This document shows, piece after piece, positions 1-64,000 of a stretch of DNA of 64,000 bases; within the stretch, counting starts at the first letter, position 1; each line of letters starts with the position of its first letter. The notes under the pieces are model-generated. The model had not been told where the DNA came from and made no database searches. It saw only the letters and a program-made list of their open reading frames with translations. This stretch comes from Clostridiales bacterium. Its GTDB lineage: Bacteria > Bacillota > Clostridia > Oscillospirales > CAG-272. Where the stretch lies: positions 62,001 to 126,000 of the forward strand of contig JAAVZO010000008.1 in the NCBI GenBank assembly GCA_022791685.1, given 5' to 3'. Both the position numbers and the translations under genes were made by a program.

Positions 1-978
1 GATAACTTTTATAGTTGGGGTCCTGCTCGCCCAGTGACCACATATTAAGGAACATCAGCGTCAAATTGTCAACAGCCTTGCCTTCTATCCTTACTGCGGT
101 ATCCTTCCAGTGACCAAAGGGCTTGGTGTGATTTATGTATTCGTCGCTAAGATTTATACCGCCGTTGAATCCTACTTTGCCATCGATAACGAGGATCTTT
201 CTATGGTCGCGGTAATTATAGTGAGTCGAAAGAAATGGACGAATGGGCGAGAACATTTTGCACTTGATACCGTATTCCGCCAGCATTTTGGGGTAATTGT
301 ACGGCAATAGCGCAATGGCGCAGGTACCGTCGTACATCACCCGCACATCGACTCCTTGTTTGGCCTTTTCTACAAGTATCTTTAGAATGCTGCCCCACAT
401 CCTGCCTTCGTCGATTATGAAATACTCCATAAAAATAAACTTTTCAGCTTTTTTGAGCTCTTCCAACATAGCCTCCCACTTATTTTCGCCGAGAGGGTAA
501 TATGTTACCTTGTTTCCAGAGGTGGCTGGAAAAGTTCCGCTTCTGTTGAGGTAATACACAAGGTCTGCGGTTTCATGGCTGACGCTTTTTAGTTCCTCCA
601 TAACGGCAGTGTCTTGTTGAATTTCATTCTTGTGGTCCTTCACGAGCTTGTTGTAGCCAGTTCCTATGGCGCGGCTGCCTATGTCGGACTTTGTGTATAA
701 GTAAAAGAGGGTTCCGAAGAACGAGGTTACGGAGATTACAAGAATCCATGTCAGCTTTGCGGAGCTGTCCATGTCGGTGCTCATGAGATAGACGATAACG
801 CAGAGATTGAAAAGTCCTATCCCGCCTAAGATCTTGCCTATCAAAGCAGCAAAAAATATTTCCGCTATCAGGAAGCAAAATATCGCCAATAACAGCAACA
901 ATATAATAATTCCGGTTCGGCTGAATATGATGCGCAGCAGTCCCTTTTTATGTTTTTTCAGCAAATTTAGTTCATCAT
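1..978 (-). CDS. cls: Cardiolipin synthase, partial (3' end outside window)
   Basis: Membrane enzyme that joins phosphatidylglycerol molecules into cardiolipin. The ORF runs off the left edge, so the ORF track misses it. It begins M-M-N-E-L after GGAGGA. About 326 codons are visible: three hydrophobic segments in the first 80 residues, then a phospholipase D domain. The first HKD motif (HRKILVIDGK, near residue 257) is intact and followed by GFNGG; the second HKD would lie outside the window. Its own promoter lies upstream. Cls usually has about 480-520 residues, so roughly a third is missing. Family assignment is firm; the substrate is known only from the family. Confidence 0.9.
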
Positions 979-1286
979 TCAATTTTTAATTCCTCCATAT
1001 ATTGTTAAAACCTTGTATTTATGTTTACAAAAATATATTATATACTTTTTTTAGAGTAAAATCAAGTAGTTTTATAAGAAAATTGATTCTTTAAATCAAA
1101 AGCAAGATACAGATGTTAATAAAAGTCAATTTTAGGTTCATACAGTCTATTTACATGAAGGGTGAATTTGTGGTAAACTATATATGCGGTCCACGGTCAA
1201 GCCGTTAGGGGCTGTATCATATATGATATGCAAATTACGAAAGGAACTCAGGTGGTAAACGCGAATCCACTCGAGCAGGTTGTAGA
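979..1286. other. Intergenic region between cls and a binding lipoprotein
   Basis: No gene is visible in these 308 bases. The left part is AT-rich and holds the cls promoter. On the plus strand a weak TTTACA / TAAACT pair (18-base spacing) near 1150-1180 could serve the downstream lipoprotein gene. An AAAGGA at about 1240 is too far from that gene's ATG to be its ribosome site, so the true leader is unclear. Confidence 0.5.
1037..1065 (-). promoter_or_regulatory. Sigma-A type promoter of cls
   Basis: Reading the minus strand, TTGATT and TATAAT are separated by exactly 17 bases, about 60 bases ahead of the cls start. Seen by eye only. Confidence 0.6.
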
Positions 1287-2804
1287 ATGAAAAATAGAAA
1301 AATTGCTGTAATTGCATTACTGTCGGCGTTGTCGATGTTCACATCGGTACTTGCGTCATGTGGTGATAAAGCGCCGGATATAGATCCTGACAATAAGGAC
1401 ACGTCGGCTAATGTTGATACATCCGATATCAGCGATACTGACGATGAAGGACGTTTCACGGCTAAAGACTCTCTGCCGGACGATCTAAATTTCGGCGGCA
1501 AGGAAATCCATATTTTAATGCGCGGCGGCGACTATGATAGCAGAACAGAGCTGTATAGTGAGGAGCTCAACGGAGACGTTATAAACGATGCAGTTTATGA
1601 GCGCAATAGAGCGGTTCAGGAGAGACTAAACGTTACGCTTGACTTTATTATGACTGACGAGACGCGCCACACCTCGAATATAAACCTGATTAAGCAGTCT
1701 ATAATTGCTGATTCGGATGATTACAATCTTATCGCGGATAGTGTAACGTATAATATGCAGCTGTCGATGGAGGGACTTTTTACCGACTTAAACACGCTCA
1801 ATTATCTTGATTTTGACAAGCCGTGGTGGAATAAATCATTCCTTGAAACAACAGAATTCAACGGAAAAAATTATGCTGTATTAGGCGATATTTCGCAGAC
1901 GATGATTTCGGGCGCATTCTGTATGTTTTTCAACAAATCTATGTTCGAAGAGGTATATCCAGATGAGCAGAGCTTGTATCAAACAGTACTTGACGGAGAA
2001 TGGACGCTCGATAAGCTTATTTCCTACTGCACGCCGCTTTATGCGGATCTGAACGGCGATACTGCCGCAAATGAGGGCGACCGCTTTGGTCATTTCTTCA
2101 CAAATGCAAAAACGCTCGGTGCGGATTCATTTGTCGGTGGCTGTGGAATTGAAGCTGTGGTGAAGGAGAAGGACGGAACATTCAGTTATGGCGCTACGAA
2201 TGAGAGGGCAGTATCGTTCTTTGAAAAGATGAAAAAGCTGTTATTCGAGGACAACAACACCTGTCGGCTTGCTAATAATAATGAGCAAATAATGGACACT
2301 ATGATAAACGGTCAAACTATGTTTACAACATGGATGCTTACCGGCGTTAATTATCTGCGCGATATGAAGGACGATTACGGAATTATCCCTATGCCGAAGC
2401 TTGATGAGAATCAGCAGAGTTATAAAGGATATATGCACGACGGAAGTTCATCGTTCGTCATTCCGATTACAGAGGATGATCCCGATACTGTAGCTGCTGT
2501 ACTCGAGGCTATGTGCGCGGAATCCTACCGCAGCGTAACTCCGGCATACTTCGGAACGGCGATAAAGGGCAAGTACATCCGTGATGATGAGTCGTCGCAA
2601 ATGCTCGATATGATAGTTGAAGGCGCATATCTCGACCTTGGATATATCTACGGACAAAATCTCAGCTGGCCTGTCGACCAGATACGCGGCATACTTACGA
2701 GCAGCTCGAACTGCGACAGCGCTATGTCGACGCTTGCTGCAATGGAAACAAGCATTATGACTCAGATGGAGAATATTGTTAAGACTTACGATGAACTTGG
2801 ATAA
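1287..2804 (+). CDS. Extracellular solute-binding lipoprotein (ABC sugar-type), orphan
   Basis: Probable surface lipoprotein that captures a carbohydrate for an ABC importer. It has a lysine-rich start, a hydrophobic signal and the lipobox L-A-S-C with Cys25, then an Asp/Ser/Thr-rich linker. The mature part has features of family 1 solute-binding proteins and shares motifs with three other lipoproteins here: LNGDVINDAVYERN near residue 95 and DGEWTLDKL in the middle. No permease or ATPase gene lies next to it, and the flanking genes are unrelated. The ribosome site is poor (AGGTTG). The ligand cannot be told from sequence. Confidence 0.8.
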   Translation: MKNRKIAVIALLSALSMFTSVLASCGDKAPDIDPDNKDTSANVDTSDISDTDDEGRFTAKDSLPDDLNFGGKEIHILMRGGDYDSRTELYSEELNGDVINDAVYERNRAVQERLNVTLDFIMTDETRHTSNINLIKQSIIADSDDYNLIADSVTYNMQLSMEGLFTDLNTLNYLDFDKPWWNKSFLETTEFNGKNYAVLGDISQTMISGAFCMFFNKSMFEEVYPDEQSLYQTVLDGEWTLDKLISYCTPLYADLNGDTAANEGDRFGHFFTNAKTLGADSFVGGCGIEAVVKEKDGTFSYGATNERAVSFFEKMKKLLFEDNNTCRLANNNEQIMDTMINGQTMFTTWMLTGVNYLRDMKDDYGIIPMPKLDENQQSYKGYMHDGSSSFVIPITEDDPDTVAAVLEAMCAESYRSVTPAYFGTAIKGKYIRDDESSQMLDMIVEGAYLDLGYIYGQNLSWPVDQIRGILTSSSNCDSAMSTLAAMETSIMTQMENIVKTYDELG

Positions 2805-2811
2805 CAACTAA

Positions 2812-2904
2812 TAGACCTGTTCGATAACCTAATTTTAGCTTTTGAAAATGCTGATGAAATCAGCATTTTCAAAGTTTAATCGAGAGGTTATCGAATAGGT
2901 CTAA
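2812..2904. repeat. Nested palindromic element, family 1, copy A
   Basis: The outer arms TAGACCTGTTCGATAACCT and its near-perfect complement (18 of 19 pairs) enclose an inner hairpin with 14-bp perfect arms around GAA (TTGAAAATGCTGAT). It sits 8 bases after the stop codon of the lipoprotein gene, before a terminator. Related copies are at 27413-27505 and 40572-40614. Confidence 0.85.
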
Positions 2905-2907
2905 TGT

Positions 2908-2939
2908 AAAAGGAGACGCGTCAGCGTCTCCTTTTCTTA
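2908..2939. terminator. Bidirectional intrinsic terminator
   Basis: AAAAGGAGACGC and GCGTCTCCTTTT form a perfect stem, with A-rich and T-rich flanks on the two sides. It separates the convergent lipoprotein and mrp genes. Confidence 0.85.
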
Positions 2940-2946
2940 TTTAATT

Positions 2947-3810
2947 TTACAGCAGCTTTTCAAGCTTATCGGCTGCGGAGTCGAGGTAATCGTTCTCCAT
3001 CAGCTCAAGTATACCCTTGTCGCAGAGTGCTGCGAGACGCGGGTCTACCGGGATGTGTGCGAGCACGTCGTAGCCGAACTTGTCCGCAACCTCAGAGATG
3101 TGGCTGTCGCCGAAGAGCTTGTACTCCTTGCCGCAGTCGGGACATTTGAAGTAAGCCATGTTCTCGACAAGACCTACGACCGGAATGTTCATCATCTGCG
3201 CCATATTTGCCGCCTTTGCAACTATCATCGATACGAGCTCCTGAGGGCTTGCTACGATAATAATGCCGTCGAGCGGGATAGACTGGAATACAGTAAGCGG
3301 TACATCGCCGGTTCCGGGAGGCATATCGACGAACATAAAGTCTACGTCGTCCCAGATAACGTCAGTCCAGAACTGCTTTACAGTTCCGGCGATGACTGGG
3401 CCGCGCCATACAACAGGCGTAGTCTCGTCCGAGAGCAGCAGGTTTACGCTCATCATCTTGATACCAGTCTTGGAAGCGAGCGGGAAAATACCGCCAGCGC
3501 CGTCTCCGGTAACTTCGCCCTTGACACCGAATGCCTTCGGGATCGACGGACCTGTGATATCAGCGTCGAGTATCGCGGTGTTGTAGCCGCGACGGCTCAT
3601 TATAACAGACAGCATAGAGGTGACGATGGATTTACCAACGCCGCCCTTGCCGCTGACAATACCGATGACCTTCTTTATTTTAGAAAGCTCATGCGGCTTT
3701 TCGATAAGGCTCTCCTTTTCACGGGAGGAGCAGTTTGCAGAACAGGACGAGCAGTCATGCGTGCAGCCTGACTCTTCGTTTACCTTTTCCTGCGAATCAT
3801 CATATATCAT
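2947..3810 (-). CDS. mrp: Mrp/NBP35-family Fe-S cluster carrier ATPase
   Basis: Cytoplasmic P-loop ATPase that binds and passes on Fe-S clusters. The Walker A motif SGKGGVGKS is at residues 53-61. The N-terminus has a Cys cluster (CTHDCSSCSANC), usual for clostridial Mrp, and a CPDC pair lies near residue 228, matching the cluster-binding CxxC. The track start at 3828 overlaps the ribosome site; AAAGGAG with 9 bases before the inner ATG favours MIYDDS at 3810. Length (287) is normal. It faces the upstream lipoprotein across a shared terminator and looks monocistronic. Confidence 0.92.
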   Translation of the reverse strand: MIYDDSQEKVNEESGCTHDCSSCSANCSSREKESLIEKPHELSKIKKVIGIVSGKGGVGKSIVTSMLSVIMSRRGYNTAILDADITGPSIPKAFGVKGEVTGDGAGGIFPLASKTGIKMMSVNLLLSDETTPVVWRGPVIAGTVKQFWTDVIWDDVDFMFVDMPPGTGDVPLTVFQSIPLDGIIIVASPQELVSMIVAKAANMAQMMNIPVVGLVENMAYFKCPDCGKEYKLFGDSHISEVADKFGYDVLAHIPVDPRLAALCDKGILELMENDYLDSAADKLEKLL

Positions 3811-4037
3811 TGGAAGAACTCCTTTCATTCATGCGCCAAATACGCGACTGCACATCCTATTGTGGTATGAGCTGCGATTCAGCAACACTGTATAGAACTA
3901 TTATATACCATTTTAGTGAAAATTGCAAGCCTTTTCAGACTTTAATATATTTTTTACTCTTTGTCAAATATTTGATATGGAAGCAGAGTATTTTTTGTGA
4001 TATAATTTGTAGCAAAACATTTGTGGGGTGAATTACA

Positions 4038-4433
4038 ATGATGGATAAGCTGCGCCGATTCATGTATGGTCGGTATGGTGCGGATAAGCTTGGCTATGCG
4101 CTGATCATATTTTGGCTGATAGTATCAATTATAGCAGGGGCTGTCGACAACTTCTGGGTGCGGATGCTTTCATATTTGCCGGTATTATGGGCGATTTTTC
4201 GTATGTTCTCGAAAAATGTGCAGGCACGCCGCAAGGAAAATGCGGTATTTTTAAAATTTTATGCACCGATTGAAAAATGGTTCAAGCTTCAGGCGAACCG
4301 TTTCCGCGACCGCAAGACTCATCGCTACTATAGTTGTCCGAGCTGCCACAATACGCTGCGAGTTCCGAAGGGCAAGGGGGAGATAACTATAACTTGTCCG
4401 GTATGCAAAACAAAATTTGATAAGAAGACTTAA
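4038..4433 (+). CDS. Small membrane protein with C-terminal zinc ribbon
   Basis: Protein of 131 residues. Two hydrophobic stretches (about 19-35 and 41-56) are followed by a basic region and a zinc ribbon with Cys100, Cys103, Cys120 and Cys123 (CPSC and CPVC). Such proteins are common in Clostridia but have no defined role that I know. A -10-like TATAAT lies about 30 bases upstream and GGGGTG precedes the ATG. It stops 12 bases before the TSUP gene, so the two are probably co-transcribed. Confidence 0.8.
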   Translation: MMDKLRRFMYGRYGADKLGYALIIFWLIVSIIAGAVDNFWVRMLSYLPVLWAIFRMFSKNVQARRKENAVFLKFYAPIEKWFKLQANRFRDRKTHRYYSCPSCHNTLRVPKGKGEITITCPVCKTKFDKKT

Positions 4434-4445
4434 TATGGTGAAGTA

Positions 4446-5225
4446 ATGGAAATATTAAAAATTATCGTTGTAACGCTGCTTGCGGGTGCTGGTGCAGGTA
4501 TCGGAACCGGATTTGCTGGAATGAGCGCGGCGGCAGTTATCGCGCCAGTGTTGACGGTATTTCTCGGAATCGACGCGTATCAGGCGGTCGGAATCGCACT
4601 TGCGTCCGACGTGCTGGCGAGTGCGGTATCGGCATATACTTACGGGAAGAATAAAAACCTCGATATCAAAAACGGACTCGTAATGCTTGCGAGCGTGCTC
4701 GTATTTACGGTGGTCGGAAGCTACGTATCAAGTCTGCTCCCGTCGAAAACGATGGGAAGCTTCTCGGTATTTATGACTTTCCTGCTCGGTATAAAATTTA
4801 TTGTCCGCCCGGTCATGACTACAAAGGAGTCGATGAATTCGATCCCGATGAAGCAGCGAATAATCCGCTCTGGAATCAGCGGCATTGTTGTCGGCTTCAT
4901 TTGCGGATTTGTAGGCGCAGGCGGTGGAATGATGATGCTTCTGCTGCTCACAAGCGTACTGGGCTATGAGCTTAAAACCGCAGTCGGAACGAGCGTGCTT
5001 ATAATGACGTTTACAGCATTTACTGGTGCAGTGTCGCATTTTGCTCTTAGCGGCGCACCGGATATTCCGATACTGATATTATGTGTATTATTCACGCTGA
5101 TATTCGCACGTCTTGCTGCTCTGTTCGCGAATAAAGCAGAACCGAAGACGCTCAACCGCCTAACTGGAGTTGTGCTCGTGATACTCGGTATCGCGGTGTT
5201 TGCATTCAAGCTTATCGGCGGATAA
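4446..5225 (+). CDS. TSUP family (TauE/SafE) membrane transporter
   Basis: Integral membrane protein of 259 residues with about eight hydrophobic segments in two related halves. Each half has a glycine-rich start (AGAGAGIGTGFAGM near residue 12 and GFICGFVGAGGG near 150), the hallmark of the TauE/SafE/TSUP family. These export or import small sulfur or organic anions such as sulfite or sulfoacetate; the substrate here cannot be read. It lies just after the zinc-ribbon gene and before a strong terminator. Confidence 0.88.
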   Translation: MEILKIIVVTLLAGAGAGIGTGFAGMSAAAVIAPVLTVFLGIDAYQAVGIALASDVLASAVSAYTYGKNKNLDIKNGLVMLASVLVFTVVGSYVSSLLPSKTMGSFSVFMTFLLGIKFIVRPVMTTKESMNSIPMKQRIIRSGISGIVVGFICGFVGAGGGMMMLLLLTSVLGYELKTAVGTSVLIMTFTAFTGAVSHFALSGAPDIPILILCVLFTLIFARLAALFANKAEPKTLNRLTGVVLVILGIAVFAFKLIGG

Positions 5226-5238
5226 AGTTTATATTAGA

Positions 5239-5280
5239 AACAAGCTGCATTATCAATTTTGATAATGCAGCTTGTTTTTT
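5239..5280. terminator. Intrinsic terminator after the TSUP gene
   Basis: ACAAGCTGCATTATC pairs with GATAATGCAGCTTGT, with a T run on the plus side. The last bases touch the stop codon of the convergent glycerate kinase gene, so it may serve both. Confidence 0.85.
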
Positions 5281-6421
5281 ATTTCATCTTGATAACTCTG
5301 AATACCTGCTCGGCAGTGTCACGCAGATTTGCATACGCATACTGCTTGTCGAGCGCTTTGTCGAGTGTGCATACCTCACGCATGATAGGGAAGAATGCGT
5401 CGATACCGTGCGAGTTGCATGATCCCGCGCCGTTTCCGACGCAGCCAGAAAATGCGATACACGGCTTGCCGTACTGTTTTGCGAGCGTCGCTACGCCTAT
5501 CGGTGCTTTGCCCATTACAGTTTGCGCGTCGAGCCGTCCCTCTCCGGTTATTACGATATCCGAATCTGCAATGTCGTCTTCGAGCCTGATAGCGTCAAGG
5601 ATTAGCTCAACGCCGGATTCGAGCGACGCGCCAAGATAGCTTCGCAGCGCGAATCCGAGTCCTCCGGCAGCCCCACTTCCGGCGAGTGTCGGATCGGACG
5701 CAGGGCATACCTTCTTTGTAAGGTATGCAAAATGCGCGAGCCATGCGTCCATTTTCGTTATCATATCGCTATCCGCGCCCTTCTGAGGTGCGAATACCGC
5801 GCTGCATCCGTTTTCGCCGCAGAGCGGATTTTTTACGTCACACGCGACTCTGAATCGGCATTCGCTGATTTCGGGAATCGCATTATCGGTGCGTATCTCA
5901 GCGAGCGACTCGAGCCCGATTGCACCGTTCGGAATGGGCTTACCGTATTTGTCGAGCAGCTCATATCCGAGCGCCGACAGCATACCTGCACCGCCGTCGT
6001 TAGTAGCACTACCGCCGATTCCGATCAAGAAGTCGCGTACATCGAGCGATATCGCGTCGCGTATCATCTCGCCGACTCCGTAGGTTGTGGTGTACAGCGG
6101 ATTTCGCTCCGACTGGCTGATAAGCGTAATTCCAGCGGCGGCTGACATTTCGATAACTGCGGTTTTTCTATTTTTGATCGTACATATCGCGTAGCTGCAT
6201 TCGATACTGCGTCCGAGCGGGTCAGACGCTGAGATACAGCGACGCTCGCCTCCGAGAGCGGCGACGAGCGTTTCGACTGTACCTTCGCCGCCGTCAGCTA
6301 TCGGTCGCACGAGCAGCTCTGCGTCCGGATATACGCGGCGGATTCCCTCAGCGGCGGCAGTCCCGGCTTCAAGCGAGCTGAGACTGCCTTTGAAGGAATC
6401 AATAGCGATGGTTGTTTTCAT
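5279..6421 (-). CDS. Glycerate kinase (GlxK/GarK family)
   Basis: Cytoplasmic kinase that phosphorylates D-glycerate. The 380 residues match the family length. Recognisable parts are the N-terminal IDSFKGSLSS, RPIADGGEGTVE near residue 40, IGGSATNDGGAGM near residue 135 and VITGEGRLDAQT near residue 290. Its ATG overlaps the stop codon of the upstream alpha-mannosidase gene (ATGA), so the two are translationally coupled. The coupling suggests glycerate arises during catabolism of the same sugar supply, but that is inference. Confidence 0.93.
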   Translation of the reverse strand: MKTTIAIDSFKGSLSSLEAGTAAAEGIRRVYPDAELLVRPIADGGEGTVETLVAALGGERRCISASDPLGRSIECSYAICTIKNRKTAVIEMSAAAGITLISQSERNPLYTTTYGVGEMIRDAISLDVRDFLIGIGGSATNDGGAGMLSALGYELLDKYGKPIPNGAIGLESLAEIRTDNAIPEISECRFRVACDVKNPLCGENGCSAVFAPQKGADSDMITKMDAWLAHFAYLTKKVCPASDPTLAGSGAAGGLGFALRSYLGASLESGVELILDAIRLEDDIADSDIVITGEGRLDAQTVMGKAPIGVATLAKQYGKPCIAFSGCVGNGAGSCNSHGIDAFFPIMREVCTLDKALDKQYAYANLRDTAEQVFRVIKMK

Positions 6422-9400
6422 ACGAGCTTGATCGTCAGAATTTCAAAGCCGGAGATATCGGTCGATATCGTATTGCCGACAATGTCGAGTTCTTTGATCG
6501 GATTCTCCATCATATCGCAGAGGTATGCCTTCTTGAAGTCATATCCAACAGTCAGATTTACCTTACCTCTGATGTTCTTAGATTCATACAGACGAATGAT
6601 TGTATCATTGCCGTCCTCGCTCTCCTTGATGGTCTCGCAGATCACGTTATCGCGGTCGAGCGTAACTGCTGAGAAGGACTCCGGAATAACGCTCTCACTT
6701 CCGGTCGCTTTGACTGCGGTCATCGGATAGTTGAGGTAATATGCCAGCTTTACGGTGTCGCTATCAGCAAGCGTTCCGGCGTGCGGGCAAATTGAATAGG
6801 TGAACGATATCTCGCCCTGATCGGCTTCGGGGTCTGGGAATGTCGGTGACTTGAATAACGAAAGCTGGATTACACCATCATGGATATCGTGACCGTATTT
6901 GCAGTCGTTGATAATGCTTACGCCGTATCCGCCCTCTGAAATGTCGGCGTATTTCTGTGCGCAGACCTCGAACTTCGCCTTGTCCCAGCTGGTGTTCTTA
7001 TGTGTCGGGCGTTCGATAGTACCAAACTGAATTTCATATGTTGCCTTGTCGGAGTTGATGTCGACTGGGAATGCAGCCTTGACCATCTGGTGCTGCTGGT
7101 GCCAATCGGCGGTCGTCTCGAAATCTATCTTTGCGATGTCGTCGTAGAACCATATCGTCTGTGTGATCTTCGACTTCATATGCGGACGTACAATGCGGAT
7201 ACCGCGGCGAACGCCGTCCTCGACTACCTCTGCTGATTCAAATGCGGTCAGCGGCTTATAGTCGTCGAGCGAGTATGGCTGCCACTCCCACGCGTCGTAA
7301 ACGTCGGGGTGATCGGCGTAGATACGAATTTCGTTTGCAGGCTTGCCGTCAGTGATGACCTCGCGTACGTTGACCTTGTCGAATATAGATACGATCTGCC
7401 ATGTTTCGTCAAAGCGAACGGTAAAGCGGTTGGTCTCGACGGTGCTGCCGTCGATGCTAATGCTGTTTCCGGTCACGAAATCGTTAGTCAGCGCGTAGCC
7501 CTTTGACGGAACGTTGGATACTATTGCGCTCACGCCGTCTACTTTGACAACACCGTTGCCATTGAAGGAGTGCGGGTTGAATACGACATATCCCTTGCCA
7601 GCGTCAAGCTTAGATGCGAGGTTGGTTTTCGCTGCGTCGATAACGCTGTTTCCGGTGTCCTTGATGAACTTATAGTCGATATCGCACTGGTCGTATACTT
7701 CCTTTATTGACGAGCCTGGGATGATGTCGTGGAACTGATTGGTGAGTATCATCTCCCAGCCCTTGTGGAGCTCTGCCTTCGGGAAGGATGCACCGGTGAG
7801 CGCTTTGTTCATCGACGCGATAAGCTCTGCGTCGAGATAGAGGAACTCGCTCTGACGGTTGTTTCTCTTGTTTTTCGAAATAGAAGTGTAAGTACCGCGA
7901 TGGAATTCGAGGTATAATTCGCCGCGCCATTCAGGCAGCAGACGGTTATTCTCAATCTTTTTTTCAAGTCTCGAAAGGAAGTCGCCGGCAAAGTCTATCT
8001 TCATAAGCGGTGCGCCGGGTATACCCTTTTCTGTGCGGCGTGCAAGCTCGAGCATTTCAGCGGTAGGTCCACCACCGCCGTCTCCGAAACCGAATGTGAG
8101 CAGCGCTTCATTGTTTAGATTCTTCTGCTGATAGCGCTTCCAGGTTCCGGCTACCATCTTAGGTCCGGTATTGCCGACATATGTTGTATATCTTGCCGGC
8201 TCGCCGCGGGTCTGATCCTGCGCGGTTAGGAAGTATGTGTTTATTTTAGTTCCGTCGATACCAGCCCAAGCGAAGGTGTCGTACGGCATTTTGTTGGTCT
8301 CGTTCCAGCTTATCTTCGAGGTGACGAACCAGTCGATACCGCTCTTTTTAAGTATCTGCGGAAGTGCTGCCGAGTAACCGAATACATCGGGAAGCCAGAG
8401 CACACGGTTGTCAACGCCGAATTCTTCCTTAAAGAAGCGCTTGCCGTACAGTACCTGACGAACAAGACTTTCACCAGAAGTAAGGTTGCAGTCAGCTTCG
8501 ACCCACATACCGCCTTCGCATTCCCAACGTCCGTCCTTGATCCGCTCCTTTACTTGCTCGTATACCTCTGGAGCTTCCTCTTTGAGGTTTTGATAGAGCA
8601 GCGCCTGTGACGACATGAATTTGTACTCAGGATAGCGATCCATCAGCTCAAGCACGGTCGAGAATGAGCGCTGAACCTTTTCGCGGGTCTGCTTCAGTGT
8701 CCACTGCCATGCGCAGTCAATGTGCGTGTGGCCGATTCCGACGGTGGTCGGCGAATTGTCTCCGCGGTTTTTATTGCAGTATTTGCCGTAGAATTCGTCA
8801 TCCATGTAAGCCTTAGCGGTTTTTACAGATTCAAAGAATTCATCACTTCCGACCTCGAACAGGTCAAGCAGCGATACTGCATTATCGAGATGACGCAGAG
8901 TTTCGGCGTATTCCTGAGAATTAGTGTCGATGTAGTCGAGCATTTCATACGGAACACGGATATCGTAGTAGAGCTGCTCGGTCTCGTAGTTGAGATTGCG
9001 CAGCTTTGCATAAAATCGGGTCTCAGAAATCTTCGGTCCGGTGTAGCCGTAGATGTAGCAGTCATACGAATCCGCGCTGTCAAGGACTACGAATGTATGG
9101 TTAGTGTCAAGTCCCTGACGCAGCTTGCCGTTGATGTAAGCGATGAATTGCGGATTGCAGGCATCCCAGCCGGATTTATCGGTATGGATAACAAGCTGTA
9201 CAGGCTTTGATTTCATATCTTCCGGAATTTCGACGGTGAAGTGGAACCATGCGTGGCTTTCCCAGCCATTTCCCCAGAGCTCGCCTACCTTATATGGAGC
9301 AAATTCTGAGAGTGCAGGTGGAGTGTTGTTTGTCTTATACTCACAAGGACAGATAGTGATACCTTCAACATCACGCTCGTTTGACCAGCGCGACTCGTTT

Positions 9401-9444
9401 AAAATAGAGAGATATTTTTTAACTTTTCTGTATTGATTTTGCAT
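6418..9444 (-). CDS. GH38 alpha-mannosidase
   Basis: Glycoside hydrolase that removes alpha-linked mannose, probably in the cytoplasm because no signal peptide is visible. The 1008 residues match the family. The zinc-binding start of the catalytic domain is GHTHIDCAWQW near residue 237. The nucleophile region WLPDVFGYSAALPQI follows near 350, and GWEMILTNQFHDIIPGSS near 570 is a conserved family motif. The beta-sandwich C-terminal domains extend to the end. It is the first gene of an operon with glycerate kinase and has its own consensus promoter. Confidence 0.95.
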   Translation of the reverse strand: MQNQYRKVKKYLSILNESRWSNERDVEGITICPCEYKTNNTPPALSEFAPYKVGELWGNGWESHAWFHFTVEIPEDMKSKPVQLVIHTDKSGWDACNPQFIAYINGKLRQGLDTNHTFVVLDSADSYDCYIYGYTGPKISETRFYAKLRNLNYETEQLYYDIRVPYEMLDYIDTNSQEYAETLRHLDNAVSLLDLFEVGSDEFFESVKTAKAYMDDEFYGKYCNKNRGDNSPTTVGIGHTHIDCAWQWTLKQTREKVQRSFSTVLELMDRYPEYKFMSSQALLYQNLKEEAPEVYEQVKERIKDGRWECEGGMWVEADCNLTSGESLVRQVLYGKRFFKEEFGVDNRVLWLPDVFGYSAALPQILKKSGIDWFVTSKISWNETNKMPYDTFAWAGIDGTKINTYFLTAQDQTRGEPARYTTYVGNTGPKMVAGTWKRYQQKNLNNEALLTFGFGDGGGGPTAEMLELARRTEKGIPGAPLMKIDFAGDFLSRLEKKIENNRLLPEWRGELYLEFHRGTYTSISKNKRNNRQSEFLYLDAELIASMNKALTGASFPKAELHKGWEMILTNQFHDIIPGSSIKEVYDQCDIDYKFIKDTGNSVIDAAKTNLASKLDAGKGYVVFNPHSFNGNGVVKVDGVSAIVSNVPSKGYALTNDFVTGNSISIDGSTVETNRFTVRFDETWQIVSIFDKVNVREVITDGKPANEIRIYADHPDVYDAWEWQPYSLDDYKPLTAFESAEVVEDGVRRGIRIVRPHMKSKITQTIWFYDDIAKIDFETTADWHQQHQMVKAAFPVDINSDKATYEIQFGTIERPTHKNTSWDKAKFEVCAQKYADISEGGYGVSIINDCKYGHDIHDGVIQLSLFKSPTFPDPEADQGEISFTYSICPHAGTLADSDTVKLAYYLNYPMTAVKATGSESVIPESFSAVTLDRDNVICETIKESEDGNDTIIRLYESKNIRGKVNLTVGYDFKKAYLCDMMENPIKELDIVGNTISTDISGFEILTIKLV

Positions 9445-9485
9445 TCTAAAAACCCTTTCAAGCCATAAAAATATGAACCATGTAA

Positions 9486-9514
9486 ATTATACCGCATGAA
9501 GTTAGTTTTGTCAA
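9486..9514 (-). promoter_or_regulatory. Consensus promoter of the alpha-mannosidase operon
   Basis: On the minus strand TTGACA and TATAAT are separated by 17 bases, a full consensus match, about 40 bases ahead of the start codon. AT-rich flanks. Confidence 0.75.
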
Positions 9515-9583
9515 TGCTTATATGCGGAAAAAAGTAAAGTTGGTTCAAAATTTATGTACAAGCTATTAAATTTACCGAATTCC

Positions 9584-9612
9584 TTGAATATAGCTCAAAA
9601 GTGTGATAAAAT
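9584..9612 (+). promoter_or_regulatory. Promoter of the rimM-trmD-murJ operon
   Basis: TTGAAT, 17 bases, TAAAAT, about 40 bases ahead of the rimM start codon. Confidence 0.65.
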
Positions 9613-9652
9613 ATATGGTAAGTGAAATTTTGCAAATATTGGAGAAAAAACT

Positions 9653-10213
9653 ATGCCAGTAGAAAAATACCTTGAATGCGGTAAGATAGTAAACACGCAT
9701 GGAGTGCGCGGTGCGCTTAAAATCGAGCCTTGGTGCGACAGCCCAGATGTGCTGTGTAATATAAAGAAGCTTTATTATAAGAAAAAGGACGAGCTTATCG
9801 AGCTCGAAGTGACGAAAGCGTCGATACATAAGAATCATGTGCTCGTGTATTTTTACGGTATCGACTCGATCGAGGAGGCGCAGCTGCTGAAGAACCGCGT
9901 CGTATATGCCGACCGCGACGAGATACCGCTTGACGATGACCGTGTGTTCGTTGCCGATATTATCGGGCTTGATGTTTTCGATGAAAAGAGCGAAGCAAAG
10001 CTCGGCGTGCTTGCCGACCTTATCGAGAGTCCCGCGTCTGATCTGTTTGCAGTTACGACCCCTGATGGACGAGAGGTGCTTGTTCCGGCGGTCGATGAAT
10101 TCATCGGACACATCGACGAGAGCGGCGTATACCTAAATCCGATACCCGGAATGTTCGACGATGGCGCGGATGTTATTGAAAACTCAGGCGAGGATGCAAA
10201 TAATGCGCTTTGA
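9653..10213 (+). CDS. rimM: 16S rRNA processing protein RimM
   Basis: Maturation factor for the 30S subunit head; it binds protein S19. The N-terminal part has [22 protein letters not shown], the characteristic RimM start, and a PRC-barrel domain follows ([13 protein letters not shown] near residue 102, then [10 protein letters not shown]). The C-terminal tail beyond about residue 165 is not conserved in the family. The gene ends inside trmD, the usual RimM-TrmD pairing. Start chosen from GGAGAAAAAACT before ATG. Confidence 0.95.
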
Positions 10214-10955
10214 CATAATGACATTATTCCCGGACATGGTCGATACGGTGCTCGGTTCGAGCATAATCGGACGAGCTCAGAATAACGGATGTGTAGAGAT
10301 ACACTCGCACAATATCCGCGATTATTCTACCGATAAGCACCATCGTGTCGACGACACCCCATACGGCGGTGGAATGGGTATGCTGATGAGCCCCGTTCCG
10401 ATCTATGCCTGCTATGAGGCTATACTCAAAATGCAGGAATCCGATAAGCCGATAAAGCGGCGGGTGATATATATGTCTCCGCGCGGCAAAGTGTTGACTC
10501 AGCAGCACGCATATGAATTGACGCAGTATGACAACCTTATACTCCTCTGCGGTCATTATGAAGGTGTGGACGAGCGTATAATTGAAGAAATCGTCGACGA
10601 GGAGCTGTCTATTGGCGACTATGTGCTCACCGGCGGTGAGCTTCCCGCGTGCGTGCTTGTTGACTGCATATCGCGAATGCTCGACGGTGTGCTTTCGAAC
10701 GACGATTGCTGGCGAGGTGAGAGCATAGCTTCAGGTATGCTCGAATATCCGCAGTACACGCGTCCGCTTGACTTCCGCGGACGTAAAGTGCCTGAGGTGT
10801 TGACGAGCGGACATCATGCCAATATCGAGCGGTGGAGGCGTGAGACTGCGCTCGCGAAAACGCTCGAAATGCGCCCCGATCTGCTCGGTGGACGCGGTGT
10901 CGGATTTGATAAAATTTTGCCTGATAAAGAAAAAAATAAAGAAAATGATAAATAA
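10203..10955 (+). CDS. trmD: tRNA (guanine37-N1)-methyltransferase TrmD
   Basis: SPOUT-class enzyme that methylates G37 next to the anticodon, preventing frameshifts. The conserved start [10 protein letters not shown] is at 10203; the track's upstream start only extends into rimM. Family motifs are [11 protein letters not shown] near residue 52, [13 protein letters not shown] near 115 and [13 protein letters not shown] near 138, part of the knotted SAM site. Length 250 is typical. It overlaps rimM by 11 bases and murJ by 11 bases, so all three are coupled. Confidence 0.96.
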
Positions 10956-12519
10956 CGGGAACAAAAAAGAATCAAAAGCCGTCAAAACAGTTGTAGTAAT
11001 GATGGGCGCAACAGTTATCGCGAAGCTGCTTGGGATGCTGCGCGGAGTTTTGCAGGCACGCTGCTATGGAACTACGCCAGAAGCGAACGCTTTTACCGCC
11101 GCGTCGAAGCTGCCGCTTGCGTTCTTTGATATGTTTTTAGCGGCGGCAGTGCTCGGCTGCTTTATTCCGGTCTACAACAGCTTTGCGAATAAGGACGGCA
11201 GTCAGGACAGCGACGGCGCGGACAAATTCGCGTCGGTGTTCATCTGCTTCATAAGTCTGCTCTGCGGACTGTTAGCGCTCGTCGGAATAATATTCGCCGA
11301 TCCGCTTATTAAGCTGATAACACGCGGTCTCGACACGCAGACGCTCGCACTCGCAGTGACGCTTACGCGGATAATGTTTCCGCTCGTTATATTCACTGGC
11401 GCTGCTTATACGCTTGTTGGCGTGCTGCAATCAAAGGGCTCGTTCATCGCTCCGGCGATGATAAGCGCAATATCGAATGCCGGTGTTGTAGTTTATCTTG
11501 CCTTCATCAATAATCCGCTTGGGGATAACGGGATCTACGGCCTCGCGGTCGCGTATATGCTGTCGTGGCTTGTACAGCTGCTAACGCTTGTCGTGCCGCT
11601 TAAACGGATGGGCTTCAAATTCCGGCTGCTGCTCGATCTCAATAATCCGGCGCTGAGACGTGCGATCAAGATGGCGCCGCCGATCATGGCTGGTTCGTGG
11701 CTGTCGCCGGTCGGAGTGCTGCTTGGACAATATTTCGCTGCTAAGATATCGACATATTCGGGAATCAGCGGCGCGACGACGGTATTTGATTATGCGAATA
11801 ACGTGTATGTGATAATCGCCGGAACGCTGACCTACAGTATCTGCAATTACACTTTTCCGAAGATATCGCGGCTTGCAGTAAGCGGTGATGAAGTCGAATA
11901 TGCTGAGACAGTGCGAAACGGACTTAAGTCCGCGCTGTATATCGTAGTGCCGTTCATGGCGGCGGCGCTTGTACTTGCCGGAGAGGGTGTCACAATATTA
12001 TATCGGCGCGGTATATTTACTCCGGAGGACGCAGAATACACTGCAGCGGCTCTGAGAGCGATACTACCTGCAATGCCGTTGTTTTGTGTGACTGAGCTGT
12101 TCACACGCGTATTCTATTCGCGAAATCAGGTCAGGATTCCGATGTACGCTGCAATAATCGGCATACTGGCTAATATTCTCACCGGAACGATATTGACACA
12201 TTTTCAGCTGATTGGGATATCGGCAGTCGGTGCGGCGAACGCAGCTGGACAAGCTGCTGCGGCAATCGTACTGATAATATTCGCGGCAAAGCGTATACCG
12301 GGACTTATCAACCGAAAGCTTATCGCGGACGTATTGAAGTTGCTGCTTGGCGGCGTTATCGTGTTCGCGCTCTGCACCATAATATCAACGCTGGTCGCGA
12401 GTGAGCCGTATACAGCATCTATTCTGACTAATATAATTAAGGCATTGATAATATTCCTGCCGTCAGCGGCGGTATATTTTGTGTATACAAAGCTTTGTCA
12501 TCTCAGCTTCACAGCTTAA
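10945..12519 (+). CDS. murJ: Lipid II flippase MurJ (MviN)
   Basis: Moves lipid II across the membrane for peptidoglycan synthesis. With the start at 10945 (MINNGNKK) the protein has 524 residues, the usual MurJ size, and about 14 hydrophobic segments. The first is [19 protein letters not shown], followed by [12 protein letters not shown], matching the MurJ N-terminus. The longer track ORF reads back through trmD and is unlikely. It has no clear ribosome site of its own and starts inside trmD, which points to translational coupling. Confidence 0.92.
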
Positions 12520-12554
12520 ATATTAGATAATCAACGAAAGGACTGATACAACTA

Positions 12555-14471
12555 TTGAATAAAGTTAAAAAGGAGTCAAGACAAGTTCGGAGAATGCGTC
12601 CGGCGAAGGAAATGCTTGCTGAGTCGCTTATAATCTCATTCTTGATGCGCCTTGCCTCCGCGATCTACCGAAAGCTCGGCGACGGCATTATTGGAGGTGC
12701 GTTTACCGCATACGACCGTGAAAATGAAGCGCTTCAAAGCAGCGCCACGGCGACCTGCGTTAAGCAGCTTGACCTCGGCGGAAAGGTGATATATCCGATA
12801 AAGCACAAGATCGCAAAGAGCTTCGAGAACAGCTTTATACTTAATAAGATACGGACATTGCTTGCAAATATGCTGTCCTGTCAGATAAAGGTATATGGAC
12901 TGTTTCTCTTTTCCTTCGCACTTTATAGTGCAATCGTATTTATTTTTAAGACTTTCTTCTTCAGCGCAAAGGGCGACGCGCTCGATGTTGGCACTATTGT
13001 AACGCTCGTGCTGATGGTCATAGCGTCGGTTGGTATGATATCTTCCCGCTATACGCTCGCTGAGTCACTGCTTGGAAGCTCGGTCTCATGCTTCTTCCTG
13101 TTTGAAGTTGTGGGCTTGCGGAGGGAAGCATTTGAGAATACAAACGGCTTTGAGGGTAAATTCAATTTCGCGTTTATCGCCGGACTTGTTTTCGGTATAG
13201 CGTCATATTTTGTCAGCCCGCTTATGCTGCTTATCGGAATAGTCGGAGTTATCGCCGCATATTTGGTGCTGATAAGTCCCGAATTCGGTGTGCTCGCGAT
13301 AATCGTGCTGCTGCCGATAGCACCGACTATGGGACTCGTTGCGGCAGTATTGTATACATCGGTCTGCTATTTCTTAAAGCTTATCTGCGGCAAGCGTTCA
13401 CTCAACTTCGACTTGCTCGACGGCACGGTCTTCATTTTTATGATACTGATGATCGGCGGCGGACTTGTGGCGCTGTCGCGCGACAGTTTTAAGCCGATGC
13501 TTGTTTATGTCGCATTCATGCTGGGATATTTCCTCGTTGTGAATCTGATACGCTCGCGCAAATGGATGACGCGCTGCATTATCGGTGCGATATTCTCCTG
13601 CACTATGGTATCGCTCTACGGTCTGTATCAAAACTTCTTCGGTCAGGTCGAGCGCACATGGCAGGATTCGGATATGTTCAGCGAGATCGAGGGACGAGTT
13701 GTATCGACCTTCGAAAATCCAAACGTGCTCGCTGAGTACCTCATTATGGTGCTTCCGCTCATGCTCGCGGTGTTCATAATCAAGAAAACGCCGATGACAC
13801 GCTTCCTCATGTTTATGTCAATGGCGGTGACCGGTGGTTGTCTCATCTACACATGGTCACGCGGCGCATGGCTCGGCTTCCTTATCGGAATACTGCTATT
13901 CATGCTTATCTATTCGAAAAATACTCTTACAGTAATGCTTTTCGGCGTGCTCGGAGTTCCGTTCCTGCCGTTTATTTTGCCAGACAGTATTACGCAGCGC
14001 TTTTTGAGTATCGGCAACCTCGGCGATAGCTCGACCTCGTACCGCGTGTACATCTGGAAGGGTGTAACGAATATGCTCGGCGATTACTTCACGACCGGTA
14101 TAGGTATCGGCAACGACTCGTTCCGGCTCGTATACCCGCGCTACGCGCTCTCTGGAATCGAGACCGCGCCGCATTCGCACAATCTCTATTTACAGATACT
14201 TGTCGAGATCGGCATTGTTGGACTTATCGTATTCATTGCGGCGATGTTCTTCTATGTTCAGAGCTGCTTCACGCTTCAGGCAAATGAATCGCGCAGCTCA
14301 AAGTTATTGTCTGCGGCGATAATGTGTGGCATTTTAGCGGTCCTTGCGCAGGGAATGACCGACTATATCTGGTACAACTACCGTGTATTTTTAATGTTCT
14401 GGCTCGTACTCGGACTCGGTGCAGCGGTGCGTAAGGTGCACGTCTATACAGCCGAAGAAGCTTCATATTAA
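12555..14471 (+). CDS. O-antigen ligase / polymerase-like membrane protein (Wzy_C)
   Basis: Polytopic protein of 638 residues with at least 12 hydrophobic segments. The C-terminal half has the Wzy_C/WaaL pattern: YTWSRGAWLGFLIGI near residue 440 and TAPHSHNLYLQILVEIG near 535, the periplasmic-loop His region of ligases. The N-terminal 90 residues are soluble and unrelated to the family. It probably polymerises or ligates a surface polysaccharide. The start codon is TTG, placed 12 bases after AAAGGA as for several genes here. It follows murJ and precedes two DUF4330-type genes, likely one operon. Confidence 0.82.
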   Translation: MNKVKKESRQVRRMRPAKEMLAESLIISFLMRLASAIYRKLGDGIIGGAFTAYDRENEALQSSATATCVKQLDLGGKVIYPIKHKIAKSFENSFILNKIRTLLANMLSCQIKVYGLFLFSFALYSAIVFIFKTFFFSAKGDALDVGTIVTLVLMVIASVGMISSRYTLAESLLGSSVSCFFLFEVVGLRREAFENTNGFEGKFNFAFIAGLVFGIASYFVSPLMLLIGIVGVIAAYLVLISPEFGVLAIIVLLPIAPTMGLVAAVLYTSVCYFLKLICGKRSLNFDLLDGTVFIFMILMIGGGLVALSRDSFKPMLVYVAFMLGYFLVVNLIRSRKWMTRCIIGAIFSCTMVSLYGLYQNFFGQVERTWQDSDMFSEIEGRVVSTFENPNVLAEYLIMVLPLMLAVFIIKKTPMTRFLMFMSMAVTGGCLIYTWSRGAWLGFLIGILLFMLIYSKNTLTVMLFGVLGVPFLPFILPDSITQRFLSIGNLGDSSTSYRVYIWKGVTNMLGDYFTTGIGIGNDSFRLVYPRYALSGIETAPHSHNLYLQILVEIGIVGLIVFIAAMFFYVQSCFTLQANESRSSKLLSAAIMCGILAVLAQGMTDYIWYNYRVFLMFWLVLGLGAAVRKVHVYTAEEASY

Positions 14472-14490
14472 ACGAAAGGAATTATACAGC

Positions 14491-14991
14491 ATGACTGCAA
14501 ATAAACAAACCGGTAAGCATAAGTTCAACGTAGTTGACGCTATCATCATCGTACTGATTTTGGCTATTGTTGCCGTAGGCGCATTTATATTTGTGCGCAA
14601 GGGGATAGGGGGCTCAGAAGAGACCTTCGATATTGAATATGTACTCGAGTTCCGCAATGTGCGCGACGAATTTCTCGGAAACTTCAAGGTAGGTGCGAAG
14701 GTGCTCGATTCATCTAAAAAATATCAGCTCGGCGAGATAATCTCGGTCACGAGCGAACCTACTACATTTACTGGTACAAACACTATTGAGGGGAAGCTCG
14801 TGTACCATGATTACCCTGAGCACTCGGATATTTCGGTTACGGTAAAGGCGAAGGTAACTATAAGTGACGAGAACAGATATATGATCGACAACGGCTACCG
14901 CATTTCGGTCGGAAGTCTGGTGTACGTGCGTATGCCTGACTATATCGGTGCGGCGTACTGCACCAATTTCAAGATCACGGAGGGCAAATAA
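14491..14991 (+). CDS. DUF4330-type membrane-anchored protein
   Basis: Protein of 166 residues with a short basic N-terminus, one transmembrane segment (about residues 16-37, AIIIVLILAIVAVGAFIF) and an extracytoplasmic beta-rich domain. The start at 14491 follows GAAAGGAATTATACAGC; the track's longer version begins in the previous gene. I place it in the DUF4330 family from the TM plus beta-domain pattern. Function unknown; gene neighbourhood (O-antigen-ligase-like gene upstream) suggests a surface polysaccharide role. Paralogue of the next gene. Confidence 0.7.
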   Translation: MTANKQTGKHKFNVVDAIIIVLILAIVAVGAFIFVRKGIGGSEETFDIEYVLEFRNVRDEFLGNFKVGAKVLDSSKKYQLGEIISVTSEPTTFTGTNTIEGKLVYHDYPEHSDISVTVKAKVTISDENRYMIDNGYRISVGSLVYVRMPDYIGAAYCTNFKITEGK

Positions 14992-15513
14992 ATGGGTCAG
15001 GAAAACAGCTCCGCAAAAAAAGCTAAGGGAAAGGTAAGATTCAATATAATCGACTTTCTCATTGTCATAGTGATAATCGGCGCGATAGTTGGTATTGCAC
15101 TTAGATATGGACTTGTTGAGAAGGTCACGAATCAGTCGGCTCTCTCATCGGCGAGAATTTCGTTCCTGATACAGGATATCAACGAGGACTCGTCTAACTA
15201 TTTTGGTATTGGTGATGAATTTACTGCACTCGATTTCAGTTGTGACCTCGGAGAGCTTGAATCACGTCAGTTCATCCCGGCTGAGGCATTCATCACGAAT
15301 CAATACGGCGAGATCATCAAAACTCATTCGAATGATAACCGTATCGACGTGCGTGGTACTATGATAGGAGAGGGTACATTTACTGAGGATGGCTTCCTGC
15401 TCGACGGACTTCACTACATCGCTCCCGGTACTACTATCCATATGCAGAGTGCAAATATCGACGTATTTATGACGGTCACTGCGATAGAGCAGATCGAAGA
15501 TATAAACAAATAA
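14992..15513 (+). CDS. DUF4330-type membrane-anchored protein, second copy
   Basis: Protein of 173 residues with the same layout as its neighbour: a basic start containing VRFNIIDFLIVIVIIGAIVGI (compare KFNVVDAIIIVLILAIVAVG) and an outer beta-rich domain. The ATG directly follows the stop codon of the previous gene, with GGAGGG seven bases upstream. Overall identity outside the anchor looks low, so the duplication is old. Last gene before a strong hairpin. Confidence 0.7.
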   Translation: MGQENSSAKKAKGKVRFNIIDFLIVIVIIGAIVGIALRYGLVEKVTNQSALSSARISFLIQDINEDSSNYFGIGDEFTALDFSCDLGELESRQFIPAEAFITNQYGEIIKTHSNDNRIDVRGTMIGEGTFTEDGFLLDGLHYIAPGTTIHMQSANIDVFMTVTAIEQIEDINK

Positions 15514-15538
15514 AATTTCCTATATTTGGAATATATAG

Positions 15539-15577
15539 CTATGGGCTGGCGCTGATCTATGCAGTGCCAGCCCATAG
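15539..15577 (+). terminator. Strong hairpin at the end of the murJ/ligase/DUF4330 operon
   Basis: CTATGGGCTGGCGCTG pairs with CAGTGCCAGCCCATAG with a single non-pair. The following bases are not a clean T run, so it may be a 3'-end stabiliser as well as a terminator. Confidence 0.65.
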
Positions 15578-15636
15578 TTGAAATATTTAGCAGATAAAAA
15601 AGTTTTCAATACATTAAAATATATGCAAAAAAGCTA

Positions 15637-15665
15637 TTGATTTTAGACCGAAAATCTGTTATACT
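15637..15665 (+). promoter_or_regulatory. Promoter of the HPr gene
   Basis: TTGATT, 17 bases, TATACT. The predicted transcript has a leader of about 140 bases before the HPr start. It contains a possible GTCGGAC/GTCCGGC long stem and a CTGAG/CTCAG pair. No known riboswitch was recognised. Confidence 0.65.
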
Positions 15666-15813
15666 ATATGTAGTATTTTAATTTGGCTTTTTAGCTGAGC
15701 TGTAAGCCGTAGGATCTCAGTAGTCGGACAGATATCGGAAGCGTATTGGCAGACGTTTGGTTTGTCGAAGTCCGGCAGTAAAATAAACTTAATATATAGG
15801 AGCGAATTATAAC

Positions 15814-16077
15814 ATGATCTCAAAAAATGTAACCATTCAGAACAACGTAGGATTGCACGCAAGACCTGCTACATTCTTTATTCAGAAGGCAAATACTTAC
15901 CAGAGCTCTATTTGGGTTGAGAAGGAAGACAGACGTGTAAATGCAAAGAGCCTGCTTGGAGTGCTGTCGCTCGGTATCACTAAAGGTATGACTATCACTC
16001 TCATCGCTGATGGCAACGATGAAGAAGAAGCCCTCGCTGGTCTCGCTGAGCTTGTCGACACTAATTTCGGAGAGTAA
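15814..16077 (+). CDS. ptsH: HPr phosphocarrier protein of the PTS
   Basis: Small cytoplasmic protein (87 residues) that passes phosphate from enzyme I to sugar-specific PTS enzymes. His15, the phosphorylation site, lies in GLHARPAT, and Ser46 lies in NAKSLLGVLSLGI, the site used by HPr kinase for carbon catabolite control in Gram-positives. Having both marks it as true HPr, not Crh. No enzyme I gene is adjacent. The ribosome site is AGGAGCG. Confidence 0.95.
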   Translation: MISKNVTIQNNVGLHARPATFFIQKANTYQSSIWVEKEDRRVNAKSLLGVLSLGITKGMTITLIADGNDEEEALAGLAELVDTNFGE

Positions 16078-16228
16078 TCTTTAGAAAGATATTATCCGTC
16101 GGATAATTTCCTCGACAGTCTTTTGCTGTTGTGTCAATTTTATAATATTTCTGTGACGGGTCGCGGTTGGTATTATGACGCAGACTCGTCTTTTCTTTCT
16201 AAAAAATACAAAAATATGGTAAATATAA

Positions 16229-18100
16229 ATGACAGATAATAAAATCACGCCGAATGAGCGGCGCGCAGAGCTGCTCGAGAAGGCAAACTCATTACCGCTT
16301 CGTCCGGGAGTGTATATTATGCGCGACAAGAACGACAAAGTGATATACGTCGGCAAGTCGCGCGCACTGAAAAATCGCGTTTCTCAGTACTTTCATGAGT
16401 CGGCTCACCACAATGAGAAAACTAAGCGCATGGTCTCGAATGTGCATCACTTTGACTATATCTTGACCGACACCGAGATAGAGGCACTGTCGCTCGAAAA
16501 CAGCCTGATAAAGCAGTACACGCCGAAATATAATATTCGTTTGAAGGATTCAAAATCATATCCGTATATCAAAATAACGATGAATGATGAGTACCCGAAG
16601 ATAAGCGTAACACGCAAGCGTCTTGCTGACGGAGCTAAGTATTTTGGACCATATTCGAGTGCGTCGGCGGTTTACAGCATACTCGGAACTGTACAGAAAT
16701 CGTTCGGCATCGCGTCCTGCAACCGCGAATTTCCGCGCGACATAGGAAAGGAGCGCCCGTGCCTTAATAAGCACATCGGGCTCTGCTCAGCACCTTGCAC
16801 AGGCGAGACCTCAAGTGAGGATTATCGTGCGCTGTTTAAAGAGGTCACGCAGTTCCTGCGCGGCTCGTTCAAGGAGTGCGAGAATACGCTGCGTGAACGG
16901 ATGGAGTATGCGTCGGAGAATCTGATGTTTGAAGCGGCGGCAAAGTACCGCGACCGGATAGAAGCACTCGCCAAGCTTTGGCAGCGTCAGAAGGTAGTCG
17001 GCGCGCCGGATATGGAGGAGGATGTTATCGCATTTTACAGCGATGAGGTCTGCTCGTGCATATCGGTATTCTATATCCGCGGCGGAAGTATAGTCGACAA
17101 CGAGCACTTTTTATTTCCGGCTGAGCAGATAATCGAAGAGGAAAATATGACCTCGTTCCTCGACGAGCTGTACAATATCCGCGAATATGTGCCGCACGAG
17201 ATACTACTCGACTTTACATTGCCCGACGAAGAGCTTGCACTGCTGACCGACCATATTTCAGCTCGTGTCGGCTACAAGCCGGACATCCGCACACCTGAGC
17301 GCGGAGACCGCCGACATCTATGCGAGATGGTGTACGATAATGCAAAGCAGCAGGCATTGCTGTATAAGGCGCAGACTGAAAAAGACAACAAGACGCTCGT
17401 CAAGCTTGCGTCAATGCTTAAATTGGAGGTCGTGCCGGAGCGGATCGAAGCTTACGATATATCAAACTTTGGCAGTGACAATATAACTGCCGGAATGATA
17501 GTCGCTGAGAACGGCAAACTGAAAAAATCGGATTACCGTACCTTCAAAATCAAGACTACCGACGGTATCGACGACTATGGCGCAATGCGTGAGGCATTGT
17601 CACGTCGTCTCGCACATCTGACAGACGAGTCGTTCGGCGCTGCCCCCGACTTGATACTGCTCGACGGCGGCAAGGGACACGTTTCGGTGATACGCGAGCT
17701 GATGTATGAGCTCGGCTGTGAGATACCGGTATTTGGTATGGTAAAGGACGACTTCCACAAGACGCGCGCGCTTACCGACGACGAGAACGAAATTAGTATA
17801 GCACGTGAGCAATCTGTGTTCATGTTCGTGTATAAATTGCAGGAGGAAGTCCACCGATACACGATAACGCGTATGGAGAACGCGAAGTCGAAGTCGCTGA
17901 AGCATTCGACGCTCGAAGAAATCGATGGTATTGGAGCGATAAAGGCTAAGAGCCTGCTCGCGCATTTCCGCAGTATAGCGGCGATAAAGAAGGCGGATAA
18001 AGCGTCGTTGATGCGCGTATCTGGTATTACGGCGGCGAACGCTGACGCTATAATCGCTTATTATGCAGCTAAAGATAACAAAACAAGTAAGAATAAATAG
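16229..18100 (+). CDS. uvrC: Excinuclease ABC subunit C
   Basis: Nuclease that makes both incisions in nucleotide excision repair, together with UvrA and UvrB. The N-terminal GIY-YIG domain has LPLRPGVYIMRDKNDKVIYVGK near residues 22-44. A UVR motif lies near 205-240. The RNase H-like domain carries YDISNFGSDNITAGMIV near 410 and the Asp of LILLDGGKGH near 475. A helix-hairpin-helix closes the protein. Length 623 is normal. The ribosome site is weak. Confidence 0.96.
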   Translation: MTDNKITPNERRAELLEKANSLPLRPGVYIMRDKNDKVIYVGKSRALKNRVSQYFHESAHHNEKTKRMVSNVHHFDYILTDTEIEALSLENSLIKQYTPKYNIRLKDSKSYPYIKITMNDEYPKISVTRKRLADGAKYFGPYSSASAVYSILGTVQKSFGIASCNREFPRDIGKERPCLNKHIGLCSAPCTGETSSEDYRALFKEVTQFLRGSFKECENTLRERMEYASENLMFEAAAKYRDRIEALAKLWQRQKVVGAPDMEEDVIAFYSDEVCSCISVFYIRGGSIVDNEHFLFPAEQIIEEENMTSFLDELYNIREYVPHEILLDFTLPDEELALLTDHISARVGYKPDIRTPERGDRRHLCEMVYDNAKQQALLYKAQTEKDNKTLVKLASMLKLEVVPERIEAYDISNFGSDNITAGMIVAENGKLKKSDYRTFKIKTTDGIDDYGAMREALSRRLAHLTDESFGAAPDLILLDGGKGHVSVIRELMYELGCEIPVFGMVKDDFHKTRALTDDENEISIAREQSVFMFVYKLQEEVHRYTITRMENAKSKSLKHSTLEEIDGIGAIKAKSLLAHFRSIAAIKKADKASLMRVSGITAANADAIIAYYAAKDNKTSKNK

Positions 18101-18111
18101 GGAGTAATACA

Positions 18112-18669
18112 ATGAGAATAATTACAGGAAGCGCGCGCGGAACAAAACTCGCTACGCTTGAAGGAGAAAATACAAGACCGACCGCTGAACGTGTGAAGGA
18201 AGCTATATTCAGCATGATTCAGTTCGACATACAGGATACATGGGTGCTCGACCTTTTTGCGGGAAGCGGACAGCTCGGACTCGAAGCTCTGAGCCGCGGC
18301 GCTGAAAAGGCACATTTTATCGACCGTTCGGCTGACGCTACTAATATCGTGAGAGCGAATGCTCAGAAAACACACCTCTACAACCGCTGCCGGATATTGA
18401 ACCTCGACTGGGCGGAGTATCTTAAAACCTCGAAGGGGCTGTATAAGTTCGATTATGTATTTCTTGACCCGCCGTATTCGACTGGAATGCTGCATGACGC
18501 ACTTGCGCTGCTTCCGGAATGCGACATATTAAACGAAGGCGCATGGATTTTTGCTGAGGATGAGAGTGAAGACCCATTCAATGGCGATGAGGAACTGGCA
18601 GCGAAGTACAACATCGAAAAGCAGAATAGATATGGACGTATCCATGTCAGCGTGCTGTCACTGAAATAA
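18112..18669 (+). CDS. rsmD: 16S rRNA (guanine966-N2)-methyltransferase RsmD
   Basis: SAM-dependent methyltransferase acting on G966 of 16S rRNA. Motifs: RIITGSARGTKL at the start, TRPTAERVKEAIFSMI near 23-38, DLFAGSGQLGLEALSRGA near 47 (SAM site) and the catalytic FLDPPYSTG near 118. Length 185 is typical. It sits 11 bases after uvrC and directly before coaD, the usual rsmD-coaD pair of Firmicutes. Confidence 0.96.
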   Translation: MRIITGSARGTKLATLEGENTRPTAERVKEAIFSMIQFDIQDTWVLDLFAGSGQLGLEALSRGAEKAHFIDRSADATNIVRANAQKTHLYNRCRILNLDWAEYLKTSKGLYKFDYVFLDPPYSTGMLHDALALLPECDILNEGAWIFAEDESEDPFNGDEELAAKYNIEKQNRYGRIHVSVLSLK

Positions 18670-18686
18670 ATCGGAGGCGGACAGAT

Positions 18687-19181
18687 ATGAGCAATATCAA
18701 GCGGGCACTTGTGCCGGGAAGTTTTGACCCTATCACGCTCGGACATTATGACCTTGCTATCCGTGCAGCGAAGATATTTGATGAGGTGTATGTGGTGGCG
18801 TTCGTGAATGCTGAAAAGCGCGGCAGATTTACAAATGAGGAGCGGCTTGAAATGCTTGAAGCGTCATTTGTGGATGTGCCGAACGTCCGCTGTGAGCTTT
18901 CGACCGGAATGCTTGCTGATTATGCGGTGGAGCATGGTATAAATGCACTCGTGAAAGGTGCGCGCAACGCGACCGATTTTGACTATGAACTTACGCTTTC
19001 AATGATAAATCGTTCGGTCGAGCCTGAGCTTGATACGATAGTGCTTCCGACCAGACAGGAATATATGCAGATAAGTTCGACGATGGTCAGCGAAATGATA
19101 AAGTACGGACGCGATTACAGCTGTTTTGTCCCAGCTGGCGCGGCTGAGGTTATCGCAAGGATACTAACTCGGCGTGGATAA
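18687..19181 (+). CDS. coaD: Phosphopantetheine adenylyltransferase CoaD
   Basis: Fourth step of coenzyme A synthesis: joins phosphopantetheine and ATP into dephospho-CoA. The nucleotide-binding motif GSFDPITLGH is at residues 11-20, with the T-x-G-H signature. KGARNATDFDYE is near residue 90 and ISSTMVSEM near 130. Length 164 is standard. The ribosome site is GGAGG with 8-bp spacing. Its TAA stop codon is the left edge of a family 2 repeat element. Confidence 0.96.
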   Translation: MSNIKRALVPGSFDPITLGHYDLAIRAAKIFDEVYVVAFVNAEKRGRFTNEERLEMLEASFVDVPNVRCELSTGMLADYAVEHGINALVKGARNATDFDYELTLSMINRSVEPELDTIVLPTRQEYMQISSTMVSEMIKYGRDYSCFVPAGAAEVIARILTRRG

Positions 19182-19306
19182 CGTTGTCAAGATTTCCCCC
19201 GTCTCTATTACCTCCTTCGGAGGTATTGCGGCGGGAGAAATTTCGTATCAGTATGCGGACTTTAGTCCGCTGGATTTAATCCCCTATTGATGCCTTGACA
19301 AGTTGA
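19180..19306. repeat. Double-hairpin repeat element, family 2, copy 1 (divergent)
   Basis: The outer stem TTGTCAAG / CTTGACAA is perfect. Inside are two hairpins. The second contains GGATTTAATCC and has gained an extra small hairpin (GCGGACTTTAGTCCGC). The element ends GACAAGTTGAA as in copies 2 and 3. Its first two bases are part of the coaD stop codon. Confidence 0.8.
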
Positions 19307-19452
19307 ATTTGTACCAGTGTAAAAATTAACATTTTGGAAATATTTGTGAGCGAGTAGTCGGAAATAAAGGGTTTTAGCCTGTTTTGTGTTTGAATTTTTA
19401 CCAGAACATCGAAAAAATTTGCATATTCGTAAAAAAAATCTTGTAAAAAGAC
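19182..19452. other. Intergenic region coaD-mraZ
   Basis: No gene is seen. The first half is the family 2 repeat; the second half is AT-rich without a clear signal until the mraZ promoter. This marks the transcription boundary before the dcw cluster. Confidence 0.6.
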
Positions 19453-19481
19453 TTGAAATAATGTCCGATGTGCGGTATAAT
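19453..19481 (+). promoter_or_regulatory. Promoter of the dcw cluster (PmraZ)
   Basis: TTGAAA, 17 bases, TATAAT. It places the transcription start near 19488, so the track start at 19484 cannot be used in this transcript. It directly abuts the MraZ boxes. Confidence 0.75.
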
Positions 19482-19482
19482 A

Positions 19483-19512
19483 TTTGTGGTGGAAAGTGGC
19501 GTATAGTGGTGC
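19483..19512 (+). promoter_or_regulatory. Three tandem MraZ boxes
   Basis: Three direct repeats with exact 10-base period: TTTGTGGTGG, AAAGTGGCGT, ATAGTGGTGC (pattern NNNGTGGNNN). MraZ is known from other bacteria to bind tandem GTG/TGGG-type repeats ahead of its own gene. Here they begin right after the -10 box and cover the transcription start, fitting autorepression. Confidence 0.75.
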
Positions 19513-19522
19513 TGTTTTCCAT

Positions 19523-19969
19523 ATGTATGCCGCAAAGAGGGTGACGAAGCTGCTTACAGGTGAATATTTCCATTCGCTCGACTCAAAAGGGCGCGTTTTC
19601 GTGCCGGCTAAGCTTCGTGAAGCGCTTGGGAATACCTTCATGCTTGCAAGAAGTGTGGACGGCTGTTTATCGCTCTATCACCTTGACGAGTGGACTAAAT
19701 TGACGGACAAGCTCGCCGCTCTGCCTGATACGCAGACACGTCCGATTCGGCGGTTTCTTTTTACATTCGCCTCAGAGGCGACACCTGATTCGCAGGGAAG
19801 AATAAATATTCCCGTCGGACTTCGCGAATATGCGTGTCTCGAACGTGAGGTCGCGATACTCGGTGTCGGCGACCATGCTGAGATATGGGCGGCTGACAGG
19901 TGGGAAGAGATGAAGTGCGGCGAGGACGCTGCAAACGTTGAAAAGATGATGAGAGAGCTTGGCTTGTGA
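19523..19969 (+). CDS. mraZ: Transcriptional regulator MraZ
   Basis: DNA-binding ring-forming protein with AbrB-like double folds that controls the dcw operon. LLTGEYFHSLDSKGRVFVPAK is the first half motif and ATPDSQGRINIP the second. With ATG at 19523 (MYAAKRV) it has 148 residues, close to the usual 140-145. A GTG at 19541 is the other possible start. The longer track ORF starts ahead of the predicted transcript start. It is the first gene of the cluster. Confidence 0.92.
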   Translation: MYAAKRVTKLLTGEYFHSLDSKGRVFVPAKLREALGNTFMLARSVDGCLSLYHLDEWTKLTDKLAALPDTQTRPIRRFLFTFASEATPDSQGRINIPVGLREYACLEREVAILGVGDHAEIWAADRWEEMKCGEDAANVEKMMRELGL

Positions 19970-20002
19970 TCAAGCCTAAAGCCCGATATAGAAAGATAAT
20001 AT

Positions 20003-20956
20003 ATGAATGAAACAAAAGTACCCGAATTTTCGCATTATTCAGTACTGCTGCATGAGTCAGTGGACGGGCTTGCGATAAAGCCGGGAGGAATATATGTCGA
20101 CTGCACGCTCGGCGGCGGCGGACATTCACTCGAGATCGTACGCAGCTTGACTGACGGTGGTCGGCTCATTGCCGTCGATCAGGATGACGCTGCTATTGCC
20201 GCATCGAAGCTGAGACTGCACGATTATATCGACCGCATTAGCTTTGTACACGATAACTTCAGCAATGTTGCGTCGGCGCTTGAAACGCTTGGAATCGAGG
20301 GAATTGACGGCGCAGTAATCGACCTTGGTGTATCGTCGTATCAGCTCGACACACCAGAGCGCGGATTTTCGTATATGCACGATGCACCGCTTGATATGAG
20401 AATGAATCCCGAAGCGCCGTTGACGGCGCGTGAGGTGGTAAATACCTACTCTGAGGAGCGGCTGAAAAAGCTGATATTCGATTACAGCGAGGAGCGCTTC
20501 GCCGGACGGATCGCGTCGGCGATATGCAATGCACGTGAATTAAAGCCTATCGAAACTACATATGAGCTTGTTGATATAGTAAGATCCGCGATATCGGCTA
20601 AGGCGCGTGAAGACGGCCCTCACCCGGCGAAGCGCACATTTCAGGCGATACGTATTGAGGTAAACAGTGAGCTTGCAGTAATAGAACCGACACTGAATGC
20701 GCTTATTGAAGCGCTCAATCCGGGTGGAAGACTGTCGGTGATCACATTCCATTCGCTTGAAGACCGCATTGTTAAGCAGACCTTTGCCGCGTGGTCGAAG
20801 GGCTGTACCTGCCCGCCGGATTTCCCAGTGTGCGTATGCGGAAATAAACCGAAAATAAAGCAAATAAACCGCAAGCCGATACTCCCGAGTGAGCATGAGC
20901 TTGATGAAAATCCGCGTTCGAGAAGCGCAAAATTAAGAATAATCGAGAAGCTGTAA
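20003..20956 (+). CDS. rsmH: 16S rRNA (cytosine1402-N4)-methyltransferase RsmH
   Basis: SAM-dependent enzyme (old name MraW) that methylates C1402 in the decoding centre. Motifs: HYSVLLHESVDGL at the start, VDCTLGGGGHS near residue 31 (SAM site), GVSSYQLD near 108 and HPAKRTFQAIRIEVN near 205. The C-terminus has the family's SxSAKLRIIEK ending. 317 residues is normal. Second gene of the dcw operon. Confidence 0.97.
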   Translation: MNETKVPEFSHYSVLLHESVDGLAIKPGGIYVDCTLGGGGHSLEIVRSLTDGGRLIAVDQDDAAIAASKLRLHDYIDRISFVHDNFSNVASALETLGIEGIDGAVIDLGVSSYQLDTPERGFSYMHDAPLDMRMNPEAPLTAREVVNTYSEERLKKLIFDYSEERFAGRIASAICNARELKPIETTYELVDIVRSAISAKAREDGPHPAKRTFQAIRIEVNSELAVIEPTLNALIEALNPGGRLSVITFHSLEDRIVKQTFAAWSKGCTCPPDFPVCVCGNKPKIKQINRKPILPSEHELDENPRSRSAKLRIIEKL

Positions 20957-20985
20957 TAAAAATATAAAGAAGGGTGATTTTAACT

Positions 20986-21843
20986 GTGACTGACGCTGCG
21001 TCTAAAAAAATGAATAATAACGAATCCATGCAAGGATTCAATATGCGCAGCGGACAGCATACAGCGCAGCGCACTACACACCCAGCGTATAAATCTTATT
21101 CATGGAGTACGCTAACACGTCAACAGCCTACTCCGGCTCGCGTACCTCAGGCGAACAGCACACGTCAACGTCCTGCTGATCCAGCGGTCAAGAATATGGC
21201 GGCAGGAGCTGTCCGTACTGGATATGCAGATCCTAACGCTCGTCCTACATTTAATGCCGGAGCTAACCTTGGAAGAAGTGTTGGAGCTGCAAACGGGCGT
21301 ATGAATCCGGCTGCAAGGCCTAAACAGCAGACTCGACCGGCTGCTAAAGCTAATGCTGGTGCAGTAAAGAGCACGGCATCGGCGGCTAAGAAAAAAGTTG
21401 CTGCGATAAAGACAAAATCTATAACAACATTACATACAATTGCCGCTGAGAAGCGATACGCATTCCCAATGGCTATCGTCCTTATAGCAGTTTCGCTGAC
21501 GATATTGGTTCTCGCGATAATAACTACATCTGTACGTATCAATGAGATCACCACCGAAAACGCTGCTCTGAAGCGCGAGTATAATTCGCTTGTAGCAGAT
21601 GAAAATGAGCTGCGTATGCAGCTTGAAGTTCGCGACGATCTCCGTGTAGTTGAGACTATAGCGAAAGAAGAGCTCGGCATGGTAAAGAAGGATCAGGCGC
21701 AGAAGTATTATTTGACAATACACAAAGAAGATAAAATCGAGCTTATCGAGGATGTTGTAGAGCACAAGAGCAGCTTTATTGACGGAATTCTCTCATTCGG
21801 CGGCTCGATTGTTGAACGTATACGTGCATTTTTCGGACTGTAA
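20986..21843 (+). CDS. ftsL: FtsL-type division protein with long disordered N-terminus
   Basis: Bitopic membrane protein expected to join the FtsQ-FtsL-FtsB complex that activates septal wall synthesis. The first 160 residues are cytoplasmic, basic and rich in Ala, Pro, Gln and Arg. A TM segment follows (AFPMAIVLIAVSLTILVLAI), then a short coiled coil (EITTENAALKREYNSLVADENELRMQ) and LGM, as in FtsL/FtsB proteins. Typical FtsL has 100-130 residues, so the extension is unusual. GTG at 20986 fits the ribosome site AAGGGTG better than the GTG at 20974. The position between rsmH and ftsI supports the call. Confidence 0.8.
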   Translation: MTDAASKKMNNNESMQGFNMRSGQHTAQRTTHPAYKSYSWSTLTRQQPTPARVPQANSTRQRPADPAVKNMAAGAVRTGYADPNARPTFNAGANLGRSVGAANGRMNPAARPKQQTRPAAKANAGAVKSTASAAKKKVAAIKTKSITTLHTIAAEKRYAFPMAIVLIAVSLTILVLAIITTSVRINEITTENAALKREYNSLVADENELRMQLEVRDDLRVVETIAKEELGMVKKDQAQKYYLTIHKEDKIELIEDVVEHKSSFIDGILSFGGSIVERIRAFFGL

Positions 21844-21995
21844 GCTAATAGAATATTATCATAAATAGGATACAGATAAGAGCAGGCAGCGTGAAAGTTG
21901 ATTTTTCGTGTCACGAGGTAAATAACCCGGACAAGGTTTTATGAGGCTTGCTCTTTGATGTTTTAAACCATGAAATAGTTGAAAGGCGGTAGTAA

Positions 21996-24323
21996 ATGGC
22001 TTTCCCTTCACAGCACAGCAAAATGAATGTGCGGGCAATTATATTTGTAGTAGTGATAATACTCTTTTTCTGCGCTCTAATTGGACGATTATTCGTATTG
22101 CAGGTCATTAAATTCGACTATTATCAATCGATAGTAATTGACCAGCTTACCCGCGAAACTAACACAACTCCGAACCGCGGCAAGATTTATGATACTAATA
22201 TGAATCTGCTTGCGACGAATACGACGGTATATCGTGTGTTTATTTCACCATACGATATTGCCGGCGGCAAAGAAGCATTTGCAGATATTGATGATGACGC
22301 TATCGAAGCGGTAATGGCGATGAAGGCTGAGGAAATGCCTCAGAATGAATATGCGATACTTATCGCAAATAAGTGCGCTGAGCTGCTCGGAGTTGACTAT
22401 GACACCGTTATGGAAAAGGCTCAGAAGGTCAGACGGCGTGATGAGACTATAAAAAAGAATGTCGACCCTGAAACTGCTGCTGAGCTGATGAAGTTCGTTC
22501 AGGATAACGGACTTACCAATATGCTCAATTTTTCTGCTGAGCTCAAGCGTTATTACTGCTATAATGAGCTTGCGAGCCATGTACTCGGCTTTACAAACTC
22601 AGACGGCAACGGCGTTTACGGCGTTGAGGCTACATATAACGACTATCTTAAGGGCGTGTCAGGTAAATATATAACTGCACGTGACGCGTTGGGTCACGAT
22701 ATGCCGTTTAAATACGAGAGTTACGTCGGTGCGGAAAATGGTACTAATCTTGTTATTACGATAGACCTGCGCATTCAGTACGAGCTTGAGAATCAATTGA
22801 AGGCGGCGTATGAATCGGCAGCTGCGGGCAATCGTGTCTGCGGACTTGTAATGGACCCTAACACCGGAGCTATACTTGCGATGGCGGTATATCCGAATTA
22901 CGACTGCAATAATCCATATACTCTGGCTGAAGAGTTTATGATAGAGCTTGAATCATGCGAATATGCACCTGAAAGCGATGAGTATGCGCAGCTGAAAAGC
23001 TCGCTTATCTATCAGATGTGGAACAATAAGTGTGTCAGTGAGACATACGAGCCCGGCTCGACATTTAAAATAATAACTGCGTCAGTCGCACTCGAGGAGG
23101 ACGCGGTGAAGGTCGACGATACCTTCTACTGTTCGGGACATTACCGCGGCGAGGGATATTCACAGGCTATCGCCTGCCACAAGCTCGCCGGTCACGGTCG
23201 TGTAACATTTGCACGCGGACTCCAGCAGTCCTGCAACCCAACGTTAATGCAAACGGCAGAGCGCATAGGACTCGAGACCTTCTATAAATATTTCGAAGCG
23301 TTCGGCTATACCTCGCGGACTGGAATAGACCTTCCAGCTGAGGTTTTCGGTATTTACCATCAGCAGAGCGCAATGCACGCGACAGAGCTCGCGGTATATT
23401 CCTTTGGTCAGACCTTCAAAATTACCCCATTGCAGCAGCTTACAGCTATCTGCTCGGTGGCTAACGGCGGATATATTGTAACTCCGCACGTAATGAAGGA
23501 AATGATAGATGACGACGGAAATGTGATAAGCAGCTATGAGCTCGACAACAAACGTCAGATACTCAGCGAAGAGACCTGCACAACGCTTACTCAGATACTT
23601 GCTGAGGGCGTAGCAACTGACGGCGGCGCTAAGAACGCCTACGTCAAAGGTTACAGCGTAGCAGCAAAAACTGGTACGTCGCAGAAGCAGGATAAATACG
23701 ATGAGAATGGCGAACGTCCTTACCGTATCGGTTCGTGCGTAGCATTCGCTCCGGCGGAGGACCCACAGATAGCTGTACTTATAATGGTCGACGAACCGAC
23801 CAGCGGCGTTTCCTACGGCGGTACAGTTGCTGCACCGTTCGTTGCGAAATTCCTCGCCGCAGCGCTTCCATATCTCGGCATTGAGCCGCAGTATACTGAG
23901 TCTGAGCTTGCTAATATGGAAATAAACATAGGCAACCTCGTTGGTATGGATATCGAAGACGCTGGTCTCTATCTCACCAACCGCAAGCTGACATTCCAAA
24001 AGAAAGGTAACGGCAATGTTGTTACCGCACAGATACCGGAAGCTGGAAGCCGTCTGTCGGTCGACAATGGCGTTGTATACCTCTATACTGAGGGTGAGCT
24101 GCCGTCTGATACTGTTACAGTTCCTGACCTCATGGGTAAAAATGCGAATGCCTGCAACCGTCTCATCGTCAACAGCAAGCTTAATATCCGTATTGACGGC
24201 TCGCTGAACTACAGCGAAGGCGATACTGCACAGGTTATCTCGCAGTCGCCGGCCGCCGGAACTCAGGTATCACCGGGTACGGTAATAACTGTTGAATTCA
24301 GACATATGGACGGTACAGACTAA
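21996..24323 (+). CDS. Class B penicillin-binding protein, SpoVD/FtsI type with two PASTA domains
   Basis: Transpeptidase that crosslinks septal (or spore cortex) peptidoglycan with a SEDS polymerase. N-terminal TM anchor at about 10-32, then a dimerisation domain with PNRGKIYD, and the transpeptidase domain. The active serine is in EPGSTFK near residue 353, SxN is LQQSCN near 412, and KTG is AAKTGTSQ near 556. Two PASTA domains end the protein (GMDIEDAGLYL and VPDLMGKNANAC). PASTA in this position is typical of SpoVD and of clostridial FtsI, and only one such gene is present, so it may serve vegetative division. Confidence 0.93.
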   Translation: MAFPSQHSKMNVRAIIFVVVIILFFCALIGRLFVLQVIKFDYYQSIVIDQLTRETNTTPNRGKIYDTNMNLLATNTTVYRVFISPYDIAGGKEAFADIDDDAIEAVMAMKAEEMPQNEYAILIANKCAELLGVDYDTVMEKAQKVRRRDETIKKNVDPETAAELMKFVQDNGLTNMLNFSAELKRYYCYNELASHVLGFTNSDGNGVYGVEATYNDYLKGVSGKYITARDALGHDMPFKYESYVGAENGTNLVITIDLRIQYELENQLKAAYESAAAGNRVCGLVMDPNTGAILAMAVYPNYDCNNPYTLAEEFMIELESCEYAPESDEYAQLKSSLIYQMWNNKCVSETYEPGSTFKIITASVALEEDAVKVDDTFYCSGHYRGEGYSQAIACHKLAGHGRVTFARGLQQSCNPTLMQTAERIGLETFYKYFEAFGYTSRTGIDLPAEVFGIYHQQSAMHATELAVYSFGQTFKITPLQQLTAICSVANGGYIVTPHVMKEMIDDDGNVISSYELDNKRQILSEETCTTLTQILAEGVATDGGAKNAYVKGYSVAAKTGTSQKQDKYDENGERPYRIGSCVAFAPAEDPQIAVLIMVDEPTSGVSYGGTVAAPFVAKFLAAALPYLGIEPQYTESELANMEINIGNLVGMDIEDAGLYLTNRKLTFQKKGNGNVVTAQIPEAGSRLSVDNGVVYLYTEGELPSDTVTVPDLMGKNANACNRLIVNSKLNIRIDGSLNYSEGDTAQVISQSPAAGTQVSPGTVITVEFRHMDGTD

Positions 24324-24348
24324 ATATTGGCATAATTATATCCCCGCG

Positions 24349-24398
24349 CGCATAAATATCAATAACAGCAAATTGAAATTATTATTGATATTTATGCG
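24349..24398. repeat. 17-bp perfect inverted repeat ahead of murE
   Basis: CGCATAAATATCAATAA and its exact complement are separated by 16 bases, starting 25 bases after the penicillin-binding protein gene and ending just before the murE ribosome site (GAGGGAA). No T run follows, so it is not a standard terminator. It could be an RNA stabiliser or a processing site inside the operon. Confidence 0.75.
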
Positions 24399-24414
24399 AA
24401 TGTGAGGGAATAAT

Positions 24415-25947
24415 ATGGCAGGGCTTGCAAGACTTTTAAACGGCACAACAGTTGTTTCGGCAAGGATCTCATCTACGGATTTTGATTACGGTGCGCTTCG
24501 TACCAACTCATTTGACGTTCTTGACGGAGATGTGTTTATCTGTATCAAGGGCGGGAAAAATGACGGACATGATTTTATCTGCATTGCGCATGAGCGCGGC
24601 GCAGGGCTTATTATATGCGAACGCGTGACTGATTATCTCAGTGAGCACACTGAGCTTGACTATGTATTAGTTGAAAACTCACGGCTCGCGGCGGCGAATA
24701 TGTGGAATGAGCTATGCGGACGACCATCTGATAAGCTCACACTTGTAGCAGTAACCGGAACTAACGGTAAAACTTCAACTACCTATTTTCTGCGTGAGAT
24801 ATTCAAGGCGGCGGGATATAAAACGGGTATCGTCGGTACGGTGAAGTGCCTTGTCGGCGATGAGACCGAGATTATATCCGAAGCGCCCGATTCGCACGTC
24901 AATTCGATGACTACGCCCGCGCCTGAACGGCTTTACCCCGAGCTTGCGCATATGGTGGATGAGGGCGTGGAGATAGTCTTTATCGAAGCGTCGTCACACT
25001 CACTTTCTCAGTATCGGCTCGACCCATTGCATTTCGCGGTCGGAATATTCACAAATCTTACGCCTGAGCATCTCGACTATCATGGAACGATGGATGATTA
25101 TTTCAATGCGAAGAAGCGGCTGCTTGACCTTTGCAGAGTGGCGGTCGTAAACGCGGATGACAAGTACTTTTCCTCGCTCATCCCGCTGAAGAGACTTCCA
25201 ATGGTGAGTTACTCGCTGCTTGGTGAGAATGGTACAGAATACGGTGCTGACGCTGACTTCATTGCACGCAATCAATGCTGCATGATAGATGGCGGAATAA
25301 GCTATGATCTATGCGAACAGGGCGGTGATTATCATATAACCTGCCCGATATCCGGTGAATTTACGATAAGCAATACGTTAGCTGCTATAAGCGCTGCACG
25401 GCTCTTTCGTATCAAGCCGGACGTTATCGCGTCTGCGCTTGCAGATTGCCCGCAAGTACCGGGACGAATGGAGCGCGTGGATTCTCCGAAGCCGATAGAT
25501 TTTGAGGTCTACATAGACTATGCACATACTCCAGACGCGCTCGAAAAGGCTATGCTGGCTTTGAAGCCACACAAACGACCGGGTGGTCGACTGTGCGTAT
25601 TATTTGGCTGCGGCGGCGACCGTGACAAGTCCAAGCGCCCATTGATGGGTGCAGCTGCGACAAGCATTGCGGATTTTACGCTGATCACTGGCGACAATAG
25701 CCGGAGTGAGAATCCGCGTTCTATAATATGCGATATTTTGCGCGGCATTGATAAAACAGCTGAATACAAGGTTATCGAGCGCCGCGATGACGCAATAAGA
25801 TACATGATCTCACAGGCTCGTTCTGGTGATGTAATATTGCTTGCTGGAAAGGGGCATGAGGATTACGAGATCGACTCGAACGGCAAGCATCCGTTCTCTG
25901 AGAAGGATATCGTATATAAAGCTATAGAAAATATAAAATTGAAATAA
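24415..25947 (+). CDS. murE: UDP-MurNAc-tripeptide synthetase MurE
   Basis: Adds the third amino acid of the peptidoglycan stem peptide. The ATP site VTGTNGKTSTT is at residues 113-123 and HTPDALEKA lies near residue 373. In the specificity loop DAP-adding enzymes have D-N-P-R; here the matching stretch is GDNSRSENPRS, with Ser for Pro and the arginine kept. The arginine suggests meso-diaminopimelate rather than lysine, but the changed motif leaves some doubt. Length 510 is slightly above the usual 480-495. Confidence 0.92.
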   Translation: MAGLARLLNGTTVVSARISSTDFDYGALRTNSFDVLDGDVFICIKGGKNDGHDFICIAHERGAGLIICERVTDYLSEHTELDYVLVENSRLAAANMWNELCGRPSDKLTLVAVTGTNGKTSTTYFLREIFKAAGYKTGIVGTVKCLVGDETEIISEAPDSHVNSMTTPAPERLYPELAHMVDEGVEIVFIEASSHSLSQYRLDPLHFAVGIFTNLTPEHLDYHGTMDDYFNAKKRLLDLCRVAVVNADDKYFSSLIPLKRLPMVSYSLLGENGTEYGADADFIARNQCCMIDGGISYDLCEQGGDYHITCPISGEFTISNTLAAISAARLFRIKPDVIASALADCPQVPGRMERVDSPKPIDFEVYIDYAHTPDALEKAMLALKPHKRPGGRLCVLFGCGGDRDKSKRPLMGAAATSIADFTLITGDNSRSENPRSIICDILRGIDKTAEYKVIERRDDAIRYMISQARSGDVILLAGKGHEDYEIDSNGKHPFSEKDIVYKAIENIKLK

Positions 25948-25981
25948 AAATACATTATGTAACAATAAATGGAGATTTAAA

Positions 25982-27415
25982 ATGAGCATCAAGTACAAAA
26001 AGGAAATATTTACCGCTGGTGAGATTGCTCAGATACTCGGTGTCGATAAAAACTGCGGCACCGGTATCAGCTGTATAACTACCGATTCCCGTGAGACCGA
26101 ATCAGGCGCACTGTTTGTCGCTCTCAAGGGTGAGCGCTTTGACGGAAACGACTATATCCCGCAGGCTATCGCGCGCGGTGCGTCGGTCGTTGTCGCTGAG
26201 CGTATGCCTTCTGAGCTTACGGATGATGAGCAGAAGCGTGTATATGTAGTCGATAATTCTGTCGTTGCCTTTGGCAAGATCGCAAAGGCATACAAGAGCC
26301 GTATAAATCCGCGTACTATTGCGGTTACCGGTAGTGTTGGTAAAACTACTACGAAGGAATTTATATATGCTGTATCTGGCGCGCGTTTTGTGACGCACAA
26401 GACAGAGGGAAATTTCAATAATGAGATCGGACTTCCGCTTTCGATATTCAAGATGCCGGAGTCTGCTCAGGTGTCGGTTCTCGAAATGGGTATGAGTCAG
26501 GCTGGCGAAATACATCATCTTACTACCATTGCAAATCCGGATATCGCGGTGATCACCAACATTGGCAACTCACATATCGAGAATCTCGGCTCGCGTGAAA
26601 ATATCTGCAAGGCTAAGCTTGAGATAATCGACGGAATGCCGGACGACGGATGGGTAATTCTCAATGCTGACGAGCCTATGCTTTTTGCTCAGAAAGGAAA
26701 GCTGAAGCAGAATCTTCTGTTTGTCTCACTTTCAAATCCTCAGGCAGACTACCGTGCGCTCAATATCCGTGAATACGAGGACAGCACAGAGTTTGACCTC
26801 GTCGCCAAAAAGCGCGTAGTTACAAATGTGCGTATACCGACTATCGGTCGTCACAATGTATATGACGCGACATACGCGTTTGCTGTCGGTGAACTGCTCG
26901 GCATGAGCGATGAGGAGATCAAGCGCGGACTTATTTCGTTCAGAAATACCGGAATGCGTCAGAATATATATGAGTACGGCGGAATCACGCTTATTGAGGA
27001 CTGCTACAATGCAGGACCTGAATCAATGAAGGCTGCGATCGATGTACTCGCAAAGCTGGCGGACAAGAATAATTGCCAGTCTATCGCAGTACTCGGCGAT
27101 ATGCGTGAGCTCGGCGACTATTCAAAGCAGCTGCATATGGAGATAGGAACGATGGTCGCATCGCGTCATATCTCGCAGCTTCTGACATACGGGCGTGAGG
27201 CGGAGAATATCGCGCTTGGCGCAATAAATCATGCTTTCAAACCAGACAATATCAGCATAAATACCAGTGTCGAGAATCCGGCAGCGTCGGCTCATGCTAT
27301 ATATAAGCTGCTTAACCGTGGAGACGCTGTACTTTTCAAGGCGAGCCGCGCGGTAAGACTTGAGCGCGTCATTGACGAATTGAAGAAGCTTATTGACGCG
27401 AAAGGTATTGAATAG
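25982..27415 (+). CDS. murF: UDP-MurNAc-tripeptide:D-Ala-D-Ala ligase MurF
   Basis: Adds D-Ala-D-Ala, the last step of the soluble precursor. The ATP site is AVTGSVGKTTTKE near residue 113; EGNFNNEIGLPLS and EMGMSQAGEI follow, both MurF hallmarks. EDCYNAGPESM near 340 and LGDMRELG near 377 lie in the C-terminal part. Length 477 is normal. Its TAG stop codon is the first three bases of a family 1 palindromic element. Confidence 0.96.
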   Translation: MSIKYKKEIFTAGEIAQILGVDKNCGTGISCITTDSRETESGALFVALKGERFDGNDYIPQAIARGASVVVAERMPSELTDDEQKRVYVVDNSVVAFGKIAKAYKSRINPRTIAVTGSVGKTTTKEFIYAVSGARFVTHKTEGNFNNEIGLPLSIFKMPESAQVSVLEMGMSQAGEIHHLTTIANPDIAVITNIGNSHIENLGSRENICKAKLEIIDGMPDDGWVILNADEPMLFAQKGKLKQNLLFVSLSNPQADYRALNIREYEDSTEFDLVAKKRVVTNVRIPTIGRHNVYDATYAFAVGELLGMSDEEIKRGLISFRNTGMRQNIYEYGGITLIEDCYNAGPESMKAAIDVLAKLADKNNCQSIAVLGDMRELGDYSKQLHMEIGTMVASRHISQLLTYGREAENIALGAINHAFKPDNISINTSVENPAASAHAIYKLLNRGDAVLFKASRAVRLERVIDELKKLIDAKGIE

Positions 27416-27505
27416 TCTTATTCGATAACCTTTTGATCAAATTTTAAAAATGCTGATAAAATCAGCATTTTTAAAAGCGGATATTCGGTTGTCAAACAAG
27501 TCTAT
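27413..27505. repeat. Nested palindromic element, family 1, copy B
   Basis: Outer arms: TAGTCTTATTCGATAACC and CGGTTGTCAAACAAGTCTA (about 14 of 18 pairs). Inner hairpin: TTTTAAAAATGCTGAT and its perfect complement around AAA. Compared with copy A, inner G-C pairs are replaced by A-T pairs, so the pairing is kept. It lies inside the dcw operon, between murF and mraY. Confidence 0.85.
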
Positions 27506-27534
27506 TAAGTTATTATTTGGAGAAATCAATTTAT

Positions 27535-28518
27535 ATGATCCAATATTTTATAATCGCACTTATACTGACTTTCGCCCTGACGGCGATAGCGGCTCGTATA
27601 CTCATTCCAAAGCTGAAAAGCATGAAGCTTGGTCAGCAGATACTCGACATCGGTCCGCGTTGGCATAAGAGCAAAGAGGGCACTCCTACAATGGGCGGTC
27701 TCAGCTTTATCGCGGCATCGCTTATTGTGTTCCTGATATTGACGATATACAGCTTTTGTACTGGAGCATTTGAAGGCTTTGAAAAGCTTATAATCGTAAT
27801 GGTGATGGCGACAGCTAATGGAGCTATCGGAATCGTCGATGACCTTACAAAGTTCAAGAATCATCACAATGAAGGTCTCACACCGTCCCAGAAATATCTG
27901 CTTCAGCTCATATGTGCAGGTCTGTTTTTGGCGGCGATGAAGCTCACCGGAAATCTGACGACTGAGCTTTATATCCCATTTGTAGGTGTAAGAGTCGAGC
28001 TTGGCATATTCTATTATCTGCTCTCGATTCTGCTTATTACTGGAGTTATAAACAGCGTCAACCTCACCGACGGTATCGATGGACTCGCAAGCAGCGTAAC
28101 ACTCGCGGTCGGTGCGTTTTTCGCGGTGGCGGCTTTTAGACTCGGACAGCTTCCAACGGCGCTTATGTCGGCGATTACGATAGGCGCTTGCCTTGGTTTC
28201 TTGGTATACAACTTCTACCCGGCACGTGTATTCATGGGCGATACTGGTTCACTGTTCCTTGGTGGACTTGTAATCGGTATGGCATATATGATAGATAATC
28301 CACTGCTTGTTGTGATAATCGGAATCATATACATCTGCGAGGCGCTGTCGGATATCATACAGGTATCATATTACAAGCTCACACACGGTAAGCGCATTTT
28401 CAAGATGGCGCCGATACATCATCACTTTGAAAAGTGCGGATGGAGCGAATTAAAGATCGTCGGTGTATTTTCGCTTGTAACAGTTATCGCAGGAGTTATC
28501 GCGTATTTCGGGCTTTAA
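27535..28518 (+). CDS. mraY: Phospho-MurNAc-pentapeptide translocase MraY
   Basis: Membrane enzyme that makes lipid I from UDP-MurNAc-pentapeptide and undecaprenyl phosphate. About ten TM segments. Conserved cytoplasmic motifs: GTPTMGGL near residue 45, GIVDDLTK near 95, NLTDGIDGLA near 175 and FMGDTGSLFLGG near 230. MAPIHHHFEKCGW near 290 is the His cluster. ATG at 27535 with TTTGGAGAAA upstream is preferred over the TTG at 27517. In most clusters murD follows; here ftsW does. Confidence 0.97.
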   Translation: MIQYFIIALILTFALTAIAARILIPKLKSMKLGQQILDIGPRWHKSKEGTPTMGGLSFIAASLIVFLILTIYSFCTGAFEGFEKLIIVMVMATANGAIGIVDDLTKFKNHHNEGLTPSQKYLLQLICAGLFLAAMKLTGNLTTELYIPFVGVRVELGIFYYLLSILLITGVINSVNLTDGIDGLASSVTLAVGAFFAVAAFRLGQLPTALMSAITIGACLGFLVYNFYPARVFMGDTGSLFLGGLVIGMAYMIDNPLLVVIIGIIYICEALSDIIQVSYYKLTHGKRIFKMAPIHHHFEKCGWSELKIVGVFSLVTVIAGVIAYFGL

Positions 28519-28568
28519 GTTCGGAATGCGGCAGAGTTATTTAAACATTTATTATGGAGGTGGTCGGT

Positions 28569-30149
28569 TTGCAGAACAGCCGAAATGATATGAATGATCG
28601 TTATTCCTACTCAGCGTCAGGTTCGTCGAAAACGAATCGAGTGCAGGGGAATGTGAATCGATCAACGTCGGCGAATCAGGGAGCGGTGCAGCGTCCGCAG
28701 TCTGCGTCAAATCCGACAAGTCCATCGCGACCGACGCATACTTCATCGGGGCAATCCCCGCAGCATATAAACACACCACGCGCGAATACGCAGCCAGCTA
28801 ACACTCGTGGTGCAATAAGCCCACAGAGTACGTCGCAGCGGAGTGCGAATAATTCTCGCACGGCTGTAAAGCGCACGTCGAGTCAAGGTGTTAGCCGCAG
28901 TCAAGCAGTCGGCAGTGTACGCAGCCGCTCAGTTTCGGCTGGTACAACAAAGAAGAAGTCAGCGCTTGATTTCTGGAAACGCACCTTTGCAGTTGACCGT
29001 ACATTGCTTGAACAGCGCGCAATAGTACGTGAGCAGGGAAGCTACGACTATGTATTTTTGATACTTGTACTCGTGCTGCTCGCATTTGGAACGGTCATGG
29101 TTTACTCTGCGAGTTACGCGTATTCGAAGTTCAAATATAACGACAGCTACTACATAATATTCCGTCAGTTCATCTTCATCGTTGTTGGATTTATCGGAAT
29201 GGGCTTTGCGATGTGGTTCAGACCGGAGTGGTACAAGAAATTTGCAGTTCCGATATATATTATCTGCTTTTTGCTGCTATGTGTAGTTCCGATACCGGGT
29301 ATCGGTCGTGCGCACGGTGGTGCGCGTCGTTGGATAAGTCTCGGATTTACTGAAATTCAGCCGTCTGAGTTCATGAAGCTCGGTATAGTTTTAATGCTTG
29401 CTTGGTACTTCGACCGATATTACGAGCGTGTAACAGATTACAAGCATTTCGGACGTTCGACCTTCTTCGGTGTATTTACGCCACTCGCGATAATTGGCGT
29501 TACCTGTATGCTGATAGTTATCGAGAAGCACCTTTCGTGTACGATAATCATGTTCCTAATCGGCGTTACGCTGATGTTCGTCGGCGGCTCGAATGTCAAG
29601 CTGCTTGCCGCGCTCGCCGGAATGGGAGGCGTCGGACTATTGTTGTTCGCGCTGCTTACAGACTACACTAAGCGACGGTTCGACATCTGGATGCACCCGG
29701 AGCACGACCCGCGTGGAGACGGTTATCAGACCTTGCAGGGACTGTACGCGATTGGTTCGGGTGGCTTTTTCGGAGTTGGTATCGGTGAGAGCCGACAGAA
29801 GCATATGTATGTTTCGCAGCCTCAAAATGACTTTATTTTTACGATAGTATGCGAGGAGCTCGGATTCGTTGGCGCGATCGCGGTCGTGCTGCTATTTATA
29901 ATGTTTGCATGGCGCGGATTTATTATTGCGCTGAAAGCACCCGATACATTCTCATCGCTTGTGGTCATAGGAATCGTCAGCAAGGTCGTATTGCAGGCGC
30001 TATTAAATATCGCGGTCGTAACGAACTCGATACCGAACACCGGAATCTCGCTTCCGTTCTTCTCATACGGCGGCTCGTCGCTTTGCATTTTGATGGTCGA
30101 GATGGGAATAATCTTATCTATATCGCGCTTTTCGAAGCAGAAAAAATAG
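28569..30149 (+). CDS. ftsW: SEDS peptidoglycan polymerase FtsW with long N-terminal extension
   Basis: Septal glycosyltransferase that polymerises lipid II. The C-terminal 380 residues carry about ten TM segments and the SEDS motifs: GARRWISLGFTEIQPSEFMKLG near residue 250, GDGYQTLQGLYAIGSGGFFG near 385 and a final NIAVVTNSIPNTGISLPFFSYGG. The first 130 residues are Ser/Thr/Gln/Arg-rich and look disordered, which canonical FtsW lacks. TTG at 28569 lies six bases after GGAGGTGG; the track's ATG at 28554 overlaps that site. Confidence 0.92.
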   Translation: MQNSRNDMNDRYSYSASGSSKTNRVQGNVNRSTSANQGAVQRPQSASNPTSPSRPTHTSSGQSPQHINTPRANTQPANTRGAISPQSTSQRSANNSRTAVKRTSSQGVSRSQAVGSVRSRSVSAGTTKKKSALDFWKRTFAVDRTLLEQRAIVREQGSYDYVFLILVLVLLAFGTVMVYSASYAYSKFKYNDSYYIIFRQFIFIVVGFIGMGFAMWFRPEWYKKFAVPIYIICFLLLCVVPIPGIGRAHGGARRWISLGFTEIQPSEFMKLGIVLMLAWYFDRYYERVTDYKHFGRSTFFGVFTPLAIIGVTCMLIVIEKHLSCTIIMFLIGVTLMFVGGSNVKLLAALAGMGGVGLLLFALLTDYTKRRFDIWMHPEHDPRGDGYQTLQGLYAIGSGGFFGVGIGESRQKHMYVSQPQNDFIFTIVCEELGFVGAIAVVLLFIMFAWRGFIIALKAPDTFSSLVVIGIVSKVVLQALLNIAVVTNSIPNTGISLPFFSYGGSSLCILMVEMGIILSISRFSKQKK

Positions 30150-30213
30150 CAAAGCGTATCCAATAAAGAAAGGCAGACTTCACAAACGCGAAGTCATAGG
30201 ATCTACACATATA

Positions 30214-31338
30214 ATGAGAGTATTGGTAACCGGCGGCGGTACCGGAGGACACGTTAATCCGGCGCTCGCAATTGCCGGCAATATACGTGACAATCAGCCA
30301 GGTTCGGAGATAGCCTTCGTCGGCACGTCCCATGGAATCGAGAATAAGCTTGTGCCTAAAGAGGGTTACAAACTCTATCATGTCGAGGTACAGGGCTTCA
30401 AACGTAAAATAACGCCTTATAATATAAAATCTGCGTGGCTTGCATTCACGTCGCCGATAAAGGCAAAGAAGCTGTTGCAGGGGTTCAAGCCTGACCTCGT
30501 CGTGGGTACTGGCGGATACGTCTGCTGGCCATTATTAAAGGCGGCTGCCGGGATGAAGATACCGACAGCGATACACGAGTCTAACGCAATTCCGGGAGTA
30601 GCTGTAAAAATGCTTGCACGCTATGTTGACCGCATTTACGTCAACTTTGACGCAACAGCAACGGCGCTTGGGGCTGAGTATGCGAGCAAGGTCAAAAAGG
30701 TTGGAAATCCGATAAAGCCTGAGTTTGCGTCGCTCGATTACGAGAGTGCGCGAAAGCAGCTCGGGATCGATGGAAAATATAAGTACTTCATTCTTTCCTG
30801 CGGCGGAAGCATGGGTGCGGAGAAGGTGAATGATGAAATGCTCGCCTTAATGCGCGACTATACTTCAAAGCATCCTGAGATCCTGCATATCCATGCGTCG
30901 GGAGCTGTTGAGTACGAGGCGGCAAAGGCTAAGTTCCGTGAATATGGGCTTGAGAAATGCAGCAACGTTCAGCTGCTCGAATATATCTATGATATGCCGC
31001 TCAGAATGGCGGCTGCTGATATAGTCGTAAACCGCGCCGGAGCGATGACATTGTCCGAGCTTGCGATACTGAAAAAATGCTGCGTATTGATCCCGTCACC
31101 GCACGTTACTGATAATCATCAGTACAAAAATGCGAAAGTGCTCGCAGACGCGAATGCTGCATTGCTATTTGAAGAGCGCGAGCTTACCGGCGGACAACTC
31201 ACTGACGCGATATCGAAGCTTATCGAGGATAAATCGAAGAGAGCAGAGATGTCGAAAAACATCGCGGGATTTGCACTTCCAAACGCAAATCGTGAGATAT
31301 ATTATGATTTATGTCGGCTTTGCGGACACGAAAATTGA
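30214..31338 (+). CDS. murG: UDP-GlcNAc:lipid I GlcNAc transferase MurG
   Basis: Peripheral membrane glycosyltransferase that turns lipid I into lipid II. N-terminal GGGTGGHVNPALAIA is at residues 7-21, HESNAIPG near 127, LSCGGSMGAEKVND near 193 and the donor-site NRAGAMTLSELA near 273 followed by PSPHVTDNHQYKNA. Length 374 is normal. A small hairpin (GACTTC/GAAGTC) precedes the start. Last gene before an internal promoter. Confidence 0.97.
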   Translation: MRVLVTGGGTGGHVNPALAIAGNIRDNQPGSEIAFVGTSHGIENKLVPKEGYKLYHVEVQGFKRKITPYNIKSAWLAFTSPIKAKKLLQGFKPDLVVGTGGYVCWPLLKAAAGMKIPTAIHESNAIPGVAVKMLARYVDRIYVNFDATATALGAEYASKVKKVGNPIKPEFASLDYESARKQLGIDGKYKYFILSCGGSMGAEKVNDEMLALMRDYTSKHPEILHIHASGAVEYEAAKAKFREYGLEKCSNVQLLEYIYDMPLRMAAADIVVNRAGAMTLSELAILKKCCVLIPSPHVTDNHQYKNAKVLADANAALLFEERELTGGQLTDAISKLIEDKSKRAEMSKNIAGFALPNANREIYYDLCRLCGHEN

Positions 31339-31387
31339 AATTCCAGAAAAAAACTGCAATTTCATGTATAAATAAACACAAATTCAC

Positions 31388-31417
31388 TTGACTTTTTGAA
31401 TATCACTATGATATAAT
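31388..31417 (+). promoter_or_regulatory. Internal promoter ahead of ftsQ-ftsZ
   Basis: TTGACT and TATAAT with 18 bases between. The predicted transcript begins near 31424 and carries a whole family 2 repeat element in its leader before ftsQ. Confidence 0.65.
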
Positions 31418-31459
31418 ATTATAAAGCCCATTTTCGGCATTCAGCAAAGATGTCGATAT

Positions 31460-31555
31460 AACATTGTCGCGATGTCCACCGTCTCTAAGGTGGCGGTGAA
31501 CATTTCGCATAAGTGGGGGATTTAATCCCCCACTTATGCCACGACAAGTTGAAAT
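31460..31555. repeat. Double-hairpin repeat element, family 2, copy 2
   Basis: TAACATTGTCGCGATGTCCACC begins the element. Hairpin one is GTCCACC-tail/GGTGG-GAAC-like, hairpin two the perfect GCATAAGTGGGGGATT / AATCCCCCACTTATGC. The outer stem is TTGTCGCG / CACGACAA. It ends GACAAGTTGAAAT. It lies in the leader of ftsQ. Confidence 0.85.
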
Positions 31556-31589
31556 TTATGTATTACGGTTTTTGAAGGCGGGAGGTTAA

Positions 31590-32483
31590 ATGAACAGCTA
31601 TGCAGATGCTCACAATGAGCATGAGCGTCGGGATTCACGATTTTTTACCGGCGACAACAGCGAGCTTCAAAAAATCAAAAGTAAAGAAAGTCTTCAAAAA
31701 TTCGTTCGGCACAACCGTAAGAAAAAGGCATACTCGCGACTGTCATATATTCTAATACTTTTGGTGCTAAGTACACTTTTTCTTATTATCTGTCTCGCGG
31801 TTTTCTTTAAAATAAAAGACGTTGAGGTATTGGGTTCGACACGCTATTCAACTGAAGAGCTGCTCGATTACTGCGGCATTGAAACCGGACAAAGTCTTTA
31901 TGAGGTAAGTTCAAGCGACCTTGCCGGGCTCAGCGACAGGTTTTCGTATATTCGCTCAGCGCGTCTGACGCGGAAGCTGCCACACACGCTTATCATCACG
32001 ATCGTTGAGGATGAGCCGAGCTATTACTGTGAGCTTTATGGCGAATATTTCGTTATGTCGCAGGAGCTGCGGGTGCTTGAACGCTCAAACGATGAAGAGA
32101 AGCTGAAGGAAAACGGGTTGATCATGTTAAAGCTTCCTGAGATAGATTCAGCGATAATCGGTCACAGACTTACATTTACAAGCGATTCTGACGATAAATA
32201 CGTTACAGCATATCTTAATGCACTCGATTCGAGTATGCTGTATAAGCGAGTAACTGCGTTTGATCTGCGGGACAAGTTTGATTTGAAGCTGATATGCGAT
32301 TCGATCTATTTGGTCGAACTCGCAGGCGGCGATGACCTGCCTACCAAGCTAACGGCGACTGCCGGTGTGCTTGCGACAGAAGAAGCATTCCCTGAGGGAG
32401 TGGCAGCACAAATTGATATGGCGAATCCGGCTATGCCGAGCGCTATAGTTAATCCAAGTATAAACATCTCATTTGATCCGTAA
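31590..32483 (+). CDS. ftsQ: Cell division protein FtsQ/DivIB
   Basis: Single-pass membrane protein of the division complex. Cytoplasmic charged N-terminus (about 55 residues, KKKAYSR before the membrane), TM segment LSYILILLVLSTLFLIICLAV, then a POTRA domain starting FKIKDVEVLGSTRYSTEELLDYCGIETGQSL and the FtsQ-type part with RLTRKLPHTLIITIVEDEPSYY. Length 297 and the place before ftsZ support the call. No ftsA is found between them. The ribosome site is GGGAGGT. Confidence 0.88.
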   Translation: MNSYADAHNEHERRDSRFFTGDNSELQKIKSKESLQKFVRHNRKKKAYSRLSYILILLVLSTLFLIICLAVFFKIKDVEVLGSTRYSTEELLDYCGIETGQSLYEVSSSDLAGLSDRFSYIRSARLTRKLPHTLIITIVEDEPSYYCELYGEYFVMSQELRVLERSNDEEKLKENGLIMLKLPEIDSAIIGHRLTFTSDSDDKYVTAYLNALDSSMLYKRVTAFDLRDKFDLKLICDSIYLVELAGGDDLPTKLTATAGVLATEEAFPEGVAAQIDMANPAMPSAIVNPSINISFDP

Positions 32484-32575
32484 TATGTCAGCGGATCTAA
32501 TGAATTTGTCAATAAACAATAATTATATAAATTAAGACGATGGTCTATAAGACTTTAAATTAGGAGGATACTGAA

Positions 32576-33760
32576 ATGGCATTTGAACTCGACGATAGCT
32601 TTGACAGCGGCGTCAAAATAAAAGTAATAGGTGTAGGTGGAGGCGGTAACAACGCTGTAAACCGTATGATATCTACAAATATTCAGGGTGTTGAACTGAT
32701 TGCCGTCAATACCGATAAACAGGCTCTTGACAGATCGGAGGCTTCCCTGAAGATACCGATCGGTGAAAAGCTGACCAAGGGTCATGGTGCGGGTTCAAAT
32801 CCCGAAGTAGGCGCAAGAGCTGCCGAAGAGAGCATTGAGGAGATCAAAAAGGCAATAACCGGCGCTGATATGGTATTCATTACTACCGGTATGGGCGGCG
32901 GTACAGGTACCGGCGCAGCTCCTGTAGTTGCTAAAGCAGCTAAGGATATGGGCATTCTTACCATCGGTATCGTTACTAAGCCGTTTGCATTCGAGGGCAG
33001 AAGACGTATGGCTCAGGCTGAAGCTGGAATCAAGAACCTGATCGAGTGTGTAGACTCGCTGGTCATAATTCCTAATGAGCGTCTGAAGCAGGTTTCCGAC
33101 ACCAGAATCACACTTATGAACGCATTCGAGGTAGCCGACGACGTACTTCGCCGCGGTGCACAGAGTATTTCCGAGCTCATCAACGTTCCCGGAATCATCA
33201 ACCTCGACTTTGCTGACGTTACATCTATAATGAAGTCTGCCGGATACGCTCACATGGGCGTAGGCGACGCTAAGGGTAAGGATAAGGCAGAAATGGCGGC
33301 TAAGGCTGCGATTTCGAGCCCGCTGCTCGAGACTTCGATCGTTGGCGCAAGAGGAATTCTTGTAAGCATAACTGCTTCGCCGGACATCGGACTTGAAGAG
33401 GTCGACCTCGCTTCGAACATGATCATGAACGAAGCTCATCCTGACGCACAGATAATTTGGGGAGCTGCATTCGACCCCGAGCTTGAGGATGAAATGCGTG
33501 TCACCGTTATTGCTACCGGATTTGACAACGCACCTAAGAGTATGCAGAATACTGTAGAATCTCAGCTGAAGGCTGCTGAGGCTGCAAGAGCAACTGCTCA
33601 GCCGACACCATCTACTGCAAGACCAACTGAGAATGCGCAGGCGCAGAAGGCTGCTGAACCAGCCGCTGAGCCGAAGAAAGACAAACAGAACGAGCTCATT
33701 TCCGATGACGATTTCAGTGAAATTATCGGAATCCTTCAGAAGAATAAGCGCGATTTCTGA
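32576..33760 (+). CDS. ftsZ: Cell division GTPase FtsZ
   Basis: Tubulin-like GTPase that forms the division ring. [15 protein letters not shown] is near residue 18, the tubulin signature [10 protein letters not shown] at 108-117, and [11 protein letters not shown] near 206 contributes the synergy loop. A Pro/Ala/Gln-rich linker follows from about residue 315. The end [18 protein letters not shown] is the conserved tail peptide that docks partners, followed by a basic end. 394 residues. Ribosome site AGGAGGA. Confidence 0.98.
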
Positions 33761-33795
33761 TAAATTTTATTTAAACACTTAGGAGAAGAAAGAAA

Positions 33796-34857
33796 ATGGC
33801 TATTAAAGTTGCTGTTATCGGTTGTGGAACTATCGCAAATATTGCGCACATTCCGAGCTACCTCAATTGCCCCGACGCAGAGATCAAGTATTTCTGCGAC
33901 ATCATCCCGGAGAGAGCTGACGCTGCTGTTGAAAAATACGGCTGCGGCAAGGCGGTATATGATTACCACGAGATCCTCGACGATCCGGAGATCACCGCTG
34001 TATCGGTCTGCACACCTAACAAGATGCACCCGACCATCGCTTGCGACTTCCTGCGCGCAGGCAAGCACGTGCTCTGCGAAAAGCCGGCTGCACGTACTTA
34101 TGCTGAAGTTCAGGAAATGCAGAAGGTTCAGCATGAGACCGGTAAGATCCTCAACATCGGCGTTGTAAACCGCTTCAACACCGCTGTAAACGAGATCCGC
34201 AAGCTGGTCCAGGCTGGCGAGCTTGGCGAAGTTTACCATGTATACGTAAACTTCCGCGCATTCCGTGGAATCCCCGGACTCGGCGGCGCATTCACCACTA
34301 AGGAGATCGCAGGCGGCGGAGTACTTATCGACTGGGGCGTACATTACCTCGACATCGTTATGTACTGCATGAACGATCCTCAGCCTATTACCGTATCCGG
34401 TAAGGCATTCTCGAAGCTCGGCGTTGATATGCCTAACTACGTATACAACGATATGTGGGCAGAGAACACTAAGGACGTTGTCAACGGAACTTATGACGTT
34501 GATGACTTCGTAACCGGCTTTGTACGTACTGATGGACCGACCATCACCTTCAACGGCGCATGGGCACAGAACGTCAGCGACGCTTCCGGATATATCGAAT
34601 TCCTTGGAACTAAGGGCGGCGTAAAGCTCCGTTACGGCGGAACCTTCGACGTTTCTACTGTTAAGGACGGCAAGCTTGTTACTTATACTCCTGAGTATGA
34701 GATGAAGAATATGTTCCAGGAAGAGATCAACGCATTCGTTCGCTGCACTCAGACTGGCGAGAAGCTCGCTTCCCACGTTGACACCGTTTCTATCACTGCA
34801 AAGATGATGCAGGCGATTTACGATTCTTCTGACGCTGAGAAGGAAATCGTACTTTAA
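33796..34857 (+). CDS. Gfo/Idh/MocA family oxidoreductase
   Basis: NAD(P)-dependent sugar or inositol-type dehydrogenase, cytoplasmic. The Rossmann motif VIGCGTIANIAHIPSYL is at residues 7-23. CEKPAARTYAEVQEM near 95 contains the E-K-P catalytic Lys of the family, and GVLIDWGVHYLDIVMY near 176 carries the conserved D-x-x-x-H. Substrate unknown. It follows ftsZ by 35 bases but is unrelated to division; its codon usage looks richer in C-ending codons, suggesting strong expression. A terminator follows. Confidence 0.9.
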   Translation: MAIKVAVIGCGTIANIAHIPSYLNCPDAEIKYFCDIIPERADAAVEKYGCGKAVYDYHEILDDPEITAVSVCTPNKMHPTIACDFLRAGKHVLCEKPAARTYAEVQEMQKVQHETGKILNIGVVNRFNTAVNEIRKLVQAGELGEVYHVYVNFRAFRGIPGLGGAFTTKEIAGGGVLIDWGVHYLDIVMYCMNDPQPITVSGKAFSKLGVDMPNYVYNDMWAENTKDVVNGTYDVDDFVTGFVRTDGPTITFNGAWAQNVSDASGYIEFLGTKGGVKLRYGGTFDVSTVKDGKLVTYTPEYEMKNMFQEEINAFVRCTQTGEKLASHVDTVSITAKMMQAIYDSSDAEKEIVL

Positions 34858-34879
34858 TAGCATAATCATAAGCCATAAC

Positions 34880-34910
34880 AAAAGAACCGCTCATTTGAGC
34901 GGTTCTTTTT
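34880..34910. terminator. Bidirectional terminator between Gfo/Idh gene and metQ
   Basis: AAAAGAACCGCTCA and TGAGCGGTTCTTTT form a perfect stem with T run on one side and A run on the other, between convergent genes. Confidence 0.9.
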
Positions 34911-34924
34911 ATGTACTATTGTGA

Positions 34925-35725
34925 TCACTTCATCGAGACGACTGCACCAGCGTAGGTGTTGGTGATGTACTCGGCGATCGCGTCGGAGTTGAGCACCTCT
35001 ACGAGCGCCTTTACCTTGTCGAGGTTTTCGTTGCCCTCATGAACAACGAGCACGTTTGCGTAGGTCTGAGCGGCTTCCGACTTAGCGTCCTCAACTGCAA
35101 GAGCGTCTGCGACCTTAAGTCCAGCGTTGATCGCATAGTTACCGTTGATTACGGCGATTGCGGCTTCGTCGAGTACAGTCGGGAGCAGAGCGGCTTCCAT
35201 CTCACGGATATCGAGATTCTTCGGATTCGACTCAATATCGTTCTTTGTAGCAGTAAGTCCGCTGCCTTCCTTCAGCTTGATGAGTCCGTTAGCTTCAAGC
35301 AGCATAAGCGCGCGAGCTTCGTTTGACGGGTCGTTCGGAACAGCTACGATTGCGCCGTCCATGATATCAGCGAGCGAATTTACAGTGCCGGCATATATCG
35401 CATACGGTTCATAGTGGACCTTTGCGACCGATACAAGCTTTGTTCCATTGCTCTTGTTGAAGTCGTCGAGGTAGGGCTGGTGCTGGAAGTAGTTAGCGTC
35501 AACATCGCCGTCGTTGGTGGCGGTATTCGGAGTTACGTAGTCATCCATTATCTTTATTTCGAGCGTGTAGCCCTTTTCTTCCATCAGCGGCTTGCACTGC
35601 TCGAGAATTTCAGCGTGTGGCGTGGTGCTTGCGGCGACAGTGATTTTCTTGTCGTCCTTTGAGCCGCAGGAAACGACCGTAAGGCTGAGCGCAGCGGCGA
35701 GAATGAGTGTGAGTAGTTTTTTCAT
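34925..35725 (-). CDS. metQ: Methionine-binding lipoprotein MetQ
   Basis: Substrate-binding lipoprotein of the methionine ABC importer. The signal ends with V-V-S-C (Cys20). VAASTTPHAEILEQCKPLMEEKGY and NDGDVDANYFQHQPYLDDFN are the NlpA/MetQ family motifs. VAVPNDPSNEARALMLLE lies in the middle. Length 266 is standard. It is the last gene of metN-metI-metQ, 22 bases after metI. The family also includes binders of other methionine derivatives. Confidence 0.93.
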   Translation of the reverse strand: MKKLLTLILAAALSLTVVSCGSKDDKKITVAASTTPHAEILEQCKPLMEEKGYTLEIKIMDDYVTPNTATNDGDVDANYFQHQPYLDDFNKSNGTKLVSVAKVHYEPYAIYAGTVNSLADIMDGAIVAVPNDPSNEARALMLLEANGLIKLKEGSGLTATKNDIESNPKNLDIREMEAALLPTVLDEAAIAVINGNYAINAGLKVADALAVEDAKSEAAQTYANVLVVHEGNENLDKVKALVEVLNSDAIAEYITNTYAGAVVSMK

Positions 35726-35747
35726 TTTAAATTTCTCCTTAGAAATA

Positions 35748-36437
35748 TTATTTGTTTCTGATTCGTTTGTCGCACTTTTTAGCGACGTGATTTAGGACTT
35801 CCTGAATTATCTGCACAAGAATTATCAGGAGCAGTGACGATATGTATTTTACAGTGTCGTCAAACCGATAGAGACCATACTGGATCGCGAGCTGACCAAG
35901 TCCGCCGCCAGCGATGAGGTAGGTCATAGGTGTGTAGCCGAGTATCGTTGTCAGTGCGATCGCACCGCCAATTATCAGCGACGGCTTTGCTTCGGGGATA
36001 AGCACCTTCATTATTATCTGTAGGTTGTTAGACCCCATCGACTGCGCCGCTTCGATCACGCCGCGGTCGACTTCGTGGAACGATGATTCTATCATACGTG
36101 CGACGAACGGTGCGGCGGCGATGACCAGATATACAATGAACGCGTTGTCACCTATTCGTGAGCCGACAAGCAGCTTTGCAATAGGCTGTGTCATTACGAG
36201 AAGGATAATGAATGGCACCGAGCGGATTATATTTACCGCAAGTCCGACTATCCGATTGACTGGAGCGTTCGGAAATATGCTGTTTTTCTCAGTGCCGTAT
36301 AGGAGCACTCCGAGCGGTATTCCGATTATGTAGGACATAAGTGTCGAAATTAGTGTGATTTTCAGAGTGACTATTATGGCATTTCCGTACATCCCAAGCA
36401 TTCCGCCTCCGAATATGCTCTCGAAAAATTCGCTCAT
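35748..36437 (-). CDS. metI: Methionine ABC transporter permease MetI
   Basis: Integral membrane channel of the MetNIQ importer. Protein of 229 residues with five to six TM segments and the coupling-helix motif EAAQSMGSNNLQIIMKVLIPEA near residue 145, typical of the family. MLGMYGNAIIVTLKITLISTLMSYIIGIPLG gives the N-terminal helices. Its ATG overlaps the end of metN by four bases, so translation is coupled. Confidence 0.93.
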   Translation of the reverse strand: MSEFFESIFGGGMLGMYGNAIIVTLKITLISTLMSYIIGIPLGVLLYGTEKNSIFPNAPVNRIVGLAVNIIRSVPFIILLVMTQPIAKLLVGSRIGDNAFIVYLVIAAAPFVARMIESSFHEVDRGVIEAAQSMGSNNLQIIMKVLIPEAKPSLIIGGAIALTTILGYTPMTYLIAGGGLGQLAIQYGLYRFDDTVKYISSLLLIILVQIIQEVLNHVAKKCDKRIRNK

Positions 36438-37429
36438 ATCTCGCTCACCTCCTCGTATTTTAACTCATGTGAGTTAAGATATCCAATTATTCTGAGCTGT
36501 GCGTTTTCATCGTCCGGCAGCTGGAGCAGCATTTGTCCGTATGCCTTTCCACCGATGTTCTTGGTATCAGCGCCCATGATGTTGACCGCTGCACGGCATT
36601 CGAGACAGATATTGGCGACTACCGGCTCTGCGGACGAGCTACCGTCGAATACAAGTCGAATCGTACGCCCACCATTGAAGCTGTGCACCGCTTCGCTCTT
36701 CGGAAGTATCAGGTCGCGCGCGATATCAGATTTTGGCGACAGGAATACGTCGCGCACATCGCCGGACTCGACTATGCTTCCACTGTCGAGAACTGCGACG
36801 CGGCTGCATATTTGTTCGACTACCTTCATCTCGTGCGTTATTATGATAATAGTTACGCCGAGCTTAGCGTTGATATCCTTTAATAATTCGAGGATCGCGC
36901 GTGTGGTGTTCGGGTCGAGCGCGCTGGTTGCCTCATCGCAGAGCAGGACCTGTGGGTCTGTCGCGAGCGCACGTGCAATTGCGACGCGCTGCTTTTGTCC
37001 TCCGGAAAGCTGTGCAGGATATGAATCCATACGGTCGGCGAGCCCGACTATCTCGAGCAGCTCCTTCGCCTTTTGGATCTGCTTCGACTTTGGCACACCC
37101 GATATCTCCATCGGATAGCAGACATTCTTCAAAGCTGTTCTCTGTGACAGCAGATTAAAGCCTTGGAAGATCATTGAAATTTTGCGGCGTTTCTTTCGCA
37201 GCTCCGAGCTTGACAGCGAGCACAAGTCAACGCTGTCGAACAGGATATGTCCCGATGTGGGACGTTCAAGCAGATTGATACAGCGCACGAGTGTGGATTT
37301 TCCCGCGCCCGAAAGTCCGATGATTCCGAATATATCGCCCTTTTCGATGTTGAGCGAAATATCATCCACCGCTTTGACCGTTCCGGCTGCTGTGTCAAAG
37401 TACTTGCATACATTTTTTAATTCTATCAA
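36434..37429 (-). CDS. metN: Methionine ABC transporter ATPase MetN
   Basis: Drives the methionine importer. Walker A GLSGAGKST at residues 38-46, Q-loop IFQGFNLL near 88, signature LSGGQKQRVAIARAL near 140 and Walker B VLLCDEATSALD near 160. The C-terminal domain from about residue 255 looks like the NIL/ACT-type methionine sensor that inhibits uptake when methionine is high. Start codon TTG, seven bases after AAGGAGA. It is preceded by a 250-base leader with its own small ORF and competing hairpins. Confidence 0.93.
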   Translation of the reverse strand: MIELKNVCKYFDTAAGTVKAVDDISLNIEKGDIFGIIGLSGAGKSTLVRCINLLERPTSGHILFDSVDLCSLSSSELRKKRRKISMIFQGFNLLSQRTALKNVCYPMEISGVPKSKQIQKAKELLEIVGLADRMDSYPAQLSGGQKQRVAIARALATDPQVLLCDEATSALDPNTTRAILELLKDINAKLGVTIIIITHEMKVVEQICSRVAVLDSGSIVESGDVRDVFLSPKSDIARDLILPKSEAVHSFNGGRTIRLVFDGSSSAEPVVANICLECRAAVNIMGADTKNIGGKAYGQMLLQLPDDENAQLRIIGYLNSHELKYEEVSEI

Positions 37430-37495
37430 ACCGGTTCTCCTTAGTGAAAATAAAAATAAAAGCCGGTGTTAAATAGCCAGTACGACTATAATAAC

Positions 37496-37585
37496 TCCCG
37501 GACAGAGACAACTTCAGGATATAAAAATAGTACAGCGCTTAAAATGCAGGTACGCCGACAAAACTCCCGCAGCTCAGTGTCCGGG
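37496..37585 (-). promoter_or_regulatory. Competing hairpins of the metNIQ leader
   Basis: On the transcript strand CTCCCGGACA can pair with CGGGAG 12 bases later (followed by TTTT, a weak terminator shape) or with a perfect 10-bp partner TGTCCGGGAG about 75 bases later. The two structures exclude each other. This is the arrangement expected of attenuation. Confidence 0.55.
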
Positions 37586-37646
37586 AGCAGAGCATTCGAC
37601 CACTTTTGAAATTCGCGTGCAGTAATGTATTAAGTATAATAGTCAT
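37539..37646 (-). CDS. Candidate leader peptide of metNIQ (uORF)
   Basis: A 35-codon ORF too short for the track. It has a strong ribosome site (GGAGGG, eight bases before ATG) about 35 bases after the predicted transcript start. The peptide begins M-T-I-I-L-N-T and ends C-G-S-F-V-G-V-P-A-F. The second half of the ORF contains the 5' strand of two alternative hairpins: local CTCCCG/CGGGAG inside the ORF, and CTCCCGGACA pairing with TGTCCGGGAG after the stop codon. A translating ribosome would decide which one forms. No SAM riboswitch or T-box was recognised. Confidence 0.6.
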   Translation of the reverse strand: MTIILNTLLHANFKSGRMLCSRTLSCGSFVGVPAF

Positions 37647-37687
37647 GCCGAATACCCTCCAATTTTGTCAAGATAAAGTGTACAAAT

Positions 37688-37716
37688 ATTTTATCACAAT
37701 TTGTGCGATATGTCAA
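37688..37716 (-). promoter_or_regulatory. Promoter of the metNIQ leader
   Basis: On the minus strand TTGACA, 17 bases, TAAAAT. Transcript would begin near 37681. Confidence 0.7.
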
Positions 37717-37742
37717 TTGATAAATTTACTGAATAAACAGCT

Positions 37743-37796
37743 TTCCCGCAGATAATTACTGTAAAGTTTAACTTGTTGCAGTATTATCTGCGGGAA
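37743..37796 (-). terminator. Terminator-like hairpin after the PurF-like gene
   Basis: TTCCCGCAGATAAT and ATTATCTGCGGGAA form a perfect 14-bp stem extended by CTG/CAG, just after the stop codon of the PurF-like gene. The T run after it is weak. Confidence 0.65.
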
Positions 37797-37809
37797 TATT
37801 GCTATTAAT

Positions 37810-39225
37810 TTATTCCTTACCGTTCCAGCAATAAGTGCATAGTTTTTCAGCTGGAATACCTACCGATTCGAGCAGGTCATCGAGACGATGATAACGCAGC
37901 GTGGTGAAGTTGAGCTGTTTGCAGATCTCGTTTATCATTGCTTCATACTCCGGAGTTGTCGGGTCCGCGTAGGTCTCGAGGCGTTCCTTCGATACATCCT
38001 CAGTGCCTTCGAGCTCCTTGATTACACGGCGTGCGATGAGGTCCATCTCACTTGTCGAGCGCGAGAAATTGAGATACTTGCAGCCGAACAGCAGAGGCGG
38101 GCAGCCGAGTCTGATATGAACTTCTTTAGCTCCACTCTGATAGAGGAATTCGGTCGTTTCTCTCAGCTGAGTTCCACGGACTATCGAGTCGTCGATGAGC
38201 AGCAGCTTCTTATCGCGTATAAGCGCGTCGATCGCGATAAGCTTCATCTTTGCGATGAGGTTGCGCTTCGACTGATGTGTAGGCATGAACGAACGCGGCC
38301 ATGTAGGCGTATACTTTATAAATGGACGTGCAAACGGAATGCCGGATTCGTTAGCATATCCTACCGCGTGAGCTGTACCGGAGTCAGGAACGCCGGCAGC
38401 TATGTCAGGAGAAATATGTGTCGAGTCACGTTTTGCGAGCATAGCGCCGCAGTTATAGCGCATTTCTTCAACGTTCACACCTTCGTAGGATGATGTCGGG
38501 TAGCCGAAGTATACCCACAGGAATGTACAGATACGCATTTCGTCTGTTGCTGGAATCACAGTAGTGCAGCTGTCCGGAGTCAGGAATACGACCTCAGACG
38601 GACCGAGCTCCTTGTAATTCGTGTAGCCGAGATTCAGGTATGCGAAGCTTTCGAACGAAGCACAGAATGCCCCGTCCTTTTTGCCTATTGATATCGGTGT
38701 GCGTCCGAGACGGTCGCGTGCGGCGTATATACCCTCACTTGTCAGCACGAGCATTGTCATAGAGCCGTCGATGAGCGTCTGCGCATATTTTATTCCCTCA
38801 GGGATGCTGTCCTTCTGAGTTATCAGCGAGGCTACGAGCTCAGTTGGATTTACATCTCCACCGCTCATTTCAAGAAAGTGCGTATATCCTTTGTCATAGC
38901 AAAGCTTTATCAGTGTTTCGGTATTGTTTATACGTCCGACGGTGGTTATCGCGAAATTGCCGAGGTGAGAACGGACTATGAGCGGCTGAGGCTCGCTGTC
39001 AGAAATACATCCGATACCAAATGCGCCCTCCATCTCTTCAATATCTCTTTCGAACTTGGTGCGGAAAGGGGAATTCTCGATATTATGTATCGAGCGCACA
39101 AAGCCTTTCTCGCCGAATACCGCAAGACCACCGCGTCTTGTTCCAAGGTGCGAATGATAGTCGGTTCCGAAAAATAAATCAAAAACGCAGCTCGTATTAG
39201 AGACTACGCCAAATAATCCTCCCAT
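37810..39225 (-). CDS. PurF-like amidophosphoribosyltransferase homologue lacking the catalytic cysteine
   Basis: Canonical PurF moves ammonia from glutamine to PRPP, the first purine step, using an N-terminal Cys. Here the protein starts M-G-G-L-F-G-V-V after a clear ribosome site (AAAGGA), so the residue after Met is Gly and glutaminase activity should be lost. The PRPP site LLLIDDSIVRGT near residue 345 is intact. Four Cys matching the Fe-S ligands of the Bacillus-type enzyme remain (RIC near 245, FGC near 380, CTYC at the end). HLGTRRGGLAVF near 30 is conserved. It lacks purine gene neighbours, so function may have changed. Confidence 0.85.
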   Translation of the reverse strand: MGGLFGVVSNTSCVFDLFFGTDYHSHLGTRRGGLAVFGEKGFVRSIHNIENSPFRTKFERDIEEMEGAFGIGCISDSEPQPLIVRSHLGNFAITTVGRINNTETLIKLCYDKGYTHFLEMSGGDVNPTELVASLITQKDSIPEGIKYAQTLIDGSMTMLVLTSEGIYAARDRLGRTPISIGKKDGAFCASFESFAYLNLGYTNYKELGPSEVVFLTPDSCTTVIPATDEMRICTFLWVYFGYPTSSYEGVNVEEMRYNCGAMLAKRDSTHISPDIAAGVPDSGTAHAVGYANESGIPFARPFIKYTPTWPRSFMPTHQSKRNLIAKMKLIAIDALIRDKKLLLIDDSIVRGTQLRETTEFLYQSGAKEVHIRLGCPPLLFGCKYLNFSRSTSEMDLIARRVIKELEGTEDVSKERLETYADPTTPEYEAMINEICKQLNFTTLRYHRLDDLLESVGIPAEKLCTYCWNGKE

Positions 39226-39309
39226 TGATTAGATCCTTTCATTATTTCAAACGGCATATGGAAAAATTACGTTAATGCCGCAGCTTGTTCAATAGCTTAA
39301 TTTCAAAGC

Positions 39310-39372
39310 CATCAATACTTCAGACCTCACATCAGCGTGAGATACTCAGCCGCGGTGAGGTTTTATGAAGTA
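39310..39372 (-). ncRNA. Structured leader of the PurF-like gene (class unknown)
   Basis: On the transcript strand TACTTCA and TGAAGTA close a domain. Inside, either CTCA/TGAG and CTCAC/GTGAG form two small hairpins in a three-way junction, or ACCTCAC pairs with GTGAGGT. It lies right after the predicted transcript start, 85 bases ahead of the gene. It does not match purine, PRPP, ZTP or THF riboswitch cores as I know them. Confidence 0.45.
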
Positions 39373-39387
39373 AAACTTTCTGAATAT

Positions 39388-39416
39388 ATTATATCACATT
39401 TTGACGATATAATCAA
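39388..39416 (-). promoter_or_regulatory. Promoter of the PurF-like gene
   Basis: On the minus strand TTGATT, 17 bases, TATAAT; leader of about 155 bases. Confidence 0.65.
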
Positions 39417-39600
39417 CAGTAAAAACTCATAATTTTTTTATTTTACAACTTTTTTGTTTATAGCGTACCGCGATATGCTATGTCGCAGCGGCGAGTGATT
39501 TCATATTATATAACTGTACGGGAATTATTTACCAGTACAATTCTTCGAAAGGAATTCCCGCCGCCTTGATTTGCGCCGGGATGAAAGGATTTTCGTTAAT
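39417..39600. other. Intergenic region ahead of dpaA
   Basis: No gene seen. CATATTATA near 39502 resembles the -10 of the mother-cell sigma factor SigK, which controls dipicolinate synthase genes in Bacillus, but no matching -35 was found. GGCGG-rich pieces flank an AAAGGAATTCCC stretch. AAAGGA at 39584 is the dpaA ribosome site. Confidence 0.35.
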
Positions 39601-40569
39601 ATGAAATTAACAGGCAACGCCGCTTTTATTGGCGGCGATCTGCGCTCGCTTGTCGCGGCAGGACATATCCGCGGCTCGGGCATTGAGACTCGTCTGTACG
39701 GATTTAGTGATCATAACAGCAGCAAAAAGAACGGTGTTGTCGATTCGCTCTGCTGCTCGTCATGTGCGGCGGATATAGGTGAGCTCGCACCGTATATCGA
39801 GCGCTATTCGAACCACGCAAAGCTTATGTCAACGCTTGATGATACGCTCGAAGGCTGCGATATCGCAGTACTTCCACTGCCATTTTCTCAGGACGGAGTA
39901 CACGCTTCAATGCAATTTTCTGACAGAGAACTGAGCCTTGATATGCTGATATCTGCGCTGAAAAAGCATAATGTCAAGCTGCTTTGCGGCGGCAAGCTCA
40001 GCGCTGAGTTTTGCGATAAATGTAATGCTGCCGGTATTCCGACATTTGACTATTATTCGCGTGAGGAATTTGCGATAGCCAACGCGATTCCGACGGCAGA
40101 GGGCGCTATTGCAATTGCGATGAACGAGCTTTCAGTGACACTCGATCGGGCTAAAGCGTTGGTTATCGGCTATGGACGAATAGGGCGTGTGCTTGCAGAT
40201 AAGCTGATGGCGCTCAACGCGGAAACGGTAGTGTCAGCACGCAAGGCTGAGGATTTTGCTTGGATACGTGCAGCAGGACTGCGTTCGGCCGCTACAGGTG
40301 AGCTGCGTGAACTTCTGCGCGACTTTACGCCTGACGTTATTTTCAATACAGTTCCGCACTGTGTGATCGGGCGCGGCGAGCTCGAGCTTATCAATCCGGG
40401 TACGCTGATAATCGACCTTGCGTCAAAGCCGGGCGGAGTTGATATCGGAACAGCTGGTGTGCTTGGTCACAAGGTTATCTGGGCGTTGTCTCTTCCGGGT
40501 AAGGTCGCACCGGTCACATCCGGAGTTATCATTGCCGATACCATACTCGGATATTTAGCAGAATTATAA
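39601..40569 (+). CDS. dpaA: Dipicolinate synthase subunit A
   Basis: Makes dipicolinic acid for the spore core, with DpaB, in the mother cell. Protein of 322 residues: N-terminal domain with NAAFIGGDLRSLVAAGH, then a Rossmann NAD(P) domain with VIGYGRIGRVLADKL near residue 185 and PHCVIGRGELELI near 260. ATG at 39601 fits AAAGGA upstream with 12-base spacing; the track's TTG start overlaps that site. Followed by dpaB after a family 1 palindrome. Confidence 0.9.
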   Translation: MKLTGNAAFIGGDLRSLVAAGHIRGSGIETRLYGFSDHNSSKKNGVVDSLCCSSCAADIGELAPYIERYSNHAKLMSTLDDTLEGCDIAVLPLPFSQDGVHASMQFSDRELSLDMLISALKKHNVKLLCGGKLSAEFCDKCNAAGIPTFDYYSREEFAIANAIPTAEGAIAIAMNELSVTLDRAKALVIGYGRIGRVLADKLMALNAETVVSARKAEDFAWIRAAGLRSAATGELRELLRDFTPDVIFNTVPHCVIGRGELELINPGTLIIDLASKPGGVDIGTAGVLGHKVIWALSLPGKVAPVTSGVIIADTILGYLAEL

Positions 40570-40571
40570 TA

Positions 40572-40614
40572 AATATGTTTGATAACCTAACTTTAGGTTA
40601 TCAAACAGGTCTAA
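40572..40614. repeat. Nested palindromic element, family 1, copy C (reduced)
   Basis: GTTTGATAACCTAA and its exact complement are nearly back to back (two-base loop), followed by CAGGTCTAATG as in copy A. The inner GCTGAT hairpin of copies A and B is absent. It separates dpaA and dpaB. Confidence 0.75.
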
Positions 40615-40647
40615 TGTTAAAATCTACAGAAAGGATTGATCATCAAA

Positions 40648-41211
40648 ATGAAAATCGGATATGCTCTGTGCGGTTCGTTCTGCACGCTTGATAAGAGTAT
40701 CAAGGAGATGGAGCAGCTCGTCGCCAATGGGCATGAGGTCCAGCCGATAATGAGCGAGACAGTATATTCGACTGACACTCGCTTTGGCAAGGCTTGTGAG
40801 ATCAACGACCGGGTAGAGTACCTGACCGGCAAGCAGATCATACATACCATAAAGGACGCTGAGCCGCTCGGTCCAAAGGTCAAGCTTGATCTGCTTATTA
40901 TCGCGCCATGTACTGGCAACACGCTTGCTAAGATGGCGAATGGCATTACGGATACCGCGGTCACTATGGCGGCGAAAGCTCATCTGCGCTCGAACCGACC
41001 GCTGGTCATATCGCTCGCAAGCAACGATGCGATGAGCGCAAATCTTGCGAATATCAGTTGTATGCTGAACCGCAAGAATGTGTATTTTGTACCTCTCGTG
41101 CAGGATGATCTAGTCGGAAAGCCGCACTCGCTGGTCGCAGATTTCTCACTTCTCGGTGAGGCTGTGAAGGCAGCGCTTGAAGATAAGCAGCTTCGTCCTC
41201 TGTTCAAATAA
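40648..41211 (+). CDS. dpaB: Dipicolinate synthase subunit B
   Basis: Flavoprotein-like partner of DpaA (187 residues). GYALCGSFCTLDKSI at the start, IIAPCTGNTLAKMANGITDTAVTMAAKAHLR near 90 and LASNDAMSANLANI near 128 match the flavoprotein/SpoVFB family. ATG at 40648 follows AAAGGA; the TTG at 40636 is within the ribosome site. Forms an operon with dpaA, 78 bases apart because of the palindrome. Confidence 0.92.
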   Translation: MKIGYALCGSFCTLDKSIKEMEQLVANGHEVQPIMSETVYSTDTRFGKACEINDRVEYLTGKQIIHTIKDAEPLGPKVKLDLLIIAPCTGNTLAKMANGITDTAVTMAAKAHLRSNRPLVISLASNDAMSANLANISCMLNRKNVYFVPLVQDDLVGKPHSLVADFSLLGEAVKAALEDKQLRPLFK

Positions 41212-41218
41212 AATGCTG

Positions 41219-41258
41219 AAATACCGCTATAAGCTATGGTTTATAGCGGTATTTTATA
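41219..41258 (+). terminator. Terminator after dpaB
   Basis: AAATACCGCTATAA and TTATAGCGGTATTT are perfect complements with an AT-rich tail. Confidence 0.8.
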
Positions 41259-41324
41259 CTTTATGTATAAAATATAATAGTATATTTACATTCTGGATAT
41301 AGTGAAGTATAATCGTTTTTTATG

Positions 41325-41353
41325 TAGACAAAATAATGATTTTGTGGTATAAT
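41325..41353 (+). promoter_or_regulatory. Promoter of the GNAT gene at 41392
   Basis: TAGACA, 17 bases, TATAAT, about 40 bases ahead of the start codon. Confidence 0.6.
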
Positions 41354-41391
41354 TTTACTTATATTAGGATTAGATCAAGGAGTAATACATT

Positions 41392-41949
41392 ATGGAACAC
41401 AAAATTATACCCTTACCGCGTGATAAGTGGAAGGACTATCCGCTGCCTATCGGTTATACGACAGAGGAATATTACGATGTTTCGATCGAGCACACGGACG
41501 GCTTTACCGTGCGATTTTCGAAGAAGCGCTTCGACACCCCCGTTACACATACGCCGGATGAATATGACTTCCCGGACCGCTTGTATGAAGATCATTGGGA
41601 GGGTGTGTCGGCTTGGGGAATTGTCTCGAACGGCGAGCTGCTTGCGGCTATTGAGACTTGCCCTGAGGAGTGGTCGAATCGGCTGAGGGTCACTGAACTT
41701 TGGGTGCATGGATCACTGAGACATCAGGGAATCGGACGTGCGCTTATGAACATCGCAAAGGAGCAGGCAGAGAGGGAACATCGCCGTGCGATAATACTTG
41801 AAACGCAGTCATGTAATGTCAATGCAATTGGTTTTTATCTGCACGAAGGCTTCACTCTCGTAGGCTTTGACGCTTGCTGTTACGCAAACAATGACTTGGA
41901 GCGTAAGGAAGTTCGTGTTGAACTTGGGATCATGTATGATAGAACATAA
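41392..41949 (+). CDS. GNAT family N-acetyltransferase
   Basis: Protein of 185 residues that should move an acetyl group from acetyl-CoA to an amine. The N-terminal half is unusual, the C-terminal half has the GNAT fold: VTELWVHGSLRHQGIGRALMNIAKEQA near residue 103 (the R/Q-x-x-G-x-G/A acetyl-CoA loop) and ILETQSCNVNAIGFYLHEGFTLVGF near 142. Acceptor unknown. Single gene with its own promoter; ribosome site AAGGAG. Confidence 0.85.
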   Translation: MEHKIIPLPRDKWKDYPLPIGYTTEEYYDVSIEHTDGFTVRFSKKRFDTPVTHTPDEYDFPDRLYEDHWEGVSAWGIVSNGELLAAIETCPEEWSNRLRVTELWVHGSLRHQGIGRALMNIAKEQAEREHRRAIILETQSCNVNAIGFYLHEGFTLVGFDACCYANNDLERKEVRVELGIMYDRT

Positions 41950-41987
41950 ATTAATGTGAGTAGCGAAAATGTTTCGTTAAAAGTGTA

Positions 41988-42016
41988 TTGACTAAATTTA
42001 ATGTATAGTATATAAT
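41988..42016 (+). promoter_or_regulatory. Promoter of the frameshifted lipoprotein gene
   Basis: TTGACT, 17 bases, TATAAT; transcript start near 42023, about 48 bases ahead of ATG. Confidence 0.7.
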
Positions 42017-42070
42017 AAAAATATAGCACAAATAGTTGTGCAGAATTATTATATAAGGTGGTATAATATC

Positions 42071-43506
42071 ATGAACAAAACGGACAAGTATATCGCACTC
42101 GTTCTTGCCTCGATAATTGCGGGGGGGGGTTATTAGCTTGTACTAATGGTGCGGACGTGCCGGAAACGGACAATAAACCGACAAATAAAGGTGATGAGAT
42201 AACCTCTTTAGATGAAACAAAAATTTATCTCCCCGAAGCTCAGGATTTTAATGATTATGAGTTTACCGCAATTGCTCAGAATAGTAATACGCGTCAGAAC
42301 TTCTATATTGAAGAGCTGAGCGGTGATGTTATAAATGACGCTTTATATCAGCGCGATATCGCTGTCTGTGAACGGCTCAATATTAAATTCAACTTTGTTT
42401 CGGAGACTGATCGCGGAACGGTTACGAATAAAGTTAAAAGTGCTGTACTTGCAGATGATGAGGCTTATGACCTTGTAATAAACTCTTTGTCGGATGGAAT
42501 GAATATGCTTACTGCGAGCGGACTTTTATATGATCTGAAGAATATCCCATATTTGACGCTTGATTCGGAGCTTTGGAATAGCTCTATGCTGGACAATATG
42601 ACAATGGGCGGCAAGCTGTATTTCACTACTGGTTCGCTCTCAGCAACATATTATAAAACTCCAATAGTTATGGCGATGAATCAGCGTGTTGCAAAAAACT
42701 ACAATATCGATGACATTTACGAAACGGTATTGTCAGGCAAGTGGACAGTTGACTTGCTGCATAAACTTACTGCCGATATTTCGCAGGACCTTGACAACAA
42801 CAGTAAAATGGATGAGAATGATTTCTACGGACTTGCATTTGATGGAACCTTTGGCAATGTGCTGTTTAACAGCTCTGGAGTGGACAGTGTAGAAAATGGA
42901 ATGCTTGCGATTGACAGCGAGAGAGCCGTCAGTGTGGTTCAGAAACTCTCATCGCTATTCGGAAATCGTGATATTTATTTTAATGATAAAATTGGTACAG
43001 GCATATCAGCCGATATATTCCGCAATGGAAATGCGTTGTTTACAACTTATACTATAACCGGAATAGTTTCTGGATTTCGCGATATGGAGGATGATTTTGC
43101 AATAATCCCGTCTCCAAAGTATGAAGAATCGCAGGATAAATATTATACCACCTGCAATACATGGCTGCCATCCGGAATCGGAGTACCGATGAATTGTTCA
43201 GATCCAAGTCGTACCGGACTGATCATGGAGACAATGGCGTATTATTCCAACCAATATGTAGCGCCAGCCGTATATGAGACTACACTGCGCGGCAAGGTAG
43301 CGCGCGATGACAGCTCATCTATCATGCTTGATATTATCTATGAGAATGCGTACTTTGATTTAGTTACTGCTATGAATTTGAATGAGACTGCAACTCTGCT
43401 TCGTGACTGTGCTCTTGGAGAAAAGGAAAACTATGTTTCCGAATATCAAAAGATCAAGAATGGCGCTCAGGACGCGCTTGACAAGATAATTGAAGGGGTG
43501 AATTGA
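42071..43506 (+). pseudogene. Extracellular solute-binding lipoprotein, frameshifted at a nine-G run
   Basis: Same family as the other binding lipoproteins here (LSGDVINDALYQRD, SGKWTVDLL). The true start is ATG at 42071 after GGTGG: MNKTDKYIALVLASIIAGGG, then a run of nine G (42121-42129) and TAG. Two bases less, or one more, in the run rejoins the frame and gives L-L-A-C, a perfect lipobox, continuing into the 449-residue ORF of the track. So the gene is whole except for the run length. Either the tract is phase-variable, or it is a sequencing error, or the gene is newly broken. The promoter and ribosome site are intact. Confidence 0.8.
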
Positions 43507-43507
43507 C

Positions 43508-44467
43508 ATGATTAATTCTATGGTCGATACAAAATATATACAGGGATTGGTTGACGCTGGTAGAGATGTCGTAATACAGGCGGTGAATCCCGCGACTGGT
43601 GAGAACGTATACAATATTTCGGAAGCGATAGTGCTGCGAAGCGGCACGCATATTACGCTTGACGGCTGCATACTCCGGCTTGCTGATGGTGTGTACACAA
43701 ACGTATTTATCAGTGAAGGTGCATACGACACTCCTGACGAAATAACTGATATTTCGATAGTGGGTATAAACGGCGCGACACTCAGCGGCGGTGAGCCAAA
43801 TGGACTCACCGAAAAGACAGCTAATAAGGACGGTCTTCCGGCTGTGACCAAAAACACTATGATATTTTTCAGAAACGTTCACGGATTCAAAATTTCCGGA
43901 CTGCGGATATCTGACCCGCGGTATTGGGGAATTACGCTGATATATACGTCGGATGGTATCGTGGAAAATATCGAATTCAAAGCGGCAAACAACGTGCCGA
44001 ATCAAGACGGGATCGACCTGCGCCGCGGCTGTCATGATATCGAGATAAACAATATCACTGGTTCGACCGGAGACGATACTGTAGCGCTTACGGCGCTTTT
44101 CAATAAAGCATCCGAAAAGTACAATATTATGAATGCTTCACCGGATATCTATAATGTCAAGATATCGAATATTTCTGCTGAGGTGACCGGTGGGCATGGT
44201 ATCATCAGACTGCTCTGTCAGGATGGGATCAAAATGCACGATATCAGTATTTCGAATGTATATGACCGGCTAATTGACACAAAGTTGACGAGATGTCAGG
44301 CCGCGGTACGTCTTGGTGATATGCGCTACTGGACGATAAGTCAGAGCGAAGTAGGGGATATGTACGATATTACGATAGACGGTGTGACTACGAATGCACC
44401 GATAGCGGTGAAGCAGCAATACGAGATACCTGGGCTCGTTATGTCTAATATAGTGCAAGTGAAGTAA
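43508..44467 (+). CDS. GH28-like parallel beta-helix protein
   Basis: Protein of 319 residues with pectin-lyase-like beta-helix repeats. It carries counterparts of polygalacturonase active-site motifs: NQDGIDLRRG near residue 157 (for N-T-D), TGDDTVAL near 178 (D-D) and TGGHGI near 215 (G-H-G). No signal peptide, so it is likely cytoplasmic and would act on short imported oligosaccharides. It begins one base after the stop of the binding lipoprotein gene, so they form a unit. The exact substrate (galacturonide or rhamnosyl type) is not readable. Confidence 0.75.
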   Translation: MINSMVDTKYIQGLVDAGRDVVIQAVNPATGENVYNISEAIVLRSGTHITLDGCILRLADGVYTNVFISEGAYDTPDEITDISIVGINGATLSGGEPNGLTEKTANKDGLPAVTKNTMIFFRNVHGFKISGLRISDPRYWGITLIYTSDGIVENIEFKAANNVPNQDGIDLRRGCHDIEINNITGSTGDDTVALTALFNKASEKYNIMNASPDIYNVKISNISAEVTGGHGIIRLLCQDGIKMHDISISNVYDRLIDTKLTRCQAAVRLGDMRYWTISQSEVGDMYDITIDGVTTNAPIAVKQQYEIPGLVMSNIVQVK

Positions 44468-44472
44468 ATAAT

Positions 44473-44503
44473 AAAGGCGGCGGATGAAAATTCGCCGTCT
44501 TTT
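44473..44503 (+). terminator. Terminator after the GH28-like gene
   Basis: AAAGGCGGCG pairs with CGCCGTCTTT (one G-T), followed by TTTTGA. Confidence 0.7.
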
Positions 44504-44537
44504 GACTTGGATTTTTAATAAATTTAGGAAAAAGCTA

Positions 44538-44566
44538 TTGCAGAATTACGCAATATGTGGTATAAT
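44538..44566 (+). promoter_or_regulatory. Promoter of argS
   Basis: TTGCAG, 17 bases, TATAAT; leader of about 35 bases, too short for a T-box. Confidence 0.65.
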
Positions 44567-44606
44567 AATATATTATAGTATAATCGCCGCTGAAAGGAAT
44601 AATCAA

Positions 44607-46325
44607 ATGCTTACAATAAAAAAACATATCTCCGAGTGTCTGTATAATAAATATGCAGTGCTCTGTGCAGATCCTGAGCTTACCGCTGAGGACTTCGCCG
44701 GATTTCTTGAATACCCGCCTGATGAAAAGCTCGGCGACCTTGCGTTCCCTTGCTTTAAGCTCAGCCGCGCACTGCGCATGGCTCCGCCTGCCATCGCGGC
44801 AAAATTAGCTGATGGACTCGCTGATGATATTATCGGCAAGGCTGAAGTGGTCGGCGGATATATAAACTTCTATATTTCACCCGAATACCTCGCTGGAAAG
44901 CTCATGCCCGATATCCTCGAGCGCGGCGAAAGCTACGGCTCGTTTGATTTCGGAAAAGGCAAAACTGTCGTGCTCGACTATTCATCGCCTAACGTAGCAA
45001 AGCCATTCCATATCGGACACCTCGGTACTACCGTTATCGGTCACTCACTGAAAAAGCTTCACCAATTCGCCGGATATGACTGCGTTGGTGTAAACTATCT
45101 CGGTGACTGGGGAACTCAGTTCGGCAAGCTTATTGTCGCTTACCGCAAATGGGGCAGCCGCGAGCAGGTCGAGAAGGTCGGTATCGACGAACTGGTCTCG
45201 CTGTACGTAAAATTCCACGCTGAAGCAGAGAAGGACCCATCGCTCGACGATGAGGCACGCGCTGAATTTACTAAGCTCGAGCATCACGACGAAGAGAATA
45301 CCAATCTTTGGAAGTGGTTCATCCAGCTTAGCCTCGACGAGTACTCAAAGACATATAAGCAGCTTGGCATTACTTTTGAAAGCTACAATGGCGAAAGCTT
45401 TGCGGCGCAGAGAACTGATGACGTTATAAAAGAGCTCAACGAAAAGGATATGCTGCGAGTTGACGATGGTGCATCGCTTGTCGACCTCGAAAAATATGAT
45501 ATGCCGCCATTCCTTATCCTTAAAAAGGACGGTTCGACTCTCTATTCAGCCCGCGATATTGCAACAGCGATTTATAGAAAGAACACCTACGATTTCGACA
45601 AATCCATCTATGTAACGTCAGCCGGTCAGAGCCTGCATTTTGCGCAGCTCTTTAAGGTAGTTGAGATGATGGGCTATGATTGGGCTAAGCAGATGATCCA
45701 CGTGCCGTATGGAACGGTTTCTATCAATGGTGCAAAGCTTGCAACACGTACCGGAAATGTAATTCTTCTGCGCGACCTGTTTGCTGAGTCCATCGAAAAG
45801 GTCTCGAAGATTATTGAAGAAAAGAATTCTGCTCTCGAAAATCGTGATGAGGTCGCAGAAGCAGTCGGCGTTGGCGCGATAATCTTCTACTATCTCTCGA
45901 ACAGCCGTATCAAGGATATCAACTTCATACTCGAAGACGCGCTCAATTTCGACGGCAATACCGGACCGTATGCACAGTATACCTATGCGCGTACCTGCTC
46001 GATCATATCGAAGGCTGGCGGTGTACCGGATGTCAAGCCGAGTGGAGCTGATGTTACAGACCCGAGCGAGGCTGCACTTTTGAAGACTCTCTCGATCTAT
46101 CCTGAAAAGGTACTGAACGCTATCGACGAGCTCGAGCCGTCGGTCATCACGCGCTACATTCTCGATGTATGCGCAGCATTCAACCGTTTCTACCACGAGT
46201 GTCAGATAGTCACTGCGGATTCGCCTAAGGTCCGCGATTTCCGTGTGGCGCTCACAGCATGCACACGCAGCGTGATCGGAAGCGCATTCGAGCTCATCTG
46301 TATGCGCAAAACTGAGAAGATATAA
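44607..46325 (+). CDS. argS: Arginyl-tRNA synthetase
   Basis: Class I synthetase that charges tRNA-Arg. N-terminal Add-1 domain (residues 1-100), HIGH motif FHIGHLG at 134-140, NYLGDWGTQFGKLI near 155 and the anticodon-binding DALRA domain at the end (GPYAQYTYARTCSI near 455, typical of ArgRS). ATG at 44607 follows GAAAGGA; the track start at 44484 begins before the promoter. 572 residues. Followed by yebC after 35 bases. Confidence 0.97.
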   Translation: MLTIKKHISECLYNKYAVLCADPELTAEDFAGFLEYPPDEKLGDLAFPCFKLSRALRMAPPAIAAKLADGLADDIIGKAEVVGGYINFYISPEYLAGKLMPDILERGESYGSFDFGKGKTVVLDYSSPNVAKPFHIGHLGTTVIGHSLKKLHQFAGYDCVGVNYLGDWGTQFGKLIVAYRKWGSREQVEKVGIDELVSLYVKFHAEAEKDPSLDDEARAEFTKLEHHDEENTNLWKWFIQLSLDEYSKTYKQLGITFESYNGESFAAQRTDDVIKELNEKDMLRVDDGASLVDLEKYDMPPFLILKKDGSTLYSARDIATAIYRKNTYDFDKSIYVTSAGQSLHFAQLFKVVEMMGYDWAKQMIHVPYGTVSINGAKLATRTGNVILLRDLFAESIEKVSKIIEEKNSALENRDEVAEAVGVGAIIFYYLSNSRIKDINFILEDALNFDGNTGPYAQYTYARTCSIISKAGGVPDVKPSGADVTDPSEAALLKTLSIYPEKVLNAIDELEPSVITRYILDVCAAFNRFYHECQIVTADSPKVRDFRVALTACTRSVIGSAFELICMRKTEKI

Positions 46326-46360
46326 GTATAAACAAATTCGCATAAACAAGGAGTATAACC

Positions 46361-47095
46361 ATGTCAGGACATAGTAAATGGAAAAACATAATGCACAAGA
46401 AGGAGAAGACCGACGCTCAGCGTGCCAAGATTTTCACCAAGATCGGTAAGGAAATGGCTGTTGCTGTCAAAGAAGGCGGCGCTGACCCAGTCTCAAACTC
46501 TAAGCTCGCTGCTCTTATTGCCAAAGCTAAAGCTAATAACGTGCCGAACGATAATATCGACCGCATTATTAAGAAGGCTTCGAGCGCTGACAGCGCCGAT
46601 TATGAGGAGATAGTATACGAGGGATACGGTCCTTGCGGAGTTGCTGTCATCGTTGAGACAACGACCGATAACCGCAACCGTACCGCTTCCGACGTTCGCC
46701 ACTATTTCGACAAGTTCGGCGGCAATCTCGGAACTACAGGCTGCGTAAGCTTTATGTTCACCGAAAAGGGAGTTATCGTTATCGAAAACGATGGCAAGAT
46801 TGACGAGGAAAAGCTGATGGAGGATGCACTCGAAGCTGGTGCAGCTGATTTCTCTGCTGATGAGGGAATCTTCGAAATTTCTACCGAGTCGAGTGACCTT
46901 GAAGCTGTTCGTGCAGCGCTCGCTGATAAAGGCTACGCTATCGCGTCCGCTGACACCGACAAGGTTCCGTCTTCGTATGTATCGCTTACTGGTGAGGACG
47001 ATATCAAGCACATGACCCTGCTGCTTGAAAATCTTGAGGACAACGACGATGTTATCGAGGTTTATCACAACTGGGAAAATATGCCTGAGGACTGA
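46361..47095 (+). CDS. yebC: YebC/PmpR family protein
   Basis: Conserved protein of 244 residues starting MSGHSKWKNIMHKK, the family signature, with NNVPNDNIDRIIKKA near 65 and YEGYGPCGVAVIVE near 88. YebC proteins were named as transcription regulators and some now are known to relieve ribosome stalling at proline stretches. Which applies here is not clear. Probably co-transcribed with argS. Confidence 0.95.
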   Translation: MSGHSKWKNIMHKKEKTDAQRAKIFTKIGKEMAVAVKEGGADPVSNSKLAALIAKAKANNVPNDNIDRIIKKASSADSADYEEIVYEGYGPCGVAVIVETTTDNRNRTASDVRHYFDKFGGNLGTTGCVSFMFTEKGVIVIENDGKIDEEKLMEDALEAGAADFSADEGIFEISTESSDLEAVRAALADKGYAIASADTDKVPSSYVSLTGEDDIKHMTLLLENLEDNDDVIEVYHNWENMPED

Positions 47096-47115
47096 TTTTA
47101 TCTAAGATACCTATT

Positions 47116-47157
47116 AAAAAACCGCTGCCGGATCTCTCCGACAGCGGTAATTTTTTT
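47116..47157. terminator. Bidirectional terminator between yebC and a binding lipoprotein
   Basis: ACCGCTGCCGGA pairs with TCCGACAGCGGT (one bulge), with A run and T run on the two sides. Confidence 0.85.
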
Positions 47158-48682
47158 AGCTTAATTCGTTGTACTTTGTCATTATTTCGGTAAGAGATGC
47201 ATTAAGAGCAGCTTCTCTTTCAGCAACGGTAGAAGCAAAGTTGTCGCAGTACTTCGAATCGTTTATCATGTCACGGATCATCTGCATCCATGTACCAAGG
47301 TCAATGCCGTAAACATACGAAACATCAAGGTAGATATTGTCAACAATGATATCGAGCATACGTGCAGTCAGGTCATCGCGCGAATACTTGACCTTAAGCG
47401 CAGTCTCAAAGTATGCCGGTACTACGCTGCGATAGCTTTCTGCGTTCATTGCTTCGAGGAATGCAGCTGCGCAGTCCGGGATCTGACAGGTCTTCGGAAT
47501 TGCGAAGATTGAGAATCCGTCGTGAGTATAGCCTGTATATTCACTCTGAGATTCATCGAGCTTAGGCATAGGAAGGATACCGTAGTTTGCTTCCATATCT
47601 CTGAGGTAATCTACGCCGCCGAGCATCCAGTGGGTGAAGAGTGCAGTTCCGGCATACAGAGGCTTCATAAGCTTTGCTTCGTTATAGCCTCCGCGGAAGG
47701 TCACGCTCTCGTCATAGATCAGCTTCTTCAGCTGTTCTGCAAACTTTACAGTGCGGTCGTTGAGCATAGAGAACTTGTAGCCGTTTCCGGTATCTTCAAT
47801 GATTCTCGGCATGATTCCGCCGAAGAATCCGTCGCCTGCGAGGGTATCCTGAATGTAGAAGCCGTAGAAGTCGTCTTCATCTGCCTTGGTGTTTCCGTTC
47901 AGGTCCTTGTAAAGTCCGCTGGCATATTTGTTAAGTGCGTCAAATGTCCACTTTCCGTCTTCAACTACTTCATAAAGATTTACGTCGTCGTAGATCTCAG
48001 CGAAGAGGTCGCTGTTGAAGAACATTGCATATGCGCCCGAGATCATGGTCAGCGAGAGCTCACCGGCTGCGGCGAATATCTTTCCATCAATTGCGGAGAG
48101 TTCCATATATGACTGATTCCACCACGGCTTCGAGAAATCGAGGTAGTCGAGCTTGGACATATCCATGTAAAGTCCCTCAAGTACAGAGGACATGGTCCAT
48201 GTCATGTGGTCGGAAACCAAGTCGAAGTCATCAGACTGAGCGAGCACCGAAGTACGGATCTGCGCGGTGTTCTCAGCATGGCGGGTCTTAGTAGTGTTGA
48301 TCACGGTCATCTTAACATTAAGACGATCCTGAATTTTGCTGTTACGCTTGTAGACAGCGTCATTGATGATATCGCCATTCTCACTCTCAGCATTGAATTC
48401 CTGATAAGTGTCGTTATCGCCTGCACGGGTAAGAATGCGGATCTCCTGACCTTCAAAATTGAGATCTGGGAGACTGTCTTCTGCATTATCACGAGTGATC
48501 TCGATAGGCTGTGTATCTACCGTATCGTTCTGAGAATCGGTCGCGTCCGAAGTGTTATCGGGAGTGTTTGTCGGATTATTACCGCAAGCGCTTGTTGCAA
48601 TAATCGAAGACAGAAGAAGAAGTGCGAGTGCAGCCGAAGATATACGGCTGGCTTTTTTGCCATGGTTAAAATTCTTTTCCAT
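47156..48682 (-). CDS. Extracellular solute-binding lipoprotein (ABC sugar-type), orphan
   Basis: Lipoprotein of 508 residues. Signal peptide with lipobox T-S-A-C, Cys33, and an Asn/Asp/Thr linker. Shares SENGDIINDAVYKRN and DGKWTFDALNKYASGLYKDLNGN with the lipoprotein at 1287, to which it looks closest (LDFSKPWWNQS versus LDFDKPWWNKS). Start chosen at 48682 because AAAGGAATATACAC precedes it. No permease genes near. Strong consensus promoter suggests high expression. Confidence 0.82.
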   Translation of the reverse strand: MEKNFNHGKKASRISSAALALLLLSSIIATSACGNNPTNTPDNTSDATDSQNDTVDTQPIEITRDNAEDSLPDLNFEGQEIRILTRAGDNDTYQEFNAESENGDIINDAVYKRNSKIQDRLNVKMTVINTTKTRHAENTAQIRTSVLAQSDDFDLVSDHMTWTMSSVLEGLYMDMSKLDYLDFSKPWWNQSYMELSAIDGKIFAAAGELSLTMISGAYAMFFNSDLFAEIYDDVNLYEVVEDGKWTFDALNKYASGLYKDLNGNTKADEDDFYGFYIQDTLAGDGFFGGIMPRIIEDTGNGYKFSMLNDRTVKFAEQLKKLIYDESVTFRGGYNEAKLMKPLYAGTALFTHWMLGGVDYLRDMEANYGILPMPKLDESQSEYTGYTHDGFSIFAIPKTCQIPDCAAAFLEAMNAESYRSVVPAYFETALKVKYSRDDLTARMLDIIVDNIYLDVSYVYGIDLGTWMQMIRDMINDSKYCDNFASTVAEREAALNASLTEIMTKYNELS

Positions 48683-48731
48683 GTGTATATTCCTTTCTTT
48701 ATTGCTCTGTGCTGTGAGCAACATTCAAATT

Positions 48732-48760
48732 ATTATATCACTATTTATTTAAAATGTCAA
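48732..48760 (-). promoter_or_regulatory. Consensus promoter of the lipoprotein at 48682
   Basis: On the minus strand TTGACA, 17 bases, TATAAT, full match. Confidence 0.78.
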
Positions 48761-48822
48761 TCTGATAAACATAAAAATATTGACTAACACATAAAATTAA
48801 CCGTTTTTTCATGTAAAGTTAA

Positions 48823-48855
48823 AGCAGCCGTACCAGCTTATTCGGTACGACTGCT
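48823..48855 (-). terminator. Terminator after the CotF-like gene
   Basis: AGCAGTCGTACC and GGTACGGCTGCT (one wobble) on the minus strand, followed by TTAACTTT. Confidence 0.75.
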
Positions 48856-48871
48856 ACTTATGCCTGTGGTT

Positions 48872-49321
48872 TTAGCAGTACATATTGTTTGTGCTCATAT
48901 AATCATAGAGTGATTTTCCGTGACCCTGCTCCTGCTTTTGGATCTGATTAAGCATATTGCGTGCTTCCTCGGTCTTGAATTCGAAAATGCAGGTGTCGTA
49001 GAGAGCGGAAACGTGCTTCTCGGTCGAGAGGAGGTCGTAGCAGAGATAGGAGTCCTGCTTCTTCTGCTCGCTGTCCGAGGTGTAGGTCGCACTGAAGGTA
49101 GGCTGATTGCCGGACGACGACTCGATGGTCGGAACAGTGCCATTCATCATTTGAGAGATGATGTCATAGTGCTTCTGCTCAGCCTGTGCGATCTGAGAGA
49201 AGAGGTTCTTCAACTGAGTGTCATTCGCCTGCGACGAGTACTTAGTGTACTTTTCAACGCAGAGCTGTTCTCCGTTCTTTAAGTCCTTTAAGAGATCGGT
49301 TTCCTTCTGATCAAGCTGCAT
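48872..49321 (-). CDS. Spore coat CotF-like protein
   Basis: Protein of 149 residues, helical, ferritin-like, with two halves: DLLKDLKNGEQLCVEKYTKYSSQA at the start and LCYDLLSTEKHVSALYDTCIFEF in the second half. This resembles the Coat_F/ferritin-like proteins of the spore coat. Start at 49321 follows AAAGGAAG. Upstream GTATA, 18 bases, CATAATA resembles a forespore SigG promoter (weak evidence). Monocistronic. Confidence 0.75.
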   Translation of the reverse strand: MQLDQKETDLLKDLKNGEQLCVEKYTKYSSQANDTQLKNLFSQIAQAEQKHYDIISQMMNGTVPTIESSSGNQPTFSATYTSDSEQKKQDSYLCYDLLSTEKHVSALYDTCIFEFKTEEARNMLNQIQKQEQGHGKSLYDYMSTNNMYC

Positions 49322-49397
49322 AATATTGCTTCCTTTCAAAATTATATGGATTGACATCGATTGATGACAATCATATTATGCGCCTGATACTGGAATA

Positions 49398-51425
49398 TTA
49401 TACACGATATTTCAAAAATACATAGCTGCGCTTTTTCTCAAAGCGAACGCGTATCAACTTTTCATCGGAAGCGATTATCTCAAATCCACTGTTTGACTTA
49501 AGCGGCTCGAATTTTGCATTCGCTGGAAGCTTGATATTATATGTATATTCGCTTTCGTTTGACGATTCACGCAGCAGGATCAGATATCCGCTTGAGTAGT
49601 CGACTATCGCCTGAAATCCGGTAAAGCTGATCCCGTCCGGCTCTTCTCCGACCGGAAGTATCTCGGCTGAGTATAGCTTGTCGCGTTCGCGTTTCCATAC
49701 GGCGGTGATATCTGCGAGCTTACTTTGTTGTTCGGAATTCAAATGCTGCATTTCCATCCAGAATAGCGGATTCGACACCATCACCGACGCGAATAGCCAA
49801 TCGATATCGTAATTCACTGGTGCAAGCTCATCACCGGGTGCAGTGGCTTCATATTTATCAGCATTGCGCAGATTGTTGAGTATCTCAAACTGGAACTTGC
49901 GGGCAGGGAATAGCTCAGACAACATCCAGAGATTTTTCAGCGTCGCGTGCGGATAGTAGTTGACAAAGTCGGTATAGCGATTCTCAATGAAAATCGTGCC
50001 GATCTCCTTTTTCGGCAGATATCCAAGCCGCACTCCGGCGGTAATGTCGAGATTGAAGGTCAAGTCAACGCCGCTCTTTTCGCGTGCAAGAGTCAGAAAT
50101 TCACAGATGTGCTTTTCACCAAGCTTGTTTTTCAATGTCATTCCGTCGAGCTTGAACTGGCGTACACCGTATTCGCGGCTGAGCGCTGCAAGACGTTCAG
50201 CGTCACGTTCGAAATTGGCGTAATCGTTGTCGCCGTCGGCGCTGAACCAGAGCGCTAACTCAACGTTATCTGACATCAGCGGTGAAAGTCCGGACGGGAA
50301 CTTTTCAGGATTGACGTTCCAGAACTGCGGGTCTTCGCGGTAGAAGCCGCTCGACCATACCTTGCCTGCTTTCTTAGCAGAGTTCGCGGACAGTCCCTTC
50401 TGCCAGCCATCGTCTATCTGCATTATGTCTACTCCGAGCCGTTCAGCACATTCGCGCTCACGCAGCATGAAGCTTTCGCAAAGTGCAGCGTCACGGCTGC
50501 GGTCGCCCCATGTATTCGACATCGCAAACAGCCGACCAGAGCCAAGGCATACCTTTGAATAATGCCGCTTATACAGTCGCAGGGGATTGTTATATTTGTT
50601 CGCTACGCCGACCGTTGAGCCGTACAGTGTGAGTACCTCGCTGCTGCATAATTCGCCCTCAGTAAGTCCGCTTCCGCATAGATATACATATCCGCTATTG
50701 CGTGACCTTACACGCAGGTCAGCGCCGTTTCGTGCAAGCTGCGAGCTTATGCAGGGGGCTTCCTTGACGACTATCAACTGTTCGCCGTCTATATAATCGT
50801 CGAGCAGAAATATCGAACCGGAATATTGATTTTCCCTGTTGTCGTAAATCAGCTCGCGTGAGCGATGCACGTAGCAGTCGTTGCCGTCGGATTTGTCGGC
50901 GAGCGTTATCGTTTCGACTTTGAGGTGTGCTGGCGAAATGGTGAGACAGTCGATGGTGTCAGGCGCTGGCAGCTTGATTCCAGCTGCGGTAGTATCATGC
51001 GGCGCGTCCTGTTCGATTCCGTCGTCAGAGACAGCGGATTCATTAGCTGCGTTCGATTCGGAGCTCTGTGCATTTGATAGCGACAGAACAGAGAGGGTAG
51101 TTGTAATAAACGGCGAGTTGTCGTAGATCTCGAACAGCTGAATTAGCTTCATTTTTGCTGATTCGTAAGTAAGCTCGGAACACAAATGCTGTTCGGATAG
51201 TCCGCCGTTTTCGCATTCGTATTGCCGGAAGCTGACGCTGCCGCCGAATTCGAAGCCGCAGACGTTGAACATTGCGATATTGTTATCACCGTACCAGCGT
51301 TTACCTGTAATTTTATTGTCTATGTATTCGTTCACCGGATATCCGCCCGCGAGGTTTATGGAACGTTCGATATATTCGTTTCCGATTATGAGTCGGTTGT
51401 TTTCGTATTTACAATAGGAATTCAT
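49398..51425 (-). CDS. GH36-type alpha-galactosidase-like glycosidase
   Basis: Large cytoplasmic enzyme (675 residues, no signal). The catalytic barrel shows WGDRSRDAAL near 306, VDIMQIDDGWQKG near 335 and the nucleophile motif YGVRQFKLDGMT near 415 (K-x-D as in GH36/GH27). The acid/base candidate lies in FNLDITAGVRLGY near 455. The protein differs from common GH36 in its N-terminal domain, so galactose specificity is uncertain. Its ATG overlaps the end of the AraC regulator gene by four bases; the two form an operon and the regulator probably controls it. Confidence 0.78.
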   Translation of the reverse strand: MNSYCKYENNRLIIGNEYIERSINLAGGYPVNEYIDNKITGKRWYGDNNIAMFNVCGFEFGGSVSFRQYECENGGLSEQHLCSELTYESAKMKLIQLFEIYDNSPFITTTLSVLSLSNAQSSESNAANESAVSDDGIEQDAPHDTTAAGIKLPAPDTIDCLTISPAHLKVETITLADKSDGNDCYVHRSRELIYDNRENQYSGSIFLLDDYIDGEQLIVVKEAPCISSQLARNGADLRVRSRNSGYVYLCGSGLTEGELCSSEVLTLYGSTVGVANKYNNPLRLYKRHYSKVCLGSGRLFAMSNTWGDRSRDAALCESFMLRERECAERLGVDIMQIDDGWQKGLSANSAKKAGKVWSSGFYREDPQFWNVNPEKFPSGLSPLMSDNVELALWFSADGDNDYANFERDAERLAALSREYGVRQFKLDGMTLKNKLGEKHICEFLTLAREKSGVDLTFNLDITAGVRLGYLPKKEIGTIFIENRYTDFVNYYPHATLKNLWMLSELFPARKFQFEILNNLRNADKYEATAPGDELAPVNYDIDWLFASVMVSNPLFWMEMQHLNSEQQSKLADITAVWKRERDKLYSAEILPVGEEPDGISFTGFQAIVDYSSGYLILLRESSNESEYTYNIKLPANAKFEPLKSNSGFEIIASDEKLIRVRFEKKRSYVFLKYRV

Positions 51426-52300
51426 ATCTTAGATTCTCTTTCTGATTTATTATATGTATTAAGCTTTGCACACTTCATTTCGGACGGTGTGCAGTTATAC
51501 TCGTCGCGGAATGCACGCAGCATACTTCGCTGACTTTGAAATCCAGATTTTTCCTCTAATTCATTGAGCGTTATTTTGGGGTCTTCATATATAAGCCGCG
51601 CCATTTCGGTAGTTCGCAGTTTTTTGATATAATCAGTAATACTGATTTTCATTACCTGTCTGAATTGTGTTGACAGCTGCTGCGAATTGCAGATAAGCGT
51701 GCGAGATATATCGGATATCAGTATGTGATGTCGGAAATTATTCTGTATATATTCGATTGCCGCTGCAACGATGTCCGTCATAACTATATGTGGAGTCAGC
51801 TTTGATTTTGCTATTACAGTCAAGACTAACGCAGTGGCGACAAGCCGCATTTGCAGTGGAGGCATGTTATCTGGGAACATGTTATTGAATATCCCGCATC
51901 CCCAGTGCATATTAAAAATAAGCTGCATAAAACTGAACAAGGTTTTATTGTCATCGTCGGATATCGTGAGTGTATCGATATCGTAATTATCGAGTACGCT
52001 GCTGCATTCATAGAGCAGATTTCGAGAAATGCTTAAAACATAATATTGCCCCTCGGTTAGGGAATAAAGCGAGTGTACATAAAAGCTCGATATTATCAAT
52101 AAATTGTTAGGCTCGACTAAAATTTTATTTGAGCCTACCGATGCGCTTAGTTTGCCTTCGTGTACATATATAAATTCGAGACAGTTGTGAAAATGCGCGC
52201 CAATATTGACTTCTTTTTGACACCAAGCGGATATATGAGTTTCTTTGTCATGGGAGCTCTCATAGAAGCTTTCATATTGAGTTTCCATACTAATTACCAT
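51422..52300 (-). CDS. AraC family transcriptional regulator
   Basis: Regulator of 292 residues: an N-terminal cupin domain (WCQKEVNIGAHFHNCLEFIYVHEGKL near residue 27) that senses a sugar and a C-terminal double helix-turn-helix (ISDISRTLICNSQQLSTQFRQVMKISITDYIKKLR near 205, then FQSQRSMLRAFRDEYNCTPSEM). Likely controls the coupled GH36 gene and the divergent binding lipoprotein. The start has SD GGAGGT 21 bases upstream with a 7-bp hairpin between them. Confidence 0.9.
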   Translation of the reverse strand: MVISMETQYESFYESSHDKETHISAWCQKEVNIGAHFHNCLEFIYVHEGKLSASVGSNKILVEPNNLLIISSFYVHSLYSLTEGQYYVLSISRNLLYECSSVLDNYDIDTLTISDDDNKTLFSFMQLIFNMHWGCGIFNNMFPDNMPPLQMRLVATALVLTVIAKSKLTPHIVMTDIVAAAIEYIQNNFRHHILISDISRTLICNSQQLSTQFRQVMKISITDYIKKLRTTEMARLIYEDPKITLNELEEKSGFQSQRSMLRAFRDEYNCTPSEMKCAKLNTYNKSERESKI

Positions 52301-52301
52301 G

Positions 52302-52319
52302 ACTTCACGTTAGTGAAGT
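52302..52319 (-). promoter_or_regulatory. Hairpin/operator between SD and start codon of the AraC gene
   Basis: ACTTCAC-GTTA-GTGAAGT, a perfect 7-bp palindrome directly before the ATG at 52300 and after the GGAGGT ribosome site. In RNA it would fold away the long spacer; in DNA it could be an operator. Confidence 0.6.
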
Positions 52320-52371
52320 TTACCTCCGACTCTGATTTTTAAAAATGGCAGTTTCTTTTTGAGTTTTGCTA

Positions 52372-52400
52372 TTTTAATTATATCACAAATATGATAAAAT
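52372..52400 (+). promoter_or_regulatory. Promoter of the binding lipoprotein at 52443
   Basis: TTTTAA, 17 bases, TAAAAT. Overlaps fully with the promoter of the divergent AraC gene. Confidence 0.5.
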
Positions 52401-52405
52401 TACAA
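52377..52405 (-). promoter_or_regulatory. Promoter of the AraC/GH36 operon
   Basis: On the minus strand TTGTAA, 17 bases, TATAAT. Its -10 overlaps the -35 of the opposite promoter and the reverse. Confidence 0.6.
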
Positions 52406-52442
52406 GTAGAAAAAATCCCAATATTCACGGAGGAATATTAAA

Positions 52443-53879
52443 ATGAAAAAAGTTATTGCGATTTGTTTGCTGGCTTCAATGGCAGCGGCGATGTTAGCTT
52501 GCGGCGACACCGATAAGCCGACTGACGTTACAACCGAATCAACAGACTCTGAGTCGAGCGATGCTGCGGAAAGGGAATATCAATTTCCGCGCTACGACGG
52601 ATACGAGTTCACCGTGCTGAATGCCGGCGATGTTTACAGTATGCACGGTAATATTGACACCGAAGCTACCGGAGAGCTGCTCAGCGACACGATGTATAAC
52701 CGCTGCCGCACGTTGGAGGATAAGACCGGTATCAAGTTTATTGAGACAACAAAGCACGTTGACAGTGAGCTTGCCGATCATGCTATGCAGGTAATAATGG
52801 CTAACGAAGATCTGTATGATTTGTTTTTTGTACCGGCTCGAAGCGTTTATAGATTTGCAAGTGAAGGATGCCTGCATAATTTGCTTGATTATGATGAATT
52901 CAACTTTGACAAGTCGTGGTGGCTCAGCAACTACAACAGTAAAAGCACTATAAACGGCTCGCTTTATGCTGCGGCAAGCTATACGCAGCTGATGATAGTC
53001 GACTCTGTATGGGCAGTGTACTACAATGAAACAATGGGCGAAAATCTGAAGCTCGATACACCGTACCAGACAGTACTCGACGGCAAATGGACGCTCGATG
53101 TTATGAACACCTATATGGCGGCTGCGGCAAACCTTAACGGTGACAATGATTTCAAGTTCCGCGCTGATGGAAATGCTACATATGGAATTGCGCATGAAAA
53201 TCCACAGACATTTTTATCTGGAGCTGATGAGACATTTCTTGATAATGACAACGGCAAGCTTGTATTTACCGGTGGTTCAGAGCGTTTTTACGATGTGTTA
53301 TCAAAGCTTGTCAGCATATTTGATGAGAGTGATGGACGCTGGCAGTGGAATCGTGTCAAAGGCTCAGACGATGAACCCGGTCATGCTGTATACGCATTTG
53401 AGCACGAACGAGCACTTATGTCTATGATTGAGATAGCTAAGACTAACCGTATGCGTGACAAAAGCTATTCGTTTGGTATACTACCTCTACCAAAATATGA
53501 TGAATTACAGGAAAATTATGTAAGCACACCATTTTACGGTTTTCCTGCAATGTCAATCCCTGTAACGGTAAGCGACCCAGAGCGTTCGGCTGCAATTGGA
53601 GACGCGCTTGCATATCTGAGTTATGATATGGTATGGCCGGTATTCCGTCATACTACTCTTGAACAGAAAAATCTGCGAAATGAGGAATCTATTGAGATGA
53701 TGGACGTTATAATAAATTCTGTTGTTCCGGATTTAGTATACATATATAGCGAAGGCTGCATTAGTATGCGTGATAATATTCAGGCGTACATCAAGGATGG
53801 CAAGAGCGAATTTGCGTCACTTGTTGCTCAGTATGAGGAGCAGATAAAGACCGAGCTCGCCAAAATAAACGGAGACTGA
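52443..53879 (+). CDS. Extracellular solute-binding lipoprotein (ABC sugar-type)
   Basis: Lipoprotein of 478 residues. Signal with lipobox M-L-A-C (Cys20) and an acidic Thr/Ser linker. Shares DGKWTLDVMNTY and FDKSWWLSNYNSKSTINGSLYAAAS with the other lipoproteins here, though more distant (EATGELLSDTMYNRC in place of NGDVINDAVYERN). Divergent from the AraC/GH36 operon, so it probably captures the sugar handled there. Ribosome site GGAGGA. Confidence 0.82.
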   Translation: MKKVIAICLLASMAAAMLACGDTDKPTDVTTESTDSESSDAAEREYQFPRYDGYEFTVLNAGDVYSMHGNIDTEATGELLSDTMYNRCRTLEDKTGIKFIETTKHVDSELADHAMQVIMANEDLYDLFFVPARSVYRFASEGCLHNLLDYDEFNFDKSWWLSNYNSKSTINGSLYAAASYTQLMIVDSVWAVYYNETMGENLKLDTPYQTVLDGKWTLDVMNTYMAAAANLNGDNDFKFRADGNATYGIAHENPQTFLSGADETFLDNDNGKLVFTGGSERFYDVLSKLVSIFDESDGRWQWNRVKGSDDEPGHAVYAFEHERALMSMIEIAKTNRMRDKSYSFGILPLPKYDELQENYVSTPFYGFPAMSIPVTVSDPERSAAIGDALAYLSYDMVWPVFRHTTLEQKNLRNEESIEMMDVIINSVVPDLVYIYSEGCISMRDNIQAYIKDGKSEFASLVAQYEEQIKTELAKINGD

Positions 53880-53895
53880 TCTGGAGTAAATGAAT

Positions 53896-53937
53896 AAAGC
53901 TGCACCAAGTAACTGATTGCTTGGTGCAGCTTTACTG
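53896..53937 (+). terminator. Terminator of the lipoprotein gene
   Basis: AAAGCTGCACCAAG and CTTGGTGCAGCTTT, perfect 14-bp stem, then TACTGTTTG. Confidence 0.85.
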
Positions 53938-53951
53938 TTTGTTATAAAAAC

Positions 53952-53982
53952 TTTGCGCGCGTCAAAGCTGGCGCGCGCAAAA
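53952..53982 (-). terminator. Terminator of the Gfo/Idh gene
   Basis: On the minus strand TTTGCGCGCGCCAG and a complementary GACGCGCGCAAA stem followed by GTTTTTAT. Confidence 0.8.
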
Positions 53983-54003
53983 TATTCAATTAAAATACCG
54001 AGA

Positions 54004-55167
54004 TTAAACCTCAGGCATAACGATTTCGATTTCCTTGCCTGCTTCAGCCGACTTAACGATACCGTCAAGAATAGCCTGATTCTTAATGATCTGGCTGGAC
54101 GGAACAGGAGCTGCGCCGCCGTTCTTGATAGCGTCGAGGAAAGAACGAACCTTCTTGTAGAAGAGTCCCTGACCTCTGTTCTGGATGATCGGAACAACGG
54201 TCTCTACTCTTGCGCCTGCAACATCGTGGTAAATCTTCATCGGACCGCCAACAGTGCCGTTCCAGCAGTCGGTAGACGGGATGCGGAGTGCAGCCTTCTT
54301 ACCGAAGATGATGGTGTCACCGGGAGTGTCAACGTGCATAGCCCATGCGATTCTGAAGTCGAGGATGATTCCGTCCTTATCGCCGTACTTGCCGGGCTCG
54401 AGACGGATGAAAGCTGCTGCGAAGTCATCAACGTCGAAACGCTTTGCGTCATACTCAGACTGATATTCAGTGCTGGTGCCGAAGAAGTTGGACTTGTATG
54501 CCGAAATGGTCTTAGGAGTCGGGTAACCGATAGCGTTAAGTACCATATCGAGCGAGTAGCATCCGATATCGCCAAGAGCGCCGATACCACCGGTTCTCTT
54601 CTCGATGAAGGTCGAGTTCGGAATGCCGCGGCGGCGACCGCCACCGGTCTGGATGTAGTAGATCTCGCCGAGAGTGCCCGACTCAACGATCTTCTTGATC
54701 ATCTGCATATTTGCGTCATATCTGGGCTGGAAACCGATAGAAAGAATCTTTCCGCTCTTCTTTTCAGCCTTAACGATCTCAGCAGCCTCGTCGAGAGTTA
54801 CGCACATCGGCTTCTCGAGCAGTACGTTTACGCCATGCTCAAGAGCGTAGATGGTGCACTCTGCGTGAGTTACGTTATAGGTGCAGACGCTGACTGCGTC
54901 GAGCTCCTCATTGTCGATCATGGACTTGTGATCAGGGTAGAAGTGAACGTCACCCTTAACGCCCCATTTTTCCTTGAAAGCTTCTGCCTTGCCTGGAATG
55001 AGGTCTGCCATTGCAACTACCTCAACATCGGGCATTTCGTTGTACTGCTGGATGTGCGACTCTGCGATCCAACCTGTACCAATAATACCTACCTTCAGCT
55101 TCTTGCTGTCGTCGATCTTCTTCTCAGCAACAGCCTGCTGAAATTGGCCTAATACTTCATCAGCCAT
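54004..55167 (-). CDS. Gfo/Idh/MocA family oxidoreductase
   Basis: NAD(P)-dependent sugar dehydrogenase, 387 residues. An unusual 22-residue leader precedes the Rossmann motif VGIIGTGWIAESHIQQY near residue 27. LLEKPMCVTLDEAAEIV near 113 carries E-K-P, and GIGALGDIGCYSLDMVLNAIG near 190 has the conserved D-x-x-x-Y/H region. Different subgroup from the one at 33796. Ribosome site GGAGGA; its own promoter upstream. The gene may belong with the neighbouring sugar locus. Confidence 0.9.
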   Translation of the reverse strand: MADEVLGQFQQAVAEKKIDDSKKLKVGIIGTGWIAESHIQQYNEMPDVEVVAMADLIPGKAEAFKEKWGVKGDVHFYPDHKSMIDNEELDAVSVCTYNVTHAECTIYALEHGVNVLLEKPMCVTLDEAAEIVKAEKKSGKILSIGFQPRYDANMQMIKKIVESGTLGEIYYIQTGGGRRRGIPNSTFIEKRTGGIGALGDIGCYSLDMVLNAIGYPTPKTISAYKSNFFGTSTEYQSEYDAKRFDVDDFAAAFIRLEPGKYGDKDGIILDFRIAWAMHVDTPGDTIIFGKKAALRIPSTDCWNGTVGGPMKIYHDVAGARVETVVPIIQNRGQGLFYKKVRSFLDAIKNGGAAPVPSSQIIKNQAILDGIVKSAEAGKEIEIVMPEV

Positions 55168-55270
55168 TTTAGTAATCCTCCGTAAATTGTAAAAGTGTGC
55201 AAGTAAAAGTGCTGCGGGAAGCCCCGCTTGCGGACTACCGCCCGGTTAGCCTTATCCAATGCACATCTAT

Positions 55271-55299
55271 ATTATAAATCATATTTCCGGATTTTGCAA
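55271..55299 (-). promoter_or_regulatory. Promoter of the Gfo/Idh gene
   Basis: On the minus strand TTGCAA, 17 bases, TATAAT. The leader of about 95 bases contains a small GCGGG/CCCGC hairpin. Confidence 0.65.
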
Positions 55300-55384
55300 T
55301 ACCTTTTTGAAAAAAATTATTATTTTTTCAAATTTTTTATTTTTGTTTAGCAATGTTAAAAAGTATACACTTTCTATACATTAT

Positions 55385-56146
55385 TTATATTCTAATTTTA
55401 AATTCATCGTATTCGAATGATCCGCCGCCGTGATGAAGCTTACCGTCGGCTTGCAGCTGGCGGAAAGCGTCACGTATGCGCATAATGATCGTTGGCTCAA
55501 TATCGAGCGAATGATGCCCCGGGAATATTCGTGCTGACGAAAGAAGCGATATTTTTTCGAGCGATTCAAGATATGCGTTAGGGTCAGTAGATGGATAATG
55601 CGCAAACAGCGTGCCGCGATAAACTAAGTCGCCGCTGTAAAGATACCCTCTCGTGGGTTCAAAAAAGCACATATGTCCAGGCGAGTGTCCCGGTGTGTGA
55701 ATTACCTCTACAGTGCGTCCGCCGAGGTCGATCATGTCGCCGTCTGATAATATTCGTGTTGGAATCCCACTGAATATCTCATAGCGGTCTATATCAAACT
55801 CATTCGGAAGCTCACATCCTTCAGTTACCATATGCTTTACTGCCTCAAGCGGGAGAGGGAATCTTTCAGTGAGCCACGATACCTCAGCGTTGTGTACGTA
55901 AAAATCCGGGAAATACCTATGCCCGCCGATGTGGTCCCAGTGTACATGAGTTGCTGCGGCGATCACGGGCTTGTCAGTGAGTCGGATAACTTCATCATAT
56001 ATGTTCCCGATACCAAGTCCGGTGTCAATGATCAATGCACGTTCTTGCCCGATAATCAGGTAGCAGTGAGTCTCCTCTTGATGGTAGTACTCGCTTATTA
56101 TATACGTGTCTTCATCAATTTTATTTATCGTGTACCAGTCGTTCAT
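55385..56146 (-). CDS. MBL-fold metallohydrolase
   Basis: Protein of 253 residues with the metallo-beta-lactamase fold: THVHWDHIGGH at residues 66-76 (metal ligands H-x-H-x-D-H), HTPGHSPGHMCFFEP near 135 and SGDLVYRGTLF near 155, and FPGHHSLD near 193. Substrate unknown; glyoxalase II-like or lactonase-like proteins share this pattern. Last gene of a three-gene operon; each start overlaps the previous stop by four bases. Confidence 0.9.
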   Translation of the reverse strand: MNDWYTINKIDEDTYIISEYYHQEETHCYLIIGQERALIIDTGLGIGNIYDEVIRLTDKPVIAAATHVHWDHIGGHRYFPDFYVHNAEVSWLTERFPLPLEAVKHMVTEGCELPNEFDIDRYEIFSGIPTRILSDGDMIDLGGRTVEVIHTPGHSPGHMCFFEPTRGYLYSGDLVYRGTLFAHYPSTDPNAYLESLEKISLLSSARIFPGHHSLDIEPTIIMRIRDAFRQLQADGKLHHGGGSFEYDEFKIRI

Positions 56147-56760
56147 ATTGTTCTATAGGCAAGCTCGTGTGGAAGATCATCCCATAGCTCGGCAAGCGTT
56201 TGATTATTTTTGAGCGCCTTGATTACATTTTTGTCAGGCTCAGGATATACAGTAAATATATCTTCTTCACCAAGTTCAGGGCGTATCGGAAATGCGAGCT
56301 GCTCATCAGTGATAGAAAACTGTGCGTCTACTCCGGGCTTGTTTCCTCGTGCATCGAGTCTGATCCAGCGCGAATACTCACTCAGATATACACCGTTCAA
56401 TCCGTGGATTATCAGATATGGTGCAGTATCATCGTCGAGAATGAGCCGCTGATAGCAGAATCCGGTCGGGATTCCCTTTATTCGCAGCAATGCCGCCAAT
56501 AGGTGTGATTTCGCAAAGCATATGCCTTGCTTTTCTCTTTGCACTTCAGAGGCAGTGCAAGTGACTACAGAGCCGTTTATATCAGCAGAATGCGATATAT
56601 TATCCCGAACGTATTCATATGCAGCTTTGATGTATTCGAGCTTGTCATTTGAATGAGCCGATAGTTCATTTGCCAGAGCGGCCATTTCTGCATTTCCATA
56701 ATCAATAATTTCGCTCGATATTAAATATTCTTCAATATTATAAGTATACGCGGTGATCAT
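56143..56760 (-). CDS. Transglutaminase-like cysteine peptidase domain protein
   Basis: Cytoplasmic protein of 205 residues. The catalytic triad of the transglutaminase fold is seen as Cys81 in KQGICFAKSH, His in LIIHGLNGVYL near 119 and Asp in WIRLDARGN near 138. Such enzymes act as proteases or amidases; the substrate is unknown. Middle gene of the TfoX-transglutaminase-MBL operon, linked by ATGA overlaps. Confidence 0.85.
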   Translation of the reverse strand: MITAYTYNIEEYLISSEIIDYGNAEMAALANELSAHSNDKLEYIKAAYEYVRDNISHSADINGSVVTCTASEVQREKQGICFAKSHLLAALLRIKGIPTGFCYQRLILDDDTAPYLIIHGLNGVYLSEYSRWIRLDARGNKPGVDAQFSITDEQLAFPIRPELGEEDIFTVYPEPDKNVIKALKNNQTLAELWDDLPHELAYRTI

Positions 56761-57080
56761 TCTGATTTCTTCTTTCTCGATTTAGGCAGCGGAGTTATCG
56801 GTTCGAGGATCGCTATTACTTCTCGTGCGAGCTCTGCATTGTCGATGTCAAGAATATAGTGCTCCTTTGAACCGCCATACGGAATTCCGCAGTCAGCGTC
56901 CTTCAATAATTTCTCGAGCTCGGGACGCTTTTTGATGTATACGGTATTATTGCATACGAGCAGCAGCGGCTTGTCATTGACATATGCCATATATTCGCCG
57001 AACATTTTCTTATACCGCACTTCACCAGTGCCGCGTATCTGGTCACATACGTATTCTATGTATTCTATTGTTGTTGCCAT
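56757..57080 (-). CDS. TfoX/Sxy N-terminal domain protein
   Basis: Small protein (107 residues). DQIRGTGEVRYKKMFGEYMAYVNDKPLLLVCNNTVYIKKRPEL matches the TfoX N-terminal domain. Stand-alone copies without the C-terminal domain are frequent in Clostridia and have no proved role in competence. The basic tail (PKSRKKKSE) ends within the start of the next gene. Confidence 0.88.
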   Translation of the reverse strand: MATTIEYIEYVCDQIRGTGEVRYKKMFGEYMAYVNDKPLLLVCNNTVYIKKRPELEKLLKDADCGIPYGGSKEHYILDIDNAELAREVIAILEPITPLPKSRKKKSE

Positions 57081-57163
57081 TTATTCCTTTATCCTCCAAG
57101 TTTGTCCGATATCTTTTTATTATTCCTTACATCAAAAATCAGAGCTGACTTTTAACTCCATTA

Positions 57164-57754
57164 TCACTTTCTCCACTCAACAATATCGCCTATATCCTTT
57201 CGCGGTCGTGCTGACGGTGATTCATCAGCATATCCTACAGCCAGTGCTGCCAATAGCTCGCCGTCAGTATTCAACCACTTTGTGAGTTCATCGTATGCAA
57301 AATACGTATCGCAGATCCATAGACTTCCAAGACCAAGCTCTGTTGCGGTGAGCGACATATTTTCGATAGCCGCACCGACCGATTGCGCATTGCAGATTTC
57401 ATAAATCCGCTCCTCTGCTGTCAGTGAACGTCCGAGTTCAAGACCGAGCGGATTTACAATAAAAATCACAACAGGCGCTTGACGCATTATATATAGTGTA
57501 TTCTGAGCACCGCTGATGTAGTGCGCACTTTCGGGAAGCAATGGTTTATGTCGCTCGCGGTCGAGTCCGCATTGCATTGCGTCAAGTGCAGCATTTTTTG
57601 ATTCACCCATAGTGACTATAAATTTCCACGGCTGACGATTTTTTGACGATGGGGCTAACATTCCAGCGCGCAGGATATCCTCGATCAATTCACGCGGTAC
57701 AGGATCAGGTCGATATTTACGTACACTGCGCCGCATTTTTATTGCATCTATCAT
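57164..57754 (-). CDS. Nitroreductase family protein
   Basis: FMN-dependent oxidoreductase of 196 residues. AIKMRRSVRKYRPDPV at the start and LAPSSKNRQPWKFIV near residue 34 are the flavin-binding motifs; LGLGSLWICDTYF near 140 and LAALAVGYADESP near 172 finish the fold. Natural substrate unknown. Single gene between two operons. Confidence 0.9.
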   Translation of the reverse strand: MIDAIKMRRSVRKYRPDPVPRELIEDILRAGMLAPSSKNRQPWKFIVTMGESKNAALDAMQCGLDRERHKPLLPESAHYISGAQNTLYIMRQAPVVIFIVNPLGLELGRSLTAEERIYEICNAQSVGAAIENMSLTATELGLGSLWICDTYFAYDELTKWLNTDGELLAALAVGYADESPSARPRKDIGDIVEWRK

Positions 57755-57859
57755 GAATTATCTCCACTCATTAGATAATATTGCTAACAATATTATACCA
57801 CTTATTTATGAACAAATATAGCCTGCGAACAGTTTAGTCCGCAGGCTTAGTAACGGTGA

Positions 57860-58387
57860 TTATTCGTTAAACTGCAATTCGCGCGAGTAGGCATTTGCGA
57901 GATAATTCCATGTGTTTCGGTCGACCATACCCGATTCGGAGATATTGTATATTTTCTGAAAATGGCTTACGTCTTCGATCGTCTGCTCATCGTATACTCC
58001 AGTTGGAGATGTACCGCTGAGTTCTCTGTGTTCACAGGCAAGCGCTTTCAGCATAAATTGTATTAGTGCAACTATATCCGAACGTTCGCCAAGATGTGTG
58101 ACATAGCTGCATGATTCCGGAAACAGATATACCGGATTTGGGCGGTCACTGATCACGAGCGAATTTAGATATACGCTGTACAACATCTTCCATGTGTCAT
58201 AATCTATCTCACCTGTTATTGGAAGTCCATACAGCTGTTGGAATTTCTTTACTGCTTCGACGGTGCGATCACCATATACACCATCAGGCGACACCATCGG
58301 AATGTCTCGGTTTATTTCGAAATGAAGCGCGCGCAGAAACCGCTGTGCTTCATATATCGGCTCGGTGCCGGTTATGTTTATCATCAT
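57860..58387 (-). CDS. Protein of two peptidoglycan-binding domains
   Basis: Protein of 175 residues with two PG_binding_1 units: DGVYGDRTVEAVKKFQQLYGLPITGEID and TGVYDEQTIEDVSHFQKIYNISESGMVD. No signal peptide and no catalytic domain. It shares the repeat type with the larger neighbour and is the last gene of that cluster. By analogy with cortex-associated proteins it may act in the mother cell during sporulation, but that is inference. Confidence 0.85.
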   Translation of the reverse strand: MMINITGTEPIYEAQRFLRALHFEINRDIPMVSPDGVYGDRTVEAVKKFQQLYGLPITGEIDYDTWKMLYSVYLNSLVISDRPNPVYLFPESCSYVTHLGERSDIVALIQFMLKALACEHRELSGTSPTGVYDEQTIEDVSHFQKIYNISESGMVDRNTWNYLANAYSRELQFNE

Positions 58388-58408
58388 TATCTTTGTTCCT
58401 TTCTGGAT

Positions 58409-59806
58409 TTATTGTGACAGAGTCTGACCGCCGTACTGACCTTCTGCGGCATACTCTCCGGAGATTATATCTCGATAGTTGTCTGTGATAGTCTGCCATG
58501 TCAGTGCATATACATTGCCGGTCGGGTTAAGTCCGAACAGCTGCTGAGCGGCAATGACTGCGCTGCGTGTCTCTGGACCGAATACGCCGTCCGTACCTAC
58601 TGCGGGTATCTCAGGGAATACATTCGACAGCGTGTTCAGATATTCCTGCAACACGCGTACATCGTCTCCGCGCATACCGAGCGACAGCACATATCCAGGA
58701 TATGGTGCGACCGGGATGCCGTTGTAATATTGACTGTCCTGCTTTATTATACCAAGATATACATTCTGCATATCATTCCATGTAACTTCGTCAACTATTC
58801 CTGTAACCGGCAGTCCGTACACCATCTGAAAGGCTTCAACGGCTTCCTCTGTCGCGGGACCGAATATGCCGTCTACCGCGATTATCGGTATCTCATTTAG
58901 ATTTTCTCCAAGCACCGCGAGATAATATTGTATCACGCGTACATAGTTTCCGCGGTCTCCGAGCGATAGGTTTTCCGGGAATGTACGCTGTACATCCTCA
59001 AGTGTCAATCCTTCTGAATCAAGCTCATTAAGACGCTTTACACCATTGTATATGCGCTGGATCTGATACCATGTCGCATTGCCTACTATACCATCCTGAG
59101 CGAGGTTGAATATTCGCTGGAATTCAAGTACGGCATTGCGCATTTCATAGGTATATGTGCCGTCGACCGGATATATTTTCGGAATTGACGGGTAGTTGTT
59201 CGATATCCGATTAAGTCTCAGCTGGACGGTGCGAACATCTTCACCGGCATCGCCCGGACGCAGCGGACGCAGCGGCGCACTACCGCTTGACGGGCGGATC
59301 GGTGTGTTTCTGTTAATATTGATATTATCTCCGTAGTAGTAAACGAGTATCTCGTATGGAGTCATGCCTTGATTGGCAAGGTCTACCGTGCCCCACTGCG
59401 ATAGTCCTCCACAGGTTACAGTTGTGCCGTTGCAGTACTGCGCAAACAACGGTTCGACTGAGCCCTGACGGCTGATGTAATCTGTGTATATTTCATCGAC
59501 GATGTAGCCGATATTTTCGAATATTTCACGGCCGTTGACGAAGGATTGGTCAAAAGCGGTCGAGTTGGTTATATCGAAGTTGTAGCCGCGGCTGCGGTAG
59601 TATTCGGTATAGATACGATTTAGAGCGAATGATATCTGCGCATATATGTTTGCGCGCAGTGCATTCGCAGGCCATGTCGGGTAAATTTCACTCGACGCTA
59701 CATTCTTGATGTAATCATTGAAGGGAAGCGTGACATTTGCCGCCGCTGCGTCGGGATTTCCGAGATGGACGGTTATCATTTCGGGTATGTATGGAAGCTC
59801 TGGCAT
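58409..59806 (-). CDS. SpoIID-like domain protein with three peptidoglycan-binding domains
   Basis: Protein of 465 residues. The first 170 residues have a SpoIID/LytB-like pattern: PTWPANALRANIYAQISFAL near residue 40 and ITNSTAFDQSF near 77. Three PG_binding_1 repeats follow (VDGTYTYEMRNAVLEFQ, VDGIFGPATEEAVEAFQ, TDGVFGPETRSAVIAAQ). SpoIID is a cell wall lytic enzyme of engulfment; whether the active site is kept here I cannot confirm. No signal peptide. Ends 22 bases before the smaller peptidoglycan-binding gene. Confidence 0.8.
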   Translation of the reverse strand: MPELPYIPEMITVHLGNPDAAAANVTLPFNDYIKNVASSEIYPTWPANALRANIYAQISFALNRIYTEYYRSRGYNFDITNSTAFDQSFVNGREIFENIGYIVDEIYTDYISRQGSVEPLFAQYCNGTTVTCGGLSQWGTVDLANQGMTPYEILVYYYGDNININRNTPIRPSSGSAPLRPLRPGDAGEDVRTVQLRLNRISNNYPSIPKIYPVDGTYTYEMRNAVLEFQRIFNLAQDGIVGNATWYQIQRIYNGVKRLNELDSEGLTLEDVQRTFPENLSLGDRGNYVRVIQYYLAVLGENLNEIPIIAVDGIFGPATEEAVEAFQMVYGLPVTGIVDEVTWNDMQNVYLGIIKQDSQYYNGIPVAPYPGYVLSLGMRGDDVRVLQEYLNTLSNVFPEIPAVGTDGVFGPETRSAVIAAQQLFGLNPTGNVYALTWQTITDNYRDIISGEYAAEGQYGGQTLSQ

Positions 59807-59845
59807 GATTATTGTTGATCCTTTCTTTGAAGAAGAGCAGCAAGC

Positions 59846-60253
59846 TTATAAATTCTGACCTTCGTTTTCCTCAATGTCGAGTCCGACGCGAGGATATACA
59901 CTGTCGGAGTCATACTCAGCGAGCGGAAGCATTTCGACTGGCTGGATCGAGGTTATGCCCTCGAAAATTGGAATGCCGCTGTTGGTGACCGGGTAGTAGC
60001 CCTCCTTATTGATTTTGATCATGTAGGTAGCGAATGGGTGTCCGCTGCCGGGCGAGGTGCTGAGCGAGCGGTCGGGTGCGGATAGCGCTATGCGTTCAGT
60101 TTTGCCGCTGCTGTCGGTGTGCACGACTGATACGACCGGCACGCCCTCAGCCTCCGAATCAAGTACGGTGACTGCCGCGCCTTGAAGTGGAATAGCCCCT
60201 CTCGCGGTGACGACGTTCACAACAAGATATCCGATGTTCTGTTTGGAATCCAT
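59846..60253 (-). CDS. Carboxypeptidase-regulatory/Ig-like domain protein
   Basis: Protein of 135 residues with one beta-sandwich domain: LVVNVVTARGAIPLQGAAVTVLD at the start and INKEGYYPVTNSGIPIFEGI near residue 87, the pattern of CarboxypepD_reg/CNA-B type folds. No signal peptide. First gene of the cluster; strong ribosome site GAGGAGG. Small Ig-like proteins paired with peptidoglycan-binding proteins suggest a structural spore or envelope role, by inference. Confidence 0.72.
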   Translation of the reverse strand: MDSKQNIGYLVVNVVTARGAIPLQGAAVTVLDSEAEGVPVVSVVHTDSSGKTERIALSAPDRSLSTSPGSGHPFATYMIKINKEGYYPVTNSGIPIFEGITSIQPVEMLPLAEYDSDSVYPRVGLDIEENEGQNL

Positions 60254-60346
60254 TGATGTATCCTCCTCATATAAGTTAGTTCACTATGCAGTATATTGTA
60301 ATTTCGGCGGTTTGACACTGAATTTTTGATATTTATGCAAATTTTA

Positions 60347-60375
60347 TTGACAAAGCAGCGGGAATGTGATAGAAT
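60347..60375 (+). promoter_or_regulatory. Promoter of the small membrane protein
   Basis: TTGACA, 17 bases, TAGAAT, 33 bases ahead of ATG. Confidence 0.7.
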
Positions 60376-60407
60376 GTAGTTGTAGATAAAACGTTTGGAG
60401 GAATTTT

Positions 60408-60617
60408 ATGATAGCTAATGTAATTGCGATATTCATTTTATCCGCTGTTGCCGTGACTGTAATCTTTATGCTATTAGGAATATCTGGATTTGCAGTAGCT
60501 ATTGGAATTATCACAGCGATAGTTATTTCGGCTACATATGTAATTGTAGATAAAATCAATCAGCTTGAAAAAATGATACAAAAGCTGTATATGAATAAAA
60601 CTGACAACAACAAATAA
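60408..60617 (+). CDS. Small two-segment membrane protein, unknown
   Basis: Protein of 69 residues with two hydrophobic segments (about 3-22 and 25-46) and a charged helical tail KINQLEKMIQKLYMNK. Not recognised. It has a good promoter, GGAGGAATTTT ribosome site and a perfect terminator, so it is likely a real small gene. It could be a membrane-associated regulator or toxin-like peptide, but nothing shows this. Confidence 0.7.
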   Translation: MIANVIAIFILSAVAVTVIFMLLGISGFAVAIGIITAIVISATYVIVDKINQLEKMIQKLYMNKTDNNK

Positions 60618-60651
60618 AAGCAAGCCAACAGCATTTGCTGTTGGCTTGCTT
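60618..60651. terminator. Terminator between small membrane gene and GNAT gene
   Basis: AAGCAAGCCAACAGC and GCTGTTGGCTTGCTT form a perfect stem around ATTT. Confidence 0.88.
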
Positions 60652-60654
60652 ATT

Positions 60655-61413
60655 TCATTCTATCGGTTTCGCCGTTATCGTGACCCACGCCGGACGGAAG
60701 CCGGAGGCTATCGCACAGCGCACGCTCTTGACGTTCGACCATGCCGCGCAGTAGAACGGAACCTTGCCGCGTTCGATTATTTCGCAGGCGAGCCGTGTTA
60801 CGAGCGACTTCGCTATACCACCGTGTCTGTATTCGGGCAGTACATCTATCCCGATCTGCCACATATCGTCGCAGTCAGCGCTGCACGCCGCGAAGCCTAC
60901 CATCTTATCTCCATCGAACGCCGCCGCACCGAGCACGTCGAGCTCTCGCCGCGCTTCACACAGCGCATTCGACCACTCCGGCTTATACAGGTCGGCAAAG
61001 TCTTGCTGAGTCAATATTTTTATCGGCAACGGGCAGATATTCTTCTTTGATGCTTCATTCAGTGCGTTCATCTCCGGCAGAAAGTATTCCGCCATATGCA
61101 GCACACGGTGATTGTACTTTGCAAGCTCAGCGTTCAGCTCGTAAAGCGCCGGAGTTTCGAAGCAATGTTCGATATCGGGGCGGCTGATGAAGCTTTTAGC
61201 AAAGTCGGCTATTTCAGGCGAGCAGGACGCGACAATATTGCTTCCGTATGACGTGAGGTCGAGGAAGAACGGCAGCTTTAAATATCGGCGTGCAAGTGGA
61301 TTCTGATTTGATGTCACAACGACTGGCTCAAGCGATTTGAAGTCCTCAGGCTTGCAGTTAGAGTCAATCGCTGACTGTTTGAGTGCAGTTTCAAGTATAA
61401 ATTCGTTTGTCAT
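60655..61413 (-). CDS. GNAT family N-acetyltransferase
   Basis: Protein of 252 residues. The GNAT core lies in the C-terminal half: VGFAACSADCDDMWQIGIDVLPEYRHGGIAKSLVTRLACEII near residue 175, with the R-x-G-G-I-A acetyl-CoA loop. The N-terminal half has no known motif. Acceptor unknown. The end nearly touches the terminator shared with the small membrane gene. Confidence 0.85.
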   Translation of the reverse strand: MTNEFILETALKQSAIDSNCKPEDFKSLEPVVVTSNQNPLARRYLKLPFFLDLTSYGSNIVASCSPEIADFAKSFISRPDIEHCFETPALYELNAELAKYNHRVLHMAEYFLPEMNALNEASKKNICPLPIKILTQQDFADLYKPEWSNALCEARRELDVLGAAAFDGDKMVGFAACSADCDDMWQIGIDVLPEYRHGGIAKSLVTRLACEIIERGKVPFYCAAWSNVKSVRCAIASGFRPAWVTITAKPIE

Positions 61414-61500
61414 ATAAATATCCTTTTTGATAAATTGTAATAATTGCGGTATATTGCGAAATATATTTGTTGACGCAGGCGATTTGATATGATAAAATAA

Positions 61501-62403
61501 TTATTGCAGGTGATTCTTTTGATATTCGTTTTTACGTATATCGCTTTTGCGGAATTCGCTTGGAGTCACACCAGTTACTTTGCGGAAAGCGCGGTTAAAG
61601 TTCGACGCATTATTGAATCCACACAGTGTAGCGATTTCAAGTACATTCATATTCCCTCGCCGGAGCAGCTCGTAGGATTTTTCTATTCGTCTCGCAGTTA
61701 TATACTCCCACGGAGTTACTCCATTGAGCTTCTTAAAGAGCGTTATGAAATATGTCTTATTCAGATTTGCCTTTTCGGCGATCTCATCAAGTGACAGCGG
61801 CTCAGTGATATTTTCATCAAGAAAGCGCATGGCATTACTTATCTTGTTGAGATTTGCACGCTCAGTGTAGCTGTTCGAGCGGTTTACGTAGTTGTATTCG
61901 CGGATGAGCAGCACAAGTATCGTCAGCAGCTTTACCTTGACCATCAGTTCATATTCGGCGCTTTGGGAATTGACCTCACTTTCGATACCGAGTATCAGCT
62001 CGCGGATAGTCTCTGTTGCTGGATTGTCGCGGTCGAGACGATTTTCAAAGAGGTAGCTTCGGTCAAAGAATATTTTCAAATATTTCGCATCGAACATTTC
62101 ATTGCTGTTAGCCCATATGAACCGCGGCTCAAAATGAATATTCAAAAGCAGTATTTCTTCGTCAATGTCAGTGATATAGTGTTCCTCGTGAGTTCCGAAC
62201 AGAAAAATATCTCCAGGCTTGAACTCAAAGCTGCGGTCCTTTACTGTGTAAGTGCCGTGTCCCTCCTTTACAAGCGAGATCTCAAGTTCAGTGTGATGAT
62301 GTTCACGCCAGCCTCGTTTGGACGGTTTTGCTGCCGCATAAAATAGGCACATCAGATAATTTTCATCGCTGCTGCTTCGTATTTCAGTTATTGAGGTTTT
62401 CAT
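61501..62403 (-). CDS. AraC family transcriptional regulator
   Basis: Regulator of 300 residues. N-terminal cupin (GWREHHHTELEISLVKEGHGTYTVKD near residue 31), C-terminal double helix-turn-helix (LSLDEIAEKANLNKTYFITLFKKLNGVTPWEYITARRI near 208 and CGFNNASNFNRAFRKVTGVTPSEFRK). Divergent from the SDR and heparinase-type genes, which it may regulate. A TAGTCAA direct repeat lies in its promoter. Confidence 0.92.
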   Translation of the reverse strand: MKTSITEIRSSSDENYLMCLFYAAAKPSKRGWREHHHTELEISLVKEGHGTYTVKDRSFEFKPGDIFLFGTHEEHYITDIDEEILLLNIHFEPRFIWANSNEMFDAKYLKIFFDRSYLFENRLDRDNPATETIRELILGIESEVNSQSAEYELMVKVKLLTILVLLIREYNYVNRSNSYTERANLNKISNAMRFLDENITEPLSLDEIAEKANLNKTYFITLFKKLNGVTPWEYITARRIEKSYELLRRGNMNVLEIATLCGFNNASNFNRAFRKVTGVTPSEFRKSDIRKNEYQKNHLQ

Positions 62404-62458
62404 TATGATTTCACCTGATTCTGAATATATTTGAAATTATAAAACGTATCATACTTCA

Positions 62459-62487
62459 ATTATACCGCATAAATAGTCAATAGTCAA
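62459..62487 (-). promoter_or_regulatory. Promoter of the AraC gene at 62403
   Basis: On the minus strand TTGACT, 17 bases, TATAAT. The -35 box belongs to a tandem ATTGACT repeat. Confidence 0.65.
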
Positions 62488-62557
62488 TAGATATTTTAAA
62501 TTTAATATAGATTTAACACACAAATATTTATTCATATTATGAAAGGGAATAATTATC

Positions 62558-63307
62558 ATGTTTGACCTTAAAGGAAAGAGAGCGCTTGTCACAGGCTCTA
62601 CTCAGGGAATTGGATATGCAATCGCTGAATGTCTTGCAAAGCAGGGTGCCGATGTAGTCGTACACGGCTCGTCGAGCTACGAAAAATGCGCAAATGCCGC
62701 TGCACGCATATTTGAGTCGTGCAATGGTGAGGCAAATCTCGGTATCGCTGTATCGGACCTGTCAAAGCCGGACGGCGCAGATAAGCTTTACGAAGCGGTC
62801 GGTGATGTCGACATACTTGTACTCAACGCGAGCATTCAGTACCGCAAAAAATGGAACGAGATCACGCCTGAGGAGATGGAGATACAACTGCAAACAAACC
62901 TCAAATCGTCGCTGCGTCTGATCCAGCTATGCGCGCCGCATATGGAGAGGGAGGCTTGGGGACGTATCGTTACTGTCGGAAGTGTACAGCAGTATAAGCC
63001 GCACCGCGATATGGCGATCTACGCTGCTTCAAAGTCGGCGCAGATGAACCTTGTCACCAACCTCGCAAAGCAGCTCGCGCCGCTTGGGATCAATATAAAC
63101 AATCTCTCGCCGGGAGTTATCGCAACTCCGCGCAATGCCGACGCGCTCGCTGACGCTGAGTATGCAAAAAAGGTGCTTGAAGGCATTCCGGCTGGATTTG
63201 CAGGAGAAGCTGAGGACTGCGCGGCGGCCGCTCTGCTGCTCTGTTCAAATGAGGGACGCTACATCACCGGTATCGACCTCACCGTTGACGGTGGAATGAA
63301 ATTATAA
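62558..63307 (+). CDS. SDR family oxidoreductase
   Basis: Short-chain dehydrogenase (249 residues) of the 3-oxoacyl-ACP reductase / gluconate 5-dehydrogenase type. Cofactor motif ALVTGSTQGIGYAIAE is at residues 9-24, LVLNASIQ near 88 replaces the usual N-N-A-G, and the active site is Ser in VGSVQQY near 139 and YAASK near 150. Ends SPGVIATPRN and DLTVDGGM. Ribosome site GAAAGGGA. The TAA stop is the left edge of a family 2 repeat. Neighbour of a heparinase-type gene, so sugar metabolism is more likely than lipid synthesis. Confidence 0.9.
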   Translation: MFDLKGKRALVTGSTQGIGYAIAECLAKQGADVVVHGSSSYEKCANAAARIFESCNGEANLGIAVSDLSKPDGADKLYEAVGDVDILVLNASIQYRKKWNEITPEEMEIQLQTNLKSSLRLIQLCAPHMEREAWGRIVTVGSVQQYKPHRDMAIYAASKSAQMNLVTNLAKQLAPLGININNLSPGVIATPRNADALADAEYAKKVLEGIPAGFAGEAEDCAAAALLLCSNEGRYITGIDLTVDGGMKL

Positions 63308-63399
63308 CGTTGCCACGATGTCTACGCCACTAAAGTGGCGTAGACATTTCGCATAAGTGGGGGATTAAATCCCCCACTTATGCTGTGACAAGTTGAAAA
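63306..63399. repeat. Double-hairpin repeat element, family 2, copy 3
   Basis: Begins with the last two bases of the SDR stop codon (TAACGTTGCC). First hairpin GTCTACGCCACT / AGTGGCGTAGAC (perfect), second hairpin GCATAAGTGGGGGATT / AATCCCCCACTTATGC (identical to copy 2), outer stem TTGCCACG / TGTGACAA. Ends GACAAGTTGAAAAT. Confidence 0.88.
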
Positions 63400-63425
63400 T
63401 TATTGAATAAAATTCGCGGAAGTAC

Positions 63426-63454
63426 TTGATTTTTTCGGGAAAATATTGTATAGT
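63426..63454 (+). promoter_or_regulatory. Promoter of the heparinase II/III-like gene
   Basis: TTGATT, 17 bases, TATAGT, about 45 bases ahead of ATG and 27 bases after the repeat. Confidence 0.62.
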
Positions 63455-63499
63455 ATAGTTGTATCAAAATTACAGCATACAGGAAAGGAAGGTTTTATC

Positions 63500-64000
63500 A
63501 TGAAACTTCTTACCGAATACTACGATACCTTTGAGGGCAAAGTACTGCCTATCGAAAAATTCAAGCTTTTCAGCGACCTCGACTGCGCTTTCACGCTCGA
63601 TGAAGGCTTTGACGCGAGCCTTATCAGTGAGCGAGACCGCGATAACATTATGAAGCTTGCTGAGAATAATCTCGAAAAGCCATATCCGCAGCTGCTTGCG
63701 AGTGATTTTATCCGCTACTACCGCTACGGTGACCGCAAGATATTTGAGGGGCACTATTTCCAGCGCCGTCATATGCTGCTCAACTTCGCATTTGCTGAAG
63801 CTGTCGAAGGTAAGGGGCGCTTCACCGACCGCATAATGGATGGAGTAGCGCTTGTCTGCGACGAGTACGACTGGGTAATCCCAGCTCATATAGGCAATCA
63901 GTACGCGTTGAATCCGCATTTTAAGGACCATCATCCTTACATTGATCTGTTCGCTGCTGAGACTGGTTCAACTCTCGCAATTGTATATACACTTGCAAAA
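63500..64000 (+). CDS. Heparinase II/III-like protein, partial (N-terminus only)
   Basis: The gene starts at ATG 63500 after AGGAAAGGAAGG and leaves the window at codon 167. The visible part, LLASDFIRYYRYGDR near residue 73, RRHMLLNFAFAEAVEGKGRFTDRIMDGV near 95 and DWVIPAHIGN near 130, matches the alpha-helical N-terminal domain of heparinase II/III-type polysaccharide lyases. The lyase domain is outside. No signal peptide. Placed after the SDR gene and near an AraC regulator, it may use uronic-acid sugars. Confidence 0.75.
   Translation, partial: MKLLTEYYDTFEGKVLPIEKFKLFSDLDCAFTLDEGFDASLISERDRDNIMKLAENNLEKPYPQLLASDFIRYYRYGDRKIFEGHYFQRRHMLLNFAFAEAVEGKGRFTDRIMDGVALVCDEYDWVIPAHIGNQYALNPHFKDHHPYIDLFAAETGSTLAIVYTLAK

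Follow-up and report, generated by a model that had tools for sequence, protein, structure and literature searches.

Three palindromic elements in the window

The window analysed here, 64,000 nucleotides of a Clostridiales genome (G000; 2.49 Mb, assembly 85.7% complete), carries three copies of a palindromic element that an earlier note on this DNA had assigned to the REP or MITE kind. Copy A is a full-length copy of 92 bp on the plus strand at 2812–2903 (element proper 2813–2902) with arms of 19 nt that are 95% complementary, enclosing an inner hairpin (2841–2873, plus strand) with a perfect 15-bp stem and a 3-nt loop. Copy B, a divergent full-length copy of 92 bp on the minus strand at 27413–27504 (element proper 27414–27503; covariance model score 87.3 bits, E 2.8e-19), lies in the spacer between murF (25982–27415, plus strand; Mur_ligase_M 1.2e-48) and mraY, and its inner hairpin (27442–27476, plus strand) has a perfect 16-bp stem. 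Copy C (40570–40613) is a 44-bp short form located between dpaA (39571–40569, plus strand; DpaA_N 1.1e-17) and dpaB. Fold z-scores are -12.4, -8.2 and -6.4 for copies A, B and C, with none of 200 shuffles folding equally well. Copies A and B are thus present as originally described, copy C lacks the inner hairpin as had been stated, and the compensated inner-stem change reported between copies is real, the pair being G-C in A and A-T in B.

Read directly from the sequence, copy A is bordered by a target duplication, AAT at 2810–2812, an assignment that also draws on family statistics, and AAT at 2903–2905. The target duplication of copy C consists of AAT at 40568–40570, overlapping the dpaA stop codon TAA, and AAT at 40613–40615. 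Copy B has AAT at its left edge (27411–27413) and ATT at its right edge (27504–27506), which together give the pattern A|AT|T. The MurF protein ends in ...KLIDAKGIE, followed by TAG at 27413–27415, a stop codon composed of the target T and the element's first AG; the earlier statement that copy B supplies the murF stop holds.

Two further palindromic features were observed in the window. A terminator-like hairpin (AAAAGGAGACGCGTCAGCGTCTCCTTTT, 2905–2940) directly follows copy A between convergent genes, and a second dispersed palindrome, ACATTTCGCATAAGTGGGGGATTTAATCCCCCACTTATGC..CGACAAGTTGAA, is found in two copies (31500–31559 and 63344–63403) that are 92% identical and probably correspond to family 2 of the earlier note. 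The CGACAAGTTGAA tail of this palindrome also adjoins a solo arm of the first element at another locus of the analysis (L038).

A dispersed family with full-length and short forms

Genome-wide results were obtained from searches and from selected stretches of G000. A covariance model built from 22 aligned full-length copies (93 alignment columns, mean column identity 89%) identified copies at about 42 distinct places in G000 at E<=0.01, a figure that represents our own tally of the model's matches. The three copies counted earlier, from the window alone, are therefore correct for the window but not as a total. Of these copies, 26 have nearly the full length of about 92 bp, while the remaining 16 are shorter. 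Searching with the 17-nt arm pattern GACCTGTTYGATAACCT and allowing up to two mismatches returned 61 matches in G000 and none for the reversed-pattern control, with about 16 further solo arms that look like degenerate remnants. Two sequence subfamilies can be distinguished by their inner stem. The shorter forms (54 bp and 44 bp) would have arisen through loss of the inner hairpin, and the 54-bp form has probably multiplied by itself, because four such copies (L036, L043, L044 and L110) share a near-identical junction, GCTTTTGAAAGGTTAT, with up to two differences. One 92-bp copy (L115:138-229; G000:C45:60837-60928) has outer arms that are changed yet still matched (TAGGCTTG/CAAGCCTA); its inner hairpin is entirely different, while the architecture is kept (fold z -8.4). 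No published text giving the terminal inverted repeat (TIR) sequence in a relevant context was found, nor was the exact TIR found in viral contigs.

Element ends and target site duplication

The element proper is AGACnTGTTCGATAACC...GGTTATCGAACAnGTCT, and most copies have a 3-bp duplication of the target AWT at their flanks, an assignment based on flank statistics over 67 elements. The position two bases outside the left end is A in 64 of 67 elements and its counterpart on the right is T in 59 of 67; exact 3-bp duplicates were observed 40 times compared with 23.6 expected. The central base, A or T, coincides on the two sides much more often than chance would give (Fisher p 1.6e-7). Duplicated target bases, a check proposed earlier, are thus found, while the element end, previously placed at TAGAC, has to be moved: the T belongs to the AWT duplication and the element starts with AG. 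In genomes other than G000, the central base agrees in 26 of 27 elements (p 7e-7). Among 40 G000 copies, 24 show an exact AWT duplication and the central base agrees in 27; 12 of the other 13, including copy B, read AAT...ATT, and none of those 12 reads ATT...AAT. These AAT...ATT copies may represent either true 2-bp duplications or later changes.

Copies seem to begin and end in TA, which could suggest that the MITE duplicates TA and owes its mobility to an IS630/Tc1-mariner element. However, the TA is a junction artefact of the AWT duplication, for which reason a TA duplication was rejected, and the corresponding transposase (PF13358) is absent from nine genomes, most of which carry the ends. 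We regard mobilisation of this type as very improbable.

Genomic context and element-supplied stop codons

The earlier observation that all copies lie right after genes is true of the window but not of the genome. Among 30 entries for which both neighbouring genes were called, a set that includes one copy under two locus ids, 19 are flanked by tandem, 6 by divergent and 5 by convergent genes. In four copies the element supplies a TAG stop codon, namely those following murF and the genes for a nucleotide-binding protein, a RuvX-like protein and a lipoprotein, the latter three having been named by eye. If AWT sites in spacers were used evenly, 1.35 such cases would be expected, so that the excess is suggestive only. 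Mechanistically, insertion into AT-rich AWT sites would duplicate 3 bp. Since the duplicated site has T as its last base and the element opens with AG, an insertion whose target T is also the initial T of a stop codon would regenerate TAG. The murF stop probably arose in this way: the ancestral gene end would most economically have read GGT ATT GAT TAA, with ATT as target, and its TAA stop would have been replaced by TAG.

Mobility and distribution

Comparison at the species level showed that the murF–mraY spacer is free of the element in all five congeners and the dpaA–dpaB spacer in all three congeners where it was found. The congener loci around the mrp-like gene next to copy A contain no paired copy, and only a single isolated arm with three mismatches was seen there. 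The genome-wide search proposed in the earlier note has yielded further copies, and the congener sites are empty, rather than the element being confined to the window or present at identical sites in all relatives.

These data also bear on whether the repeats are intrinsic terminators or a common regulatory leader, repeated by selection without transposition. Each of the three copies in the window lies after a gene and has a strong fold, which would fit such a role, but no T run follows the element, copies are located inside the murF–mraY and dpaA–dpaB spacers, in which a terminator would cut mraY off, and a terminator-like hairpin of its own comes after copy A. Copies between divergent genes, congeners devoid of the element, target duplications and the lack of any Rfam match in the window likewise argue against this explanation, to which we assign hardly any probability.

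The ends themselves are patchily distributed. They were found in 10 of 295 genomes of the family and are missing from most. The congeners G001 and G003 have one or two related copies each, with the same ends and different interiors; another genus contains elements of about 92 bp, again with a different interior and the same ends, and elsewhere the elements measure 170–400 bp. When GTDB genomes were scanned for exact occurrences of the end TAGACNTGTTCGATAACC, many matches were obtained in Clostridia, termite-gut Treponema and Planctomycetales, often paired as ends of 117–199-bp elements. In a single Planctomycetales genome (MS499-59; L225, L229-L273), numerous elements of 163 bp and some of 187 bp have these ends and represent another large MITE family of the IS5/ISL2 transposase type. 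Elements of about 190–208 bp with the same ends were also observed in genome G031 (L139, L141-L144); GTCATTCTGAGCG...CGAAGTCGAAATTTTGCG is repeated across these copies, which suggests that the repeat is partly MITE interior.

A transposase type with matching ends

Elements of the ISL2 group duplicate ANT. From the ANT duplication, an IS5-family transposase (ISL2-like, DDE_Tnp_4) was therefore predicted and then looked for; ANT duplications have been stated for bacterial IS5 elements (PMC4482050). DDE_Tnp_4 was searched in 30 genomes from the TAGACNTGTTCGATAACC scan. In Clostridia SUG1651, an 898-bp element (L324) with both ends and two overlapping ORFs encloses a DDE_Tnp_4 gene. A 901-bp element of Treponema (L327) likewise contains a DDE_Tnp_4 gene and two overlapping ORFs and is flanked by ATT/ATT, and a third locus (L337) represents a decayed IS copy with a DDE_Tnp_4 gene between such ends and the same ATT/ATT duplication. 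L329 and L278 (Planctomycetales) represent internal-deletion derivatives that have kept these ends. The IS ORFs match HTH_Tnp_4, DDE_Tnp_4 and the NCBIfam IS5 family models; the scores for NF033581 (7.1e-33 and 1.1e-26) fall below NCBI's cut-off because each hit represents half of a split ORF. End recognition would seem to be strongly conserved, since the transposases with these ends are only 37–52% identical between phyla (L324 compared with L327: 52% for ORF A, 37% for ORF B).

Other candidates were rejected. Five further DDE_Tnp_4 loci (L325, L330, L331, L333 and L335) lack the ends, as do all loci found for PF01609 (IS4/IS5 DDE_Tnp_1) and PF13340 (IS427-type DUF4096). TIR pairs 1.6–3.8 kb apart in G000 and relative genomes were also considered; the three such intervals in G000 whose ORFs were read enclose ordinary genes. 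No PF13359 or PF01609 transposase was found in the 85.7% complete G000 assembly, and DDE_Tnp_4 gave five weak matches across the 295 genomes of the family, none of them in G000. A transposase with matching ends, which the earlier note had proposed to look for, thus exists in other genomes but not in this assembly. The IS elements and the window MITE have interiors that are unlike and only the ends of about 17 bp in common, and because of this the IS elements are best ranked as relatives of the mobiliser and not as a proven parent of the MITE.

The REP half of the earlier proposal, taken here as a palindrome of REP/BIME type moved by a tyrosine (RAYT/IS200-like) transposase, would account for a short, palindromic, mostly extragenic element present in many copies. 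It is contradicted by exact TIRs, target duplication and a DDE-type transposase with the same ends elsewhere. In addition, the arms are plain TIRs beginning with AGAC and not hairpins with a tetranucleotide foot of the GTAG/CGTC type, and the 92-bp unit exceeds the size of a REP, a hairpin of 20–40 nt. This was the least probable reading of all and was rejected, as were the terminator and IS630 readings.

Further copies, empty congener sites, target duplication and transposases with matching ends in other genomes instead favour the MITE half of the original proposal, and we are highly confident that the repeats constitute a MITE family moved by an IS5/ISL2-type transposase. The 19-bp arms agree with this class, as does the 92-bp unit, which leaves no room for a transposase gene; an autonomous partner in the same genome, usual for MITEs and not required by definition, was not found in the G000 assembly. 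The family itself is new, while the kind of element is already known. For the G000 copies, we infer that movement occurred in trans through a transposase of the IS5 family (ISL2/DDE_Tnp_4 type) that would recognise the terminal inverted repeat AGACnTGTTCGATAACC.

The inner hairpin

Compensated changes at the inner stem occur mainly in one pair (G-C 12, U-A 6, A-U 2). It is conceivable, though we consider it doubtful, that the inner hairpin is actively maintained, through RNA-level selection or template-switch correction, and that one transposase family uses two duplication modes, ANT and an ISL2EU-like A|AT|T, in one genome. Maintenance is proposed because the sequence changes while pairing is kept across species; RNA-structure selection and template-switch correction of quasi-palindromes both explain such kept pairing. 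According to a more specific scenario, the element is a MITE by origin whose inner hairpin is now kept for an RNA role, such as stabilising mRNA or serving as a target of RNase III, in operons like murF–mraY and dpaA–dpaB. RNase III cleavage of Correia elements and effects of ERIC elements on transcript levels have been described (PMC10969869). A hairpin is retained, with another sequence, in congener copies (fold z -9.0 and -7.6) and in the aberrant L115 copy (z -8.4), and compensated inner-stem changes were counted in 10 cells compared with 2.8 in shuffled data (0/500 shuffles), although these counts are inflated by the relatedness of the sequences. On the other hand, double changes affect three pairs only and are no better than shuffles (78/500), hairpin-less short forms persist and one of them seems to have multiplied, and template switching at hairpin tips could give the same compensated changes without selection. 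An RNA role is thus an unlikely addition to the MITE interpretation.

Relation to known elements and implications

The window MITE shares its terminal repeat and AWT/ANT duplication with ISL2-type IS elements of the IS5 family (HTH_Tnp_4 + DDE_Tnp_4), from which it differs in carrying no gene and having only the ends in common. The L324 and L327 elements (~900 bp, two overlapping ORFs) resemble ISCaa3 of Amoebophilus, an ISL2-group element of 914 bp with two ORFs and a -1 frameshift (PMC3196728). Among eukaryotic autonomous elements of the PHIS superfamily, ISL2EU inserts at A|AT|T, the pattern of 12 of 40 G000 copies, and Pangu duplicates ANT (PMC4482050); the likeness to the window MITE noted here is one of duplication pattern. 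IS-derived prokaryotic MITEs such as MITEAba12, QMITEs and Nezha are likewise short, gene-free and present in many copies, with TIRs and target duplication, but differ in their ends and parent IS; the window MITE has an extra inner hairpin that makes nearly the whole element palindromic. Correia (NEMIS), ERIC and RUP elements are also intergenic palindromic bacterial MITEs, about 100 bp in size, which can become part of transcripts, whereas their ends differ from those of the window MITE and they duplicate TA.

Through their ends, an unannotated repeat of uncultured gut Clostridia and short look-alikes in Treponema and Planctomycetes can be tied to one transposase type, so that such repeats can be named instead of being mistaken for regulatory RNAs. 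The combination of an AWT target and an AG start would allow the element to land on stop codons with TAG rebuilt and proteins left untruncated, and thus to enter gene ends by simple means, essential operons like murF–mraY included.

Follow-up and report, generated by a model that had tools for sequence, protein, structure and literature searches.

Predicted interlocked divergent promoters between an AraC-type regulator gene and a lipoprotein gene are conserved in related loci

Genes and features of the locus

The window, that is, the whole 64-kb stretch of DNA that was analyzed, contains a 142-bp intergenic region between a leftward gene for an AraC-type regulator and a rightward gene for a solute-binding-protein-like lipoprotein. 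The following features were recognized:

49398..51425, minus strand: GH36/clan GH-D alpha-galactosidase-like protein (relatives match Melibiase)
51422..52300, minus strand: AraC-type regulator, 292 aa (Pfam HTH_18 1e-12, HTH_AraC 9e-8)
52302..52319, minus strand: hairpin with a 7-bp stem, ACTTCAC-TAAC-GTGAAGT, between the AraC ribosome-binding site (52322-52326) and the ATG (52298-52300)
52346..52350, plus strand: TGGCA, distal box of a 21-bp direct repeat, candidate half-site for AraC (occupies a fixed column when homologous loci are aligned)
52367..52371, plus strand: TGCTA, proximal box of the direct repeat, directly adjacent to the rightward -35 and over the predicted start of the leftward transcript
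52372..52405, no strand: predicted interlocked promoter pair, 34-bp quasi-palindrome (direct reading; zero-mismatch match to the symmetric pattern)
52372..52377, plus strand: lipoprotein promoter -35, TTTTAA (3/6 consensus match)
52377..52385, minus strand: AraC promoter extended -10, TGA-TATAAT (TG 52385-52384, TATAAT 52382-52377)
52392..52400, plus strand: lipoprotein promoter extended -10, TGA-TAAAAT (TG 52392-52393, TAAAAT 52395-52400)
52400..52405, minus strand: AraC promoter -35, TTGTAA
52443..53879, plus strand: solute-binding-protein-like lipoprotein, 478 aa, lipobox LACG (homology to window paralogs)

The C-terminal double HTH of the AraC protein scored 48.6 bits with HTH_18 (cut-off 33.6) and 32.5 bits with HTH_AraC (cut-off 26.6). 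Its N-terminus reached 22.2 bits with Cupin_2, below the cut-off of 27.2, and several relatives pass AraC_binding. A protein search of the genome contigs with this regulator revealed distant AraC proteins only; the genome contains at least 27 AraC-type matches. The gap between the ribosome-binding site and the ATG of the AraC gene is about 21 nt, and folding of the hairpin would restore a normal distance. This hairpin is absent from the ortholog in genome G003, the folding of the AraC leader RNA is ordinary (z -0.45), and no Rfam match was found in 48000-56000.

The GH36-like gene overlaps the AraC stop codon by 4 bp (ATGA), and therefore co-transcription of the two genes is likely in this genome. 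The GH36-like protein itself had no direct family match up to E=1. Four of its six relatives scored above the Melibiase cut-off, and the profile of its family matches the alpha-galactosidase of PDB 2xn0 (2.6e-7).

For the lipoprotein, no direct Pfam or PDB match was found, and only its paralogs suggest a solute-binding-like protein. Among the window paralogs, one weakly matches SBP_bac_1; the scores with SBP families are 24.2 bits for a paralog and 23.7 bits for a homolog, below the cut-off of 26. There are no permease genes beside the lipoprotein gene; a lone solute-binding lipoprotein is at best one component of uptake. A strong terminator-like hairpin of 18 pairs (53895-53934) directly follows the gene, which suggests that it forms a single-gene unit. 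In total, four diverged paralogs of such orphan lipoproteins are encoded in the 64 kb (1287-2804, 42157-43506, 47156-48724 and 52443-53879). AlphaFold models were too poor both for the lipoprotein (mean pLDDT 39.9, 4-row alignment) and for the GH36-like protein (35.6).

The interlocked promoter pair

An earlier sequence-only reading had placed two divergent promoters in this region, each with a 17-bp spacer and each with its -10 hexamer over the -35 of the other. All four hexamers are indeed present (TTTTAA-17-TAAAAT rightward and TTGTAA-17-TATAAT leftward), and the overlap is exactly one base per side, at 52377 and 52400. Two features had not been included in that reading, namely the TG of both extended -10 elements and the 21-bp direct repeat. 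The 34-bp element carries promoter hexamers for both directions, and of its 17 symmetric positions 13 are complementary.

The leftward (AraC) promoter matches the consensus at 10 of 12 positions and has an extended -10, and the rightward (lipoprotein) promoter matches at 8 of 12, its -35 being poor. A generic promoter scan gave an alternative rightward match, TTGCTA-18-TATGAT at 52366-52395 (9/12), which some relatives lack. From a 7-nt spacing, the rightward start is predicted near 52407; the leftward start is predicted near 52370. The predicted starts are thus about 37 bp apart and the -10 elements are separate (52377-82 and 52395-400). The core elements of both promoters occupy the same 34 bp, and on these steric grounds polymerase would not be expected to hold both, in line with the earlier proposal that it can occupy only one promoter at a time.

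The 34-bp pattern has a single match in the window, even when up to two mismatches are allowed. When the 142-bp intergenic region was dinucleotide-shuffled and judged by the consensus criterion of the sequence-only reading, 0.17% of the shuffles contained an equally good interlocked pair. Given the number of regions that a reader scans, this rate is modest; we consider it suggestive but weak when taken alone.

Conservation in related loci

The AraC protein of the window was searched against six genomes of the genus. In G003, the genes for its ortholog (47%) and for a lipoprotein ortholog (56%) point away from each other, and no GH36-like gene is found at that locus. A paralog from the same genome as the window (33%) and the AraC protein of a second G003 locus (28%) both face solute-binding lipoproteins. 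The AraC/solute-binding-protein pairs from these genomes align across both promoters and the flanking arm, while the remaining spacer diverges. The aligned spacers contain a single conserved block, TTTTGCyATTknmATTwTAnCrynnwTwTGmTAwAATwRCAA, which spans both promoters.

TTNNNATTNTANCANNNNNNTGNTANAATNNNAA, a symmetric pattern that describes a pair of interlocked promoters with extended -10 elements, had 15 zero-mismatch matches in 295 genomes of the family, versus 0 for the reversed control. Thirteen of the 15 are intergenic between an AraC gene and a divergent neighbour, the partners being solute-binding lipoproteins (6), DUF2961 proteins (5) and type I phosphodiesterase-like proteins (2). A further locus with two mismatches faces an HpcH/HpaI-aldolase-like protein (product read from sequence). 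It should be noted that six of the 15 matches were already known before the pattern was fixed; seven of the nine new ones are AraC-divergent. The loci are not independent of each other, since they comprise one AraC clade, one DUF2961 clade and two near-identical phosphodiesterase loci.

Five matches were found outside the family, in 392 genomes from elsewhere in the class, and none of them adjoins an AraC gene. Among one-mismatch sites, one of the 25 loci checked lies beside AraC (L100, adjoining a sugar-symporter-like gene). As such sites seldom adjoin AraC, and those from elsewhere in the class never do, the strict element is AraC-specific in the family. The looser one-mismatch pattern was dropped as a marker, as most of its matches in the family have no adjoining AraC gene.

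The one-base interlock is kept across AraC proteins that are 25-47% identical to that of the window, with changing partner genes, and in other loci as many as 14 of the 17 symmetric positions are paired. As far as the compared sequences go, it is this conservation, and not the shuffle statistic, that is the decisive evidence for the element. The same comparison does not favour the uptake-versus-hydrolase logic that had been suggested for the locus. The GH36-like gene is joined to AraC in this genome alone among the loci seen, and its 61% relative in genome G001 has no adjoining AraC gene; what is conserved is the pairing of AraC with one varying divergent gene.

Near-identical copies of TTTACTTTTTACCGGAAGAATGATATAATAGTAA were observed in G001 (C10, C46, C55, C105, C110 and C111), mostly near contig ends. 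They probably represent a repeated or mobile element.

AraC proteins that carry the element

In a quick tree of 112 AraC proteins, the window protein belongs to a clade of 13 rows (support 99), 11 of which are interlocked, ten at no more than one mismatch and one at two mismatches. The exceptions are L003, which has three mismatches and, within the stretch seen, lacks a divergent partner gene (the one case observed in which a missing partner coincides with a decayed outward -10), and L010, found by protein search, in which the element is absent upstream of the predicted start. Ten rows of the clade came from the protein search alone, and eight of these ten are interlocked. The DUF2961-linked AraC set is interlocked in five cases out of five, all of them found via the pattern.

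Independent promoter calls revealed this offset in only 3-4 of the 60 AraC-divergent pairs of the genus. Therefore, it is a property of the clade and not a rule for AraC genes, and general use of this offset by AraC-divergent pairs was rejected.

A candidate AraC operator and the asymmetry of the two directions

In the 16 loci aligned by the element, conservation outside the promoters is found mainly on the AraC side, where TGkCA and TGyyA boxes occupy fixed columns. Of 17 repeat distances compared in these loci (lags 10 to 26), lag 21 showed the highest identity, in five adjacent registers. Seven of the nine loci of the solute-binding/aldolase group have the distal box in its column and eight of nine the proximal box, versus never more than three of nine in any column of shuffled flanks (5000 shuffles). 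Counted from the predicted rightward start (52407), the first bases of the two boxes are at about -61 and -40. Counted from the predicted leftward start (52370), the distal box spans about +21 to +25 and the proximal box lies over the start.

AraC proteins usually bind direct repeats, and an AraC dimer on two direct half-sites activates at the -35 and represses its own gene. The repeat shows such a layout: in the aligned loci the two candidate half-sites have the same orientation and a spacing of about 21 bp, and the inner one is located at the -35 of the target. The 21-bp direct repeat is thus a candidate AraC operator.

The third position of the -35 is G in 16 of 16 AraC-directed promoters versus 5 of 16 outward ones (p = 7e-5, for sequences that are not independent), so the two directions appear to be under different constraint. 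The overall -35 match counts are alike (4.6 outward versus 4.4 AraC-directed), and therefore we attribute the G asymmetry to a constraint that the adjoining AraC site imposes and do not take it to prove that the outward promoter is weaker; the outward preference for TTT might be nothing more than the AraC site extending into the -35. That the AraC promoter is the default is true of the window but is not a rule, as the outward -35s are not weaker overall by match count.

Proposed mechanism and alternatives

The elements, their interlock, the direct repeat and their conservation are read directly from the sequence. On this basis, we propose that the 142-bp region would act as one quasi-symmetric polymerase site, formed by two interlocked sigma-A-type promoters that lead leftward to AraC and rightward to the lipoprotein. 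With little active AraC, polymerase could use the better leftward promoter, and AraC and the GH36-like protein would be made. Ligand-bound AraC would occupy the two direct-repeat boxes 21 bp apart (52346-52371), touch the weak rightward -35 and recruit polymerase toward the lipoprotein gene (class II-like activation), also covering predicted positions +1 to +25 of its own transcript. Since the promoters interlock, polymerase held rightward could not start leftward, and induction and self-repression would be one event. We infer here the starts, the binding of AraC, the direction of the ligand effect and the exclusion in vivo. In its general form, a single regulated landing site for RNA polymerase, at which ligand-bound AraC would turn on the outward gene and obstruct its own promoter while the interlock enforces exclusion, is in our opinion a reasonably probable explanation.

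The compact either/or switch suggested by the sequence-only reading stands in part. The interlock is real, but interlocking alone need not make a switch, because at E. coli bidirectional promoters basal competition between polymerases is negligible and appears once one direction is activated (Warman et al. 2026, PMC12825309); a regulator site is needed. The switch would come from AraC, with the interlocking making it exclusive. Counting against this model, bound activators alone left divergent transcription unblocked in E. coli (PMC12825309).

The element could also be mainly a symmetric AraC operator, i.e., a repressor site whose promoter look is partly a by-product, with bound AraC shutting both directions until ligand is present. 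Such a site would account for the extent of pairing among the 17 symmetric positions (13 in the window, as many as 14 elsewhere) and for the weaker mirror-side arm, CTA/TAG beside each -35. However, the positions that never vary make up two promoters with extended -10 elements and spacers of 17 bp (in part a consequence of how the pattern was built), and the outer arms are symmetric only in part. Moreover, the clear repeat is direct, one-sided and at lag 21, with a weaker signal on the other side, which agrees with the usual binding mode of AraC proteins, and we regard a symmetric operator as rather improbable.

It is likewise unlikely that two ordinary promoters just happen to sit close together, exclusion being incidental, basal activity too low for competition and AraC controlling the lipoprotein only. 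The absence of basal competition at the E. coli bidirectional promoters (PMC12825309) and the other offsets of most of the 60 AraC-divergent pairs in the genus are consistent with this view, but the exact one-base interlock is kept across such diverged AraC proteins and changing partners. A chance origin, in which an AT-rich spacer carries promoter look-alikes and the true starts lie elsewhere, is hardly credible: the region is AT-rich, the rightward promoter reaches only 8/12 and an alternative rightward match exists at 52366-52395, yet the element is conserved in 16 loci with zero control matches.

Comparison with known systems

The bidirectional promoters described by Warman et al. share their -10 element, and their starts are 10, 18 or 23 bp apart (PMC12825309). 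Like them, the regulated landing site proposed here is pseudo-symmetric DNA that, judging from its sequence, should be able to bind polymerase in either orientation; activating one direction of those promoters can repress the other, and several of them pair a regulator gene with its target, as we propose for this locus. Unlike those promoters, the element described here has two distinct -10s, each of which has one base in common with the -35 of the opposite direction, and about 37 bp separate the predicted starts; the regulator belongs to the AraC family and has a candidate direct-repeat site beside one -35. The element may therefore work like these bidirectional promoters but lacks the shared -10 that defines them.

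In the Pc/Pr pair of plasmid pLS20, the Pr start is 6 bp upstream of the Pc -35 box (PMC4207663). The geometry is near-identical to that described here, where the corresponding predicted distance is 2 bp, the core elements of both directions overlap and a regulator gene faces its target. In contrast, the pLS20 regulator is RcoLS20, a repressor/activator that acts with DNA looping and without an AraC site, and the genes concerned are conjugation genes (PMC4207663).

No AraC-controlled overlapping divergent promoters were found in the literature searched, which is weak evidence as subscription papers were mostly outside its reach. The layout resembles that of E. coli araC/araBAD, where direct half-sites are about 21 bp apart, the inner one is next to or over the target -35 and AraC represses its own synthesis; unlike here, the divergent promoters of araC/araBAD are well separated, and CRP and looping sites are present. 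The same three protein types occur in the streptococcal msm/raf sugar loci, which encode the AraC-type MsmR/RafR, a GH36 alpha-galactosidase and a solute-binding protein. Those are full operons with permease genes, whereas here the binding protein is alone and the GH36-like gene is not conserved with AraC. Overlapping divergent promoters are thus already known; what may be new is that a candidate direct-repeat AraC site accompanies them, and does so at many loci.

It can be tentatively suggested that the 34-bp double promoter, palindromic and interlocked, forms a portable cassette together with an AraC gene and a single asymmetric AraC site that sets the direction of polymerase, and that this cassette has been coupled to different sugar-related partners. 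If it arose or was retained in two AraC lineages, the exclusion between regulator and target may itself have been selected. Recent work has described bidirectional promoters as common among bacteria, with next to nothing known of how they are controlled. The loci provide a naturally replicated series with one geometry, several AraC proteins and several partner genes, suitable for testing whether forced regulator/target exclusion is selected and how an AraC activator sets the direction of polymerase. The series also predicts operators for uncharacterised AraC regulators of the family.

Other arrangements of divergent promoters were observed as well. A second near-palindromic divergent pair (plus strand TTGACA-17-TATTAT, minus strand TTGTCA-18-TATAAT, -10s 33 bp apart) is located at 49341-49379 of the window, upstream of a CotF/ferritin-like gene, and its plus side reads antisense into the GH36-like gene. 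At four AraC-divergent pairs (L048, L052, L129 and L132) the best promoters have their -10s 34 bp apart with the -35s crossed between them, which is possibly another recurrent geometry.
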